This document shows positions 1-64,000 of a stretch of 64,000 nucleotides of DNA, piece after piece. Source of the DNA: Rhodovibrio salinarum DSM 9154 (GTDB lineage Bacteria > Pseudomonadota > Alphaproteobacteria > Kiloniellales > Rhodovibrionaceae). A program made the position numbers and the translations under genes. The number at the start of each line of letters is the position of its first letter. Position 1 is the stretch's first letter. Location of the stretch: the NCBI RefSeq assembly GCF_000515255.1, contig NZ_KI911559.1:468149-532148 (forward strand), in the 5' to 3' direction. A model generated the notes under the pieces. It saw only the letters and a program-made list of their open reading frames with translations. It did no database searches and was not told the DNA's origin.

Positions 1-515
1 CCGCCAGGCACGGCTGCCAGCGCTGCCAGCGCGCCGACGCGCAGCAGTAGCGAGAACACGATCGCCGCGACACCATAGCTGCCCACCCGGCTGTCGCGCA
101 TGATCGCGAGCTTGCGCGCGACATCCTCTCCGCCGCCGAAGCCGTCGGCGACATCGGCCAGGCCATCCTCGTGCAACCCGCCGGTGATCGCGAAGCTGAC
201 GGCGAGCGCCAGTCCAGCCGAGACGAGCGGTGGCAGGTGGAGGCCGGTCGTGAGGATCAGGGCAAGGGCGCCGGCGGCGCCCACCAGCACACCCACCAGC
301 GGTGCGCAGCGCAGTGCACGGGCCAGTGCAGCCAAGCCGTCCGGCTCGCCGGCGGCAGCCTCAGGCCAGCGCACCGGCAGGCGGGTTAGAAAGACGATCG
401 CGCGCGCCAGGTCCTGCCGCCAGACGCGCCAAGCGCCTGACTTGGACGGAGCAGCATCCGGGGCCAAGTCGCAACTCCATGGATTGCCGTCGCAGGGCGT
501 CGGCGGTGCGGCCAA
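1..515 (-). CDS. cobS: Adenosylcobinamide-GDP ribazoletransferase (cobalamin synthase), 3' end cut by window edge
   Basis: Membrane enzyme that joins alpha-ribazole to adenosylcobinamide-GDP in the last steps of cobalamin synthesis. Read on the minus strand, the frame shows the CobS signature GLHEDGLADVADGFGGG and then KLAIMRDSRVGSYGV, preceded by DLARAIVFLTRLPV and hydrophobic stretches typical of this polytopic protein. The C-terminal half lies beyond base 1, so the gene is partial here. The start is uncertain: no ATG or GTG was found in frame near the conserved N-terminus. TTG codons at 515 and 467 are the candidates, and the frame stays open further upstream. It is transcribed divergently from cobT, which acts in the same branch. 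Confidence 0.85.
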   Translation of the reverse strand, partial: MAAPPTPCDGNPWSCDLAPDAAPSKSGAWRVWRQDLARAIVFLTRLPVRWPEAAAGEPDGLAALARALRCAPLVGVLVGAAGALALILTTGLHLPPLVSAGLALAVSFAITGGLHEDGLADVADGFGGGEDVARKLAIMRDSRVGSYGVAAIVFSLLLRVGALAALAAVPG

Positions 516-602
516 AACGCCCTTTGCCCGGGTGGGCAGGGCGCGGTTATAGGACAGCCAGACCCTCGCGCGAAAGCGCGCCCACTTGAACGCTGTGCGC
601 AA

Positions 603-641
603 GCGCGGCCCCTGTTCGCAACAGGGCGCGCACGCGTGCGC
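603..641 (+). promoter_or_regulatory. Structured cobT leader: hairpin plus palindrome
   Basis: A perfect 7-bp stem CCCTGTT/AACAGGG with a CGC loop lies at 610-626, flanked by outer GCGC arms. It is followed by the 14-bp palindrome GCGCACGCGTGCGC at 628-641. A small CGCGC-GAAA-GCGCG hairpin lies just upstream at 567-580. All sit 35-110 bases before the cobT start, between the divergent cobS and cobT. I found no convincing B12-box, so a cobalamin riboswitch is not claimed. It could be a leader structure or an operator. Confidence 0.35.
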
Positions 642-674
642 CGATGATCCCAGTGAAGGAGTGACCGTCCAGTC

Positions 675-1760
675 ATGGCAGGCAGTAACGGCGACGACCG
701 ATCCTCGCACGCCGGTCCCAACAACGGTGCAGCGGCCGGCGCGCAAGAAGCCCCGGCGACCTTCGACGAAATCCGCCAGCTCCTTGGCGATCTGCCGGGG
801 CCGGATCTGGAGAGTCGCTCGGCCGCGACGACCCGGCAGCAGCAGTTGACCAAACCGCGTGGCTCGCTTGGCCGGTTGGAGGAACTGGCGGAATGGCTGG
901 CGGCCTGGCAGGGCGCGCATCCCCCGCGCATGGACCGCCCGCGCGTGGCGGTGTTCGCCGGCAACCACGGCGTGGCGGCGCGTGGCGTGTCGGCCTACCC
1001 CCCCGAGGTGACGCAGCAGATGGTCCAGAACTTCATCGACGGCGGGGCGGCGATCAACCAGCTGTGTGCCAACTGCGACGCCGACCTGCGGGTTTACGAG
1101 CTGGCGCTTGAGGAGCCCACGGCGGACTTCTCGCAAGCCCCCGCGATGAGCGAGGACGAGTGCGCGCGGGCCATGGCCTACGGCATGCTCGCCGTCGAAG
1201 AAGGCTTCGACGTGATGGCGCTGGGCGAGATGGGTATCGCCAACACTACCAGCGGCGCGGCGCTCTGCTGCGCCCTCTTCGGAGGCACGGCGTCGGATTG
1301 GATCGGTCCCGGCACGGGGATCGACCGGTCGGGGCTCGGCCGCAAGGCCGAAGTGGTCGACCAAGCGATGCAGTACCACCAGGGCCATCTGGACGACCCG
1401 CTGGAGGTTCTGCGCCGGGTCGGCGGGCTGGAGTTGGCGGCGATCGTCGGCGCCATCCTGGCCTGTCGGCTGGCGCGCACGCCGGTGCTGCTGGACGGCT
1501 TCACCTGCACCGCTGCTGCGGCGGTGCTGTACAAGCTGGATCCTCACCTGCTGGACCATTGCGTGGTCGCGCACGTCTCTGCCGAGCCGGGGCATCGGCG
1601 ACTGCTGCAGGAGATCGGGAAGCGTGCGCTGGTCGATCTGGACATGCGCTTGGGGGAGGCCTCCGGCGCGGCGGTGGCAATCCCGCTGCTGCAAGCGGCG
1701 GTTAGCTGCCACGCCGGTATGGCGACCTTCGACGAGGCCGGGGTCTCGACCCCGGACTGA
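675..1760 (+). CDS. cobT: Nicotinate-nucleotide--dimethylbenzimidazole phosphoribosyltransferase
   Basis: Makes alpha-ribazole phosphate from nicotinate mononucleotide and dimethylbenzimidazole for the lower ligand of cobalamin. The 361-residue product matches the usual 340-360 residues. It carries the family motifs KPRGSLGRLEELAEWLA near residue 60, FAGNHGVAARGVSAYP, EMGIANTTSGAA and, near the C-terminus, GEASGAA, where the family's catalytic glutamate is expected. It ends in MATFDEAGVS, as in other CobT proteins. The first 35 or so residues are low in complexity, so a later start is possible. It is divergent from cobS, which uses its product after dephosphorylation. Confidence 0.96.
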   Translation: MAGSNGDDRSSHAGPNNGAAAGAQEAPATFDEIRQLLGDLPGPDLESRSAATTRQQQLTKPRGSLGRLEELAEWLAAWQGAHPPRMDRPRVAVFAGNHGVAARGVSAYPPEVTQQMVQNFIDGGAAINQLCANCDADLRVYELALEEPTADFSQAPAMSEDECARAMAYGMLAVEEGFDVMALGEMGIANTTSGAALCCALFGGTASDWIGPGTGIDRSGLGRKAEVVDQAMQYHQGHLDDPLEVLRRVGGLELAAIVGAILACRLARTPVLLDGFTCTAAAAVLYKLDPHLLDHCVVAHVSAEPGHRRLLQEIGKRALVDLDMRLGEASGAAVAIPLLQAAVSCHAGMATFDEAGVSTPD

Positions 1761-1871
1761 CGGACATGGGACTGACGGACGTGGGATTGGTGGCGTAGCG
1801 AGGTTCAGGCGTTGCGTCGCGTCCGGGCGGGCTGCGAAACTGGAATGCAGTCAACGTCAGGAGCGTGCGAG

Positions 1872-2642
1872 ATGCGAGCAGTCGTACACGCCGTGGTCCA
1901 CCGCGGCGCGGTGCGCTCCGGCAACGAGGACACGCTCGCTGTCGGCGATTGGGTCGCCCCCGATGACATTGAGCGGCCCAAGCGCTTCACCCATGAGCTG
2001 ACGACACCGCTGCCGGTGATCGTGGCCGACGGCATGGGCGGCCACGCGGCCGGTGACGTGGCAAGCCGTTACGTTACCGAAACGATTCTGCAGGGCGCGG
2101 CCGATGTGCAGGGTGCTGGCGACGCGGGCAACCTGCTGCTCCACGTCAACCGGCGCCTGTACGAGGCGATGGCGCAGGGCCTCGGTGCCTCCGGCATGGG
2201 GACCACCGTGGCCGGCGTGATCCTGCGCGAGATCGGCGCGGTGGTGTTTAACGTCGGCGACAGCCGAATCTACCGGATGGATCCGGGCGCGCGGGCGCTG
2301 ACCCAGCTGTCGGTCGACGACACGCCCGGCCCGAAGATGGCGAACGGTCGAACAGCCCAGCAGATCACCCCGATGGTCAGCCAATCGCTGGGCGGGCAGC
2401 CGAGCTATACCGCGATCGAACCGCATGCCGAAGACGATGCGCCGCCGGTCGATGGGACCTGTTACCTGGTGTGCAGCGATGGCCTGAGCGATCTGCTGTC
2501 GGCGGGCGAGATCGAGGAGATCCTGGCGCGCGCGGACGATGACGAAGGTGATTTTTGCGCGGTCGACCGATTGTTTCAGGCCGCTCTCGACCGTGGTGGC
2601 AAGGACAACGTGACGATCGCCCTGGTGCGCTGCCTCGCCTAG
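1872..2642 (+). CDS. PP2C-family serine/threonine protein phosphatase
   Basis: Predicted cytosolic Mn/Mg-dependent protein phosphatase (Stp1/PrpC type) of 256 residues. All metal-site motifs are present: RSGNED near residue 15, VVADGMGGHAAGD near 50, GMGTTVAG, VFNVGDSRIYRM, CSDGLSDLL and the final GKDNVTIALV. The ATG at 1872 is chosen because AGGAG lies 8 bases upstream. The frame is open further upstream to a TTG at 1812, but with no good ribosome binding site. There is no adjacent Hanks-type kinase. It precedes the c-di-GMP and Kai genes on the same strand with a 245-bp gap, so it may be independently transcribed. Its substrate is unknown. Confidence 0.9.
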   Translation: MRAVVHAVVHRGAVRSGNEDTLAVGDWVAPDDIERPKRFTHELTTPLPVIVADGMGGHAAGDVASRYVTETILQGAADVQGAGDAGNLLLHVNRRLYEAMAQGLGASGMGTTVAGVILREIGAVVFNVGDSRIYRMDPGARALTQLSVDDTPGPKMANGRTAQQITPMVSQSLGGQPSYTAIEPHAEDDAPPVDGTCYLVCSDGLSDLLSAGEIEEILARADDDEGDFCAVDRLFQAALDRGGKDNVTIALVRCLA

Positions 2643-2887
2643 GCGCTGGTGAGCGAACGCGTGTGGCCGCGGCTTGGCGGTAAGCGTTTCGAAACCATGC
2701 GTGTGCCATCTGTGGCACGGTGGCCGGTTTGACGTAAGTGGGGCTGTACGCCGTGACAGCGCGTCGGTCTTGTTTTGCCCTAAAGCGGGTCGCGGGCCTA
2801 TCGTGCGCAACCGACCGGGGTATACCAGCCGTGCTCACTCTACCTAGCCCGGATCGCCAGCTGTAACAGCATTGGGAATGGCCCGCC

Positions 2888-4522
2888 GTGCCCGAGGGCG
2901 ACAGCAAAGACATTCACCCGACCCCACGCCGTTTGGCGATCAAAGTGGCAGGGCAGTTTTTGGCCGGCGGTTTGGTCATGGTCGCCGCGCTTGCCGCTCT
3001 GGCGGAATTTGCCGGTGTGCCGTGGCACGGGCGTTTCCTGCCCGAGACGGCACGCAACGCGATCTTTGTTTCCGTCGGCGCGGTGGTCGTCGTGCTGCTG
3101 GTTTGGCGTCAGGCGCGCCGGGACTGGCCGATACCGGCCACCGTGATGCGGGCGCAAGCAGCCGATCCCTGCACCCGCGACGTGCTGACCGGCCTGCCTA
3201 ACCGCGAGGGGCTGCGTGCGGCGATCGACGCGCGGCTTGCCGAGGGCTGCGATATCAGCCGCGGTGTGCTTGTGTTGGTGGAATTGCGTGGACTGGCGGT
3301 GGTCAACGACACGCGCGGGATCATGGTCGGTGATGCCTTGCTGGAGGAAGTTGCGGAGCGTTTGAACACGGCGTTCGGTCCGGACTCCCAGATGGCCGGT
3401 ATGGTTGCGCGGTTGAGCGGCGACGAGTTTGCGCTGTTCTTTGACGCGCCGGAGGGTCTCGATGCGAGCGAAGCCGGTTTGCGCGTGGGCCAGCAGGCGG
3501 TGGCGCAAGTTGATCAGCCGGTGATCGTGCCCGGGCACACGCTGCACGTTGGGGGCCGCGCCGGTGTCGCCATTGGCGACAGCGAGATCGTCGGGGCGAG
3601 TCTCTGGCTGCAGCGGGCCGATCTGGCGCTGAGCCAGGCGTGTTCCGACAGTACCGATCCGATTTGCCTGTTCGAGCCGGTATTTGCCGAGAATGCGCGG
3701 GCGCAGGCGCAACTGGAGACGGAACTGCGCGCGGCGGTCGAGCAGAAGCAGTTCGAACTGCACTACCAACCGAAGGTCGACCTGTCCGACGGGCGGATCG
3801 TCGGGGCGGAAGCGCTTATCCGCTGGCGTCATCCAGCCTTCGGCTTGCAGATGCCCGGGCGGTTCATCGACGTTGCCGAGCGCAGCGGCCTGATGGTTCC
3901 GATCGGCGCCTGGGTGCTGCGTGCCGCCCTCAGGGAAGCCGCGGCATGGCCGCCCGTGGCCGGGCATCGGCCGCACATTGCGGTGAACGTCTCCGCCGTG
4001 CAGTTCGCCGACCCGTACTTCGAAAGCTACCTCGACTCCGCCCTGGCCGAGAGCGGCATCGACCCGCAGCGGGTCGTGCTGGAAATGACCGAAAGCATGC
4101 TGCAACTCGACGGCCAGGCGCTGGTCGATCGGCTGAAGGGGCTGCGGGCGCGTGGCTTGGGACTCTCGATCGATGACTTCGGCACCGGCTACTCCGCGCT
4201 TGCTTACCTGAAGCGCTATCCGGTGAACGAGATCAAGATCGATCGGGCGTTCGTCACCGCCTTGCAGGACGACCCTTATGACCGTGCCCTGGTCGACGCG
4301 ATTCAGCGGCTTGCCGCCGCACTGGACATGCCGGTGACGGCGGAAGGCGTGGAGACGCTCGCCCAGGGAGACGTGCTGGTCCGACTGGGATGCACGCGGG
4401 CGCAGGGCTACTTCTATGCAATGCCGCTGGGATCGGCGGATTTCAGGTGGTTGCTGGGCAACCATTCCCATCTGCCGGTTCCCGAGCAGCCGCAAGCCTC
4501 GGCGATGGGGAGCCGTCTATGA
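2888..4522 (+). CDS. Membrane GGDEF-EAL domain protein (cyclic-di-GMP signalling)
   Basis: A 544-residue protein with two predicted N-terminal membrane helices (about residues 17-40 and 55-77), a GGDEF domain (about 95-260) and an EAL domain (about 275-525). The cyclase signature is RLSGDEF rather than GGDEF, so cyclase activity is uncertain. The EAL domain keeps GAEALIRWRHP, VNVSAVQF, EMTES, SIDDFGTGYS, IKIDRAFV and AEGVET, which argues for an active phosphodiesterase. No periplasmic sensor domain is visible between the short helices. The start is a GTG at 2888 with a weak ribosome binding site. It ends 91 bp before kaiC on the same strand, so co-transcription is possible. Confidence 0.92.
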   Translation: MPEGDSKDIHPTPRRLAIKVAGQFLAGGLVMVAALAALAEFAGVPWHGRFLPETARNAIFVSVGAVVVVLLVWRQARRDWPIPATVMRAQAADPCTRDVLTGLPNREGLRAAIDARLAEGCDISRGVLVLVELRGLAVVNDTRGIMVGDALLEEVAERLNTAFGPDSQMAGMVARLSGDEFALFFDAPEGLDASEAGLRVGQQAVAQVDQPVIVPGHTLHVGGRAGVAIGDSEIVGASLWLQRADLALSQACSDSTDPICLFEPVFAENARAQAQLETELRAAVEQKQFELHYQPKVDLSDGRIVGAEALIRWRHPAFGLQMPGRFIDVAERSGLMVPIGAWVLRAALREAAAWPPVAGHRPHIAVNVSAVQFADPYFESYLDSALAESGIDPQRVVLEMTESMLQLDGQALVDRLKGLRARGLGLSIDDFGTGYSALAYLKRYPVNEIKIDRAFVTALQDDPYDRALVDAIQRLAAALDMPVTAEGVETLAQGDVLVRLGCTRAQGYFYAMPLGSADFRWLLGNHSHLPVPEQPQASAMGSRL

Positions 4523-4613
4523 TGAGGCGTTTGCCGAGGGCGCTGGACAGCCAGGACGCGCGACATGTAGATCGCTCGACGATCAGCAGATCCTTCGGTC
4601 TAGGCAGGGGACA

Positions 4614-6134
4614 ATGACCGATTGCACAGAGCCGCGAAGCGGTGGACCGACCGACAGGCCCATGGGCAAACGTCCTACCGGGATTGTCGGGTTCGATCAG
4701 TTGAGCCGCGGGGGGCTCCCCGCCAATGCTGCGACCCTTTTGCTGGGCGGACCTGGTGCCGGCAAGACGGTGTTTGCGCTCCAGACGGTGGTGAACGCCG
4801 CGCACCAAAGCGGCACCCGCGCCGTTTTCGTCGCGTTCGAGGAGACACCTGAAGAGGTCCGGTCGAACGCCGCCGCATTCGATTGGGCCCAGAACGGCGA
4901 ACTGGAAAAGCTGCACTTCATCGACGCGCGCGGCCCGCTGGCCGCGTCGGCAACCGGCAGATTCGATCTCTCCGGCCTGCTGGCGCAGCTGGGCGAATTG
5001 GCGCGGCGTGAGGATATCGGCTGGATCGTGCTGGACGGGCTGGACAACGTGCTCGATCTGCTGCCGGACGAGGTGTCGCACCGGCGCGAGATCTTCCGGC
5101 TCTCCGATTTCCTGTCCGAGATCAGGGTGCCAGCGCTTGTGACCGGCAAGCTTAACGGCGAGGAGGCCGCGCTTAGCAGTTACGACGCCATGCAGTTCGC
5201 CGCGCGGATGGTGGTCAAGCTGAGTGGTGGCCTGAACAACGGCGTATTCGGGCGGTCGCTGCGCATCGTCAAATACCGCGGCAGTGACCACGATAACATC
5301 GAAGCGCCGTTCGTGATCGATGCCGGTGGGATCGCGGTGGCCTACCACGGGGCGAATGTGCCGCAGCACAAGCTGAGCAGCGACCGCTTGCCGACGGGTG
5401 TTTCGGGGCTGGATCAGGTGCTCGGCGGTGGCTATCAGCGGGGATACGCCGTTCTGCTCTCCGGTGCGCCGGGCACAGCCAAGACGACGCTGGGCGCCTG
5501 CTTCCTGTCGGCCGGTGTGGATGCCGGCGAGCGGGGGCTGCTGGTCGCCCTGGACGAGACGTACGAGCAGATCGCCACGAACGCGGCCGGCATCGGCCTT
5601 CATCTGCAAGAGCAGATCGCCGATGGTCGGGTGATGGCGCTCTCCATGCGCTCGGCTCCTTTGGTGCCAGAGGCCTTTTTCTTGAGGATCGAGCGGGCGA
5701 TTCGCGAGCATTCTCCGACCATCGTCGTGATCGATCCGATTTCCGCGGTGATGGAGCGACGCCTGCAGCGCGCCCCGTTCGACGCGGCGGCGCGGTTGGT
5801 CGACCTTTGCAAGTCCCGCGGCATCACCTTGATGACCACAACCTTGGCCTCCGGTGTCGACGATCCGGAGGCGCGCAGCCGGATTTCCACCCTCGCCGAT
5901 GCTTGGATCGCGCTCTCCTATCAGGTGCAGACGGGTGCGCGGAAACGCGCCCTGTCGGTAGTCAAGGCGCGCGGGATTCTCCACTCCAATCAGGTGAGCG
6001 AACTGGTGATTGGGGCGAACGGCGTGCATTTGGCAGAGATCCATCCCGATGAGGGCGCGGCGCGCATTACCCGATCACCACAAGACGACTCGAATGAAGC
6101 CGAGCGTCGGCGGCGGGGGGACGGCGAGACATGA
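4614..6134 (+). CDS. kaiC: Circadian clock-type ATPase KaiC
   Basis: A double RecA-fold ATPase/autokinase of 506 residues (cyanobacterial KaiC is 519). CI has Walker A GGPGAGKT at 45-52 and the catalytic pair FEETP at 75-79. CII has Walker A GAPGTAKT at 284-291. The clock phosphorylation pair is conserved as RISTLAD (Ser425, Thr426, matching Ser431/Thr432 in Synechococcus). The CI arginine region KYRG and CII KARG are also kept. In CII the expected Glu-Glu is Asp-Glu (DET, 314-316). The frame is open back to 4416, but the ATG at 4614 is preceded by a purine-rich CAGGGG and gives the normal length. It overlaps kaiB by ATGA. No kaiA was seen. Confidence 0.95.
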   Translation: MTDCTEPRSGGPTDRPMGKRPTGIVGFDQLSRGGLPANAATLLLGGPGAGKTVFALQTVVNAAHQSGTRAVFVAFEETPEEVRSNAAAFDWAQNGELEKLHFIDARGPLAASATGRFDLSGLLAQLGELARREDIGWIVLDGLDNVLDLLPDEVSHRREIFRLSDFLSEIRVPALVTGKLNGEEAALSSYDAMQFAARMVVKLSGGLNNGVFGRSLRIVKYRGSDHDNIEAPFVIDAGGIAVAYHGANVPQHKLSSDRLPTGVSGLDQVLGGGYQRGYAVLLSGAPGTAKTTLGACFLSAGVDAGERGLLVALDETYEQIATNAAGIGLHLQEQIADGRVMALSMRSAPLVPEAFFLRIERAIREHSPTIVVIDPISAVMERRLQRAPFDAAARLVDLCKSRGITLMTTTLASGVDDPEARSRISTLADAWIALSYQVQTGARKRALSVVKARGILHSNQVSELVIGANGVHLAEIHPDEGAARITRSPQDDSNEAERRRRGDGET

Positions 6135-6427
6135 GCGATGGCGGCTCCGAGCGTCAGCCCGCGGCGCAGGTTGACTCCCTGACGGTGTTCATTGCCGGGG
6201 ACGCGCCCAGTTCGCGGCAGGCGATGACCAATCTAACCGGCGTGCTGGATTCCCTGGATATCCCGCCCGAACGCCTCGAGGTGGTTGATGTTTTGACCAA
6301 CCCGGCCGCGGCGCTGAAGGCGGGTGCCCTGGTCACCCCGTCTCTGCAGGTCAAACGTGGCCAGCAGGTGTACTGGTTCCTGGGCGACCTGACAGAGCAA
6401 CGCGACCTGCTGGCGTTCCTGGTCTAA
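6131..6427 (+). CDS. kaiB: Circadian clock protein KaiB
   Basis: A 98-residue thioredoxin-like fold-switching protein that binds KaiC and promotes its dephosphorylation phase. Family features are LTVFIAGDAPSSRQAM, the VDVLTNPAAA segment, the cis-proline motif VTPSL and GDLTEQRDLLAFL. The start codon overlaps the kaiC stop (ATGA), so the two are translationally coupled. With kaiA absent, this would be a two-protein KaiBC system as described in other proteobacteria. Whether it runs a self-sustained or hourglass rhythm cannot be told from sequence. Confidence 0.93.
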   Translation: MSDGGSERQPAAQVDSLTVFIAGDAPSSRQAMTNLTGVLDSLDIPPERLEVVDVLTNPAAALKAGALVTPSLQVKRGQQVYWFLGDLTEQRDLLAFLV

Positions 6428-7699
<1,272 letters not shown>

Positions 7700-7885
7700 G
7701 GCGCGTCGGCAAGGACGGAAGATACGCACGGACGCAACGGTCGTTCGAATGCATCCGAGGCGTCCGGTTGAACCCAGGTCGGGGGCTGCTAAGGTGACCC
7801 ACCCCAGTCCCCGGCGCGACCCGGCTTCAACCGGGCGATCGGGACCTGCGCCATATCCGATGAGCCACAGCGGGATCCCACTGCC

Positions 7886-9082
7886 ATGAACATCCACGAA
7901 TACCAGGCCAAGACCCTGCTGGCGAAGTACGGCGTGCCCGTGCCGCGGGGCGGGGTCGCCTATTCGCCCGACGAGGCGCGGGAGGTGGCGAACACGCTGC
8001 CCGGCCCGGTCTATGTCGTGAAATCGCAGATTCACGCCGGCGGTCGCGGCGCCGGGCGGTTCAAGAACGACCCCGACGGCAAGGGCGGCGTGCGCGTCGT
8101 CAAGTCGATCGATGAGGTCGGCGAGAACGCCAAGGCGATGCTGGGCCAGACGCTGGTCACCAAGCAGACCGGCGCGGTCGGCAAGGACGTCAAGCGCATC
8201 TACATCGAGGAAGGTGCGGACATCCAGCGCGAGCTCTACCTCGCGCTGTTGGTCGACCGGGCGACCAGCCGGGTGACCATCATGGCCTCCACCGAGGGCG
8301 GCATGGAGATCGAGGAGGTCGCCGCCGAAACGCCGGAGAAGATCCTGCAGCAGGCGATCGATCCGGTGTCCGGCGCGATGCCGTTCCATGCGCGCAAGAT
8401 CGCCTTCGGCCTGGGGCTGGAAGGCAAGCAGATCGGCGCCTTCGTGAAGTTCCTGAACAGCCTGTACCAGGCCTACGTCGGGCTCGACGCCTCGCTGGTC
8501 GAGGTCAACCCGCTGATCGTCACCGGCGACGGCCAGGTGCTGGCGCTGGACGCCAAGATGACGTTCGACGACAACGCCCTGTTCCGCCAGTCCGAGGTCG
8601 TCGACATGCGCGACCTGGACGAGGAGGACCCGGCGGAGGTCGAGGCGTCCAAGCACGAGCTGAACTACATCAAGCTCGACGGCAACATCGGCTGCATGGT
8701 TAACGGCGCGGGCCTCGCGATGGCGACCATGGACATCATCAAGCTCTACGGCTCCGAGCCCGCCAACTTCCTGGACGTCGGCGGCGGAGCGAACAAGGAG
8801 CGGGTGATCGCGGCCTTCAAGATCATCCTGCAGGACGCCGCCGTCGAAGGCATTCTGGTCAACATCTTCGGCGGCATCGTGCGGTGTGACGTGATCGCGG
8901 AAGCGGTCGTCGCCGCCGCCCAGGAGGTCGAGCTTCACGTTCCGCTGGTGGTGCGCCTGGAAGGCACCAACGTCGAACGGGGCAAGGAGATCCTTCAGGA
9001 CTCCGGGCTCAAGATCACCGCCGCCGACAATCTCGCCGACGGCGCCGAGAAGGTCGTCAAAGCCGTGCAGGAGAACGCGTAA
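7886..9082 (+). CDS. sucC: Succinyl-CoA synthetase, beta subunit (ADP/GDP-forming)
   Basis: ATP-grasp subunit that, with SucD, makes ATP or GTP from succinyl-CoA. The 398-residue product has the standard N-terminus [12 protein letters not shown] and [15 protein letters not shown], then EVNPLIVT, a metal-binding LALDAKM, and [13 protein letters not shown] with [13 protein letters not shown] near the end. It matches the family's length. Its TAA stop overlaps the sucD ATG by one base, so the two subunits are translationally coupled in equal amounts. Confidence 0.98.
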
Positions 9083-9957
9083 TGGCCGTCCTGATCGACA
9101 AGGACACCAAAGTCATCTGCCAGGGCTTCACCGGCGCCCAGGGGACGTTCCACTCCGAGCAGGCGATCGCCTACGGCACCAAGATGGTGGGCGGCGTCTC
9201 GCCTGGTAAGGGCGGTCAGACCCATCTGGACCTGCCGGTGTTCAACACCGTGGCCGAGGCCAAGCAGCAAACCGGCGCGACCGCCAGCGTCATCTTCGTG
9301 CCGCCGCCGTTCGCCGGCGACGCCATCCTGGAAGCGATCGACGCCGGGATTGAGTTGGCGGTCTGCATCACCGAGGGCATCCCGGTGATGGACATGGTCA
9401 AGGTGAAGCGCGCGCTGGCGCACTCCAACACCCGTCTGGTCGGCCCGAACTGCCCGGGCGTGATCACGCCGGACGCCTGCAAGATCGGCATCATGCCGGG
9501 GCACATCCACACCCGCGGCAAGATCGGCATCGTCTCGCGCTCCGGCACCCTGACTTACGAGGCGGTCTCGCAGACCACCGCGGCCGGTCTGGGCCAATCG
9601 ACCTGCATCGGCATCGGCGGTGACCCGGTCAATGGCACCAACTTCGTCGACTGCATCGACATGTTCCTCAAGGACGACGAGACCGAGGGCATCGTGATGA
9701 TCGGCGAGATCGGTGGCACCGCCGAGGAGGAGGCCGCCGAGTTCCTCAAGCAGTCGAGCGTGAAGAAGCCGACCGTCGGCTTCATCGCCGGCCTGACCGC
9801 GCCTCCGGGCCGCCGGATGGGCCACGCCGGCGCGATCATCTCCGGCGGCAAGGGCGGTGCCGAAGACAAGATCGCCGCGATGCGCGATGCCGGCATCCAC
9901 GTTGCGGATTCGCCGGCGTCGATCGGCTCGACCATGGTCAAGGCGCTGGGCGGCTAG
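9082..9957 (+). CDS. sucD: Succinyl-CoA synthetase, alpha subunit
   Basis: Carries the CoA site and the phosphohistidine of succinyl-CoA synthetase. The 291-residue protein has [20 protein letters not shown] at the N-terminus, [36 protein letters not shown] and the active-site histidine in [12 protein letters not shown]. It overlaps sucC by one base. A strong hairpin follows 26 bases after the stop and could protect or terminate the transcript before sucA. Confidence 0.98.
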
Positions 9958-9983
9958 ACCGCCCGGTTCCCGGCAGGTCACGG

Positions 9984-10013
9984 TCCCCGCGGGCCGGATT
10001 CGGCGCGCGGGGA
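9984..10013. terminator. Hairpin between sucD and sucA, no T-run
   Basis: Perfect 8-bp arms TCCCCGCG and CGCGGGGA enclose an inner GCCG-GATT-CGGC hairpin. No T-run follows on either strand, so intrinsic termination is doubtful. It may be a 3'-end stabiliser of sucCD mRNA or a partial attenuator. Confidence 0.45.
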
Positions 10014-10098
10014 AACCGGGGGGATAATGGCATCCGCGTGTCGGCCCGGGGCAGGGCCGGGATCGTCACGCGGACGTCAGCATCGGAAGGCCGCACGG

Positions 10099-10120
10099 CG
10101 TTAACGCAGGGGTGTTAACG
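10099..10120. promoter_or_regulatory. Inverted repeat upstream of sucA (possible operator)
   Basis: CGTTAAC and GTTAACG form a perfect 7-bp inverted repeat with an 8-base spacer, 130 bases before the sucA start. It is AT-richer than its surroundings and has the size of a dimeric regulator site. The regulator is unknown. Confidence 0.35.
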
Positions 10121-10249
10121 TTTTGGCGGCAGGTGGCGTGTTTCGTGTAACGTGTCACGCCCGACACATCGGTGGCCAGAACCGGGCCACGGACCCCCGC
10201 CAGCCGGCGTGCGCGACGTCGGCGCAACCGCGAAAGACGTACCAAGGCC

Positions 10250-13200
10250 ATGACGGCACAGACCCAGCAGACCAACGCCCTCGACGGCGCCAAGGCCGCC
10301 GCTGTCGCTAACCTGTACACCCGCTATCAGCAGGACCCCGACGCGATCGACCCGGCTTGGCGGGAGTTCTTCGATCAGCTCGACGCCGAGGCGCGGGAAG
10401 TCCTGGAGAGTTTGGGTCGGCAGTCCGCCGACCCGCATGCGAGCGGCCAGGCGATGGGCGAAGTCGCCCGCTCGGTCGGGGCGCCGCAGGCGGGGGCGGC
10501 CGGCGAGCTCACGCCAGAGCACATCCGCGCGGCCACGCTGGATTCGATTCGCGCGCTGATGATGATCCGCGCCTATCGCGTGCGCGGTCACCTGGAAGCC
10601 GACCTCGATCCGCTGCAGTTGAAGCCGCGCGAGCCGCACCCCGAGCTCGATCCCAAGTCCTACGGCTTCACCGACGCCGACATGGATCGGCCGATCTTCG
10701 TCAACTACGTGCTGGGCTTCGAGACGGCGACGCTGCGCCAGATCATGGAGCGGCTGCACGCGACCTACTGCGACAAGATCGGCGTCGAGTTCATGCACAT
10801 CCAGGAGCCCGACCAGAAGGCCTGGATCCAGGAGCGCATCGAGAACATCGCCAACCGCACCGAGTTTACCGAGCGCGGGCGTAAGGCGATCCTGGAGCGC
10901 CTGACCGCCGCCGAGGCGTTCGAGCTGTTCCTCGACAAGAAGTACACCGGCACCAAGCGCTTCGGCATCGACGGCGGCGAGTCGATGATCCCGGCGCTGG
11001 AGCAGATCCTGAAGCGCGGCGGGCAGATGGGCCTCAAGGAGGTCGTGCTCGGCATGCCGCACCGCGGCCGACTGAACGTGCTCGCGAACTTCATGGGCAA
11101 GCCCTATCGGGCGATCTTCCACGAGTTCTCCGGCGGCGCCTCGCACCCGGAGGACATCGGCGGCTCCGGCGATGTGAAGTATCACCTGGGCACCTCCTCG
11201 GACCGCGAGTTCGACGGCAACATGGTGCACCTGTCGCTGACCGCGAACCCATCGCACCTGGAGGCGGTGAATCCGGTCTGTGTCGGCAAGGTGCGCGCCA
11301 AGCAGGCGCAGCGCGGCGACACCGACCGCAACGAGGTGGCCTGCCTGTTGCTGCACGGCGATGCCGCGTTCGCCGGCCAGGGTCTGGTGCCGGAGACGCT
11401 CGACCTGTCCGAGCTGAAGGGCTACCGGATCGGTGGCACGATCCACTTCATCGTCAACAACCAGATCGGCTTTACGACCAATCCGGTGAACGCCCGCTCC
11501 GGGCCGTATTGCACCGAGGTCGCGAAGTCGGTTCAGGCGCCGATCTTCCACGTCAACGGCGACGACCCCGAGGCCGTCGTCCACGTTGCCCGGATCGCCA
11601 CAGAGTTCCGTCAGACGTTCAAGAAGGACGTCGTGATCGACATGTTCTGCTACCGGCGCTACGGGCACAACGAGGGCGACGAGCCGTCGTTCACCCAGCC
11701 GGTGATGTACGACGCGATCAAGGCGCATCCGCGCGTGCGCAAGATGTACGTGGAGCAGCTCGTCCGCGACAAGGTGCTGACCCAGGAAGAGGCCGACGGC
11801 TACGTCAATACCTGGTACGAGACCCTGCAGCAGGAGTTCGATCAGGCCGACAATTACCGGCCGAACAAGGCGGACTGGCTGGAAGGTGTCTGGTCGGGCC
11901 TGCACGTGCCCCAGGATTTCGGCGCCCGGCGCGGCAACACCGACGTGCCGATGGACCGCTTACAGGAGGTGGGCGGCGGGCTCAGCCGCGTTCCCGACGG
12001 CTTCAAGGTTCACCGCAAGATCAACCGCGTGCTGGACGCCCGGCACAAGATGATCGAGGGGCAACAGCCGGTCGACTGGGCGACCGCCGAAGCGTTGGCC
12101 TTTGGCACGTTGCTGGTCGACGGGCATCCCGTGCGCTTGAGCGGTCAGGATAGCGGCCGCGGCACCTTCTCCCAACGCCACGCTGTGCTGATCGATCAGG
12201 AGACGGAGGCGAAGCACGTTCCGCTGAACAACCTGCGCGCCGATCAAGCCGCCTTCGAGGTGATTGACAGCCCGCTGTCCGAAGCCGCCGTGGTTGGCTT
12301 CGAGTATGGCTACTCCCTGGCCGAGCCGCGCGCACTGACCCTGTGGGAAGCCCAGTTCGGCGACTTCGTCAATGGCGCCCAGGTGATTATCGACCAGTTT
12401 ATCGCGTCCGGCGAGGCAAAGTGGCTGCGGATGTCGGGCCTGGTGATGCTGCTGCCGCACGGGTACGAGGGGCAGGGGCCGGAGCACTCCAGTGCCCGGC
12501 CGGAGCGCTTCCTGCAGCTGTGCGCCGAAGACAACATCCAGGTGGTCAATTGCTCGACCCCGGCGAACTTCTTCCACGTGCTGCGCCGGCAGCTGCACCG
12601 TGACTTCCGCAAGCCGCTGATCGTGATGACGCCGAAGTCGCTGCTGCGGCACAAGCGCTGCGTCTCCGACCTCAAGCATTTCGGCCCGGACAGCTCGTTC
12701 CACCGCGTGCTGTACGAGGACAATCTGCCGTCCAAGCCGTCGGAAGCGCGCCAGCTCGTGCTGTGCACCGGCAAGGTGTTCTACGACTTGATCGAGGAGC
12801 GCGAGCGCCGGGGCATCACCGACGTGCACATTCTGCGCATGGAGCAGCTCTACCCGATCCCGGAAGACGCCTTGCGCGCGGAGATGGAGCCGTACAAGCA
12901 CTGCGATCTGGTGTGGTGCCAGGAAGAGCCGCGCAACATGGGCTACTGGTTCCACGTCGAGCAGTTCATCGAGGAAGTGGCCGAGGAGATCGGCTTCGAG
13001 AGCCCGCGTCCGCGCTACGCCGGCCGGCATGCCGCGGCGTCGCCCGCCACCGGTATCGGCGAGCGCCACCGCCGCGAGCAGGCCGCCCTGGTCGAGGATG
13101 CGCTGACCGTCGGTAAGCGCCGGGTTGGCCGGATCGAGAGCCGTCGCATCCAGGAGCGCGAGCGCGCCGGCGGCAACGGCGCTGGCCCGCAGAAAGCGGC

Positions 13201-13336
13201 GGCCGCGTCGAGTGGGACGGCCGGCACGCGGTCCAGCAAGACCGCAAGCAAGACGACCAGCAAGAGCAGCAGCAAGCAAGGTGGTGGCCGGACGGGCGCG
13301 AAGCAGAGCGCCCGCTCCAGCAAGAAGCCTGAGTAA
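10250..13336 (+). CDS. sucA: 2-oxoglutarate dehydrogenase E1 component with basic C-terminal tail
   Basis: Thiamine-diphosphate enzyme that decarboxylates 2-oxoglutarate and passes the succinyl group to the SucB lipoyl arm. The 1028-residue product has the N-terminal NLYTRYQQDPDAIDPAWREFF, MPHRGRLNVL, HGDAAFAGQG, VNNQIGFTT, and ends its normal domain at YAGRHAAASPATGIG and LVEDALT (residue 953). About 75 more residues follow, rich in Lys, Arg, Ser and Thr (for example SKTASKTTSKSSSK), which the family does not normally have. The ATG at 10250 is preferred over an upstream in-frame start at 10172 because it gives the usual N-terminus. sucB follows 63 bp later. Confidence 0.97.
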   Translation: MTAQTQQTNALDGAKAAAVANLYTRYQQDPDAIDPAWREFFDQLDAEAREVLESLGRQSADPHASGQAMGEVARSVGAPQAGAAGELTPEHIRAATLDSIRALMMIRAYRVRGHLEADLDPLQLKPREPHPELDPKSYGFTDADMDRPIFVNYVLGFETATLRQIMERLHATYCDKIGVEFMHIQEPDQKAWIQERIENIANRTEFTERGRKAILERLTAAEAFELFLDKKYTGTKRFGIDGGESMIPALEQILKRGGQMGLKEVVLGMPHRGRLNVLANFMGKPYRAIFHEFSGGASHPEDIGGSGDVKYHLGTSSDREFDGNMVHLSLTANPSHLEAVNPVCVGKVRAKQAQRGDTDRNEVACLLLHGDAAFAGQGLVPETLDLSELKGYRIGGTIHFIVNNQIGFTTNPVNARSGPYCTEVAKSVQAPIFHVNGDDPEAVVHVARIATEFRQTFKKDVVIDMFCYRRYGHNEGDEPSFTQPVMYDAIKAHPRVRKMYVEQLVRDKVLTQEEADGYVNTWYETLQQEFDQADNYRPNKADWLEGVWSGLHVPQDFGARRGNTDVPMDRLQEVGGGLSRVPDGFKVHRKINRVLDARHKMIEGQQPVDWATAEALAFGTLLVDGHPVRLSGQDSGRGTFSQRHAVLIDQETEAKHVPLNNLRADQAAFEVIDSPLSEAAVVGFEYGYSLAEPRALTLWEAQFGDFVNGAQVIIDQFIASGEAKWLRMSGLVMLLPHGYEGQGPEHSSARPERFLQLCAEDNIQVVNCSTPANFFHVLRRQLHRDFRKPLIVMTPKSLLRHKRCVSDLKHFGPDSSFHRVLYEDNLPSKPSEARQLVLCTGKVFYDLIEERERRGITDVHILRMEQLYPIPEDALRAEMEPYKHCDLVWCQEEPRNMGYWFHVEQFIEEVAEEIGFESPRPRYAGRHAAASPATGIGERHRREQAALVEDALTVGKRRVGRIESRRIQERERAGGNGAGPQKAAAASSGTAGTRSSKTASKTTSKSSSKQGGGRTGAKQSARSSKKPE

Positions 13337-13399
13337 GCGACGCGACCAAGACCGCCCGCCCGGCTGCGGCTCAGGGGAGGCGGCGAAACGGGGACGGAT

Positions 13400-15244
13400 A
13401 TGGCGACCGATATTACGGTTCCGAGCCTGGGCGAATCGGTGAGTGAGGCGACCGTCGCCAACTGGTTGAAAAACCAGGGCGACCCGGTTCAGGCGGACGA
13501 GGCGATCGTCGAGCTGGAAACCGACAAGGTGACCCTTGAGGTCAACGCGCCCAGTGCCGGCACGATCAGCGAGGTGCTGGTGCCCACCGGCGAAACGGTG
13601 GAGGTCGGCGCGGTCCTGGGCCGGATCGCCGAGGGGCAGGCCGCGGAAGCGCCGGCACAGCCGCAGCAAAGCAAAAGCGCCGAGCAGCCCGCGCCCGCAG
13701 CCAGTGGTGGCACCAACGGCAGCAGCCAGCCGGCCGCCTCTGGAAGCGCGGACAGTGGCGATACCGGCGGCGGCAATACCGGTAGCGGCGAGAGCGTCGA
13801 TATCCCGGTGCCGACGCTCGGCGAATCGGTGAGCGAAGCGACGGTCGCCAGTTGGCTGAAGAATCCGGGCGATGCCGTGAAGGCCGATGAAGCCGTGGCC
13901 GAATTGGAGACCGACAAGGTCACGCTCGAGGTCAATGCCCCAGCCGACGGCGTGCTCAGCGAGCAGGCGGTCGCGCAGGGCGAGACGGTCGCGGTCGGCG
14001 CCATTCTGGGGCGGATGACCAAGGGCGCCGCGCCTGCGAGCGGTGGCCAGGCGGCGGCGTCCGCGCAATCGGCGCCGGCGGCATCCGAGGCGCCAGCGCA
14101 AGGCCAAGGCCAGCCAGCCGCCGCTGCCGGTCAGAGCGCGGAAGCCACGCTTGATCCGCGTCATGCCCCACGGACCGATGGCCGGGTGACGCGCAACGAC
14201 CTGATGCAATTCCTCGGGGGCGGGGCCGGCAGCATTCGCCCCGAGGATCTGGCGCCCTCCGTGCGTACGGCGGTGGAGGAACATGGCATCGATCCCAGCC
14301 GGGTGCCTGGCACCGGCAAGGACGGTCGGATCACCAAACAGGATGTTATCGACGTCGCCGAAGGGCGCAAGCAGCCGCTCCCTCTGCCCGGGGCCAGCGC
14401 GGTCCAGGCCGCCGCGGCGACCGGCCCGGCCCCGTCGCCGGCCGCGCAGCAGCAGCACGCGGGCGCGCAAGGCGCGGGCACCGCACCTCAGTCGCAGCAG
14501 CCGGCCCAGCAGCAGGCCGCGCCCGCAACCGGCGCGGACGGCAAGCCACGCGAAGAGCGCGTGAAGATGTCCAAGCTGCGCCAGACGATCTCCAAGCGGC
14601 TGAAAGAGGCGCAGAACACCGCGGCCATGCTGACCACCTTCAACGAGGTGGACATGACGGCCGTCAATCAGATCCGGGCCGAATACAAGGACCACTTCGA
14701 GAAGGTCCACGGCATCCGCCTGGGCATGTCCTGCTTCTTCGGCAAGGCGGTCTGCCAGGCGTTGAAGGAATTGCCGGCGGTCAACGCCCGGATCGAAGAC
14801 GACGAGATCGTCTACAACAACTACTACAACGTCGGCATGGCGGTCTCGACGCCGCAGGGCCTGATGGTCCCGGTGATCCGCGACATCGACCAGAAGTCGT
14901 TCGCCGACATCGAGAAGGAGCTGCGCGACCTCGCCAAGAAGGGCCGCGATGGCAAGCTGACGATGGACGAGATGTCCGGCGGCACCTTCACGATCACCAA
15001 CGGCGGGGTGTTCGGCTCGCTCTTGTCAACGCCGATCCTGAACCGACCGCAATCCGGCATCCTGGGCATGCACAAGATCCAGGAGCGTCCGATGGCGATG
15101 AACGGTCAGGTCGAGGTGCGCCCGATGATGTACCTGGCGTTGTCCTACGACCACCGCATCGTCGATGGCCGCGAGGCCGTGACCTTTCTGGTGCGCATCA
15201 AGGAATGTCTGGAAGACCCGCACCGCATGCTGCTGCAGATGTAG
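13400..15244 (+). CDS. sucB: Dihydrolipoyllysine succinyltransferase (E2) with two lipoyl domains
   Basis: Core of the 2-oxoglutarate dehydrogenase complex. The 614 residues are longer than the usual 400-430 because there are two lipoyl domains, about 1-80 and 131-210, each with an [12 protein letters not shown] lipoylation motif (Lys43 and Lys173, exactly 130 residues apart). Ala/Pro/Gln-rich linkers separate them. A half-copy resembling the E3-binding domain ([13 protein letters not shown], about 251-272) precedes the full E3-binding domain (about 281-322). The acyltransferase domain starts near 385 and ends with the catalytic [12 protein letters not shown]. Start ATG at 13400. No lpd gene follows, as it often does in relatives. 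Confidence 0.96.
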
Positions 15245-15254
15245 CTGCGAAATT

Positions 15255-15293
15255 CGCGGGCGCGCGCAAGCTTCGGATAGGCGCGCGCCCGCG
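15255..15293. terminator. Strong hairpin after sucB
   Basis: Perfect 13-bp arms (255-267 and 281-293 past 15000) with a 13-base loop, beginning 10 bases after the sucB stop. No T-run follows, so it may act as an mRNA 3' stabiliser or a Rho-assisted end. The next gene starts only 21 bases later. Confidence 0.55.
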
Positions 15294-15314
15294 GCCGGGG
15301 ATACGCTCCGGACC

Positions 15315-16202
15315 ATGAGCGACCCAATACGCCAAAACGATCGCCCATCCGAAGGTCAGCTGGAGCTGGTCCGGCGGGCGTGCGCCTGCTTGGACGCGGC
15401 CGCCGCGAACGAGACGGGCATCCCGACCCTGGCCGAGCTTGCCTCCGAGCTTGGCGTCAGTCCCTGGCATCTGCAGCGGGTGTTCCGGCGCCATGTCGGC
15501 GTCAGCCCGCGCGACTACGCTGACGCCCGACGGGAAGCGCGGCTGCGCGACGGCTTGCGCGCGGGCGAATCGGTGGCGTCGGCGAGCTATGGGGCCGGCT
15601 ACGGTTCGTCCAGTCGGGTTTACGAGGACGCCGCCCGGCGGCTCGGCATGACGCCGGCCAGCTACGCCAAAGGGGGAGCGGGCGCGCGGATCGCCTACGC
15701 GACCGCCGAGAGTCCGCTCGGTCGCCTGTTGGTCGCGGCGACCGAACGGGGGGTGTGCTTCGTGGCCGTGCGCGACGACGAGGCGACGCTGGTGGCCACG
15801 CTCGAGGCGGAATTCCCAAGCGCCGATCAAATCGTCCGCGACGAGGAGGCGATCCTGCCGGCCATCGAGGCGGTGCTGGACTACCTGCATGGCCACTCGC
15901 CGCATATCGACTTGCCGCTCGACGTGCGCGCCACCGCGTTCCAGCGCCGGGTCTGGCAGGGGCTGCTGGCGATCCCGCCGGGCGAGACCCGCAGCTACGG
16001 CGAACTGGCGGAAGATCTGGGCGTTCCCCGGGCCTCCCGCGCGGTCGGCGGGGCCTGCGCCAACAATCCCGTCGCCCTCGTCATCCCCTGCCACCGCGTC
16101 ACCCGCGCCGATGGCGGCTTGGGCGGCTATCGCTGGGGCGTGGCGGCGAAGAAGGCGCTACTGAAGCGCGAAGCGACCGGTCAGGTCTCGGAGCCGTCCT
16201 GA
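15315..16202 (+). CDS. Ada-like AraC-HTH / O6-methylguanine-DNA methyltransferase fusion
   Basis: Repairs O6-alkylguanine by transferring the alkyl group to its own cysteine. The 295-residue product has an AraC-type helix-turn-helix region (about residues 15-110, with LASELGVSPWHLQRVFRRHVGVSP), then an alkyltransferase domain (about 120-285) with VWQGLLAIPPGETRSYGELA and the active site NPVALVIPCHRV. It lacks the N-terminal zinc domain that in E. coli Ada accepts methyl groups from phosphotriesters. It may therefore be a repair enzyme with residual DNA-binding function rather than a full methylation-responsive activator. It lies where lpd often follows sucB in related genomes. Confidence 0.9.
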   Translation: MSDPIRQNDRPSEGQLELVRRACACLDAAAANETGIPTLAELASELGVSPWHLQRVFRRHVGVSPRDYADARREARLRDGLRAGESVASASYGAGYGSSSRVYEDAARRLGMTPASYAKGGAGARIAYATAESPLGRLLVAATERGVCFVAVRDDEATLVATLEAEFPSADQIVRDEEAILPAIEAVLDYLHGHSPHIDLPLDVRATAFQRRVWQGLLAIPPGETRSYGELAEDLGVPRASRAVGGACANNPVALVIPCHRVTRADGGLGGYRWGVAAKKALLKREATGQVSEPS

Positions 16203-16474
16203 AGTGTAGCGGTCAAGCGATCGACGGCGGCGTTGATATCGAAATTTTCGTCCAACAAATCGTCGAGATCGAACGGGCAGGAGACCGGCTTCGGTAGCGT
16301 GGGCTCGCCGTACGCCGCGAGTTTGTCGTCCGCGAGCAGCCAGGCTTCCCGCCATTCCCGTTCAGGATGCAGGTGTTGGCGCATGCCAGGCGTAAAGGTC
16401 CGCCGCGCCTCTCTGAGGTGGTTGCGGATCTCGGCGCGCCAATGCCCTGCGGGCGCGTTCGCACCCTGAAATCG
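16181..16474 (-). pseudogene. DUF29-family remnant (5'-truncated)
   Basis: On the minus strand, directly in frame after the stop codon of the PIN-like gene, an open stretch of 97 codons reads HWRAEIRNHLREARRTF, then HPEREWREAWLLADDKLA, and CPFDLDDLLDENF. That is the pattern of the C-terminal half of DUF29 proteins (usually about 140-150 residues). No ATG, GTG or TTG occurs between the preceding stop and an ATG at 16384, which would give only 67 residues. The N-terminal half of the family is missing. Its 3' end overlaps the convergent Ada-like gene by about 20 bases. Likely a decayed fragment, though a short expressed form from 16384 is possible. Confidence 0.5.
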
Positions 16475-17446
16475 TCATCGAGCATTCAGGCCTTCGAGGC
16501 TGTCGGCGAGCGACAGGATATCAGTTCCGAGCTTGGTGCTGTACTTCCGATCCAATTTGGCCTGTCGCGCCAGATTGACGAACTGCTTTTCGGCAATGAC
16601 TTCGTCCGCGTATGGAACAGCCGCACAGAAGGATTGCATGTCCCGCAAATCGTTCTCCTCGATACACCTGCTCTGTGCTTCAAGCCTCAGCGCGATCTCG
16701 CGTTCGACATAGTAGGTCGGCACATCTTCGACGATCCGGCGTGCAACCTTGTCGCCGATATCACTGACTGTTTTCCAGGCAAATCCTGCCCTGTTCGCGA
16801 AGGTGAGGATGAGGTCGATCTCGTCGATCATAAGCAGGGCACTGTGGATTCGGCGGCGCATGGCGAAGCTTTCACCCGCATGCTGACGGCGCCGTTCTTC
16901 GATCCGCCGACACAAATCGTCCGAACTGCGCGAAAAGGTCTGTACGGCGGTAGTGCGGACCTCATTCGGCATTGTCATCAGATAGTCGTACAGCGTGCGG
17001 GCGGGCTCTCTATGGACTAAGCCCACGAGATCTTCCGAGATCATGGTGCCGAGACGACCATCGTTCCAGTCGGCGAAGGCCTCAAAGAACACGTCGGACA
17101 GGAACCAGCCGGGCGCGCGAGGCATCGGAGCGTTGCCGTGGATTGCTTGCAACAGGTCGATCAGCTCGGCCTCGAGCCGATGATGGCGGCCGCGAAATAC
17201 CAATCCCTGACTTGCCGTCGCTAGCAATATTGCCAGGTTGTGACGTTGCGCTGGATCGTTCGTCTTCTGGGTTTCATATATATTTGCAGCGGTGAGCGGC
17301 AGAACCAGGCGACCAGTCTCCACATTACGCGACAATGCAGTCAGCAGCGCATGATGCGCCGGATGATCGGACGGGGATTTTACGGCCCGCGCCAAATCCA
17401 CCCATTTGTTCTGATCGAGATAGACGACATATGGGCGGGCGCGCAT
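16475..17446 (-). CDS. PIN-like domain protein (predicted nuclease), function unknown
   Basis: A 323-residue protein starting MRARPYVVYLDQNKWVDL. The YLDQNxW opening and the C-terminal PYADEVIAEKQFVNLAR segment, with scattered acidic residues, resemble large PIN-like RNases. The central region, about residues 80-230, is not recognised. The DNA is visibly richer in A and T and in rare codons than its neighbours (AT-rich tracts such as the one near 17275), suggesting acquisition. No antitoxin-like partner is adjacent; the only neighbour downstream is the DUF29 remnant. Family assignment is by motif only. Confidence 0.6.
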   Translation of the reverse strand: MRARPYVVYLDQNKWVDLARAVKSPSDHPAHHALLTALSRNVETGRLVLPLTAANIYETQKTNDPAQRHNLAILLATASQGLVFRGRHHRLEAELIDLLQAIHGNAPMPRAPGWFLSDVFFEAFADWNDGRLGTMISEDLVGLVHREPARTLYDYLMTMPNEVRTTAVQTFSRSSDDLCRRIEERRRQHAGESFAMRRRIHSALLMIDEIDLILTFANRAGFAWKTVSDIGDKVARRIVEDVPTYYVEREIALRLEAQSRCIEENDLRDMQSFCAAVPYADEVIAEKQFVNLARQAKLDRKYSTKLGTDILSLADSLEGLNAR

Positions 17447-17681
17447 TTTCTAGCTTACAAGCCTCGCGTTTTAAGAAAAGCTTCCCTGGTGCGGATTTGC
17501 AGCGCAATTCTCTGACTAAGTATCTGCGTGTCGGCATCGGGCACATCAAGAACCAATACAAAAATCTCAGAGACATCTAACGGATTTTGTCGACCGTGAC
17601 GCATCTGCAATTCGACTGAAGTTGAGCCGCCGAACACAAGAACGCTTGCTCCGGCGTGGGATGTGGGACTATACAAAATCC

Positions 17682-18389
17682 ATGTCGTTGCAGACGCTCG
17701 GGACCCAGATGTTGCGCGTCGACGCCCGTGAGGTGCCGGTCGAGTTGGCGCTGCATCCGCGTGCGCGGCGGATCACGCTGCGGGTCGACAAGGCGCGCGG
17801 GACCTTGCGTCTGACGCTGCCGCCGGGAGTGTCGGAATCCGAAGGGTTGCGTTTCGCCGGCCGGCAGCAGGCCTGGTTGCGCCGGCGTCTTGCGGAGCTG
17901 CCGCAGGCGGTGCCATTTGCCGACGGTGCGCAAGTGCCGGTCCTGGGCGAACTGCATACCATCCGGCACGTGCCGGACGCGCGGCGCGGCGTCTGGCGGA
18001 CGGACGGCGAGATCCTTGTCTCCGGCGAGGCCGCGCATCTGCCCCGGCGGGTCCGCGATTTCCTGAAGCGCGAGGCCAGGCGCGAGATCACCGAGCGGGC
18101 GGCGCCGCTCGCCGAGGCGGTTGGACGCCGGCACGGGCGGATCACCATCCGCGATACGGCCAGCCGCTGGGGCAGTTGCTCGGCGCGCGGTGATCTGTCG
18201 TTTTCCTGGCGGCTGATCATGGCGCCGGAACGGGTGCTGCACTACGTGGTCGCCCACGAGGTCGCGCACCTGCGGCAGATGAACCATTCCCCGCGCTTCT
18301 GGGCGGTGGTCGATCAGTTGATGGACGATGTCGAGACGCCGAAGGCCTGGCTGCGCCACCACGGCGCGGGCCTGATGCGCTACGGCTGA
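17682..18389 (+). CDS. YgjP-like (DUF45/SprT-type) M48-family metallopeptidase
   Basis: A 235-residue predicted zinc metallopeptidase. It has the family pattern ARRITLRVDKARGTLRLTLP near residue 25, DTASRWGSCSARGDLSFSWRL, and the zinc motif VAHEVAHLRQMNHSPRFW (HExxH plus downstream His). ATG at 17682 is chosen because it places the conserved domain at the usual distance; an earlier in-frame ATG at 17661 and an upstream frame to 17622 exist. It ends 24 bases before the convergent penicillin-binding protein gene. Substrate unknown. Confidence 0.88.
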   Translation: MSLQTLGTQMLRVDAREVPVELALHPRARRITLRVDKARGTLRLTLPPGVSESEGLRFAGRQQAWLRRRLAELPQAVPFADGAQVPVLGELHTIRHVPDARRGVWRTDGEILVSGEAAHLPRRVRDFLKREARREITERAAPLAEAVGRRHGRITIRDTASRWGSCSARGDLSFSWRLIMAPERVLHYVVAHEVAHLRQMNHSPRFWAVVDQLMDDVETPKAWLRHHGAGLMRYG

Positions 18390-18413
18390 GCCTGCGTTCC
18401 CGGTGTCACGCCC

Positions 18414-20675
18414 CTACTCCCCAGGGCGGCCACGGTTCAGGAAGCGGTTATCCGTATTGCCGGAGGCGTCCCGCTCGACCCGCGGGGCGTATTCGCCCGC
18501 GTTCTTCTTTTGGGCGGGCGCATTGCCGGATTGCTTCTGACCATTCGATGCCGAGCCGCCGCCCAGGGAGCGGATGATCCGCCCGATCAGGCCTTCGTCG
18601 CCTTCCGATTCCTGGAGTTCGTTGGGATCGCGCCGGTCGGCGATCTGGACCGTCAGGCCGGGCAGGGGTTTGGCCGGCACGCCTTCGAGCGCGCGGGCCA
18701 TCGTCTCCCGCCAGATCACCGCCGGGAGGGAGCCGCCGGTGACGCGGTCCATCGGATGCCCGTCGTCGTTGCCGGTCCACACGCCGGTCACCAAATCCGC
18801 TGTGAAGCCGACGAACCAGGCATCCCGGAAACCCTGGCTGGTGCCGGTCTTGCCCGCGGCTGGCCGGTCCAGCGCGGCGGCCTTGCCGGTGCCCCATTCG
18901 ACATTGGCGCGCATCAGGTCGGTGACCCGGTGCAGGTTGTCCTTGGAAATCACGCGCCCGGTGCCTTGGCCGCTGCGGCGGTAGAGTACCCGGCCTTCGG
19001 AATCGACGATCCGCTCGATGCCGTAGGGGAACACCCCCCGGCCGCCGTTGGCGAAGGCGGCGTAGGCGCCGGTCAGCTCAAGCAGCGTCACTTCCGAAGT
19101 GCCGAGCGCGAGCGAGGGCTGTGCCTTGAGATTGGAGGTGATGCCGAACCGCTGAGCGGTCTCGACCACGTCGCCGGCGCCTGCCGTGCGCAGCATCTTG
19201 ACCGCGACCGAATTCAGCGAGCGGGCGAACGCCTCGCGCAACGTGACCTCGCCGTAGTAGCGCCCGGCGTAGTTGTCCGGCGACCAGCCGTCGACCGAGA
19301 TGGGCTCGTCGACCACCCGGGTGTCCGGGGCGATCCGGCTGTTGCGCATCGCGGCCAGGTAGACGAACGGCTTGAATGCGGAGCCCGGTTGACGTTGGGC
19401 CTGGGTCGCGCGGTTGAACTGGCTTTGAACGTAGTCCTTGCCGCCCACCATCGCGCGCACCGCGCCGTTCGGGGTCATCGTGACCAGCGCGGCCTGACTG
19501 GCATCCTGCCGCTCCCCGCTGTGTTCCAGCGCGCGGCGTAGCTGGGTGTTGGCGATCCGCTGGACCCGGGGGTCGAGGGTGGTGTGCACCCGCAGGTCGC
19601 GGTCGTGGTAGCCGACGTAATCGCGGACCTCGCCCAGCACCCAGTCGGCGAAGTAGCGGCCGTGCCAGCCGTTGGACGGCGTGCCGCTGCTGCGTTCGCG
19701 GGCGGCCTGCTTCGCTTCGGCCTGGGTGACGAAGCCCGCTTCGACCATGTCCTGCAGCACGGTCAATGCGCGGGCGTGCGCGGCCCGCCGGTCGGCGGCG
19801 GGGTTGTAGCGTGACGGCGCTTTCAAAAGCCCCGCCAACATCGCGGATTCGTATAGGTTCACCGCCCGGGCCGGCTTGTTGAAGTAGCGCCGGGCGGCCG
19901 CATCGACGCCGTAGGTGCCGGCGCCCAGATAGACGCGGTTCAGATACAGGCTGAGAATCTCGTCCTTGGTGAACTTCCACTCCAGCCAGACGGCCAGGAT
20001 CGCTTCCTGTACCTTGCGCTTGATCGTCTGCTTCGGCGTCAGGAACAGGTTCTTGGCGAGCTGCTGGGTGATCGTGGACCCACCCTGCACGATGTGACCC
20101 GCCTGCAGGTTAGCCACCATCGCGCGTGCCAGTCCGAGCGGGTCCAGGCCGGGGTGGTAATAGAACCGCCGGTCCTCCACCGCCATCACGGCTTGGGGGA
20201 GCGTTTTCGGCAGGTCGGCCAGGGAGACTTGGTCGCCGTAAAGGTCGCCATAGGTCGCCAGCGTCGCGCCGTTGGCCGCGAGCAGGGTCACGCTCGGCTT
20301 GCGGCTCGCTTCCGCGACCTGGTCGATCTCCGGGAGGTCGTGGGCGTAATAGACGATCACCCCGCCGGCGATTACGCCCAGCCAGATCGCCAGCACCAGC
20401 GACCAGATCGCCAACGGCCGGAGCCAGGAACGCCGGCGCGCCTTCCGCGCCGTCTTGCGGGCGCGCCGCGATGTGCTGCGCCGCCGGCCGCCACCATTGC
20501 CGCCTCCCTGTTTGCCATTCGCGGCTGTGCGCTCGTGCGGGGCCCGGGGAGCTTCCGGTTTGGGCTTCTGGCCGCCATTGGAAGCACGCGACCCGCCGCC
20601 GTCGCGGGCGCGGTTTGGGGCGCGCTGGCGTTTACGGTCGCTGGCGGGACGACGTGGCGGAGTCTTACGGCTCAT
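18414..20675 (-). CDS. Class A penicillin-binding protein (PBP1-type bifunctional glycosyltransferase/transpeptidase)
   Basis: Polymerises and cross-links peptidoglycan in the periplasm. The 753-residue product has a long basic cytoplasmic N-terminus (about 85 residues, Arg/Lys/Gly-rich) and one membrane helix near 87-112. The GT51 domain has EDRRFYYHPGLDPLG and GGSTITQQLAKN. The transpeptidase domain has PGSAFKPFVYLAAM (active Ser), SLNS and KTGTSQGF. A hydrophilic Gly/Asn/Gln-rich tail follows. Length and motifs fit the PBP1A group in alphaproteobacteria. No neighbouring cell-wall gene is seen. Start ATG at 20675. Confidence 0.95.
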   Translation of the reverse strand: MSRKTPPRRPASDRKRQRAPNRARDGGGSRASNGGQKPKPEAPRAPHERTAANGKQGGGNGGGRRRSTSRRARKTARKARRRSWLRPLAIWSLVLAIWLGVIAGGVIVYYAHDLPEIDQVAEASRKPSVTLLAANGATLATYGDLYGDQVSLADLPKTLPQAVMAVEDRRFYYHPGLDPLGLARAMVANLQAGHIVQGGSTITQQLAKNLFLTPKQTIKRKVQEAILAVWLEWKFTKDEILSLYLNRVYLGAGTYGVDAAARRYFNKPARAVNLYESAMLAGLLKAPSRYNPAADRRAAHARALTVLQDMVEAGFVTQAEAKQAARERSSGTPSNGWHGRYFADWVLGEVRDYVGYHDRDLRVHTTLDPRVQRIANTQLRRALEHSGERQDASQAALVTMTPNGAVRAMVGGKDYVQSQFNRATQAQRQPGSAFKPFVYLAAMRNSRIAPDTRVVDEPISVDGWSPDNYAGRYYGEVTLREAFARSLNSVAVKMLRTAGAGDVVETAQRFGITSNLKAQPSLALGTSEVTLLELTGAYAAFANGGRGVFPYGIERIVDSEGRVLYRRSGQGTGRVISKDNLHRVTDLMRANVEWGTGKAAALDRPAAGKTGTSQGFRDAWFVGFTADLVTGVWTGNDDGHPMDRVTGGSLPAVIWRETMARALEGVPAKPLPGLTVQIADRRDPNELQESEGDEGLIGRIIRSLGGGSASNGQKQSGNAPAQKKNAGEYAPRVERDASGNTDNRFLNRGRPGE

Positions 20676-20869
20676 ACGCTATATCTAGCTTCGATAGTCT
20701 CAACAAACCATAAATCTTCTAATCATCCGACGCGAACTTGCCGAAAAGCCCGACCCTTCCATTTAGACAGGGAAAATGACCGATCGGTGGCACGTGCGGT
20801 GTTGTCTTATAATCGCCGCCCGAAGACATCGGCATCCTTTCGACAGCCCGACGGTCTGCGAGGTGTGTC

Positions 20870-21670
20870 ATGACCGACGATCCCTACCGTCTCGTCCGGC
20901 GACGCGGCAACCGGCATCCTGGGAACTGCGGCCGGCGCCGTCTGCTGGCCCTGATGGCCTGGTTGCCGCTGGGGGCGGTGGTTCTGCCCGGTCGCGGTAT
21001 GGCGCAGGACGGCCGGCGTCTGGTCGACGTGGAACTGGTTCTGGCGGCTGACGGGTCCGGGTCGATCGACGATGACGAGTTGGCGACCCAGCGTCGTGGC
21101 TATGCCGATGCGCTTGCACATCCCCGTGTCCTGCAGGCGATCCAGGGTGGGTATCACGGGCGCATCGCGCTGACCTACATCGAATGGGGCGGACCGCGTT
21201 CGCAGCATACGATCGTCGACTGGCAGGAGATCGCGAATGGCGATGATGCCAAGGCGTTCGGCGACGCGCTGGTGACGGCGCCCCGTGCCGCGCGTGGCTG
21301 GAATTCGATCTCGGGCGCGATCGCCTACGGCCACCAAAAGATCGACGAGAACCGCTTTGCCGGCCACCGCAAGGTGATCGACATCTCCGGCGACGGGCCG
21401 CAGCGCGGCGGTCCCTCGCTCGGTCTCACCCGCCAGCAAGCTGTCGAGGCGGGCATCACCATCAACGCCCTGGTGGTGCGTCGGCCCGGTGGCGGCTACC
21501 CGGGCCCCGGCGGAATGCCGCTGCATACACACTACGAGCGCGACGTGATCGGCGGGCGCGGCGCGTTCGTCATGACGGCGGATACCGAGATCGGCTTCAC
21601 CGACGCGATCCTGAACAAGCTAATCCAGGAAATCGCGGAGGGCCGGCCGACGGGGGCGGCTCGGGGGTAG
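20870..21670 (+). CDS. DUF1194 von Willebrand-like exported protein
   Basis: A 266-residue protein with an N-terminal RRRLLALMAWLPLGAVVLP export signal ending near GMAQDG; the double arginine hints at Tat export. The mature part opens with VDVELVLAADGSGSIDDDE, a DxSxS metal-adhesion (MIDAS) motif of VWA-like folds, followed by WNSISGAIAYG and VIDISGDGPQRGG, as in DUF1194 proteins. The role is unknown; an envelope binding function is inferred. A TATAAT lies at 20808-20813, 57 bases before the start, but without a clear -35 match. Confidence 0.85.
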   Translation: MTDDPYRLVRRRGNRHPGNCGRRRLLALMAWLPLGAVVLPGRGMAQDGRRLVDVELVLAADGSGSIDDDELATQRRGYADALAHPRVLQAIQGGYHGRIALTYIEWGGPRSQHTIVDWQEIANGDDAKAFGDALVTAPRAARGWNSISGAIAYGHQKIDENRFAGHRKVIDISGDGPQRGGPSLGLTRQQAVEAGITINALVVRRPGGGYPGPGGMPLHTHYERDVIGGRGAFVMTADTEIGFTDAILNKLIQEIAEGRPTGAARG

Positions 21671-21733
21671 CGCAGACCCGAGGTTATCCCGCGATGGCCG
21701 TGCCCTCAGATGGGATGGGCGCTTCGAACCCGC

Positions 21734-23839
21734 TCAGTTCCCAAGCAGGTTCTTGAGCGCGTCCTTCGCCTTTTCCTCGGCGGACCCACCGTCGGAATCG
21801 CCGCTATCCGTGCCGGCGCTGGAGCTGCCCGAGCCGCCGCCGGTCAGGCCTTCCAGGACCTTGCGCGGATCGGTGCCGCCCTCGACGCCTTCCTTGACCT
21901 TCTCGAAGGTCTTCTTGATTTGCTCCGGGTTCTTCACCGCGTCCCGGATCACGCTCTGCAGGTCCGGGCGATAGCTGATGTTGTGCCAGGGGCCTTCGAT
22001 GATCACCGGCACGGCGACCCCCTGCTCCTGCACCTGGCCGCCCTGGCCTTCGGTGGTTGCGACGGCCTTGGGCGTCAGGCGGTAGTTCACGGTGCGCGCG
22101 CCGATGTCGGCTTGGCCTTCGCCGCGCACCCGCAGCAGCGGATTGAGCAGCAGCAGGTCCTGGTTCTTCAGGACGCCGTCGGTGATGTCGAACGTACCCG
22201 ACAGTTCGGCGAAGTCGGTCTTCTGCGTGCTGCCAGCGTTCTGGAAGGCGGATTTCACGTTACGCACCATCTGGGCCAAGTTGACCCCGCTGATGGCGCC
22301 GTCCTGGAAGTTGATCGCGCCGGTGCCGTTCAGGTTCTCGACCAGCGCCTTCTGCGACTTGCCGCTGGCTTGCACGTCGAACTGCATGGCGCCCGTGCCC
22401 TCCAGCCGCTCGAATCCGGCGACATCGGTCAGGAACGGTTGGGCGTTCAGGCCCTGCAACTGGAAGGTATTGGCGAGCGACGGCGTGTCCTGCCGGGCGT
22501 TCACCACGACGCGGCCCTTGCCGGTGCCGTCGTAGAGGTTGAGCTCGCTAAGGTCGGCCTGCAGCCGGCCGTCCTGCAGCTGCATCTGCATGGCGGTGCG
22601 GCCGACCGTGACCTCGCGCGCCTGGATGCCCTCGACCGACAGGTCGAAGTCGACATTGACGGCGTGCAGGGCCGACAGATCGATCGGATCGTCGTTCCAC
22701 TGCGCCGGGTCTTGCGCACCGCCGCTCCCAGAGCTGTCGCCCGAGTCCTCCTCGGAGCCGCCGCCTTCGGCTTTCTCCGTCGGCGCGGGCAGGTAGGGCG
22801 TCAGATTCATCTCCGCCAACGCCAGCTTGCCCGACAGCCATGGCTTGTCGCCGGTCAGGTCGGCGGCGAACTGGCCTTCGCCGGTGATCTCGTCGAACAC
22901 GATCTCGTTGGCGGAAAAGCCGTAGGTCTGGCCCTTGGCGTCAACCGTGCCGGCGAGCCTGAAGGTTTCCAACGTGCCTTCCGGCGAGCTGATCGGGCTG
23001 CCGGCCCAGTCGGCGAGCTGCTTGATCGACGGCACGTCGAGTTCGACCTCGCCCTGGATGCGCCGCGGCGGCGCGTTCACCAGATCGCCGTCGAAGCTCA
23101 GATTGACCGGGTTCGAGGAGATGTTGGCGACGATGTCTGCCTGGTTGCCCGCCATCAGCTGGCGGGGTGTGGTCACCTCGGCTTCCAGGTCGATCGTCTC
23201 ACCGTTCCAGGTCAGGGCGCCGTCCGCCGTCATCGGCGAATCCAGCGAGCTGAGCGAGACGGTCATGTTGACGTCGGTGATTTCGGTCGTCTGGCCGGTT
23301 TGCGCATCGCGGTAAGTGACCGTGCCGTCGACCAGGCGAACGTCGTTCAGCGTGATGTCCTGCAACGGGCCGGTACCGCTGCCACCGCCACCGGTCCCCG
23401 TGTCGCGGGCCGGTTGGTCGCCACCTGTCGGCTCGCCACTGGCCTGGCCGCTGCCCTCGAACTGCCAGTTGACCTCGCCCTGCGCGTTCTTCGCCAGGTG
23501 GATCACCGGCTGCTGCAGCACGAAGCTCTCGATCTCCAGCTGACTGGACAGGAGGGCGAAGGGGTTCACGCGCACCTGCAGCTGCTCGAGCTCCGCCATC
23601 TGCGGCGCGTCGGCCCAGGCCGCGTTGGCGAACTGGACCTGATTCGCGGTCACCTGCGTGCGCGGCAGGATCGACAGTGACAGGTCGCCTTCGATGGTGA
23701 TCTGCCGGCCGGTGGCGGCTTCCACCTGCCTGGCGATCTGCTGCTTATAGGTGTCCATCGGGATCAGCATCGGCGCGATCAAGGCGACCGCCACCAACAG
23801 GACGACAACGGCGGCAACGATCAGCAGGAGCTTCTTCAT
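21734..23839 (-). CDS. AsmA-family envelope protein
   Basis: A 701-residue protein with an N-terminal membrane anchor KKLLLIVAAVVVLLVAVALI followed by the AsmA start MDTYKQQIARQVEAATGRQI and EGDLSLSILPRTQV. The C-terminal AsmA-2 region (LEGTGAMQFDVQASGKSQ through GVNLAQMV) is also present. The linkers are rich in Gly/Ser/Asp. AsmA-like proteins are thought to move or organise lipids between inner and outer membrane. The ATG at 23839 (MKKLL) is preferred over one ten codons upstream because it starts the signal anchor. It lies downstream of gyrB on the same strand, with a 185-bp gap. Confidence 0.9.
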   Translation of the reverse strand: MKKLLLIVAAVVVLLVAVALIAPMLIPMDTYKQQIARQVEAATGRQITIEGDLSLSILPRTQVTANQVQFANAAWADAPQMAELEQLQVRVNPFALLSSQLEIESFVLQQPVIHLAKNAQGEVNWQFEGSGQASGEPTGGDQPARDTGTGGGGSGTGPLQDITLNDVRLVDGTVTYRDAQTGQTTEITDVNMTVSLSSLDSPMTADGALTWNGETIDLEAEVTTPRQLMAGNQADIVANISSNPVNLSFDGDLVNAPPRRIQGEVELDVPSIKQLADWAGSPISSPEGTLETFRLAGTVDAKGQTYGFSANEIVFDEITGEGQFAADLTGDKPWLSGKLALAEMNLTPYLPAPTEKAEGGGSEEDSGDSSGSGGAQDPAQWNDDPIDLSALHAVNVDFDLSVEGIQAREVTVGRTAMQMQLQDGRLQADLSELNLYDGTGKGRVVVNARQDTPSLANTFQLQGLNAQPFLTDVAGFERLEGTGAMQFDVQASGKSQKALVENLNGTGAINFQDGAISGVNLAQMVRNVKSAFQNAGSTQKTDFAELSGTFDITDGVLKNQDLLLLNPLLRVRGEGQADIGARTVNYRLTPKAVATTEGQGGQVQEQGVAVPVIIEGPWHNISYRPDLQSVIRDAVKNPEQIKKTFEKVKEGVEGGTDPRKVLEGLTGGGSGSSSAGTDSGDSDGGSAEEKAKDALKNLLGN

Positions 23840-24024
23840 AGCCTTGGCAACCCTTCGGAATGCCAGCACCGCCCAGGCCTGACGCGCGTTGCCCGCGGCC
23901 GGCGTTGCGGCAGATTCACATAGTTGAACGTAGGCAACGCCGGAACAGCGATGCCGTCAAGCGGCAAAGTCGTGGTCCGCACAGCCGTCACACGTGTGAC
24001 TCGGCCCCGGGCGGGTACGCCGAC

Positions 24025-26514
<2,490 letters not shown>

Positions 26515-26574
26515 CTATATGGTGATTGCCTGTGGGTCTTTCGCCGGTCGGTGTCGGGCAGCGCGCCGGCGTCG

Positions 26575-27831
26575 TCAGGTCGCGGGCGCAATCGTGGCCG
26601 CACGGACCTCGAAGAACTGGGCACGGCCGTGCAAGCCCGCGAACAGTTCCGGATCGGTGCCGGTCAGCCAGGGCTGCGCGCCCAGGGCGACCAGTTCGTC
26701 GAACAGCGCCGCCCGGCGTTCGGCGTCGAGATGGGCGGCAACCTCGTCCAGCAGGACCAGGGGCGCGAAGCCCCGTTCGGCGGCAAGCAGACGGGCGTGC
26801 GCCAGCACGATCGAGATCAACAGCGCCTTCTGCTCGCCCGTCGAGCAGAGCTCCGCCGGCAGGTCGCGGGCGACGTGCCGGGCCATTAGATCGGCGCGGT
26901 GCGGGCCGTAGGCCGCGCCGCCGGTTTCGGCGTCGCGCCCGCGCGCCTGGGCAAGCGCGCTGGCCATCTTCTCCTCCGCGTCGAGCGCGGAAAGTTCGTC
27001 GAACCAAGTCTCCAGATCGCCTGACAGACCGAGCCCCGCCTTCGGAAACGGTCCGTCCCCGCTGGCCGAGGCGCTGGCCAGCCGGTCAACCAGTTGGCGG
27101 CGTGCGGCCGCAATCGCCACGCCGCGCTCGGCCATCCGCTGTTCCAGCACGCCCAGCCAGTCCGGGTCGGGCGTACGGTCGCCGCGCAGCAGCCGGGCGC
27201 GTTCGCGCATGGCGTGCTCGTAGGCGTTGACGCGGCCGGCGTGCGCGGGATCGATGCCGTAGACCAGCCGGTCGATGAACCGCCGCCGGCCGCCGGGGCT
27301 GTCCTGGAACAGCCGATCCATCTGCGGGGTCAGCCAGGTCACCGCGACGAGCTCGCCCAGCATCTGCTGGTTGCCGGCGAAGTCGCCGTCGATCTTGACC
27401 ACCCGACGCTCGCGTCCTTCGGCGCTCGGATCGCGCCCGGTGCCGAGGTCGCGCGATCCCTCCGGCGTCATCACGCGCGCCGCGACGGCCCAGGCCGGCC
27501 CGGTCGGTGACGGGCTGGCCGCATCGTCACGGGAGCCCGCGCTTCCGCGGGTCGCTTGCGCGCCCGGGTGGCGCTCCACCTCGCTCAAGCCGGCCCGGCG
27601 CAAACCCCGGCCGGGGGCGAGGAAGGAGACCGCCTCCAGCAGGTTGGTCTTGCCCGCGCCGTTCGGGCCGGTGAGGACGACCGGGCGACCGTCGGTTTCG
27701 AGCGCGGCGTGCGCGTAGTTTCGGAACGCGGTCAGGTGCAGGCGCTGGACGTACAACCCCGGTGTTGGGGCGGTCCCGGCAAACCGGTCGGAAGCGTCCG
27801 CATGCAGGGCGGCGTGTCCTGTCCGTTCCAT
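26575..27831 (-). CDS. recF: DNA replication and repair protein RecF
   Basis: SMC-like ATPase that helps load RecA at gapped DNA. The 418 residues include LYVQRLHLTAFRNYAHAAL, Walker A GPNGAGKTNLLEAVSFL, the signature CSTGEQKALLISIVLAHARL and Walker B LVLLDEVAAHLD. An insertion of roughly 30 residues after the first conserved block (AGLSEVERHPG onward) makes it longer than the usual 360-380. The ATG at 27831 is used; a TTG nearer the conserved YVQRL is an alternative. The frame stays open far upstream through the antisense-free overlap with dnaN, but that part is a dnaN shadow. Confidence 0.94.
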   Translation of the reverse strand: MERTGHAALHADASDRFAGTAPTPGLYVQRLHLTAFRNYAHAALETDGRPVVLTGPNGAGKTNLLEAVSFLAPGRGLRRAGLSEVERHPGAQATRGSAGSRDDAASPSPTGPAWAVAARVMTPEGSRDLGTGRDPSAEGRERRVVKIDGDFAGNQQMLGELVAVTWLTPQMDRLFQDSPGGRRRFIDRLVYGIDPAHAGRVNAYEHAMRERARLLRGDRTPDPDWLGVLEQRMAERGVAIAAARRQLVDRLASASASGDGPFPKAGLGLSGDLETWFDELSALDAEEKMASALAQARGRDAETGGAAYGPHRADLMARHVARDLPAELCSTGEQKALLISIVLAHARLLAAERGFAPLVLLDEVAAHLDAERRAALFDELVALGAQPWLTGTDPELFAGLHGRAQFFEVRAATIAPAT

Positions 27832-27872
27832 CGACACCTGGGGTTGGGGCGGCGTGTGGTGGGCCGCGTGGC

Positions 27873-28997
27873 TCACACGCGCATCGGCATCAGCACGTAC
27901 AGTGCGCTGGTATCGCCGGCGTCCTGCACGATCGTGGGCGAGGCGGAATCGGACAGGCTGAACTGCGCGCCGTCGCCGCCCAGCCGCTCGGCGATGTCGA
28001 GCAGATAGCGCGAGTTGAAACCGATCTCGATGTTGTCGCCCTGATAGGAAATCTCCAGCTCCTCGGTCGCGCTGCCGTTTTCCGGGCTGGTCGCGGAGAG
28101 GGTGAGCGTGTTGTCGGCCAGCGACAGCTTGACCGCCCGGCTCTTCTCGGTGGAGATCGTCGAAACGCGGTCGACGGCGGAGGCGAAGGCCTTGCGGTCG
28201 ACCTCCATCATCTTGTCGTTGCCCGACGGGATCACACGCTCGTAGTCCGGGAAGGTGCCGTCGATCAGCTTTGAGGTCAGCACCGTGCTGTCGAAGGTGA
28301 AGCGGATCTTGGTGTCCGACAGCGCCACCTCGATGCCGCCATCGGTCTCGTCGATCAGCTTGCGCAGCTCGTTGACTGTCTTGCGCGGCACGATCACCCC
28401 CGGCATGCCATCCGCGCCATCGGGCACGGGCATCTCGAAGCGCGCCAGGCGGTGGCCATCGGTCGCCACCCCGCGCAGCTGCTTGGCGCTGCCCTCCTCG
28501 CCACTGGTGGCGTGGACGTAGATGCCGTTCAGGTAGTAGCGCGTTTCCTCGGTGGAGATGGCGAAGCGAGTTCGGTCGATCAGCTCGCGCAGTTCCTTGC
28601 CCTGCAGGCTGAACGCCTGCGGCAGGTCGTTCGCCTGCGTCGCCGGGAAGTCTTCCTTGGGCAGGGTCGCCAACTGGAAGGTCGAGCGGCCGCTCTTCAG
28701 ACTCATCTGTCCCTGGTCGCCCTGGACGTCGAGTTCGACCTGCGCGCCGTCGGGCAGCTTGCGCACGATGTCGTACAGCGTGTGCGCAGGCGCGGTGGTG
28801 GCGCCGGCTTCTGCGACCTGGCAGCCGACCTCCTCGACGATCGTCAGGTCCATATCGGTCGCGGTCAGCTTCGCCGCCCCGGACCCGGCCTCGATCAGCA
28901 CGTTGGAGAGGATCGGAATGGTGTTGCGGCGTTCGACCACGCTCTGGACGTGTCCCAGCGATTTCAAGAGCGCCGCGCGCTCGATCGTCAGCTTCAT
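27873..28997 (-). CDS. dnaN: DNA polymerase III beta sliding clamp
   Basis: Processivity clamp of the replicative polymerase, 374 residues. It opens MKLTIERAALLKSLGHVQSVVERRNTIP and carries the clamp landmarks GCQVAEAGATT, EETRYYLNGIYVH and ATDGHRLA, then ends with a C-terminal YVLMPMRV that matches the family's PMR terminus. The ATG at 28997 has GGGGAG 3 bases upstream; 25 upstream in-frame codons are not part of the conserved protein. It sits 42 bases before recF. Two strong palindromes separate it from dnaA. Confidence 0.97.
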   Translation of the reverse strand: MKLTIERAALLKSLGHVQSVVERRNTIPILSNVLIEAGSGAAKLTATDMDLTIVEEVGCQVAEAGATTAPAHTLYDIVRKLPDGAQVELDVQGDQGQMSLKSGRSTFQLATLPKEDFPATQANDLPQAFSLQGKELRELIDRTRFAISTEETRYYLNGIYVHATSGEEGSAKQLRGVATDGHRLARFEMPVPDGADGMPGVIVPRKTVNELRKLIDETDGGIEVALSDTKIRFTFDSTVLTSKLIDGTFPDYERVIPSGNDKMMEVDRKAFASAVDRVSTISTEKSRAVKLSLADNTLTLSATSPENGSATEELEISYQGDNIEIGFNSRYLLDIAERLGGDGAQFSLSDSASPTIVQDAGDTSALYVLMPMRV

Positions 28998-29128
28998 CTG
29001 CTCCCCGTTTCGATCCTCGAGAAAGTCTGTCTTGGAGTGTTGTGTACGGCGTGCCCGACAGCGGCCGCACAAGGGCGCGAATCGGCCGGCAACGATAGCA
29101 CGCTCGCTCTTTTGCGCCTAATAAAGAT

Positions 29129-29178
29129 CACGCGCGCACGTGCGCGCGTGTGGGCGCTGCTGCATGTGCAGCGCCCAC
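29129..29178. repeat. Two adjacent perfect palindromes between dnaA and dnaN
   Basis: A 22-bp perfect palindrome (29129-29150, centre CACGTG, arms of alternating CG) is followed at once by an inverted repeat with 11-bp arms (GTGGGCGCTGC and its complement, 29150-29160 and 29168-29178) around a 7-base loop. On the minus strand these lie 50 bases after the dnaA stop and about 130 bases before the dnaN start. After the inner palindrome the minus strand reads ATCTTTATT, a weak T-rich tract. They may form a terminator or attenuator for dnaA, or a protein binding site. Confidence 0.6.
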
Positions 29179-29227
29179 GCCGACTGTCTGTCGGGAAGGG
29201 AAGTGGCCGCCTGCGGCGACCGGGCGC

Positions 29228-30910
29228 CTAGCCCTGCAGCATGCGCTTGAGCAGGTCGACGTCCTCGGCGAAGGCGGCGTCCCCGCCACGCAGCTCTTCG
29301 ACCTTCTTGACTGCGTGCATGACGGTCGTGTGGTCGCGGCCGCCGAACTTGCGGCCGATCTCGGGCAGGGAGCGGGCGGTCAGGGTCTTGGCGAGGTACA
29401 TCGCCACCTGCCGCGGCCGGGCGACCGCGCGGGCGCGTCGGGCGGAGGCCATGTCGGAGATTCGCACGTTGTAGTGCTCGGCGACCTTCTTCTGGATCTC
29501 GTCGATCGTCACCCGCCGGTCGGAGGCGCGCAGGATGTCGTGCAGCACCTCCTGGCAGGTCTCCAGGGTGATCTGCCGGCCGACCAGCGTGGCGTGCGCC
29601 ACGATCCGGTTCAGCGCGCCTTCCAGCTCGCGCACGCTGGAGGTGATCTTGTGCGCCAGGAACTCCATCACCTTGGTCGGGATCGCGACACCCATCTGGT
29701 CGGCCTTGGCCTGCAGGATCGACAGGCGCAGCTCGTAGGTCGTCGGGTGGATGTCCGCGACCAGGCCCCAGCCCAGGCGCGAGCGCATCCGCTCCTCGAC
29801 GCCTTCCAGGTCGGACGGGCTCTTGTCGGCGGAGATCACCACCTGCCGGTTCTGGTCGACCAGCGCGTTGAAGGTGTGGAAGAACTCCTCCTGGGTCGCC
29901 TCGCGCCCGCCGATGAACTGCACGTCGTCGATCATCAGCACGTCGACGGAGCGGAACTGCTCCTTGAAGGCCATGGTGTTCTTCGTACGCAGGGAGCGCA
30001 CGAACTGGTACATGAACTTCTCCGCCGACAGGTAGATGATCTTCTTGTGCGGCTGCCGGTTGTGGATGTGCCAGGCGATCGCATGCATCAGGTGGGTCTT
30101 GCCGAGCCCAACCCCGCCGTAGAGGAACAGCGGGTTGAACGGTACGACGTTGGCGTCGCCCACCCGGCGGGCGGCGGCATAGGCCAGCTCGTTCGGCTTG
30201 CCGACGACGAAGTTGTCGAAGGTGAAGCGGGGGTCCAGCGGCGCGGAGATGTCGCCAAAGCCGCCCTCGCGGCTCTCGTAAAGACCGGCATCGCCGGAGT
30301 CGCGGACGTTGGAGGCATCGCGCATCTCGGCGGGATCGCGTGGTTCGGCCGGTGCCGTCGGACCGTCCGATGCGCCTGCAACAGCCGAGTTGCCGCCGGT
30401 CGATGGCGCGGAGTCCGAGCCCGGCATGCCGGCTGCCTGGCTGTTGGCCGGGGCGTCACTGCGCGGCGTGCCCGGCTGGTTGGCGCCGATCGCCTGGGCG
30501 CGGCTGGAACGCTCGGGCGCCTGGACGACGATTTCGACGGCGCTCACCTGGACGTTCTCACTGGCCCACAGCGCGCGCAGCCGGTCGGCGTAGTTGGACG
30601 AAACCCAGTCGCGCATGAAGCGCGTCGGGACGGCCATGCGCACCGTTTCGCCGCGTCGTCCGCTCAGCGTCAGCGGCTTCAGCCAGGATCGGAAGGCGGC
30701 CTCGCCGACCTCCTGGCGCAACCGGCCGCGGACGCGCGCCCACTGCTCGGTCAGTGACTGATCGTCTGCCGAGGCGTCGCCGCCAAGGGCGCTTGCCGTC
30801 TGTCCGTTCGTGGATCCGTTCGCGCCCGTCTGACGGTCGCCAGGGAACTCTGTATGTGTCGCATGCATGCGACCGGCGTTCTGCTGCGCCGAACCGGACG
30901 AGTGTGTCAT
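29228..30910 (-). CDS. dnaA: Chromosomal replication initiator protein DnaA
   Basis: Binds DnaA boxes and opens the origin. The 560-residue protein has domain I (WARVRGRLRQEVGEAAFRSW, near residue 55), a long low-complexity domain II rich in Ala, Gly, Ser and Asn, then the AAA+ domain with Walker A GGVGLGKTHLMHAIAW, Walker B DVLMIDDVQFIGG, and the C-terminal HTH signature GGRDHTTVMHAVKKVEEL. The ATG at 30910 has GGGGAC about 10 bases upstream; a second ATG 13 codons later is possible, and the frame is open back to 31270. The start matters only for the disordered N-terminus. Confidence 0.96.
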   Translation of the reverse strand: MTHSSGSAQQNAGRMHATHTEFPGDRQTGANGSTNGQTASALGGDASADDQSLTEQWARVRGRLRQEVGEAAFRSWLKPLTLSGRRGETVRMAVPTRFMRDWVSSNYADRLRALWASENVQVSAVEIVVQAPERSSRAQAIGANQPGTPRSDAPANSQAAGMPGSDSAPSTGGNSAVAGASDGPTAPAEPRDPAEMRDASNVRDSGDAGLYESREGGFGDISAPLDPRFTFDNFVVGKPNELAYAAARRVGDANVVPFNPLFLYGGVGLGKTHLMHAIAWHIHNRQPHKKIIYLSAEKFMYQFVRSLRTKNTMAFKEQFRSVDVLMIDDVQFIGGREATQEEFFHTFNALVDQNRQVVISADKSPSDLEGVEERMRSRLGWGLVADIHPTTYELRLSILQAKADQMGVAIPTKVMEFLAHKITSSVRELEGALNRIVAHATLVGRQITLETCQEVLHDILRASDRRVTIDEIQKKVAEHYNVRISDMASARRARAVARPRQVAMYLAKTLTARSLPEIGRKFGGRDHTTVMHAVKKVEELRGGDAAFAEDVDLLKRMLQG

Positions 30911-31149
30911 GCCGTCTCGCGTCCCCAATAACCGTGGCGCGGGGAATCCGATTGGTTCTCTCGGCCCCGTCTCTAGCCAGCCAAACGCCGTGTCCCGCGG
31001 CGTTCGTCGGCCCGGTGTTTCCTGCGGTGGGCGGTTGGCGTTGCTGGCCAAACCGCTATTCTCCGCCCTCGCGCCCGTAAGCAGTAGAAAATGACAAAAC
31101 GGACGTAAGAGTCGAGTCCAAAAAGCGTGCGGGTCTGCACTAAAGGCCG

Positions 31150-31164
31150 GTCTAATATTTAGAC
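31150..31164. promoter_or_regulatory. Dyad GTCTAA-TAT-TTAGAC upstream of dnaA
   Basis: A perfect inverted repeat with 6-bp arms and a 3-base centre in the AT-rich region 240 bases before dnaA. It resembles a binding site for a small dimeric regulator; the regulator is unknown. Confidence 0.4.
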
Positions 31165-31532
31165 AAACGAGCCTGTCACCCAAAGAAATTGGGCGGCGAT
31201 TAGTAAATATCAGTATCCGAAAGTCTTCAGCGAGGGTGTGTAACTTACCCGTCACGGGCCGGTAAGGCAACGGGACTGAATGTAGAACGCGTGACCCGGT
31301 TAGGCATAAGCCCCGGAGTGTCGCCGTAGATGACTGGAATCACAGGCAGAAAATTTTTAGGGGCGCTACCGTGCGCCGACCGCCACGTTGGTGCCACTGT
31401 CGTACCGCATGCGGAACGTTTGCGTGCTCGGCTAAAGTTAACAAGCCTGCAACACAAATAGCCGGCGACGCTTAGGCTTTAGGAGCCCGGCGTTCACCGG
31501 CTGGATTGTGCACCGTTGGATCAACAGGTGAG

Positions 31533-31550
31533 GGGGCGTCTGCGCGCCCC
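31533..31550 (-). terminator. Hairpin after rpsT
   Basis: GGGGCG and CGCCCC pair around a 6-base loop, 10 bases beyond the rpsT stop. No T-run follows on the minus strand, so it is a weak terminator candidate. Confidence 0.4.
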
Positions 31551-31560
31551 GACAAAGGCG

Positions 31561-31824
31561 CTACGCCAGCGCCTTCACCCGCTGCGACAGGCGGCTGACC
31601 TTGCGCGCCTTGGTATTGCGGTGGATCACGCCCTTGTTCACGCCGCGGGCGAGCTCGGGCTCGGCCTGCTTGAGCGCTTCCTGGGCGGCCGCTTTGTCGC
31701 CGCGCTGGATCGCTGCCTCGACCTTCTTGACGAAGGTGCGCATGCGGCTCTTGCGCGCATGGTTGATCTGATAGCGCCGCGCGTTGCGACGGATGCGCTT
31801 CTCGGCGGACTTATGGTGCGCCAT
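31561..31824 (-). CDS. rpsT: 30S ribosomal protein S20
   Basis: An 87-residue, very basic 16S rRNA-binding protein. It begins [17 protein letters not shown] and ends [20 protein letters not shown], both typical of S20, and has normal length. A near-consensus promoter lies 50-78 bases upstream. Its position next to dnaA is common in alphaproteobacteria. Confidence 0.98.
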
Positions 31825-31873
31825 GGCTGATCTGTCTTGCTCTTATCTCTAGGGTGTTGCGCTGTGGCGGCGG

Positions 31874-31902
31874 GTTATATCGGCGGCACGCGCCGGCGTC
31901 AA
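31874..31902 (-). promoter_or_regulatory. Sigma-70-type promoter of rpsT
   Basis: On the minus strand TTGACG (31897-31902) and TATAAC (31874-31879) are separated by exactly 17 bases, with the -10 box 50 bases before the rpsT ATG. This is one of the best promoter matches in the window. Confidence 0.65.
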
Positions 31903-31956
31903 GCCGGCGCGCCATCCGCCCGATGCCCCTTCCGGTGCGGGCGATCGGACGACCGC

Positions 31957-32733
31957 TTAGCGGTGCTGCCAGTCCGGTTTGCGCTTGTTGACGAAGGCGT
32001 CCATGCCCTCCGACCGATCGTGGGTTGCGAAGGTGCTGTGGAAGGTGCGCCGCTCGAACCGCACGCCCTCGTTCAACGTGGTCTCGAAGGCGATGTTGAC
32101 CGCCTCCTTGCAGCGCTGGGCGATCGGCAGCGACATACCGGCGATCGCGCCGGCGGTCTTCATCGCTTCGGTCTGCAGATCGGCGGCCGGGACGACCTTG
32201 GCCACCAGCCCGGCGCGCTCGGCCTCCTCGGCGTCCATCATGCGCCCGGTCAGGCAAAGCTCCATCGCCTTCGCCTTGCCGACCGCGCGGGTCAGGCGTT
32301 GCGTGCCGCCGGCCCCGGGGATGGTGCCCAGCTTGATTTCCGGCTGGCCGAATTTCGCGGAGTCGCCGGCGATGATGAGGTCGCACATCATGGCGACTTC
32401 ACATCCGCCGCCGAGCGCGAAGCCGGAGACGGCTGCGACCACCGGGGTGCGCAGCTTGGCCAGCACCTCCCAGTCGTCGGTGATGAAGTCCTCGGCGAAG
32501 ACCTGCTCGTAGGTCTTGTCCTTCATCTCCTTGATGTCGGCGCCGGCGGCGAACGCCTTTTCCATCCCGGTCACCAGGATGCAGCCGATCTCCGGATCCT
32601 GGTCGAACGCCTGCGCGGCTTCGCCCAGTTCGCGGACCAGCTGGGCGTTCAAGGCGTTCAGCGCATCGGGTCGGTTGAGCGTGAGAACGCCCACCCGGTC
32701 CTGCGTTTCCACCTGGATCAACTCGTAGGTCAT
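31957..32733 (-). CDS. Enoyl-CoA hydratase (crotonase)
   Basis: Hydrates 2-enoyl-CoA in fatty-acid or amino-acid breakdown. The 258-residue crotonase has [11 protein letters not shown] near residue 20, the oxyanion-hole motif [11 protein letters not shown], and the catalytic region [20 protein letters not shown] and [20 protein letters not shown], with both catalytic glutamates (in GCEVA and in QPEIKLG). The ATG at 32733 follows GGAGG at a spacing of 9. The frame is open further upstream, but without crotonase sequence. The exact chain-length specificity cannot be read off. Confidence 0.95.
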
Positions 32734-32810
32734 CGGCGCGGTCCTCCGCGTGGTTCGGGTCGCTGTCGGGTCGATACGCTGGATGGGCGCGGGCTTGGCG
32801 CGGCTGCCGT

Positions 32811-33179
32811 TTAGCGTGGCTGCAGGGTGTAGCGCACGGTCAGGTCGCCGTCCGCGCCCAGGTAGTCGATCTGCAGGCGCTCGCCCTCCCGGGTGAACTG
32901 GTCTTGACCGAGGCGCTGCCAACCCAGCTGGGGCAGTGTCTGGCGGTAGAAACGCCGGACCGCCGCGGTGTCGACCGTTCCGTGGGCGTAGGCCTCGACG
33001 ATCCGGCCCGAGGGTTTGTCGAACGCCATGCCGGCGTCCGCGACTTCCCGCAGCCCTTCCATCAGCGGCAGATCGACGATGTCGGCGACATAGTCGCTGT
33101 CCCCGCCTTGGGCCGCGGCTGGCGCCGGCGGCGCGGCCCACAGCAGCCCGGCCAGTGCCAGGGCAAGGCACGCCTTCAT
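32811..33179 (-). CDS. Small exported protein, function unknown
   Basis: A 122-residue protein with a signal peptide [23 protein letters not shown]. The mature part, [20 protein letters not shown] then [21 protein letters not shown] and [15 protein letters not shown], has the shape of a small lipid- or ligand-binding domain, but I do not recognise a family. It lies between the enoyl-CoA hydratase and mutM on the same strand, with 77 bases to the former. An ATG 29 codons upstream is in frame but would spoil the signal peptide. Confidence 0.75.
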
Positions 33180-33244
33180 GACGACGGTCGGTCGGCGTGT
33201 TGGGCGGGCAGCGGCGGGTCGCACGGTCATACTCCTGCGATAGC

Positions 33245-34087
33245 CTATCGCTGCCGGCGCGGACAATAAAAAGTCGAGCGGTTAGCCTGAACGAGCCGCT
33301 GGATGCCGCCGGTGGCTGCCACGGTGCAGTCGCAGTCCGGGCAGGGCTGACCTTCCTTGTCGTAGACCGCCCAGTCGTGCTGGAAGTAGCCCAGCTCGCC
33401 CGAGGCTTGGCGGTAGTCCCGCAGGGAGGAGCCGCCGGCCGCGATCGCCCGGGTCAGCACGCTGCGCGTGGCCGCCGCCAGCCGCTCGGCGCGCTTGCCC
33501 TGCACCGTGTGGGCCTGGCGTTTTGGCGACAATCCGGCGACATAGAGCGCTTCGCAGACGTAGATGTTGCCCAGCCCCGCCACCGTCTTCTGGTCCAACA
33601 GCGCCGCCTTGATCGGCGTGCGCCGGCCGGCCAGGCGGGCGGCCAGTTCCGGGCCGTTGAATGCGTTGCCGAGCGGCTCCGGCCCCAGGCCGCGGAAGTG
33701 CGCGCTCGTCTCGATGCCCTCGGCCGGCAGCAGGTCCATGAAGCCGAACCGTCGGGGATCGTTGAACCGGACCTGACAGCCCTCATCGGTCAGGAAGACG
33801 ACGTGGTCGTGCGGTTCGAACGGCGCGTCGGGATCGGCGGCGACGGCCATCCGACCGCTCATGCCGAGGTGCATCAGCAGCACCCAGCCGTCGTCCAGAT
33901 GCGCCAGCATGTACTTTGCCCGCCGGTCGATGCGCACGATCATGCGGCCCTCCAGCCGCTGGGCGAAGTTCTCCGGCAGCGGCCAGCGCAGATCCGGCCG
34001 GCGCTGGATCACGGAGGCCAGCCGCCGGCCTTCCAGCCAGGGCCGCAGACCACGGCAGACGGTTTCCACCTCGGGCAGTTCGGGCAT
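33245..34087 (-). CDS. mutM: Formamidopyrimidine-DNA glycosylase with altered zinc finger
   Basis: Removes 8-oxoguanine and other oxidised purines. The 280-residue product starts [13 protein letters not shown] (catalytic Pro, Glu), has [16 protein letters not shown] and the Lys57-equivalent region KYMLAHL. The C-terminal zinc finger is abnormal: cysteines at 249, 252 and 275 are present, but the fourth ligand position (278) is Arg (YCPRRQR where YCPRCQ is expected). The loop between the second and third cysteines has about six extra residues, including an additional cysteine at 254. Start ATG at 34087. It is divergent from ubiE. Confidence 0.94.
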
Positions 34088-34206
34088 CGGGTCTATCGGA
34101 TCGCGGATCGTCGAAGGGCGGTCTTTAGAGCGGCGCATACGCGGTTGGCCAAAATCTAGGCCCCTGCGGCGCGCGCGCACAGTAGCGTGCGGGCAGGCAG
34201 CGCGCT

Positions 34207-35046
34207 ATGGTCCGCGCCATGATGCGCGACAATCCTTCCCCCAGCGATTTCACCGCAGACTCCGAGGCCGACCCGGAAACCGGCGGGCGCCGGCGGTTTT
34301 CCGAGGGCGACCGGGCTTCCTTCGGCTACCGCGACGTGGGCGCGGCGGAGAAGCAGGGACTGGTGCGCGGCGTGTTCTCCAACGTCGCCCGCTCCTACGA
34401 CCTGATGAACGACTTGATGAGCATGGGCGTCCACCGGCTCTGGAAGGACTCCTTCGTCGATCAGCTGAACCCGCGGCCCGGCTGGACCGTGCTGGACGTC
34501 GCGGGCGGCACTGGCGACATCGCCTTCCGCCTGCGCAAGCGAACCGGCGACGCGGGGCAGGTGGTCGTCTGCGACCTGACCCCGGACATGCTGGAGGTTG
34601 GCCGCGACCGCGCAGTCGACAAAGGCTATCTGTCGGGCATCGACTGGGTCGCGGGCGACGCCATGAAGCTGCCGGTCAAGAGCCGGGTGGCGGATGCCTA
34701 CACGATCGCCTTTGGTCTGCGGAACGTCACCCACATCGAGGACGTGCTGGCGGAGGCCTACCGCGCGCTCAAGCCCGGCGGCCGGTTCATGTGCCTGGAA
34801 TTCAGCCAGGTGGTTTTGCCGGTGCTCTCGGACCTCTACGACGTCTACTCCTTCAACGTATTGCCGCGGATCGGCCAGCTGGTCGCCCGCGACCGGGAGA
34901 GCTACCAGTATCTCGTGGAATCGATCCGCCGATTCCCGCCGCAGGAGGAGCTTGCCGGGATGATGCGCGACGCCGGTTTCGCGCGCGTCAGCTACCGCAA
35001 TCTCTCCGGCGGCATCGCGGCGATCCACTCCGGCTGGCGGCTGTAA
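34207..35046 (+). CDS. ubiE: Ubiquinone/menaquinone biosynthesis C-methyltransferase
   Basis: SAM-dependent C-methylation in ubiquinone synthesis, 279 residues. It has [20 protein letters not shown] and the SAM motif [15 protein letters not shown], then [14 protein letters not shown] and the family end [13 protein letters not shown] with [14 protein letters not shown]. The N-terminal 35 residues are extra and acidic, and an ATG at 34219 is an alternative start. It is followed after 9 bases by ubiB, forming a ubiquinone operon. Confidence 0.96.
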
Positions 35047-35055
35047 CCGGGCTTC

Positions 35056-36618
35056 ATGCTGCGCGCCATCCGCTCCCTCTTCCGTTTGCTCACGATCGCC
35101 CGGACGCTGGCCCGCCACGATGCGCTGGCGGTGCTGGAGATCGCCGGCGTCGCCAAGCCGATTGTCTGGCTCGCGCGGCAGGTGTCGCGCCGGCATGTCG
35201 CCGGGCGGCCGGGGCAGAAGCTGGCGCGTGCGCTGTCCGACCTGGGCCCGTCTTTCATCAAGCTGGGCCAGTTCATCTCCACCCGCTCCGACCTGATCGG
35301 GGAGCAGGTGTCCGACGATCTGGCGGAGTTGCAGGATCATCTGCCGCCGTTCGACAGCGACACCTCACAGAAGATCGTGGAGGACGAGCTCGGCGGCCCG
35401 GTGGAGACCTTCTTCCAGGAGTTCGAGCCGCCCAAGACCGCCGCGTCGATCGCGCAGGTCCACCTGGCCGTCACCACCGACGGCCGGGAGGTTGCGGTCA
35501 AGGTATTGCGTCCGGGCATCGAGCGGGCGTTCGAGCGCGATCTGGCGCTGTTCTACTGGCTGGCCGGGCTGGTCGAGCAGGCGCAACCGAGGCTGCGCCG
35601 CTATAAGCCGGTCGCGATGGTGCGCCTGTTCGAGGAGCAGGTCCGCTTCGAGATGAACCTGTCGATGGAAGCCGCCGCCGCGGACGAGCTGGCGGCGAAC
35701 TTCAAGGGCGATCCGAGCTACAACGTGCCGCCGATCGACTGGGCGCGCACCTCGCGCCGGGTGATGACCCAGGGCCGGATCGAGGGCATCCCGATGGACG
35801 ACCGGGAAGCCCTGCTGGCCGCCGGTCACGACCTGGATTCGGTGCTGGAAAAGGCGGCGGAGATCTTCTTCCGGCAGGTGTTCCGCGACGGCTATTTCCA
35901 CGGCGACCAGCACCCGGGCAACATGTTCGTTGACGCCGACGGCAACATCGTCGCGGTCGACTTCGGCATCATGGGCCGGTTGAGCCGGCACATGCGCTAC
36001 CTGCTGGCCGACATGCTGCTTGCCTTGCTGCAGCGTGATTACATGCGCCTGGCCGAGGTGCAGATCGAGGCCGGCTATCTGCCGGAGCCGAACGCCGAAA
36101 GCCCGTCGGTGGAATCCTTCGCCCAGGCACTGCGCAGCGTCTGCGAGCCGGTGTTCGGCAAGCCGCTGAACGAGATTTCGTTCGCCCGCGTATTGGGCCA
36201 GCTGTTCACCCTGTCGAAATCCTTCCACCTGCAGATGCAACCGCAGTTCCTGCTGTTGCAGAAGAACATGATGATGGCCGAAGGGGTCAGTCGCGCGCTT
36301 CGGCCCGAGATCAACACCTGGACCCTGGCGCAGCCACTGATCGAGGAGTGGATGCGCCAGAACCGCGGGCCGCAGGCGCGCCTGGAACAGGGGGCGCGCG
36401 AATGGGCCCGGATCGCCGGCCGCCTGCCCGAGACGATCGCGCGGGCCGAGCGGATCGTGCAGGAAATCGAAAGCGGCGGCGGCCTCAAGGTGCACCCCGA
36501 CACCGCCCGCGCCCTGACCCAAGGGCGTGGTAACGGCTGGATGAAACTGGCGCTGGCGATGTCTGCCGGCGCCTTGGCACTCGCCGCGTTTGCCCTGGGC
36601 GCTGTGCTGGCGGGATAG
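35056..36618 (+). CDS. ubiB: ABC1-family ubiquinone biosynthesis protein UbiB
   Basis: An atypical protein-kinase-like ATPase needed for ubiquinone synthesis. The 520 residues carry the KxGQ motif GPSFIKLGQFISTRSDLI, the AAS loop AASIAQVHLA, HGDQHPGNMFVD and VAVDFGIMGRL (catalytic loop and DFG), plus a C-terminal membrane helix MKLALAMSAGALALAAFALG. It starts 9 bases after ubiE and is likely co-transcribed. Its membrane end matches UbiB's location at the inner membrane. Confidence 0.95.
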   Translation: MLRAIRSLFRLLTIARTLARHDALAVLEIAGVAKPIVWLARQVSRRHVAGRPGQKLARALSDLGPSFIKLGQFISTRSDLIGEQVSDDLAELQDHLPPFDSDTSQKIVEDELGGPVETFFQEFEPPKTAASIAQVHLAVTTDGREVAVKVLRPGIERAFERDLALFYWLAGLVEQAQPRLRRYKPVAMVRLFEEQVRFEMNLSMEAAAADELAANFKGDPSYNVPPIDWARTSRRVMTQGRIEGIPMDDREALLAAGHDLDSVLEKAAEIFFRQVFRDGYFHGDQHPGNMFVDADGNIVAVDFGIMGRLSRHMRYLLADMLLALLQRDYMRLAEVQIEAGYLPEPNAESPSVESFAQALRSVCEPVFGKPLNEISFARVLGQLFTLSKSFHLQMQPQFLLLQKNMMMAEGVSRALRPEINTWTLAQPLIEEWMRQNRGPQARLEQGAREWARIAGRLPETIARAERIVQEIESGGGLKVHPDTARALTQGRGNGWMKLALAMSAGALALAAFALGAVLAG

Positions 36619-36754
36619 CGAGCTCCCTTATCCGCTGCGCGGCCTTTGCGTACCCTCTGTGGCTCTGCGGTGGGCGCCGAAAAACCGCATGAAGCGGTGG
36701 ACATTAACGCGGCCCTGAGCTATTTACGGCGGCACGTGGTGAAATAGGGTCGTT

Positions 36755-38002
36755 ATGCCGCAGGTACCGTTGAAAATCGAGGCTGTGCGCGGTAAGCGCG
36801 TGCTGCTGGTCGTCACCGGCGGCATCGCGGCCTACAAGGCGCTTGAGCTGATCCGGCTGCTGCGCAAGTCGGGCGCCGAGGTGCGGTGCGTGCTGACTCG
36901 CGGCGGGGCGGAGTTCGTGACGCCGCTATCGTTGCAGGCGCTGTCCGGCGACAAGCTCTATGACGACCTGTTCTCGCTCACCGACGAAAGCGAGATGGGC
37001 CATATCGAGCTGTCGCGCGCCGCCGATCTCGTTGTGGTTGCCCCGGCGACCGCCGACTTCCTGGCCAAGATGACCCATGGGCGGGCCGACGATCTGGCGT
37101 CGACCGTGCTGCTGGCCACCGACAAGGACACGCTGGTCGCGCCCGCGATGAACGTGCGGATGTGGCAGCATCCGGCGACCCAGGCGAACGTCGCCACGCT
37201 TGGCCAGCGCGGCGTGCGGTTCGTCGGGCCCGACGAGGGCGACATGGCCTGCGGCGAATACGGCCCCGGCCGGATGGCGGAGCCGGACGCGATCCTGGCG
37301 GCGATCGCCGGCTATTTCGGGCAGGCTCGGCCGCTCGCCGGGCGTCGCGCGCTGGTCACCAGCGGGCCGACGCACGAGCCGATCGATCCCGTGCGCTACC
37401 TCGCCAACCGCTCGTCCGGCAAGCAGGGCCATGCGATCGCCGGCGCGCTGGCGCGGCTGGGGGCGGCGACCACCCTGGTCACCGGGCCGACGGTGCAGGT
37501 CGATCCGCCCGGCGTGCGCGTCCAGCACGTCGAGAGCGCCCGCGACATGCTGGCGGCCTGTCAGGACGCGCTGCCGGTGGATATTGCCGTCTGTGCCGCA
37601 GCGGTGGCCGACTGGCGCCCCTCGGACTGCGCCCCGCAGAAGATGAAGCGCGGCGACGCGGCCGAGCTTGGCCTGCGCTTGCAGCCGAATCCGGACATCC
37701 TGGCCGCTTTGTCGGCGGCCGGGAACCAGCGTCCCGCGCTGGTCGTCGGGTTCGCCGCGGAGACCGAGCGCGTGGTCGAGCACGCCCGGGAGAAGCGCGC
37801 GCGCAAGGGCTGTGACTGGATCGTCGCCAACGACGTCTCCGTGGGGACCGGAACGTTCGGTGGCGATGACAACACCGTTCACCTGATCACCGATGATGCC
37901 ACGACGCCGGAGACCTGGCCGCGCATGACCAAGCAGGCGGTCGCCGACACGCTTGCCGAGCGGATCGCCGAGCGTCTGGGGACGGCCAAGGGGGCCGGCT
38001 AG
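36755..38002 (+). CDS. coaBC: Bifunctional phosphopantothenoylcysteine decarboxylase / phosphopantothenate-cysteine ligase
   Basis: Two steps of coenzyme A synthesis. In the 415-residue product, CoaC (about 1-190) has VTGGIAAYKALELIRLL, the active-site histidine in GHIELSRAAD, APAMNVRMW and the MACGEYGPGRMAEP flap. CoaB (about 195-415) has VTSGPTHEPIDPVRYLANRS and the dimer motif AAVADWRPSDCAPQKMKR with the catalytic lysine region. Order and length are typical. Start ATG at 36755. Confidence 0.97.
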   Translation: MPQVPLKIEAVRGKRVLLVVTGGIAAYKALELIRLLRKSGAEVRCVLTRGGAEFVTPLSLQALSGDKLYDDLFSLTDESEMGHIELSRAADLVVVAPATADFLAKMTHGRADDLASTVLLATDKDTLVAPAMNVRMWQHPATQANVATLGQRGVRFVGPDEGDMACGEYGPGRMAEPDAILAAIAGYFGQARPLAGRRALVTSGPTHEPIDPVRYLANRSSGKQGHAIAGALARLGAATTLVTGPTVQVDPPGVRVQHVESARDMLAACQDALPVDIAVCAAAVADWRPSDCAPQKMKRGDAAELGLRLQPNPDILAALSAAGNQRPALVVGFAAETERVVEHAREKRARKGCDWIVANDVSVGTGTFGGDDNTVHLITDDATTPETWPRMTKQAVADTLAERIAERLGTAKGAG

Positions 38003-38114
38003 CAAGCCGCTGGCGGCACGTTCTGCGCCGGCGCCTATGAACACATCTGAGACGCACCGGCGGCTGCCCAACGGTCGGCGGTGCGTCGCGAAGAAAGCGG
38101 AAAGACGAGATACG

Positions 38115-38570
38115 ATGCTGCGCCTGTCCAAGAAGCTGCTGTTCGCCATCGAGGCGGTGGTCGACATCGCCTACAACGCCGGGCCCGAGCCGGTGCGCTC
38201 CAGCGAGATCTCGGAGCGTCAGGGGATTCCGCGGCGCTACCTGGAGCAGGTGCTGCAGCAACTGGTCCACCACAACATCCTGGCCGGTCAGCGCGGCCCG
38301 CGCGGCGGGTATCGTCTGGCGCGCGAACGCCGTCGGATCACGGTGGGCGAAATCATCCGTGTCGTCCGTCAGCTCGAGGGCACGCCCGACCCGACCAGCG
38401 AAGCCGGTGGCAGCGAGATCGGCCGGCGGGTCGTGCGTCCGATCTGGCAGGGCATGCAGGACGAGATGATGTCCCGCTTCGACCACATGACCATCGAGGA
38501 ACTGTGCGATAAGGCCCGCAACGAAGGCATCCAGTCCGAAGCCCAGCAGGTTCCGGATTTTTCGATCTAG
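38115..38570 (+). CDS. Rrf2-family transcriptional regulator (CymR-like)
   Basis: A 151-residue Rrf2 regulator beginning MLRLSKKLLFAIEAVVDIAYN, with the winged helix segment SEISERQGIPRRYLEQVLQQL and the wing GPRGGYRLARERRRITVGEII. The three cysteines that bind an iron-sulfur cluster in IscR-type members are absent (its only cysteine, in ELCDKA, is not part of such a motif). This points to a CymR-like cysteine sensor. It lies 196 bases upstream of cysK on the same strand, which supports control of sulfur assimilation. The ATG at 38115 is used; an upstream frame open to 37953 overlaps coaBC. Confidence 0.85.
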   Translation: MLRLSKKLLFAIEAVVDIAYNAGPEPVRSSEISERQGIPRRYLEQVLQQLVHHNILAGQRGPRGGYRLARERRRITVGEIIRVVRQLEGTPDPTSEAGGSEIGRRVVRPIWQGMQDEMMSRFDHMTIEELCDKARNEGIQSEAQQVPDFSI

Positions 38571-38681
38571 CGCCAGCTTGGCGCCTGCCATTTTCAGGCT
38601 CACTTTGAAGGTGCGCAGGGCGCCTTGAAGGACGCCCGAGGGGGAAGCCCCGCTGATTGCCGGCGTTCACAGCTTTTTTCT

Positions 38682-38710
38682 TTGCAAGGCGTGGGGGCGC
38701 GTTCCTATAT
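38682..38710 (+). promoter_or_regulatory. Sigma-70-type promoter of cysK
   Basis: TTGCAA (38682-38687) and CTATAT (38705-38710) are separated by 17 bases, with the start codon of cysK 57 bases downstream. A short dyad GGTT-TAT-AACC at 38731-38741 lies just after the expected start of transcription, where the upstream Rrf2 regulator could bind. That link is inference. Confidence 0.6.
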
Positions 38711-38766
38711 CCCTTAAAGTGCCGTGAAACGGTTTATAACCACACGCTTGAGGGAGGAATCGCCAG

Positions 38767-39783
<1,017 letters not shown>

Positions 39784-39832
39784 CCCGCGCCAGGGTGTGG
39801 CCGAGGCGGCCGCTCGGGGCTAAGTTCGGGGC

Positions 39833-40660
39833 ATGGAGTTCACCGACCCGCAGATCGACCGTTACGCCCGTCACCTTGTGCTGCCGGAGATCGGCGAGCA
39901 GGGGCAGCAGCGCCTGCTCGAGTCGCGGGTCCTGGTGGTGGGCGCGGGCGGTCTGGGCGCGCCGCTCCTGACCTACCTGGCCGCCGCCGGTGTTGGCCGG
40001 CTGGGCGTGATCGACGACGATCGCGTCGAGTTGTCCAACCTGCAGCGCCAGGTCATCCATACCACCGGCGACATCGGCCGGCCGAAGGTGGCGAGCGCGG
40101 CCGATCGACTGCGGGCCCTGAACCCCGAGGTCGCGGTCGACGCCCACGACCGGCGGGTGACCCGCGCGGGCCTGGTCGAGTTGATCGGCCAGTACGATCT
40201 GGTGGCCGACGGTTCCGACAACTTCGTCACCCGTTATCTCTTGAACGACGCCTGCTATCTGGCCGGCCGGACGCTGGTGTCCGCGGCGATCATGCGCTTC
40301 GACGGGCAACTGTCGACCTTCAAGGCGCACCTGGCCGAGGATCACGGCGGCGGCCCTTGTTACCGCTGCGTCTTCGGCGCCCAGCCGGCCGATCCCAAGC
40401 AGTCCTGCGCCGACGTTGGCGTGCTGGCGATGCTGCCCGGCGTGATGGGGGCGCTGCAGGCGACCGAGGTGGGGAAGGAACTGCTCGACATCGGCGACAG
40501 CCTGTCCGGCCGGCTTGTGCTGTACGACGCGCTCGCCACCGGCTTTCGCAGCATCAAGACCCGGCGCGATCCGGCCTGTCCGCTGTGCGGCGAGCAGCCC
40601 AGCATCCGCGATCTCACCGACGTCAGCTACGGCGACACCGATCCGCTGTGCGTGGCCTGA
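39833..40660 (+). CDS. moeB: MoeB/ThiF-family adenylyltransferase
   Basis: Activates the C-terminus of a ubiquitin-like sulfur carrier (MoaD or ThiS) by adenylation. The 275-residue protein has RYARHLVLPEIGEQGQQRL, the nucleotide site VVGAGGLGAPLLTYLAAAGVG, DDDRVELSNLQRQVIH, and two CxxC zinc pairs (CYRC and CPLC). It has no rhodanese domain, so MoeB, ThiF or HesA roles remain possible. The neighbour cysK makes the sulfur donor cysteine, which fits. Confidence 0.93.
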   Translation: MEFTDPQIDRYARHLVLPEIGEQGQQRLLESRVLVVGAGGLGAPLLTYLAAAGVGRLGVIDDDRVELSNLQRQVIHTTGDIGRPKVASAADRLRALNPEVAVDAHDRRVTRAGLVELIGQYDLVADGSDNFVTRYLLNDACYLAGRTLVSAAIMRFDGQLSTFKAHLAEDHGGGPCYRCVFGAQPADPKQSCADVGVLAMLPGVMGALQATEVGKELLDIGDSLSGRLVLYDALATGFRSIKTRRDPACPLCGEQPSIRDLTDVSYGDTDPLCVA

Positions 40661-40678
40661 GGCGCGCGGCTGCCGGCC

Positions 40679-41581
40679 CTATTCTTCAGTGGCGCTGGTG
40701 ACCTCGACCGCGACGTCCATGTCCAGATAGTCGTCCGGGTAGCCGGTGAAGGTGCCCTTGAGCGGGATCGCCTGGTTTGGGTCGCGGGCGACGCCGACGC
40801 GGATCAGGTTGCCGCCGCCGACCAGACCGTTGGTCGGGTCGTATTCCACCCAGCCGGCGCCGGGCAGGTAGACCTGCACCCAGGCGTGGGTCGCGCCGGC
40901 CCCGGAGAGTGCGTGTTGCTCCGTGTCCTGCCGGGCGGGGTCGCGGGCGGGATCGTACAGGTAGCCGGAGACGAACCTGGTCGCCAGGCCCAGTGCGCGC
41001 AACGCTTCCATCATCAACAGCGCCAGGTCGCGGCAGGAGCCGGTGCCGAGATCCAGCGTCTCGACCGGCGGACGGGTGCCGATCGCATGCCGGCGCTCGT
41101 AGCCGAAGTCGCGCGCGATCGCCCGGGTGATCTCGCCCAGCAGCAGGTTGGTATCGACCGGGCCGCCGCGGTCCTCGAGAAACCGTTTCGCCCACGTATC
41201 GATCTTGTGTTCGGGATCCGGGTAGTGCCGCTCGGTCAGGCGCTGCAGATCCGGGCTCTCCTCCGCGGGGTAGGAGAAGGGATAGGTCCGGGCATGCGGG
41301 GCGAGCGGGAAGGTGGCACTGTCGCTGCCATAATGCTCGATATCGATCGTGCTCTCGAAGGTGAGCGTATCGCTCGGCTCCTGCGGGATGGCGATCGCGA
41401 TCGAGTTGGAAAACACATCGTGCAGCCAGCGCACGTCCGCCTTCGGCGAGATGCGCAGCTTGGTTGCGGTCAGCCGCAGGTCGTGGCTGTCCCGCGGGCG
41501 GAACATCAGCCGATGTTCGCCGAAGGTGACCGGCCGCTTGTAGCGGTAGGTCGTGGTATGCCGGACGCGCAGGCGTTTCAT
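40679..41581 (-). CDS. Transglutaminase-like cysteine protease family protein
   Basis: A 300-residue cytosolic protein of the family often annotated as bacterial transglutaminase-like. The N-terminal domain reads MKRLRVRHTTTYRYKRPVTF. The core has the catalytic cysteine in LGTGSCRDLALLMMEALRALG, then THAWVQVYLPGAGWVEYDPTNG (His and Asp) and IPLKGTFTGYPDDYLDM. No signal peptide is seen. Activity (proteolytic or cross-linking) is undetermined. It converges with moeB, 19 bases apart. Confidence 0.9.
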   Translation of the reverse strand: MKRLRVRHTTTYRYKRPVTFGEHRLMFRPRDSHDLRLTATKLRISPKADVRWLHDVFSNSIAIAIPQEPSDTLTFESTIDIEHYGSDSATFPLAPHARTYPFSYPAEESPDLQRLTERHYPDPEHKIDTWAKRFLEDRGGPVDTNLLLGEITRAIARDFGYERRHAIGTRPPVETLDLGTGSCRDLALLMMEALRALGLATRFVSGYLYDPARDPARQDTEQHALSGAGATHAWVQVYLPGAGWVEYDPTNGLVGGGNLIRVGVARDPNQAIPLKGTFTGYPDDYLDMDVAVEVTSATEE

Positions 41582-41682
41582 GAACGACCGGCCCTATCCG
41601 GCTGTGGTGAGGCTGTCAAATACCTGGCTTGGGTCGCGGTCACTCGGTGCGAGCTAATACTCATCCCCTTTGAGGGAGAGTA

Positions 41683-41717
41683 GATGGACCCCCCGGCCTA
41701 TGCCGGGGAGTCCCATC
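41683..41717. terminator. Extended hairpin between acnA and the transglutaminase gene
   Basis: CCCCGGC and GCCGGGG form a perfect stem around CTAT, extended outward by GATGGAC and GTCCCATC with one mismatch and a bulge. It lies 35 bases beyond the acnA stop. There is no T-run on the minus strand, so it is a structured mRNA end at least. Confidence 0.5.
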
Positions 41718-41752
41718 CTTTACGGGCATGACCAGCGTGGCCGCGTATGCCC

Positions 41753-44557
<2,805 letters not shown>

Positions 44558-44856
44558 CTGACGGCCGTCGCGCGCCGTGCGGCCGGCGCGTGGAAACGGT
44601 TGCGGCCGCTCGGGATCAAACGGGGGTCGAGCGCGCACCTCTGTTGAGGAGTGGCCGGCGACCTGCCTACTGAAGCAAGTGGCCCGCGTCGCGCCCCACC
44701 TTAGCTATATGCGCCCGCCTGTCCAGCGTGGACACCCCTCGCGGTCGGCTTTCTGGACCCTCCATCGGGCGATGGACGTGTCTGCGCGGCTGCGGCACCC
44801 TGGGCTTCGGCCGGCGCCCGGCCGGTGCCCGGATCGTGATAGAAAGGCCGCGCCCC

Positions 44857-46131
44857 ATGTCCGCGCATGCGAGCGACAGCTCCCACTACGACGCGCTGGA
44901 AACCCGCGACGCCGAGAGCCGGGCACGCGACCTGGCAGAGGTCCTGCCCAAGCAGATCGCGCATGCGCAGCAAAATTCCCGCGCCTACGCCGAGATGCTG
45001 GCGGAAGTCGATCCGCGCAGCGTCACCGATCTCCAGGCGCTGGCGAAGCTGCCGGTGACGCGCAAGCAAGACATCATGGACCGGCAGAGCCCTCAGGCCC
45101 CGCTGGGCGGCTTCAACGCCAGCGAGATCGAAGCGATGGCCCGCCTGTTCGCGTCCCCCGGGCCGGTCTACGAGCCGCAGGGCATTCGGCCGGACCACTG
45201 GCGCATGGCGCGCGGCCTGTATGCCGCCGGCTTCCATTGCGGCATGGTCGTGCACAATAGCTTTGCCTACCACCTGACGCCCGGCGGCTGGATCATGGAT
45301 AGCGGCGCGCGCGCGCTCGGCTGCCCGGTGATCCCGGCCGGCACCGGCAACAGCGCGCAGCAGGCCGCCGCGATCCATCAGTTGCGCCCGGCCGCCTTCA
45401 CCGGCACGCCGGACTATCTCAAGGTCCTGCTGGACAAGGCGGACGAACTCGGTCTCGACGCCAGCTCGATCGAGCGCGCGATGGTCTCCGGCGGCCCGCT
45501 GTTCCCCTCCCTGCGTCAGGAATACAGCGACCGCGGCGTGCTGGTGCGGCAGTGCTACGCCACCGCCGACCTTGGGCTGGTCGCCTACGAGACGACCGCT
45601 CCCGACGGTGGACCCAATCCCGGCATGGTGGTGGATGAGGGCGTGCTCGTGGAGATCGTTCGCCCCGGCACCGGCGATCCGGTGGCCGATGGCGAGGTCG
45701 GCGAGCTCGTGGTCACGACCTTCAACCCCGATTACCCGCTGATCCGCTTCGCCACCGGCGACATGTCCGCGGTGCTGTCCGGGTCCAGTCCGTGCGGGCG
45801 CACCAACACCCGGATCAAGGGCTGGATGGGCCGGGCCGACCAGACGGCGAAGGTCAAGGGCATGTTCGTCCATCCCCAGCAGATCGCCCGGGTGAGCGAG
45901 CGCCATCCGGAGATCCAGAAGGCCCGCGCCCAGGTTACCCGGGAGAACGCGCAGGACGTGCTCACCCTGGTGTGCGAGGTCGCTGGCGGCGATCAGCGCC
46001 TGGCCGAGGCCATCGCCGGCAGCCTGCACGAGGCCACCCAGCTCAAGGGCGCGGTCGCGTTCGTCGAGCCCGGCGAGCTGCCGAACGACGGCATCGTGAT
46101 CGACGATCAGCGCGAGAGCGCGGCGGGGTAG
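44857..46131 (+). CDS. PaaK-like AMP-dependent ligase family protein with altered phosphate loop
   Basis: A 424-residue protein of the phenylacetate-CoA ligase family (LAEVLPKQIAHAQQNSRAYA, YATADLGLVAYET, GRADQTAKVKGMFVHPQQIARV). The phosphate-binding loop expected as a Ser/Thr/Gly-rich run (SSGTTG type) reads FASPGPVYEP here, so the nucleotide-binding chemistry is uncertain. No aromatic catabolism genes are adjacent. Start ATG at 44857 with AAAGG upstream. Substrate unknown. Confidence 0.85.
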   Translation: MSAHASDSSHYDALETRDAESRARDLAEVLPKQIAHAQQNSRAYAEMLAEVDPRSVTDLQALAKLPVTRKQDIMDRQSPQAPLGGFNASEIEAMARLFASPGPVYEPQGIRPDHWRMARGLYAAGFHCGMVVHNSFAYHLTPGGWIMDSGARALGCPVIPAGTGNSAQQAAAIHQLRPAAFTGTPDYLKVLLDKADELGLDASSIERAMVSGGPLFPSLRQEYSDRGVLVRQCYATADLGLVAYETTAPDGGPNPGMVVDEGVLVEIVRPGTGDPVADGEVGELVVTTFNPDYPLIRFATGDMSAVLSGSSPCGRTNTRIKGWMGRADQTAKVKGMFVHPQQIARVSERHPEIQKARAQVTRENAQDVLTLVCEVAGGDQRLAEAIAGSLHEATQLKGAVAFVEPGELPNDGIVIDDQRESAAG

Positions 46132-46216
46132 GGCGGCGCGCGGCGCCGGTGCGCGCTCACCCAACAGTGAACGGCGTTGAGTGGCGTGCTGTCGGCCGCT
46201 CGGCTAGCGTGCGTCT

Positions 46217-46933
46217 ATGGCCCGTCGCTTTTTGCTGCTTGCCTTTATCCTCCTGCTGCTGCCGCCGGCTCGGTTGCTCGCGGCCGAGGACGCTCGCTCC
46301 GTGGTGGTCGAGCTGTTTACCAGCCAGGGCTGCAGTTCGTGCCCGCCGGCTGACCGGCTGCTGGGCGAGTTGAAGGGCCGGCCGGGTGTGATCGCGTTGT
46401 CGCTGCACGTCGACTACTGGGACTACATCGGTTGGCAGGACCCGTACGGCCTTGCCCGCCACACCAACCGGCAACAGGCGTACCGACACCGGTTGGGTCT
46501 GGATTACGTCTATACCCCGCAGATCGTGGTCGACGGTGCGCTGCAGGCCGTCGGCTCGCGGCGGCAGGCGGTGCTGGACCAACTTGCCCGGGCCCGGCAG
46601 CGCCCATCCGCCGTGCGTCCCCAGCTGGCGGAGGACCGAGCGGTGATTCCGGCGGCAACGGTCGACAGGGAGGCGCGTGTCTGGCTGGTCACCTTCGACG
46701 CCCGCCACGCCACCGACGTTGCGGACGGGGAGAATGCCGGCGACCGGCTGGTCAACCACAACGTGGTGCGTAGTTGGCAGGACCTGGGTGCCTACACCGG
46801 CGCCCGGCGGGATATCTCGCTGGATTTGGCCGAGGCCCGCGCAGCCGGACGCAGCGGGTGTGCGCTGTTGGTGCAACAGGACGGCACCGGCGCGATCCTG
46901 GGCGCGGCGATGCGGCGGTTCGACGAAGGCTAG
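46217..46933 (+). CDS. DUF1223 thioredoxin-like exported protein
   Basis: A 238-residue protein with a signal peptide RRFLLLAFILLLLPPARLL, then VVELFTSQGCSSCPPADRLL. The CSSC site and the DYVYTPQIVVDG segment (cis-Pro) mark a thioredoxin-like fold of the DUF1223 family. The rest (NVVRSWQDLGAYTGA, SGCALLVQQDGTGAILGA) also matches that family. The function is unknown; a periplasmic disulfide or copper-related role is possible. Confidence 0.9.
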   Translation: MARRFLLLAFILLLLPPARLLAAEDARSVVVELFTSQGCSSCPPADRLLGELKGRPGVIALSLHVDYWDYIGWQDPYGLARHTNRQQAYRHRLGLDYVYTPQIVVDGALQAVGSRRQAVLDQLARARQRPSAVRPQLAEDRAVIPAATVDREARVWLVTFDARHATDVADGENAGDRLVNHNVVRSWQDLGAYTGARRDISLDLAEARAAGRSGCALLVQQDGTGAILGAAMRRFDEG

Positions 46934-46957
46934 GCGCGGCGGTCGGGCCGCGGTCCC

Positions 46958-47626
46958 TCACTCTTTCACGTACGCCACCGTCAGGTTGTTTGCCGGCATC
47001 TCGACCACCTCCTGGCGGGCGAAGCCGTTTGCGGCCGCCAGCGCGTCGACGTCCTCCAGGTCGCGCACGCCCCAGCTGGGGTCGCTGGCGCGCAGGCTGG
47101 CGTCGAACCGGGCGTTGCTGTCGGAGGTATGTGCGCCATTGCGTTTGAAGGGGCCGTAAAGCACCAGCGGGGCGCCCTGCGGCAAAATGCCCGCGGCGCC
47201 GGCGAACAGACCCGCGGCGGCGGCCCAGGGGGCGATGTGGATTAGGTTGATGCACACGACCGCGCGCGCCTGGCGCACCGGCCAGGGGGTGTGTCGGACG
47301 TCCAGCGCGATCGCCGGCTGAATGGTCCGCACGCCCTGCGCCTGGGCGTGGGCGTCGATCGAGCTGCGCATCTCGGGGTCCGCGTCGGACGGTTGCCAGA
47401 CCAGCGGGCGCAGGTTCTGGGCGAACCAGACGGCGTGCTCGCCGGTGCCGCTGGCGATCTCCAGCACTGTCCCCTCGGCCGGCAGCAGGCGCATCAGCAC
47501 CTCCAGGATCGGGCCCCGGTTGCGTTGTGTCGCCGGGGCGTGCAGGCGGCCATCGGCGCCGCTCGGGGCTTCGTCGGCATGTGTGCTGGCCGGGCCGAGG
47601 GCATCGTGATAGCGCGGGTCGGTCAT
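46958..47626 (-). CDS. DUF938 SAM-dependent methyltransferase-like protein
   Basis: A 222-residue cytosolic protein. It has PATQRNRGPILEVLMRLLP, the SAM-site glycine run VLEIASGTGEHAVWFAQNLRP, WQPSDADPEMRSSI, and CINLIHIAPWAAAAGLFAGA with LVLYGPFKRNGAHTSDSN, the DUF938 pattern. The substrate is unknown. The ATG at 47626 (MTDPRYHDAL) is chosen; the frame is open further upstream. It is divergent from the TerB gene. Confidence 0.9.
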   Translation of the reverse strand: MTDPRYHDALGPASTHADEAPSGADGRLHAPATQRNRGPILEVLMRLLPAEGTVLEIASGTGEHAVWFAQNLRPLVWQPSDADPEMRSSIDAHAQAQGVRTIQPAIALDVRHTPWPVRQARAVVCINLIHIAPWAAAAGLFAGAAGILPQGAPLVLYGPFKRNGAHTSDSNARFDASLRASDPSWGVRDLEDVDALAAANGFARQEVVEMPANNLTVAYVKE

Positions 47627-47791
47627 GGCGGCGAGAGGGTCCGAAAAGTGGCAGGATAGGAATCCGAAGGGGGTGGACTTCGGGGTGTGAAAGCGCGATC
47701 TACCGGGACGCAAGACAGCGGCGCAATGCCGCGCAAACCCGCAATCTGCCTAGGGTTGCCCGGGCAAATAACCGCGTGATACGGAGCTTAC

Positions 47792-48250
47792 ATGCTCGAG
47801 CGGATCAAGGCCATTCTGCGCGACCGGCCGGTCGCTGCGGACACCGGCGGTTTCGATCAACTGCAGGTCGCTGTGGCGGTGCTGTTGGTGGAAGCCGCAC
47901 GCATGGACAACGACTTCGATGCCGACGAACGCACGGCGATCGCCAATCTGCTGCAGCGCCGCTTCGACCTCGACGCGGACGCGGCGGAGAAGCTGCTCGC
48001 CCAGGCGGAGCAAAGGGCCCAGGGGTCGGTGGAGTTCTACACCCTGACGCGCACGGTGAAGGACGCCTTCGAGCACGAGGATCGGGTGGAGTTCATGCAG
48101 ATGCTGTGGGAGGTGGCCTACGCCGACGGCGAACTGCACGACCACGAGGCGAATCTGATGCGCCGCGTGACCGGACTGATGTACGTCACCGACCTGGAGA
48201 GCGGCGAGGCGCGCAAACGCGCATTGCGCCAGCTGGGCTACGAAGCCTGA
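47792..48250 (+). CDS. TerB-like tellurite-resistance family protein
   Basis: A 152-residue all-helical protein. It has LQVAVAVLLVEAARMDNDFDADER, typical of TerB's first metal-binding helix pair, and LWEVAYADGELHDHEANLMRRV, which repeats the Asp-rich motif in the second half. TerB-like proteins sit at the membrane or cytosol; the function outside tellurite operons is unclear. No other ter genes are near. Confidence 0.9.
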   Translation: MLERIKAILRDRPVAADTGGFDQLQVAVAVLLVEAARMDNDFDADERTAIANLLQRRFDLDADAAEKLLAQAEQRAQGSVEFYTLTRTVKDAFEHEDRVEFMQMLWEVAYADGELHDHEANLMRRVTGLMYVTDLESGEARKRALRQLGYEA

Positions 48251-48394
48251 ACCGATCGGCTATTGGATTATGCCGTCGGGCCCGCGCGCCCCGCACAGTG
48301 GCTGCGCCGGCCCGCCAGGCTTGGCTGAGATGAGGAAGCGAGCACCGGCGGCGGCCAGCTATGGCACCGGCCGGTCCACGAAGAGGAAGACGCG

Positions 48395-48736
48395 ATGACC
48401 TACGTCGTCACCGAAGACTGCATCAAATGCAAGTACACCGACTGCGTCGAGGTGTGCCCGGTCGACTGCTTCTATGAAGGCGAGAATATGCTCGTCATCC
48501 ACCCCGACGAGTGCATCGACTGCGGCGTGTGCGAGCCGGAGTGCCCGCCGGAGGCGATCATCCCGGACACCGATCCGGAAGCCGAGCAGTGGATCGAGCT
48601 CAATACCAAGTACGCCGAATTGTGGCCGAATATCACCCGGAAGAAGGACGCGATGCCCGAGGCCGACTCGTGGGACGGGGTGGAGAATAAGTACGAGGAG
48701 CATTTCTCCGCCGAGCCTGGCACCGGCGATCAGTAG
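48395..48736 (+). CDS. fdxA: Ferredoxin FdxA (7Fe-8S type)
   Basis: A 113-residue electron carrier. Seven conserved cysteines form the 3Fe-4S plus 4Fe-4S arrangement ([20 protein letters not shown], then [18 protein letters not shown]). The C-terminal tail ([19 protein letters not shown]) is the usual extension of this family. It precedes carD after an 807-base gap; the fdxA-carD order is common in alphaproteobacteria. Confidence 0.97.
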
Positions 48737-49543
48737 GCCGACGGCTCTTCTCTATCGAACGGTGTTCTCTCCGGCCCGTGCTGCGGCATGGGCCGGAAGT
48801 GCTTTGTGAACGGGCTTGGGCGTGTCGGGTTCCGGGACTGGCGGGCATAGCAAAGGTGCGCCCGCCGTCTTGAGTGTCCCATTCAGCGCATGGCTGTGTT
48901 GTGAGGTCCGCCGGTCCGTATGCTGCGGCGCCACAAGACGCCCGGCAGTCGTGGGCTTTGCGCCCTCTTTCCTGGGGCGTGAAACCCGCCCGAAACGGGC
49001 GTTCTTCGCTGCGCGAACGTTGTCTGCCACAAAAAGGTAATGTATAACAGTGGACTGTTCGGCGATGGCGCGCGGAGTCTTATCCGCCTCGGCCTGCGCC
49101 ACTGTCCGAACCGGGTTCCGCAACGCATCTTGCGTTCGCGGAATCGGCCAGATGCCATCCGCAGGTCGACCCGGTCGAGTTTGCCCGGTCGGCGTCTTTG
49201 CGGGTGTTGCATCGAAGCGGGGCTTGGCTCCCCTCACGCCGACCGACGCGACCGCGCCCAAGGGGGCGCACCCTTAAGGATCGCACGCGCCATCGCTGAA
49301 AGTCTTGAGGCCACGGCCGTTTCGAGCGGTTCCGTGACCCCGGCTTAGTATCGCGTTTTAGCGTCCCTCCAAGGGACGGCTGGCATGGCGTAGGCGTTAG
49401 CGGGGCTTGTGCGCACCGGCAACGGCGGGGGTGATGAGACCGGCCCCGGTGACCGGGGGCAGACGATACGGGCGGATACAGGCGCCGCATGGCGCGGAGA
49501 TCAAACGGGCGCAGTGAAACACGCTTAAGGAATGGGATCGGAC
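48737..49543. other. Long intergenic region between fdxA and carD
   Basis: About 807 bases with no supportable gene. The frames are atypical in composition for proteins, including a 169-codon minus-strand frame. It contains hairpins: CGCCCG-AAA-CGGGCG with a short TTCTT tail at 48987-49006, and CGTCCCT-CCA-AGGGACG at 49362-49378. It may hold a long 5' leader of carD or an unrecognised small RNA. Confidence 0.5.
48987..49006 (+). terminator. Terminator-like hairpin downstream of fdxA
   Basis: A perfect 6-bp stem CGCCCG/CGGGCG with an AAA loop is followed by TTCTT. It is 250 bases after fdxA and could end its transcript or that of an unannotated RNA in between. Confidence 0.45.
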
Positions 49544-50059
49544 ATGGCGACGGCCAACGCGAAGAAGAAAGATGTCCCCTTCAATACCGGCGATTACGTC
49601 GTTTACCCGACGCATGGCGTCGGCAAGGTGATGGGCCTGGAGACGACGGAAATCTCGGGCAGCGAGCTGGAGCTGATCGTCATCAAGTTCGACAAGGACC
49701 GCATGACCCTGCGTGTACCGGTGTCGAAGGCGAACAACGCCGGGCTGCGCAAGCTCTCGACCAAGAAGGTCATGGAGAACGCCCTGACCACGCTGAAGGG
49801 GCGCGCGCGTGCCAAGAAGACGATGTGGAGCCGTCGCGCCCAGGAGTACGAGGCCAAGATCAACTCCGGCGATCCGGTGTCGATCGCTGAGGTCGTGCGC
49901 GACCTGTACCGCGGTGAGGATCAGGGCGAGCAGTCCTACAGCGAGCGGCAGATGTACCAGGCCGCGCTTGAGCGCCTGGCCCGCGAGTTCGCGGCGATGG
50001 AGCACATCGACGAGCGCGCCGCGGCGGAGAAGCTTGAAGGCGTGCTGAAGGCGGCGTAA
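49544..50059 (+). CDS. carD: CarD family transcriptional regulator
   Basis: An RNA polymerase-binding regulator that stabilises open promoter complexes. The 171-residue protein has the RNAP-interaction domain (FNTGDYVVYPTHGVGKVMGLE, residues 12-70) and a helical C-terminal domain with AKKTMWSRRAQEYEAKINSG, typical of alphaproteobacterial CarD. The ATG at 49544 (MATANAKKKDV) is preferred over 49532 because the AAGGA upstream is better spaced for it. It is an important general regulator in this class. Confidence 0.95.
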   Translation: MATANAKKKDVPFNTGDYVVYPTHGVGKVMGLETTEISGSELELIVIKFDKDRMTLRVPVSKANNAGLRKLSTKKVMENALTTLKGRARAKKTMWSRRAQEYEAKINSGDPVSIAEVVRDLYRGEDQGEQSYSERQMYQAALERLAREFAAMEHIDERAAAEKLEGVLKAA

Positions 50060-50069
50060 CGCCGCTAGC

Positions 50070-50106
50070 GCGCAGCCTTCTGCGTGCGTGGTTTGGCTGC
50101 GCACGC
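50070..50106 (+). terminator. Two alternative hairpins just after carD
   Basis: GCGCAGCC (50070-50077) pairs with GGCTGCGC (50095-50102), while GCGTGCG (50082-50088) pairs with CGCACGC (50100-50106). The two structures share the right arm region and cannot form together. No T-run follows. This could be a mutually exclusive pair or a simple stable mRNA end. Confidence 0.35.
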
Positions 50107-50257
50107 GGGCTGCGCCTTATACCGCTTCCGCGACCTTTCGTGACGGGCCTGCGCGGGCTACAACGCCGGCGCGGGCCCGTTCGTTTCTGGCGGGGTCGCC
50201 TTTTGCCGCCGGCCCCGCGAGGGGCCGCCGTCCACCGCCGGAGTCCACAGCTGCTCC

Positions 50258-51079
50258 ATGAGCCAACGGCGATTCGCCAGTCTGGAACGCGCGGAGCGTA
50301 TCTGGGCCATTCCCGCCATCCACGGGGAGGCCGAACGCCTCGCGCGTGTTCACGACCAGATCTGGCCTGACCTCGCCCCCGGCGACAGGGTGGTCTACCT
50401 GGGGAACCTGATTGGTGGCGGTCTGGACCGGCAAGGCCACGGTGCGACCGCGATCTGCGCCACGCTGGACGAGCTGCTCGACTTCCGTCGGGCGGTGATC
50501 GCCATGCCGGGCGCGTTTGCCTGCCACGTTGTCTACCTGCGCGGGAGCCAGGAGGTGATGTGGCAGCAGCTGCTGCAGTTGCAGTTCACGCCGGACCCCG
50601 TGGCGGCGCTTAACTGGATGGCCCCGCGTGGCGTGCGCGCGACGTTGGAAGCCTATGGCGGCGACGTCGACGCCGGCCTGCGCGCGGCGCGGGCGGGCAC
50701 GGTCGCGCTGACCCGCTGGACCGGGCAGGTTCGCCGGGCGATGCAGGCCCATCACGGCCATTCGGAACTCCTAGGGCGTCTGCACAACGCTGCCGAGACT
50801 GGGCCGGGGGGCGCGCTGTTCGTGCACACCGGCCTGTCACCCGACCGGCCGCTGGACCGCCAGGGCGATCTGTTCTGGTGGCATGGCGGCGGGTTTTCAC
50901 GCCTGACCGGCGGTTACGGTGATTATGCCCGCGTCGTGCGCGGCTACGACCCCGGTGGTGGCACGCCCACGGACGAAACCCACAAATTGAGCCTCGATAT
51001 CGGCTGCGGGCGCGGCGGGCCGCTCCAGGCCGCCTGCCTGGACCGTTACGGCCACGTGTTGGGCACGGTCGAGGGCTAG
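50258..51079 (+). CDS. Metallophosphatase-like protein that has lost most catalytic residues
   Basis: A 273-residue protein with the order of the PPP (serine/threonine phosphatase) fold, but degenerate motifs. The GDxHG motif reads PAIHG, GDxxDRG reads GNLIGGG, GNHE reads GSQE, and the later GHT reads GYD. Only the two histidines (in PAIHG and FVHTG) remain. Flanking sequence still fits the family (VVYLGN, FVHTGLSPDRPLD, SLDIGCGRGGPL). It lies 198 bases after carD, divergent from nothing nearby. It is likely a pseudo-enzyme with a binding or scaffold role, or a family variant using other ligands. Confidence 0.8.
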   Translation: MSQRRFASLERAERIWAIPAIHGEAERLARVHDQIWPDLAPGDRVVYLGNLIGGGLDRQGHGATAICATLDELLDFRRAVIAMPGAFACHVVYLRGSQEVMWQQLLQLQFTPDPVAALNWMAPRGVRATLEAYGGDVDAGLRAARAGTVALTRWTGQVRRAMQAHHGHSELLGRLHNAAETGPGGALFVHTGLSPDRPLDRQGDLFWWHGGGFSRLTGGYGDYARVVRGYDPGGGTPTDETHKLSLDIGCGRGGPLQAACLDRYGHVLGTVEG

Positions 51080-51192
51080 ACGCGATCCGGTGCAGCCGGA
51101 CGCTTTGTCTCAGCCAGCCCGGCTTGACCTTCCTGTTACGGGAAGCTCGATACCCGTTATTGATTGGACACGGGGGTCGGAGGAGACGTGTG

Positions 51193-51657
51193 ATGCGGCG
51201 CACGGTCTGGGCGTTTTGTGCGCTTGTGCTCGCCGGTGTGGCGGCGCTCGGGGGCATGCGGTTGATCGGCGAGGGTGTGTCGGGCGGCACTCGCATGACG
51301 GCCGAGGACATTGCCGCGGGCCAACGACTGTATCAGGCGAATTGTGCCGCCTGCCACGGCGCCAACGGCCAGGGGCAGGCGAACTGGCGCCAGCGCCGGC
51401 CCGACGGCAAGCTGCCCGCCCCACCGCTCAACGGTGATGGTCATGCGTGGCATCACCCTGACGGCCAGCTGTTTGCCATGGTTGAGTTGGGCATCGAGGC
51501 GCTGGTGCCGGAGGGTTACCAGTCCGACATGCAAGGCTTCGGCGACCGGCTGAGTGATCGCGAGATCCGTCAGCTGCTGGCCTACGTGAAGTCGATGTGG
51601 TCTACCGAGAAGCAGGCCCGGCAGCAAAAGATCACCGCGCGGGCCCGCCAGGACTAA
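51193..51657 (+). CDS. Membrane-anchored mono-heme cytochrome c
   Basis: A 154-residue protein with an N-terminal helix VWAFCALVLAGVAALGGMRLIGEG (signal or anchor) and one heme motif CAACHGANGQG. The axial methionine is likely in SDMQGFGDRLSDREI, near a cytochrome c class I C-terminus (IRQLLAYVKSMW). The ATG at 51193 has GGAGGAG upstream. The electron partner is unknown; the upstream neighbour is the phosphatase-like gene, 113 bases away. Confidence 0.9.
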   Translation: MRRTVWAFCALVLAGVAALGGMRLIGEGVSGGTRMTAEDIAAGQRLYQANCAACHGANGQGQANWRQRRPDGKLPAPPLNGDGHAWHHPDGQLFAMVELGIEALVPEGYQSDMQGFGDRLSDREIRQLLAYVKSMWSTEKQARQQKITARARQD

Positions 51658-51662
51658 CGCTG

Positions 51663-52343
51663 CTAACCCAGGGGTAGTCCGTGCGTGTACGCTGGCGGGG
51701 TAGGCACGTGCGAGTCCGGGTCGGTGACCGGGGCACCGTCAACCAGGCCGACCGGGACGTACCCGGCCCAGACCGGGGCGTCCATGTCCTCCGCGTCGTC
51801 TTTCGGGCCGCCCTGGCGCACCTTCGCAGCCACTTCCGTCAGCGGCATCGACAACACCGCCGTGGCCTTCAGTTCCTGGTCGGTTGGCGGGCGTAGCTCG
51901 TCCCAGCGCCCCGGTGCCAGGCGCTCCGTGAAGGCCTTGAGCGCCGCGAGCTTCTCGTCCCTGTCCGTAACCGCGTGCGCGGTGCCGTAGGCGACGACCG
52001 AGCGGTAGTTGAAGGTGTGGTGGAAGCCCGAGCGCGCGAACACAACCCCGTCCAACAAGCCGACGGAAACGCACACCGGCACCCCGCCCTGGGTCCGCTT
52101 GATCATCCGGCTGGCCGAGGAGCCGTGCCAATAAAGCCGCTCTCCGTGGCGCCAGTAGGCGGTCCAGGTCACATACGGTGCGCTGTCGAAAACGTAGCCG
52201 ACCGCGCACTGCAGGCCCGCGTCGAGCACCGCGTGCACCGTCTCCCGGTCGTAGTGCGCGCGGGTGTTTGCCCGGCGCACCCGGGTGCGCTCGGTGGCTG
52301 GATAGTCGGTCGGTTCGGCGTTGGGCGTCTCTAGCGGGCTCAT
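51663..52343 (-). CDS. Pyridoxamine 5'-phosphate oxidase-like flavin-binding protein
   Basis: A 226-residue protein of the PNPOx-like FMN-binding barrel group: VHAVLDAGLQCAVGYVFDSAP, TWTAYWRHGERLYWHGSSASRM, HHTFNYRSVVAYGTAHAV. It is divergent from the MocR regulator gene with 127 bases between the start codons. That layout is common for PNPOx-like genes controlled by MocR regulators. The substrate could be a vitamin B6 form or another flavin-linked compound. Confidence 0.88.
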   Translation of the reverse strand: MSPLETPNAEPTDYPATERTRVRRANTRAHYDRETVHAVLDAGLQCAVGYVFDSAPYVTWTAYWRHGERLYWHGSSASRMIKRTQGGVPVCVSVGLLDGVVFARSGFHHTFNYRSVVAYGTAHAVTDRDEKLAALKAFTERLAPGRWDELRPPTDQELKATAVLSMPLTEVAAKVRQGGPKDDAEDMDAPVWAGYVPVGLVDGAPVTDPDSHVPTPPAYTHGLPLG

Positions 52344-52414
52344 CGGCCTGATATCCTCTGACGGTCGGTGTGGGCACGGATCGTCAGGAGACCGGCAAAG
52401 TGGTTGTATCGGAA

Positions 52415-52442
52415 GGTCCATTCAGACTTTATTGATAGGACC
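52415..52442. promoter_or_regulatory. Inverted repeat in the MocR/PNPOx intergenic region
   Basis: GGTCC (52415-52419) and GGACC (52438-52442) lie in opposite orientation, 18 bases apart, in the middle of the divergent region, overlapping AT-rich sequence suitable for promoters. It is a candidate binding site for the neighbouring MocR regulator, unproven. Confidence 0.35.
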
Positions 52443-52470
52443 AATTCTTGAAACCGGGAGACCGCCCGCG

Positions 52471-53976
52471 ATGGCCCGCAGCGCCGACCGCGCGCCCCTG
52501 CTGGGGATCGCGCTCGATCCCGAGTCCGATACCCCGCGCCATCGCCAGCTCTACCGTGCGCTTCGGGCGGCGGTGCTGGCTGGGCGCCTTGCGCCCGGCG
52601 CGCGGCTGCCGTCCACCCGGGCGCTGGCCGACGAGCTGGGCTGTGCCCGCAACACGGTGGTGAGCGCGTTCGAACAGCTGTTCGCCGAGGGCTATCTGGA
52701 AGGCAAGGTCGGCTCCGGCACCTACGTCAGCCGGCAGTTGCCGGAGACGCTGCTGACGGCGGAGTCGAAGCCGGCGGCATGGGAACCGGCGCCGAACGAC
52801 ACCGCGCGGTCGCGTCGCCTGTCGGCGCGCGGGCAGCGCCTGGCCGCGCTCGGGCTGCCACGGCACCGCCGGCCGCGCGCGTTCAACCCCGGAGAGCCGG
52901 AGCTGGCGCAGTTCCCGTTCGACACCTGGGCGCGGCTGCTGCAACGAAGCTGGCGGGCGCCCGGGCGGGATCGGCTGATGCACAACCCGCCGGGCGGCGA
53001 TCCGGCCCTGCGTCGGGCGGTGGCGGGCCATCTGAACCGGGTGCGCGGGCTCGACTGCACGCCGGAGCAGGTGCTGATCACGGGGGGCGCGCAGCAGGCC
53101 CTCGACATCGTCGCACGGCTCTTGTGCGATCCCGGCGACCGGGTGTGGATGGAGGAGCCGGGCTACCCCGGTCTGCGTGGCGCGCTCGCCGCTGCGGGAG
53201 CGGTGCCGGTCCCGGTGGCGATGGACGGCGAGGGGCTGTCGGTCGCGGCGGGCCGGGCCCTGGCGCCCGAGGCGCGCCTCGCGGTGGTGGCGCCCAGCCA
53301 CGCCTACCCGCTGGGCACGGTGATGAGTCTCGCACGTCGCCTGACGTTGCTCGATTGGGCGTCCGAGATTGGTGGCTGGATCGTCGAGGACGACTACGAC
53401 AGCGAATACCGCTACGCCGGCCAACCGCTCGCCGCATTGGCCGGTCTCGATCGTGGGCGGCGGACGATCTATATCGGCACCTTCTCCAAGGTGCTGTTCC
53501 CCTCCTTGCGCGTCGGCTACCTGGTGGTGCCGGAAGATCTGGCCGACCCGATGGCCCGTGCGCGCCGGGGGTTGGACGATCATCCCGGCAGCACCGTCCA
53601 GCCGGCGCTGGCGGCCTTCATCGAGGAAGGCCACTTCGCCCAGCACCTGCGCCGGATGCGCCGGCTCTACGCGGCCCGTCAGGAAGCGCTGCTGGAGGCC
53701 GGCCGCCGTCACTTGTCGGGGCTGCTCGCGTTGCAGCCCGACGTTGCCGGCATGCACCTGGTGGCGGGCCTCGACCCTGCGCTCGCCGCCCACGCCGACG
53801 ATCGCCGGTGTGCTCACGCCGCCGACGCTCACGGCGTCGCCGCTCCGGCGCTCAGCGGCTATTATCAGGGGGCGCCCGACCGCCAGGGCCTGTTGCTCGG
53901 TTATGCCGCCGTCACCGAAACGGAAATCGCCCGCGCCGCCCACCGGCTGGCGCGGGCGCTGGAGACGCTGGTGTAG
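52471..53976 (+). CDS. MocR-family regulator (GntR helix-turn-helix plus aminotransferase-like domain)
   Basis: A 501-residue protein. An N-terminal winged helix-turn-helix (RHRQLYRALRAAVLAGRLAPGARLPSTRALADELGCARNTVVSAF) precedes a fold-type I aminotransferase domain, whose PLP-binding lysine is in the GTFSKVLFPSLRVGYLVVP segment with VVAPSHAYPLGT and EDDYDSEYRYAGQPL. Related to PdxR and GabR, it likely senses PLP or an amino compound. It is divergent from the PNPOx-like gene, which is its probable target. The ATG at 52471 has GGGAG 10 bases upstream. Confidence 0.93.
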   Translation: MARSADRAPLLGIALDPESDTPRHRQLYRALRAAVLAGRLAPGARLPSTRALADELGCARNTVVSAFEQLFAEGYLEGKVGSGTYVSRQLPETLLTAESKPAAWEPAPNDTARSRRLSARGQRLAALGLPRHRRPRAFNPGEPELAQFPFDTWARLLQRSWRAPGRDRLMHNPPGGDPALRRAVAGHLNRVRGLDCTPEQVLITGGAQQALDIVARLLCDPGDRVWMEEPGYPGLRGALAAAGAVPVPVAMDGEGLSVAAGRALAPEARLAVVAPSHAYPLGTVMSLARRLTLLDWASEIGGWIVEDDYDSEYRYAGQPLAALAGLDRGRRTIYIGTFSKVLFPSLRVGYLVVPEDLADPMARARRGLDDHPGSTVQPALAAFIEEGHFAQHLRRMRRLYAARQEALLEAGRRHLSGLLALQPDVAGMHLVAGLDPALAAHADDRRCAHAADAHGVAAPALSGYYQGAPDRQGLLLGYAAVTETEIARAAHRLARALETLV

Positions 53977-54019
53977 AGCGGCGTGCCGCGTCGCCTCGGC
54001 CCGCCGTGTCGCGGATAGC

Positions 54020-54586
54020 CTAGCGCGCGCCCGTCATTTTCACCGACAGGGCGTCATAGGCATCCTGCACCGGATCGCCGGCGAACAGATCCTGCGCATC
54101 GATCCCCATCTCCGCGACCAGCCGACGCTCGAACGTCCGGTGGTCCTCCAGCGAGCCATCGGCGCGGATGTGCCAGATCGCAAGGTCGCGCGCGTCCGGC
54201 CGGGCGGCGAGGTGGCGGCAGACCAGCGCGGTGCGGTGGCAGGCCATCGGCTCCTTTTCCGCGCACATCAGCGCCGGCACCTGCGCGCGGGCCAGCGTGA
54301 CCAGCTCCCCCAGCGCCTCGACGAATCCGGGCCGCCCTGCGGCCTCGTCGAACGTGCGGCAGGCGCTATCCCGCTTGATCCCGCCCAGCTGCTCCCCGCG
54401 CCAGCGGTAGTCGATCCCGGCCTCCCGGCACGCACTTTCCAGCGCGTGCTTGCGGAACTGCGGATGCCGTTTGGAATAGGGCACCGTGCGCACGTCCACC
54501 AGCAGGTCCACGCCGTGCTGCCGCAGCAGGCCGAGGACGGTCGCGCTCTCGTGGTTGGAGTGGCCGAGGGTATAAAGGGTGGGCAT
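54020..54586 (-). CDS. DUF488 family protein
   Basis: A 188-residue cytosolic protein that starts MPTLYTLGHSNHESATVLGLL and carries VDVRTVPYSKRHPQF and ALMCAEKEPMACHRTALVCRHL, the DUF488 signatures. The CAEKEP and CHR motifs suggest a catalytic or metal site. Its function is unknown. Its start codon is only 2 bases from the divergent TPR gene's first possible start. Confidence 0.9.
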   Translation of the reverse strand: MPTLYTLGHSNHESATVLGLLRQHGVDLLVDVRTVPYSKRHPQFRKHALESACREAGIDYRWRGEQLGGIKRDSACRTFDEAAGRPGFVEALGELVTLARAQVPALMCAEKEPMACHRTALVCRHLAARPDARDLAIWHIRADGSLEDHRTFERRLVAEMGIDAQDLFAGDPVQDAYDALSVKMTGAR

Positions 54587-54588
54587 AA

Positions 54589-56214
54589 GTGCTATTCTCC
54601 CGCGTGCAGATCGCCGCCGAGTCGCTTCCTGGAGTTGTTGTCGCCGTGCTGGAGAATGTCGTCTGGCCGCTTATCGTCACCGCCATCGCCGCACTCGGAG
54701 GACTTGTTTGGCGAAGCTGGCCGACCGTGCGCGGCTGGCTCAAGCGCCATGAGATTGTTGCCCGCGATCCGCACCGTTTCAACGTGCTGGTTGCCCGTTT
54801 GAATGGCGACGACGGGCGTAACAGCAATCGCCGACATATCGTCCGGTCCTTGCGGAAACAGCCTGGAATCGAGGTCGTGACCGACATACGGAGCTTTGCG
54901 GAGGTGGAGGCCGGAAGCGACACCGACCGGCTTGCCGAGGTCCGAGACTCCGTGAAGCGGCGTCTGCGTCACACTGGCTGCGACATTGCAATCTTCGGCG
55001 ACGTCGTGGCCGCCAATCAGGCGCTTTATCTACACGTCGTGCCATCAAGCGAATCCAGCGCAACCGCCGACACCTATGCGCTCGAGAGCCAGAAGCTCGA
55101 ACTGCCGCAGTATTTCGGCCCCGCTTTTTCAGAGGCCCTCTTAGGAACGGCGCTCGCCGCCACGGCTCCAGCCGTCGACACCGAAAGCCGTGCAAGTTAC
55201 CTCGTAGAAACACTGCGCCCAGCACGCGATAAGCTTCAAACGCTAATGCGGTCGCCACCGGACGGTATGGCCGACACGATGCAGGCGTCTTTGCATGAAG
55301 CTTACGCGAATACGTGCCTCATATTGGGCGAGCAGTCTGGACGGTTAGAGGACATCGAGGAAGCTGTTCAAGCCTACCTCGCGGCGCTGGAGGTGCACAC
55401 CTGCGAGCGCCTGCCATTAGGTTGGGCAGCGACGCAGAACAACTTGGGCAATGCGCTCAGGACACTAGGGCAGCGAGAAGAGGGGACGGCACGGTTGGAA
55501 GAGGCCGTAGCGGCCTACCGCGCGGCGCTGGAGGTGCACACTCGCGAGCGCCTGCCGTTGGGTTGGGCAGCGACGCAGAACAACCTGGGCAACGCGCTCA
55601 GCACGCTAGGAGAGCGGGAAGAGGGGACTGCACGGTTGGAAGAGGCCGTAGCGGCTTATCGCGCGGCGCTGGAGGTGCACACCCGCGAGCGCCTGCCGCT
55701 GGATTGGGGTATGACGCAGAACAACCTGGGCAACGCGCTTAGGGTGCTAGGGGAGCGGGAAGAGGGGATGGCACGGCTGGAAGAGGCCGTAGCGGCCTTT
55801 CGCGCGGCGCTGGAATTGTACGCCCGCGAGCGCCTGCCGCTGTGCTGGGCGATGACACAGAACAACCTGGGTAATGCGCTCAAGACGCTAGGTGAGCGGG
55901 AAAAGGGGACTGCACGGCTGGAAGATGCCGTGGCGGCTTATCGCGCGGCGCTGGAGGTGCGTACCCGCGAGCGCCTGCCGCTGGATTGGGGGATGACGCA
56001 GAACAACCTGGGCAATGCGCTTAGGGCGCTAGGTGAGCGAGAAGAGGGGATGACGCGACTGGAAGAAGCTTTAAGTGCGTATGACGATGCATTGAAGGTT
56101 TTAAGGTCCGATAGCGCTCCTGCTTATCACCAGGTCACCACCTGCAACAGGCAAGCTGTGGCCGAACTCATTCAGAGCCGATGCGGAGCCAACGTCTTAG
56201 GGGACAGTCTCTAG
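54589..56214 (+). CDS. Membrane-anchored TPR-repeat protein
   Basis: A 541-residue protein from the GTG at 54589; GTGs at 54604 and 54643 are equally plausible starts, since a 2-base gap to a divergent gene leaves no promoter. One membrane helix (about residues 16-38, PLIVTAIAALGGLVW) precedes an unrecognised domain (about 55-240, with RFNVLVARLNGDDG and CDIAIFGDVVAANQA). Then come five tandem 47-residue TPR-like repeats (AAYRAALEVHTRERLPL, then TQNNLGNALRTLG). DNA of the repeats is nearly identical. AT content is higher than in neighbours, so it may be acquired. A protein-protein scaffold role is inferred. Confidence 0.85.
   Translation: MLFSRVQIAAESLPGVVVAVLENVVWPLIVTAIAALGGLVWRSWPTVRGWLKRHEIVARDPHRFNVLVARLNGDDGRNSNRRHIVRSLRKQPGIEVVTDIRSFAEVEAGSDTDRLAEVRDSVKRRLRHTGCDIAIFGDVVAANQALYLHVVPSSESSATADTYALESQKLELPQYFGPAFSEALLGTALAATAPAVDTESRASYLVETLRPARDKLQTLMRSPPDGMADTMQASLHEAYANTCLILGEQSGRLEDIEEAVQAYLAALEVHTCERLPLGWAATQNNLGNALRTLGQREEGTARLEEAVAAYRAALEVHTRERLPLGWAATQNNLGNALSTLGEREEGTARLEEAVAAYRAALEVHTRERLPLDWGMTQNNLGNALRVLGEREEGMARLEEAVAAFRAALELYARERLPLCWAMTQNNLGNALKTLGEREKGTARLEDAVAAYRAALEVRTRERLPLDWGMTQNNLGNALRALGEREEGMTRLEEALSAYDDALKVLRSDSAPAYHQVTTCNRQAVAELIQSRCGANVLGDSL
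55360..56064 (+). repeat. Five 141-bp tandem repeats in the TPR gene
   Basis: Unit boundaries fall at 55360, 55501, 55642, 55783 and 55924, each exactly 141 bases apart, with a partial sixth unit from 56065. The first unit is the most divergent, and the rest differ at few bases, including silent ones. This suggests recent duplication or gene conversion, and the number of units could vary between strains. Confidence 0.9.
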
Positions 56215-56244
56215 GCTAACTTCCTGGCCGGATCTTCCGACACG

Positions 56245-56281
56245 AAAAAAAAGAGCCGGGCACCCCGAAGGCGCCCGGCTC
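56245..56281 (-). terminator. Intrinsic terminator of acs
   Basis: On the minus strand, a perfect 9-bp stem (GAGCCGGGC/GCCCGGCTC, 56253-56281) with an 11-base loop is followed by eight T residues (56245-56252). It lies 39 bases after the acs stop. It is the clearest Rho-independent terminator in the window, and may also help end the convergent TPR transcript. Confidence 0.9.
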
Positions 56282-56319
56282 ATCCGTAGCGTGTTCCAGC
56301 TTCGCAGGGTGGGCGGCGG

Positions 56320-58278
56320 TTACTCCGCTGCCTCGCTGCGGTTCTGGCGGTTCTCGATCAGGTCGTCGACCACGCCCGGGTCGGCCAGCGTCGAGGTATC
56401 GCCCAGGCTGGAGTAGTCGTCCTCGGCGATCTTGCGCAGGATGCGGCGCATGATCTTGCCCGAGCGGGTCTTGGGCAGGCCGCTGGCGAACTGCACCAGA
56501 TCGGGCTTGGCGATCGGCCCGATCTCCTTCTTGCAGATGTCGACCAGCTCCTTGCGCAGCGCCTCGGTCTCTTCCTCGCCGGCGTTCAGGATCACGTAGG
56601 CGTAGATGCCCTGGCCCTTGAGGTCGTGCGGGTAGCCGACCACGGCCGCCTCGGCGACCTTGTCGTGCAGCACCAGCGCGCTCTCGATCTCGGCCGTGCC
56701 CATGCGGTGGCCGGAGACGTTGAGCACGTCGTCGACGCGGCCGGTGATCCAGAAGTAGCCGTCCTCGTCGCGCCGGGCGCCGTCGCCGGTGAAGTAGCGG
56801 CCCGGATACATCGAGAAGTAGGTCTGCACGAACCGCTCGTGGTCGCCGTGGATCGTGCGCATCTGGCCGGGCCAGCTGTCGGCGATGCAGAGGTTGCCAT
56901 GGGTGGCGCCCTCAAGGTGGTTGCCTTCGTTGTCCACCAGCACCGGTTTGACGCCGAAGAAGGGCAGGGTGGCCGACCCCGGCTTGGCCGGCGTGGCGCC
57001 CGGCAGCGGGGTGATCAGGATGCCGCCGGTTTCGGTCTGCCACCAGGTGTCGACGATCGGGCATTTACCCTTGCCGATCACCTCGTGGTACCAGCGCCAG
57101 GCCTCCGGGTTGATCGGCTCGCCGACCGTGCCGAGGATACGCAGGCTGTCGCGGCTGGTCTTTTCCACCGGGCCATTGCCCTCGCGCATTAGCGCGCGGA
57201 TCGCGGTCGGCGCGGTGTAGTAGATGTTGACCTTGTGCTTGTCGATGACCTCCCAGTGCCGGCTGGCATTGGGATAATTCGGCACGCCCTCGAAGATCAC
57301 CGTGGTCGCGCCGTTCGCTAGCGGCCCGTAGACGATGTAGCTGTGCCCGGTGATCCAGCCGACGTCGGCGGTGCACCAGAAGACCTCGCCGTCGTGGTAG
57401 TCGAATACGTACTGATGGGTCATCGAGGTGTGCACCAGATAGCCGCCGGTGGTGTGCAGCACCCCCTTCGGCTTCCCGGTGGAGCCCGAGGTGTAGAGGA
57501 TGAACAGCGGGTCCTCCGCGCTCATCTCCTCCGCCGGGCAGTCGCTGGAGGCTTTCTCCAGCACCTCGTGGTACCAGTGGTCGCGGCCGTCGTGCCACTG
57601 GATGCCGCCGCCGGTACGCTTGACCGTCACCACGGCCTGAACGGACGGGCAGTTCGCCACCGCCTCGTCGGTGTTCTGCTTCAGCGGAATCTTGCGGCCG
57701 CCACGCAGGCCCTCGTCGGCGGTGATCACCACCTTGGCCTCGGCGTCCTGGATGCGGCTGGCCAGGCTGTCGGGCGAGAAGCCGCCGAACACCACGGAGT
57801 GGACCGCGCCGATGCGTGCGCAGGCGAGCATGGCGGTCGCGGCCTCGGGGATCATCGGCATATAGATCGACACGCGGTCGCCCTTGCCGACGCCCAGGGC
57901 CTTCAGGCCGTTCGCCAGCCGGCTGACCTCTTCGTGCAGTTCGCCGAACGAGATGTGCCGGGCGTTTTCGCGCGGATCATCCGGCTCCCAGATGATCGCG
58001 GTGTCGTCCTTCTTGTGCGGCAGGTGCTGGTCGATGCAGTTGTACGCGGCGTTGGTGGTGCCGTCGTAGAACCAGCGGATGTGTACGTCGTCCGCGCCGA
58101 AGTGGACGTCCTTCACCTGGGTGAAGGGCTTGAACCAGTGAATGCGCTTGCCGTGTTCCGCCCAGAAGCCTTCGGGATCGTCGATCGACTGCTGGTACAT
58201 CTTGTTGTACTTGGGCTCGTCGACCCACGCATTGTCCGCGATCTGCTGCGGCACGGGATAGGTCTCGACTTGACTCAT
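56320..58278 (-). CDS. acs: Acetyl-coenzyme A synthetase
   Basis: Activates acetate to acetyl-CoA through acetyl-AMP. The 652-residue enzyme has [21 protein letters not shown], the AMP-binding motif [18 protein letters not shown], the [10 protein letters not shown] block, [20 protein letters not shown] and the C-terminal [16 protein letters not shown] with the lysine commonly acetylated for control. AGGGAGG lies about 10 bases before the ATG. A strong terminator follows. Confidence 0.98.
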
Positions 58279-58589
58279 GATTTCGGGCCTCCCTCCCCGT
58301 TTCGGGTTGTCGTTCGCCCATGGGACGGCGCCCTGGCCCGTGCCAAGGCCCGCATCTGGGCCTAACCGTCGGCGCGCCGGGACTGGGCGGCGCGCAGGCC
58401 ATTGGCGGGTGTCACCGTCCGGCGTGGCTACCGGCGCTGAGCGCCGCTTTGTTGCTACGTTGGACGCGTAACGCGTTATTCAACCAGGTTCGATGGACGC
58501 GCCGCCTCTCGTGCAGGGTATTAACCCTGCTGTGCGACAAGTATGGCGCGGGCATACGGCGGTGCACAAGTGTGGGATGTGGCGGTGCC
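58279..58589. other. Non-coding region upstream of acs
   Basis: About 311 bases between the EVE gene and acs, both on the minus strand, so it should carry the acs promoter. I saw no clear -10/-35 pair or gene. An acs ribosome binding site (AGGGAGG) lies at its left end. Confidence 0.5.
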
Positions 58590-58997
58590 CTAAAGCCCGC
58601 CCATACGGCAGATTTTTTGCCAGCTCGCCGCGTCGATCGGCATGACCGACAGGCGCGACTGCTTGATCAGCGGCAGTTCCTGCAGCTCCGGCGTGGCCTT
58701 GATGCTCTTCAGGCTGACCGGATTGGGCAAAGGCTCGATCGCCTTGACGTCGACCATGCCGAACTTGCCGGCGGGGTCGGTCGGGTCGGGGTAATACTCC
58801 TTAACCACCTCGACGATGCCCACGATCCGCTTCTCGTTGACCGAGTGGTAGAAAAAGGCGCGGTCGCCCACCTGCATCGCCTTCAGGTTGTTCGAAGCCT
58901 GGTAGTTGCGCACGCCGTCCCACTCGGCCACCCCGTCGCGGACCTGATCATCCCAGGACCAAGTGCCGGGCTCGCTCTTCATCAGCCAGTAAGCCAT
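58590..58997 (-). CDS. EVE domain-containing protein (YTH-like, thymocyte protein THY28 family)
   Basis: A 135-residue protein made almost entirely of one EVE domain: AYWLMKSEPGTWSWDDQV, RNYQASNNLKAMQVGDRAFFYHS, IVGIVEVVKEYYPDPTDP, and LIKQSRLSVMPI. EVE domains bind modified nucleotides, and a role with modified DNA or RNA is inferred. It lies 60 bases after the YciI gene on the same strand. Confidence 0.92.
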   Translation of the reverse strand: MAYWLMKSEPGTWSWDDQVRDGVAEWDGVRNYQASNNLKAMQVGDRAFFYHSVNEKRIVGIVEVVKEYYPDPTDPAGKFGMVDVKAIEPLPNPVSLKSIKATPELQELPLIKQSRLSVMPIDAASWQKICRMGGL

Positions 58998-59057
58998 TTA
59001 TATCGTTCGCCGCCTGTCGTTCGCTCGGTTGACTCCGTGACCACCGCAGCGCGGGGG

Positions 59058-59336
59058 TTACGGGAAGACTTCCTTCCAGGGCTTGATCTCGACCTCCTGG
59101 AACAGGCCCGCGTGGTTGTAGGGATCCCCCTCGGCGAAGGCCTCCGCGTAGGCGCGGGTCGGGAAGTCCATCAGCAAAAGGCTGCCCACCGGCGTCTGCC
59201 CGTCCTCGCCCAGCAATGGGCCGGCGCAATAGACGTCCTGCAGGTGCTCGCGGATGTAGGCGAGGTGCGCCTCGCGCGTGGTCTGACGCAGCTCGCCGCT
59301 GTCCGGCTTGTCGACGCAGCGGATCATGAAGATCAT
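59058..59336 (-). CDS. YciI family protein
   Basis: A 92-residue protein with the YciI fold pattern MIFMIRCVDKPDSGELRQ, AHLAYIREHL, GSLLLMDFPTRAYAEAF and DPYNHAGLFQEVEIKPW. YciI-like proteins are dehydratase-like folds of uncertain function. It follows gpsA on the minus strand and precedes EVE. Confidence 0.92.
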   Translation of the reverse strand: MIFMIRCVDKPDSGELRQTTREAHLAYIREHLQDVYCAGPLLGEDGQTPVGSLLLMDFPTRAYAEAFAEGDPYNHAGLFQEVEIKPWKEVFP

Positions 59337-59453
59337 CGCGTGTCGTACTCCCCTGAAAGTGTTCTTGGCCTCAAGCCCCCGGATAACCGGTAGGCGCGGG
59401 GCAGGCTAGCCGAACGAACGGGGCGGGGGAATGGGCGGCACGCCCCCCCCCCG

Positions 59454-60449
59454 TTAGCGATGTTCGCTCTTCAGCGGCCGGGCGAGCAGCGCGTCGATCG
59501 TGGCAGCGATCTCGGCCTCCTGGTTGACCACCGCGTCGACCGCCTGGGCGATCGGCATTTCCACGTTTAGGTGCTCGGCGAGCGTGACGGTGGCGCGGGC
59601 GGAGAAAACGCCCTCGGCGACCGACCGGCGGCTGCCGAGGATCTCCTGGATCGAGCGGCCCTTGCCGAGTTCCACGCCCAGCGAATGGTTGCGCGAGCCC
59701 GCGCCCACGCAGGTCAGCGTCAGGTCGCCCAGCCCCGACAGGCCGGTCACGGTCTCCGCCCGCGCACCCTTGGCAAACGCCAGGCGTGAGACCTCGGCCA
59801 GGCCGCGGGTGATCAGCGCGGCACGCGCGTTCTCCCCCAAGGCGCGGCCGTCGACGATGCCGCAGGCGATCGCGATCACGTTCTTGACCGCCCCACCGAT
59901 TTCCGCGCCGACGACGTCGTCCGACAGATAGGGGCGGAAGGTCCGGCTGCCGATCGCGGCCGTCAGCGCGTCGCCCAGCACGGGATCGCGCGTGGCCAGC
60001 GTGACGGCGGCCGGCTGCCCCCGCGCGACCTCGACCGCGAAGGTCGGGCCGGACAGCACGGCCAGCGGCCAGCCGGGCAGTTCGGCTTCCAGCACCTCGC
60101 TCATCAGGGCGAGTGTGCCGTCCTCGATTCCCTTGGCGCAGATCACCAGCGGCACCTCGGGCCCGAGATTTGGGCGCAGTGCGCGCGCCATTGCGCGCAG
60201 GTGCTGCGCAGGCACGGCGAGCAGCAGGGCCTGCGCCCCGTCGACCGCTTCCTCCAGATCGGGTGTGGCCCAGATCTCCGAGCTCAGCGGGATGTCCGGG
60301 AGGAAGGTACGGTTCTCGCCCGTTTCGGCGATCTCCTCGGCGACCTCGCGTTCGCGCACCCAAAGCGTCACCTCGCGCCCGGCACGCACCAGCGCCTGCG
60401 CCAACCCTGTGCCCCAGGCACCGCCTCCGATCACCGCAAAGCGCTGCAT
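59454..60449 (-). CDS. gpsA: Glycerol-3-phosphate dehydrogenase [NAD(P)+]
   Basis: Makes sn-glycerol-3-phosphate for phospholipid synthesis. The 331-residue product has the Rossmann motif VIGGGAWGTGLAQAL, VICAKGIEDGTLALMSEVL and SGPTFAVEVARGQPAAVTLA, and the catalytic lysine motif IGGAVKNVIAIACGI, ending in LSGLGDLTLTCVGAGSRNHSL. Standard length. Start ATG at 60449. Confidence 0.97.
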   Translation of the reverse strand: MQRFAVIGGGAWGTGLAQALVRAGREVTLWVREREVAEEIAETGENRTFLPDIPLSSEIWATPDLEEAVDGAQALLLAVPAQHLRAMARALRPNLGPEVPLVICAKGIEDGTLALMSEVLEAELPGWPLAVLSGPTFAVEVARGQPAAVTLATRDPVLGDALTAAIGSRTFRPYLSDDVVGAEIGGAVKNVIAIACGIVDGRALGENARAALITRGLAEVSRLAFAKGARAETVTGLSGLGDLTLTCVGAGSRNHSLGVELGKGRSIQEILGSRRSVAEGVFSARATVTLAEHLNVEMPIAQAVDAVVNQEAEIAATIDALLARPLKSEHR

Positions 60450-60461
60450 GATGCGATCTTC

Positions 60462-60746
60462 CTACCGCGTTTGTTTGGGATGCCAGATGGAGAGGATATG
60501 GACACGCCCGGCCGTCGCGTCGTCGGAGAACACGTCATAGCGCACTATGTAGCGATAGCGCGGTTCAATGATTTCCCGGAAACCGCCGTCTTGGAGATGG
60601 CCAAGGCGCGGGTAGGAGGCTAGGCGGCGGGTTATTTCCACGACAGCGTTTTCGACTCTGTCCGCAGCTTCCGGATTATCGGCGCCGATGAAGCTTTGGA
60701 TCGCCTCAAGATCGCGACGCGCCTTCCGTGACCAGATGACCCGCAT
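60462..60746 (-). CDS. RelE/ParE-family toxin
   Basis: A 94-residue protein that opens MRVIWSRKARRDLEAIQSFI and has EITRRLASYPRLGHLQDGG, YRYIVRYDVF and RVHILSIWHPKQTR, the ParE/RelE layout with a C-terminal His-Ile-Leu pattern. The ATG is 39 bases after the antitoxin stop. It is inserted between gpsA and tsaD, a position that usually has no such pair. Confidence 0.88.
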   Translation of the reverse strand: MRVIWSRKARRDLEAIQSFIGADNPEAADRVENAVVEITRRLASYPRLGHLQDGGFREIIEPRYRYIVRYDVFSDDATAGRVHILSIWHPKQTR

Positions 60747-60785
60747 GACAGAATGCCACTCAACATCTGGGTAGCAGCAGGGGGG

Positions 60786-60983
60786 CTAGTCGTTGTGCCG
60801 ATGGCGGGCAGCTTGGCGCTCGCGGATCCAGGCTTCGATCTCTTCCTGCGTATAATGCCGTCCGGCGGCGAGGTCCGCGCGCGCTTCCTGGATCGCTGCC
60901 CATTCCTCCTGGGACAGGTCGTGGGGCCGTTCGTCATTGGGGACGATCGCGGGGTCTCGAGTCTTCTGCGGGTCGTTTGCCAT
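60786..60983 (-). CDS. Putative antitoxin partner of the ParE-type toxin
   Basis: A 65-residue acidic protein: PHDLSQEEWAAIQEARADLA and HYTQEEIEAWIRERQAARHR. The helical, charged C-terminus is typical of ParD/RelB-type antitoxins, but the N-terminal DNA-binding part is not recognisable. It lies directly upstream of the toxin gene on the same strand, 39 bases away, as in a toxin-antitoxin operon. Confidence 0.7.
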   Translation of the reverse strand: MANDPQKTRDPAIVPNDERPHDLSQEEWAAIQEARADLAAGRHYTQEEIEAWIRERQAARHRHND

Positions 60984-61005
60984 ACCGGCAATCCTATCAT
61001 GGACT

Positions 61006-62046
61006 TCAAGCGCCCGTCAGCGACTCCAGGGGCCAGCGGGGGCGGGGGGCGAAGTCGAGTGGGTCGCTCAGGCCGAGCGCCAGACGTTCCAGGCCCGCCC
61101 AGCCGATCATCGCGGCGTTGTCGGTGCACAGCGCGAGCGGCGGGGCGACCAGGCGGGTGCCGCGCTCGGCTGCGAGGTTGTGCAGGCGGGCGCGCAGTAC
61201 TTGGTTGGCGGCGACTCCGCCAGCGACCACCAGCGGCCCTGGCTGGCCGGTGTCGGCCTCGAACTGCGTCAGCGCGTGCCGGCAGCGGTCGGCGAGCACG
61301 TCCGCGACTGCGGCCTGGAAGCTGGCGGCGAGGTCGGCGGCGGCTTGGGCGTCGAACGCGGCCATCTGCTGGCGCGCCTGGCGCACGGCTGTCTTCAGAC
61401 CGGAGAAGGAGAAGTCGCAGCCGGGTTTACCCGCCATTGGTCGCGGCAGTTTGATGGCCTGTGGATCGCCGGCGCGGGCCGCCTGTTCCACCGCCGGCCC
61501 ACCGGGGTAGCCGAGGTCGAGCAGCTTGGCCGTCTTGTCGAACGCTTCCCCCACGGCGTCGTCGACCGTGCCGCCCAGCCGGCGGTAGCGGCCGACCCCC
61601 GCCACCTCGACCAGTTGGCAGTGCCCGCCGGATACCAGCAGCAGCAGATAGGGGAACGCCAAACCTTCGGTCAGGCGGGCGGTCAGGGCGTGGCCTTCCA
61701 GATGGTTGACCGCCAGGAACGGCAGGCCGCGTGCTGCCGCGATCGCCTTGGCGGTCATCGTGCCGACGAACACCCCCCCGATCAGCCCCGGCCCGCCGGT
61801 GGCAGCGATGCCGTCCAGCGAGTCAAGGCCGACCTCCGCGTCGTCGAGCGCGCGCTGCACCAGGCTGTCCAGATGGTCCAGATGGCTGCGCGCGGCGATC
61901 TCCGGCACCACGCCGCCGAACGGGCGGTGTTCCTCAAGTTGGGACAGCACGACGTTGCTCAGCACACGCCCCCGGCCCTCGCCGTCACGGACGACGACGG
62001 CGGCGGCTGTTTCGTCGCAGGAGGTTTCCACGGCCAGTACGATCAT
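61006..62046 (-). CDS. tsaD: tRNA N6-adenosine threonylcarbamoyltransferase
   Basis: Makes t6A37 in tRNAs that read ANN codons, together with TsaB and TsaE. The 346-residue protein begins [18 protein letters not shown], has [19 protein letters not shown], the metal motif [24 protein letters not shown] and [20 protein letters not shown]. Start ATG at 62046. It is divergent from hemC, as in many alphaproteobacteria. Confidence 0.97.
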
Positions 62047-62161
62047 ACCGTCGATTCTAGGCACCTGGGCCCGGCTGTGCCAGAGGACGGATACGCGGTG
62101 GACACAGGGTCGCGGCAGCAAGCGCTTGAACCCGATGCGTGCAGGTCATAGACAGTTTCCC

Positions 62162-63121
62162 ATGGCACACGCGCACCGACCCCTGCGCCTGGGCACCCGC
62201 GGCAGTAAGCTCGCGCTCGCCCAGGCTTATGAAACCAAAGCGAAACTGGAAGCCGCGCACCCGGAGCTGGCCGCGGAAGGACGCATCGAGGTCGTCGAGG
62301 TCAAGACCACCGGCGACATCGAGCAGAAGCGTCGCTTGGCCGAGATCGGCGGCAAGGGGCTGTTCACCAAGGAGTTGGAGGACGCCCTGCATGACGGCCG
62401 GGTCGACGTCGCGGTGCATTCGATGAAGGACGTGCCGACCTGGCTGCCGGAGGGGTTGGAGATCACCACCATTCTGCCGCGCGAGGACCCGCGCGATGCT
62501 TGGTTCTGCGACAAGGCGGCGAGTATTGCCGAGCTGCCGAAGGGCGCCACGGTCGGCACCTCCAGTTTGCGCCGGCAGGCTCAGGTGATGGCACTGCGCC
62601 CGGATCTCTCGGTGGTCAATTTCCGCGGCAACCTGCAGACCCGCTTGCAGAAGCTGCGCGAGGGCCAGGTTGACGCGACCATGCTGGCATTGGCCGGTCT
62701 GCGCCGTATGGGCATCGCGGAAGACGCCACCGCCGTGCTGTCCACCGACGAATTGTTGCCGGCGGTGGCGCAAGGCGCAATCGGCCTGGAGATCCGCGCG
62801 GACGATGACTGGGCGCGCACGCTGATCTCAGCGATCGATCATGCGCCATCGCGCTTGCGTGTGGTGACCGAGCGGGCCTGCCTGGAGGAACTGGAGGGCT
62901 CCTGCCGGACGCCGATCGGCGTGCTGTGCGACTACACCGACGACGCCCAGCAGCAGATTCGTCTGCGTGCGCTTCTGGCGGAGCCGGATGGTTCCAAAGC
63001 CTGGCGGGCCGAGCGCGCTGGCCCGGTGTCGGAGGCCGACGCCCTAGCGCGCGATGCCGGTCGAGAGCTGCGCGCCACGGCCGGCGAGGAGTTCTTCCAG
63101 CGCCACGCGGACCTGTTCTAA
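62162..63121 (+). CDS. hemC: Hydroxymethylbilane synthase (porphobilinogen deaminase)
   Basis: Polymerises four porphobilinogens into hydroxymethylbilane. The 319-residue product has RLGTRGSKLALAQA, GRVDVAVHSMKDVPTWLPEG, GTSSLRRQAQVMALRPDLSV and the dipyrromethane cofactor cysteine in LEELEGSCRTPIG. Start ATG at 62162 gives the usual length. hemD follows 3 bases after the stop and is probably co-transcribed. Confidence 0.97.
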   Translation: MAHAHRPLRLGTRGSKLALAQAYETKAKLEAAHPELAAEGRIEVVEVKTTGDIEQKRRLAEIGGKGLFTKELEDALHDGRVDVAVHSMKDVPTWLPEGLEITTILPREDPRDAWFCDKAASIAELPKGATVGTSSLRRQAQVMALRPDLSVVNFRGNLQTRLQKLREGQVDATMLALAGLRRMGIAEDATAVLSTDELLPAVAQGAIGLEIRADDDWARTLISAIDHAPSRLRVVTERACLEELEGSCRTPIGVLCDYTDDAQQQIRLRALLAEPDGSKAWRAERAGPVSEADALARDAGRELRATAGEEFFQRHADLF

Positions 63122-63124
63122 GCC

Positions 63125-64000
63125 ATGCGGGTGCTGGTCACGCGCCCGCGGGCGGACTCGGAAGAGCTGGTGACCGAGCTGGAAGCCCGCGGCCACCACG
63201 CGTTGATCGAGCCGCTTCTGGACATACGCGTACGCGACGTCGAGCTTGATGTCTCGGACGTACAGGCGCTCCTGGTCACTTCGGCGAACGGCGTACGTGC
63301 CTTTGCCGAGCTGTCTGGGGACCGCGACGTGCGTGTTCTTGCGGTCGGGGAAGCCAGTGCGGAGGCCGCGCGAAAGGCCGGGTTCGTCGGGGTTGAGAGC
63401 GCCGCCGGCGATGCCGAGGCGCTGGCTGACTTGGCGATCGACCGGCTCGATCCGGCTGACGGGCCGGTGCTGCACGCTGCGGGGACGGTTACGGCCGGCC
63501 GTTTGCAGGAACGGCTGAGCGCGGCGGGTTTCGAAGTCAGACGTACACCGCTTTACGAGGCCGTACCTGCCGAACGTCTCTCCCAAGAGACGCGGACGGC
63601 CTTGCAGAGTGGCACTGTTGACGCAGCCCTTTTTTTCTCTCCCCGAACTGCGAAAGTGTTTGTTACGCTTCTCGACGCAGAGGGGATCGTACACACCAGC
63701 GAGCGGGTTCGGGCAATTTGCCTGTCCGAAGCGGTCGCCTCGGCACTGCGGGACGGCGTGCGGCAGGGGCGTGCGTCCCGATCCGACGGGCAAGGACTGG
63801 ACTCGACCGCCACCGCACAGGGGTTGCATTGGGCGGATGTACGGGTCGCCGAGCGGCCAGACCGGCAGGCATTGCTGGCGGCGCTGGACGCAATTGATAC
63901 CGGGGATTCCGTCCAACCTTCAGATCACCCCGACGGCCGTTCGCCGTCGATATCGGGACCATCGCCCGCGCCATCCACGACGGCCCAAGCCGCGACGAAG
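63125..64000 (+). CDS. hemD: Uroporphyrinogen-III synthase, 3' end beyond window
   Basis: Cyclises hydroxymethylbilane to uroporphyrinogen III. The frame opens MRVLVTRPRADSEELVTEL, then VQALLVTSANGVRAFAELSG, LHAAGTVTAGRLQERLSAAG and FFSPRTAKVFVTLL, as expected of this weakly conserved family. At about residue 250 the HemD domain should end, yet the frame stays open into a Pro/Ser-rich stretch (SDHPDGRSPS, then SPAPSTTAQAATK) and runs off the window after 292 codons. In relatives hemD is followed by a mitofilin-like gene; a fusion cannot be excluded. Confidence 0.85.
   Translation, partial: MRVLVTRPRADSEELVTELEARGHHALIEPLLDIRVRDVELDVSDVQALLVTSANGVRAFAELSGDRDVRVLAVGEASAEAARKAGFVGVESAAGDAEALADLAIDRLDPADGPVLHAAGTVTAGRLQERLSAAGFEVRRTPLYEAVPAERLSQETRTALQSGTVDAALFFSPRTAKVFVTLLDAEGIVHTSERVRAICLSEAVASALRDGVRQGRASRSDGQGLDSTATAQGLHWADVRVAERPDRQALLAALDAIDTGDSVQPSDHPDGRSPSISGPSPAPSTTAQAATK

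Follow-up and report, generated by a model that had tools for sequence, protein, structure and literature searches.

The window, a 64,000-nucleotide stretch of the genome of the salt-loving purple bacterium Rhodovibrio salinarum DSM 9154, carries four consecutive genes on the forward strand, encoding a PP2C phosphatase, a membrane GGDEF-EAL protein, KaiC and KaiB, as a preliminary description of this DNA had set out. All four reading frames are open and kaiB overlaps kaiC by 4 bp. Its placing of the phosphorylation pair at Ser425 and Thr426 in the motif RISTLAD agrees with KaiC numbering from the ATG at 4614, and its remark that no histidine kinase adjoins kaiC holds, as the adjacent genes contain no HATPase domain. 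The features of the locus are as follows.

675 to 1760, + strand: cobT (TIGR03160, 403.6 bits, over the cut-off), a neighbour outside the module
1872 to 2642, + strand: PP2C, an Stp1-like Ser/Thr phosphatase (PF13672, 43.4 bits), probably outside the module
2888 to 4522, + strand: GGDEF-EAL protein, a probable c-di-GMP phosphodiesterase (PF00990, 74.4 bits; PF00563, 231 bits)
4614 to 6134, + strand: kaiC, 506 aa, with two KaiC domains and without a C-terminal coiled-coil extension (PF06745, 266.2 bits)
5463 to 5486, + strand: P-loop of CII, GAPGTAKT, in which codon 5478-5480 is Ala289 (Gly in rows outside the clade)
5553 to 5555, + strand: Asp314, at the site of the S. elongatus KaiC catalytic Glu318 (alignment of the clade rows and others)
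5871 to 5873, + strand: Ala420, at the site of S. elongatus KaiC Thr426 by alignment; the Ser of the phosphorylation pair follows five residues later
5886 to 5891, + strand: phosphorylation pair Ser425-Thr426 (motif RISTLAD)
6131 to 6427, + strand: kaiB, 98 aa (PF07689, 29.0 bits, cut-off 27)

The genome, 4.18 Mb in one contig, has a single two-domain kaiC by PF06745 search, the remaining proteins over that cut-off being a RadA-like protein and RecA, and a single kaiB over its cut-off. Since only six GGDEF domains were found genome-wide (E <= 1e-6), the presence of a GGDEF gene beside the one kaiC and the one kaiB cannot be put down to their abundance. No kaiA was found among the named genes of the locus scanned with Pfam. 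A promoter scan of the locus gave no promoter-like site, and its two terminator-like sites are no excess over the 2.7 seen in shuffles; a shared transcript is therefore neither favoured nor disfavoured by these scans.

The KaiC of the window has two PF06745 stretches in one chain, both with P-loops (GGPGAGKT in CI, GAPGTAKT in CII), together with an intact EE pair in CI and a phosphorylatable pair at S425-T426. In CII, DE and GAPGTAK take the place of the EE pair and of the GxxxxGK[ST] P-loop. From a common reference point to its end the tail measures 36 aa, against 99 in the sister species R. sodomensis, and the C-terminal coiled-coil extension of the R. sphaeroides type is thus lost here and kept in the sister. 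The preliminary description had mentioned neither the changed CII active site, nor the Ala at the T426 position, nor the absent coil. KaiB lies narrowly over its Pfam cut-off, and its AlphaFold model (pLDDT 89.4) has the element order b-a-b-a-b-b-a; the ten best PDB matches to this model are all KaiB chains, with TM scores of 0.62-0.77 when normalised by query length, and the protein is predicted to have the KaiB fold. Both proteins fall below the NCBIfam cut-offs for cyanobacterial clock proteins, KaiC with 200.5 of 546.25 bits (TIGR02655) and 370.8 of 408 bits (NF006799), and KaiB with 27.4 of 110 and 25.6 of 145.3 bits, and are therefore divergent members of their families.

In S. elongatus KaiC, E318D and T426A each abolish rhythm, according to PMC2777353. 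By analogy, the equivalents of both changes in the window argue against a free-running, temperature-compensated rhythm in this organism. Because its KaiC carries these residues, the word clock, as first applied to the locus, is better replaced by timer or switch.

Such losses could also mark a decaying KaiC, one that is disappearing, with the coil gone already and the kinase perhaps as well. This would agree with the speed at which it has diverged (it is 72% identical to R. sodomensis KaiC, against 97% for mdh), with the missing coil and T426 equivalent, and with a patchy distribution in which a KaiC match at E <= 1e-60 occurs in 7 of 61 genomes of the order, that of R. salinarum included. However, dN/dS between the two Rhodovibrio species is about 0.22 for kaiC, which has no internal stops, and about 0.28 for kaiB; the phosphorylation pair, the CI EE pair and kaiB itself are kept, and all 15 related rows carry the P-loop and Asp changes, a uniformity unlike random decay. 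We consider decay very improbable.

These rows belong to a divergent KaiC clade that includes the window KaiC and spans two classes of the phylum (16 tree rows; support 100/99 with the P-loop and EE columns left out). The KaiC of the window and that of G558, a member of another class, served as queries in the searches that supplied the loci, with part of the matches taken. Of 75 KaiC rows collected, two were dropped before the tree (the fragment L212 and, of the KaiC proteins of L198, the first, which is degenerate), and the fragments L026 and L197 stand outside the collection. The tree also places L030 in the clade, at the end of a very long branch; this row keeps the usual P-loop glycine, is gapped where the Glu would be, and is counted among the 58 others. 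The CII P-loop residue is Ala in 13 and Ser in 2 of the 15 clade rows and Gly in all 58 others, while the catalytic Glu position holds Asp in 15/15 clade rows and Glu in 57/58 others, with one gap. The T426 position is more varied within the clade (T in 10, S in 2, and N, M and A in one each), and R. sodomensis keeps the Thr. We found neither this clade nor its motifs described in the literature.

In 7 of the 15 clade rows, from five genera, the gene directly preceding kaiC, on the same strand, encodes a GGDEF-EAL protein, as it does in none of the 58 others; the corresponding Fisher value of 4e-6 is not a chance probability, because the sample is non-random and the rows are related, and on the KaiC tree the label needs three changes. 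The sequence available on one side of kaiC is short at some loci (upstream, for example, 594 bp at L016 and 980 bp at L195, where the contig covers no more of the gene than its EAL portion). Outside the clade, and uncounted, L086 has a GGDEF gene directly upstream of kaiC, in which no EAL was found, and L211 has the order GGDEF-EAL, kaiB, kaiC. R. sodomensis shares the gene order of the window. G558 has PAS-GGDEF-EAL, kaiC, kaiB and PAS-GGDEF, with 13 bp before kaiC and overlapping kaiC and kaiB. Elsewhere in the clade the partner slot is filled by a histidine kinase, upstream in G098 and G375 and downstream in G010, or by a downstream GGDEF-EAL gene in G990, a pattern consistent with an interchangeable output enzyme. 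At the G969 locus there is only a GGDEF gene, which follows kaiB on the opposite strand, and in G001, which is of the same family and the closest relative examined with a KaiC match, no GGDEF or EAL domain occurs in 19 kb around the kai genes.

The suggestion that the timer feeds into c-di-GMP turnover thus gains support from the recurrence of the arrangement in two classes, and the companion suggestion concerning PP2C does not. We give about even chances to the reading that the locus encodes a KaiBC timer or switch without KaiA, from a divergent clade, with the upstream GGDEF-EAL protein as genetic partner and, probably, as its output; the link to c-di-GMP is suggested by gene order. The locus may instead hold a conventional hourglass of the R. 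sphaeroides kind, with output through a histidine kinase encoded elsewhere in the genome and the GGDEF-EAL gene as an independent neighbour. The genome has 43 HATPase domains among those listed, the plasmid-borne loci of R. sphaeroides, Falsirhodobacter and Rhizobium run kaiC-kaiB-histidine kinase, and a histidine kinase lies within 3 kb of kaiC in at least 33 of the 58 other KaiC rows, such counts being lower bounds because our home-made profile failed to detect histidine kinases that are annotated at L213-L215. We nevertheless regard this reading as unlikely, given the recurrence of the upstream GGDEF-EAL gene in five clade genera, the scarcity of GGDEF domains in the genome, and a KaiC that differs from that of R. 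sphaeroides in its CII P-loop, catalytic residue and coil.

The GGDEF-EAL protein has two hydrophobic N-terminal stretches, read directly from its sequence. SGDEF replaces GGDEF and ELRGLAVVND replaces DxDxFKxxND, so the diguanylate cyclase motifs are degenerate, though cyclase activity is not excluded. The EAL domain retains EAL, N, E, DDFGTG, K, AEGVE and QG, which we take to be its catalytic-residue set, and the protein is probably a c-di-GMP phosphodiesterase. Its gene has no internal stops and a dN/dS of about 0.19 between the two Rhodovibrio species. The combination of an altered GGDEF with kept EAL residues is common to the window, R. sodomensis, G558, G931 and both G945 copies (the piece from G1052 lies outside this comparison), and a second GGDEF-EAL protein of the same genome (L109) has a partly similar GGDEF change. 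In the GGDEF-EAL tree, which the plasmid controls L216 and L218 entered only in part through trimming, the copies of both Rhodovibrio species, G558, G931, G945 and G1052 group together (support 90/94; the joint clade is not starred), and that of G959 falls elsewhere. Identity between the window and G558 proteins is only 36-38%, below the 40-42% of many unrelated plasmid proteins. Descent of the seven upstream copies as one inherited gene was rejected by an AU test (p 3e-74) in which the second G945 copy was held outside the group; G959 is the clear outlier.

The direction of effect could also be reversed, with the membrane GGDEF-EAL protein setting local c-di-GMP, which in turn tunes KaiC. Period, phase and amplitude of the S. 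elongatus clock are changed by c-di-GMP (PMC13001216), an effect on the clock that also counts in favour of the main reading. The hydrophobic N-terminal stretches could sense, and PAS domains occur in the upstream GGDEF-EAL proteins of G558, G945, G931 and G959, two of which also have HAMP. Against this, we know of no c-di-GMP site on KaiC, and relatives in the clade have histidine kinases in the partner position, where output proteins like SasA would be anticipated. An input role therefore seems quite unlikely to us.

The PP2C protein has the motifs DGMGGH, GMGTT, NVGDSR, SDGL and GGKDN; it matches Pfam PP2C_2 and falls short of the NCBIfam Stp1-type model NF033484 (117.9 of 230 bits). It had been proposed to act on the same signalling layer as the timer, in a block of four genes that relatives might conserve; among the loci examined, however, that order is common only to R. 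sodomensis. A PP2C gene within 3 kb of kaiC was found, among 73 rows, in the two Rhodovibrio species and at one locus outside the clade, on the opposite strand. In G001, cobT is followed by PP2C with no kai genes in the 19.5 kb taken and kaiC on another contig, and PP2C also occurs in G002, a genome of the same family, 91% complete, in which nothing matches KaiC at E <= 1e-40. On these grounds we rejected PP2C as a member of the module; it is probably a neighbour that belongs with cobT and is unrelated to the kai genes. A role in dephosphorylating KaiC, supplying a reset that KaiC can no longer perform without a T426 equivalent, would suit the only PP2C_2 match in a genome with no Pkinase over the Pfam cut-off, and S. 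elongatus T426 mutants are impaired in KaiB-dependent dephosphorylation (PMC2777353). R. sodomensis, however, has the same PP2C and yet a Thr at the T426 position, 245 bp separate PP2C from the GGDEF-EAL gene, and the G001 and G002 arrangements speak against it as well, leaving this role scarcely credible. No link between KaiC and PP2C appeared in the titles or abstract openings of the literature searched.

Consideration of known systems places the locus more closely. With the KaiBC hourglass of Rhodobacter (Cereibacter) sphaeroides it shares KaiC and KaiB without KaiA beside them, the same KaiB fold and a two-domain KaiC with a phosphorylatable pair. The R. sodomensis KaiC extension is also about the length of the R. 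sphaeroides one, whereas the window KaiC is 33% identical to R. sphaeroides KaiC and is without a coil; in its CII domain Asp replaces the catalytic Glu and the P-loop contains Ala, and its gene adjoins a GGDEF-EAL gene in place of an HWE histidine kinase gene. A kaiBC-GGDEF/EAL neighbourhood was already published in 2011 (PMC3164672); in the part of that paper available, kaiC-kaiB clusters with a histidine kinase or GGDEF/EAL gene share with the window the adjoining GGDEF/EAL gene and the ST pair, but have the gene immediately downstream, and the same part makes no mention of the changed CII active site that marks our clade. Cyanobacterial KaiABC shares KaiC and KaiB homology and the S/T pair; the window differs in that no KaiA was seen close by, that both E318D and T426A have equivalents in its KaiC, that the CII P-loop is changed and that both proteins score below the NCBIfam clock cut-offs. 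The KaiB model also matches KaiB of the Legionella pneumophila kai operon (Lpp1115, PDB 4kun), an operon that presumably holds a further signalling gene. Searches for Rhodovibrio with kaiC or circadian found no literature, and Rhodovibrio, kai and circadian are absent from the main text of a survey of alphaproteobacterial c-di-GMP genes (PMC9756655).

Under the reading of a timer or switch acting on c-di-GMP, KaiC would form a ring in which CI, with its EE pair intact, hydrolyses ATP, and CII binds ATP and slowly phosphorylates S425/T426 at an active site whose catalytic Glu has become Asp and whose P-loop contains Ala. One state would prevail when the ratio of ATP to ADP is high; when it is low, KaiB would bind CI and drive the other, as in R. 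sphaeroides KaiBC. PMC10076222 reports that removal of the coil leaves R. sphaeroides KaiC able to autophosphorylate and that KaiB there binds ADP-bound KaiC, and it is by analogy with this system that we infer nucleotide sensing and phosphorylation in R. salinarum. The state of KaiC and KaiB would then alter, through contact, the activity of the membrane GGDEF-EAL protein, which would work mainly as a c-di-GMP phosphodiesterase. More tentatively, and as a generalization that we think somewhat doubtful, the whole subfamily with Asp for the catalytic Glu and Ala or Ser in the CII P-loop may be a slow ATP/ADP switch acting directly on an adjacent signalling enzyme, which in the GGDEF-EAL branch would be a c-di-GMP phosphodiesterase with a degenerate cyclase. 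If so, the daily energy state of the cell would be written straight into c-di-GMP, with no two-component relay.

What KaiA-less KaiBC systems do, and how their state is passed on, is a question that this clade addresses: with a partner enzyme next door and a uniformly altered kinase site, it offers a small, concrete system in which signalling from a timer to c-di-GMP can be tested outside the cyanobacteria, in a purple bacterium. The two Rhodovibrio species, one with the coil lost and one with it kept, form a natural pair for testing the role of the coil. Alignment of the PP2C/GGDEF-EAL gap between the same two species shows one conserved block.

The kai genes of the window lie in a run of genes on one strand:

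675-1760, +, cobT
1872-2642, +, PP2C phosphatase gene
2888-4522, +, GGDEF-EAL gene
4614-6134, +, kaiC
6131-6427, +, kaiB
after kaiB, +, mdh, then genes read as sucC and sucD

Here kaiB begins within kaiC, with 4 bp shared, the GGDEF-EAL gene ends 91 bp ahead of kaiC, and 245 bp separate it from the PP2C gene. What the preliminary description had observed from the sequence was thus confirmed at the locus, and the S425/T426 pair that it had placed in the RISTLAD motif of the window KaiC was borne out. The genome is a single contig of 4.18 Mb, in which a profile search (PF06745) recovers one two-domain KaiC, the other matches over the cut-off being RecA and a protein that its domains mark as RadA-like. 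The same genome holds one KaiB and one PP2C_2 match over cut-off, 43 HATPase domains and six GGDEF domains, and no Pkinase match over the Pfam cut-off. With six GGDEF domains among an estimated 3,900 or so genes, a GGDEF gene would adjoin kaiC by chance in well under 1% of cases.

To place the window KaiC, we collected matches at thresholds of 1e-60 or 1e-50, with the centre genome counted in every search; these were present in 7/61 genomes of the order (E <= 1e-60), 13/385 of the class, 33/398 of the phylum and 23/369 of the class of G558, a relative from another class. Named contigs gave a further 12 loci and plasmids 15 records, three of which were read. In the resulting tree of 73 KaiC rows, built with the P-loop and EE columns excluded, the window KaiC falls inside a 16-row clade with support of 100/99. 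One member, L030, sits on a very long branch, lacks the P-loop change described below and has a gap at the EE position; it is placed among the 58 others in our counts, against 15 clade rows. The residue preceding the P-loop lysine of CII is Ala in 13 and Ser in two of these 15, and Gly in all 58 others. The CII EE pair begins with Asp in 15/15, compared with Glu in 57/58 others and one gap. The CI EE pair is kept in all 14 clade rows that cover CI. Ala is found in the CI P-loop of 13/58 others, and the P-loop change as such is therefore tolerated in KaiC. In cyanobacterial KaiC subgroups GxxxxGKT and EE are retained (PMC5520375).

Comparison with Synechococcus elongatus KaiC gives insight into these changes. 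There, E318 serves as the catalytic glutamate of CII, and both E318A and E318D are arrhythmic, with lost phosphoryl transfer stated for E318A alone in the consulted parts of that paper; T426A is also arrhythmic, and KaiB is then unable to antagonise KaiA (PMC2777353). The window KaiC instead has D314 at the E318 position, a trait of the whole clade, and A420 at the T426 position. The latter is T in ten clade rows (including the halophilic purple bacterium Rhodovibrio sodomensis), S in two, and N, M and A in the remaining three, the A being that of the window; T is found in 44/58 others. The C-terminal extension after our reference point is 36 residues in the window and 18 in G001, the nearest KaiC-bearing relative outside Rhodovibrio, compared with 95-134 in the other 13 clade rows (99 in R. 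sodomensis). As R. sodomensis and 12 other clade rows have it, the extension was probably lost twice. The regions concerned are window 6030-6134, 8430-8710 of the R. sodomensis kai locus (L015) and 8863-8920 of locus L027. Rhodobacter sphaeroides KaiC truncated to lack its coil still forms a hexamer and autophosphorylates, and KaiB makes this hexamer fall apart (PMC10076222); the window KaiC lacks most of its extension. On the strength of these S. elongatus mutants and the coil-less R. sphaeroides protein, a self-sustained clock seems unlikely in the window, and an hourglass or switch likelier.

At 98 residues, the KaiB of the window is a divergent member of its family. AlphaFold, with a ten-row alignment, predicts the order strand-helix-strand-helix-strand-strand-helix (pLDDT 89.4) and says nothing on which fold dominates in solution. 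The ten best PDB matches are all KaiB chains: six foldswitch-stabilised Thermosynechococcus KaiB, two from Legionella, one from R. sphaeroides and one from a KaiCBA complex model.

In 7/15 clade rows, from five genera, kaiC is directly preceded on its own strand by a GGDEF-EAL gene; this is so in 0/58 others. The seven are the window, R. sodomensis, G558, G945, G931, G1052 (whose contig stops within the EAL part) and G959, and this label needs three changes on the KaiC tree. A GGDEF or EAL domain of any kind lies no more than 3 kb away in 10/15 clade rows versus 11/58 others. The order in G558 is PAS-GGDEF-EAL, kaiC, kaiB, PAS-GGDEF, the first lying 13 bp ahead of kaiC. In G945 and G931 the upstream protein carries HAMP and PAS domains, in G959 PAS domains; the two Rhodovibrio proteins have just two hydrophobic stretches ahead of GGDEF. 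Elsewhere in the clade the partner slot holds a receiver-bearing histidine kinase (upstream in G098 and G375, downstream in G010) or, downstream, a GGDEF-EAL protein (G990) or PAS/GAF protein (G940, G876). Home-made profiles found no histidine kinase, GGDEF or EAL domain in 19 kb around the G001 kai genes. Besides its clade-type kaiBC, G876 has nearby another KaiC-like gene, a degenerate one (L198 4210-5700), with genes for a histidine kinase and a GGDEF-EAL protein behind it.

In a GGDEF-EAL tree with 11 controls (ten plasmid, one from the window genome) and 11 other kai-locus copies, the Rhodovibrio pair groups with G558, G945, G931 and G1052 (support 90/94, unstarred); G959 is placed elsewhere. 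Overall identity is low, at 36-38%, and many unrelated plasmid proteins score higher, at 40-42%. The window, R. sodomensis, G558, G931 and both G945 copies have an altered GGDEF motif in common: where DxDxFKxxND is usual, the window has ELRGLAVVND and the four copies outside Rhodovibrio have D-I-x-x-[LH]-[RH]-DIND. A second GGDEF-EAL protein of the window genome has a partly similar change. Although this and the low identity speak against it, common descent of the grouped proteins is likely. The six kai-locus copies with the altered motif keep the EAL residues, and an intact EAL beside a degenerate GGDEF points to a predicted phosphodiesterase. The second G945 copy, downstream of kaiB (L193 4069-7047), is close kin of that upstream of kaiC and apparently a local duplication.

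The suggestion that the timer may feed into c-di-GMP turnover is thus supported by recurrent linkage across genomes. The association is known in kind: according to a 2011 genome paper, in nearly all non-cyanobacterial kaiC-kaiB clusters the gene directly downstream of kaiC or kaiB encodes a histidine kinase or a GGDEF/EAL protein (PMC3164672), and a 2026 paper reports that c-di-GMP alters the S. elongatus rhythm (PMC13001216). Searches of open-licence papers, judged mostly by listings, turned up no description of the CII-variant clade or its upstream GGDEF-EAL, and so a clade with fixed active-site changes and a preferred partner appears, as far as we have seen, to be new.

Between the window and R. 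sodomensis, its nearest named relative at the locus, KaiC is 71% and mdh 97% identical. Values of dN and dS are much alike for kaiC (0.19 and 0.86) and the GGDEF-EAL gene (0.17 and 0.88); mdh and sucC are slower (dN 0.02), and all seven genes compared are free of internal stops. Relative to mdh and sucC, kaiC and the GGDEF-EAL gene are fast-evolving yet under constraint.

The proposal that PP2C acts on the same signalling layer is unsupported. The order cobT, PP2C, GGDEF-EAL, kaiC, kaiB is the same in R. sodomensis, but among the 73 KaiC rows the only other PP2C gene within 3 kb of kaiC is in L085, on the opposite strand and 2.7 kb away. G001 belongs to the same family and has cobT and PP2C side by side (18 bp apart) on contig 5, with kaiC on contig 1. 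G002, also of this family, has a PP2C of 51% identity between ferrochelatase and cobalamin adenosyltransferase genes, and no KaiC match at E <= 1e-40 in an assembly 91% complete in about 350 contigs. Relatives of the PP2C (E <= 1e-10) are present in 24/61 genomes of the order, against 7/61 for KaiC, the window genome counted in both. Given these contexts, the order-wide counts and the 73-row survey, the kai genes most likely arrived beside a pre-existing cobT-PP2C pair.

The PP2C genes at window 1872-2642, L158 9631-10389 and L159 6944-7771 have as neighbours either cobT or the genes for ferrochelatase and cobalamin adenosyltransferase, in each case cobalamin or tetrapyrrole genes. Between kaiB and mdh, R. 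sodomensis has two opposite-strand genes with ketopantoate-reductase and AMP-binding domains (L015 9362-12333), absent from the window. In the gap between PP2C and GGDEF-EAL (window 2643-2887), a block around CTATCGTGCGC is shared with R. sodomensis by conservation and may be a promoter of the GGDEF-EAL/kai unit.
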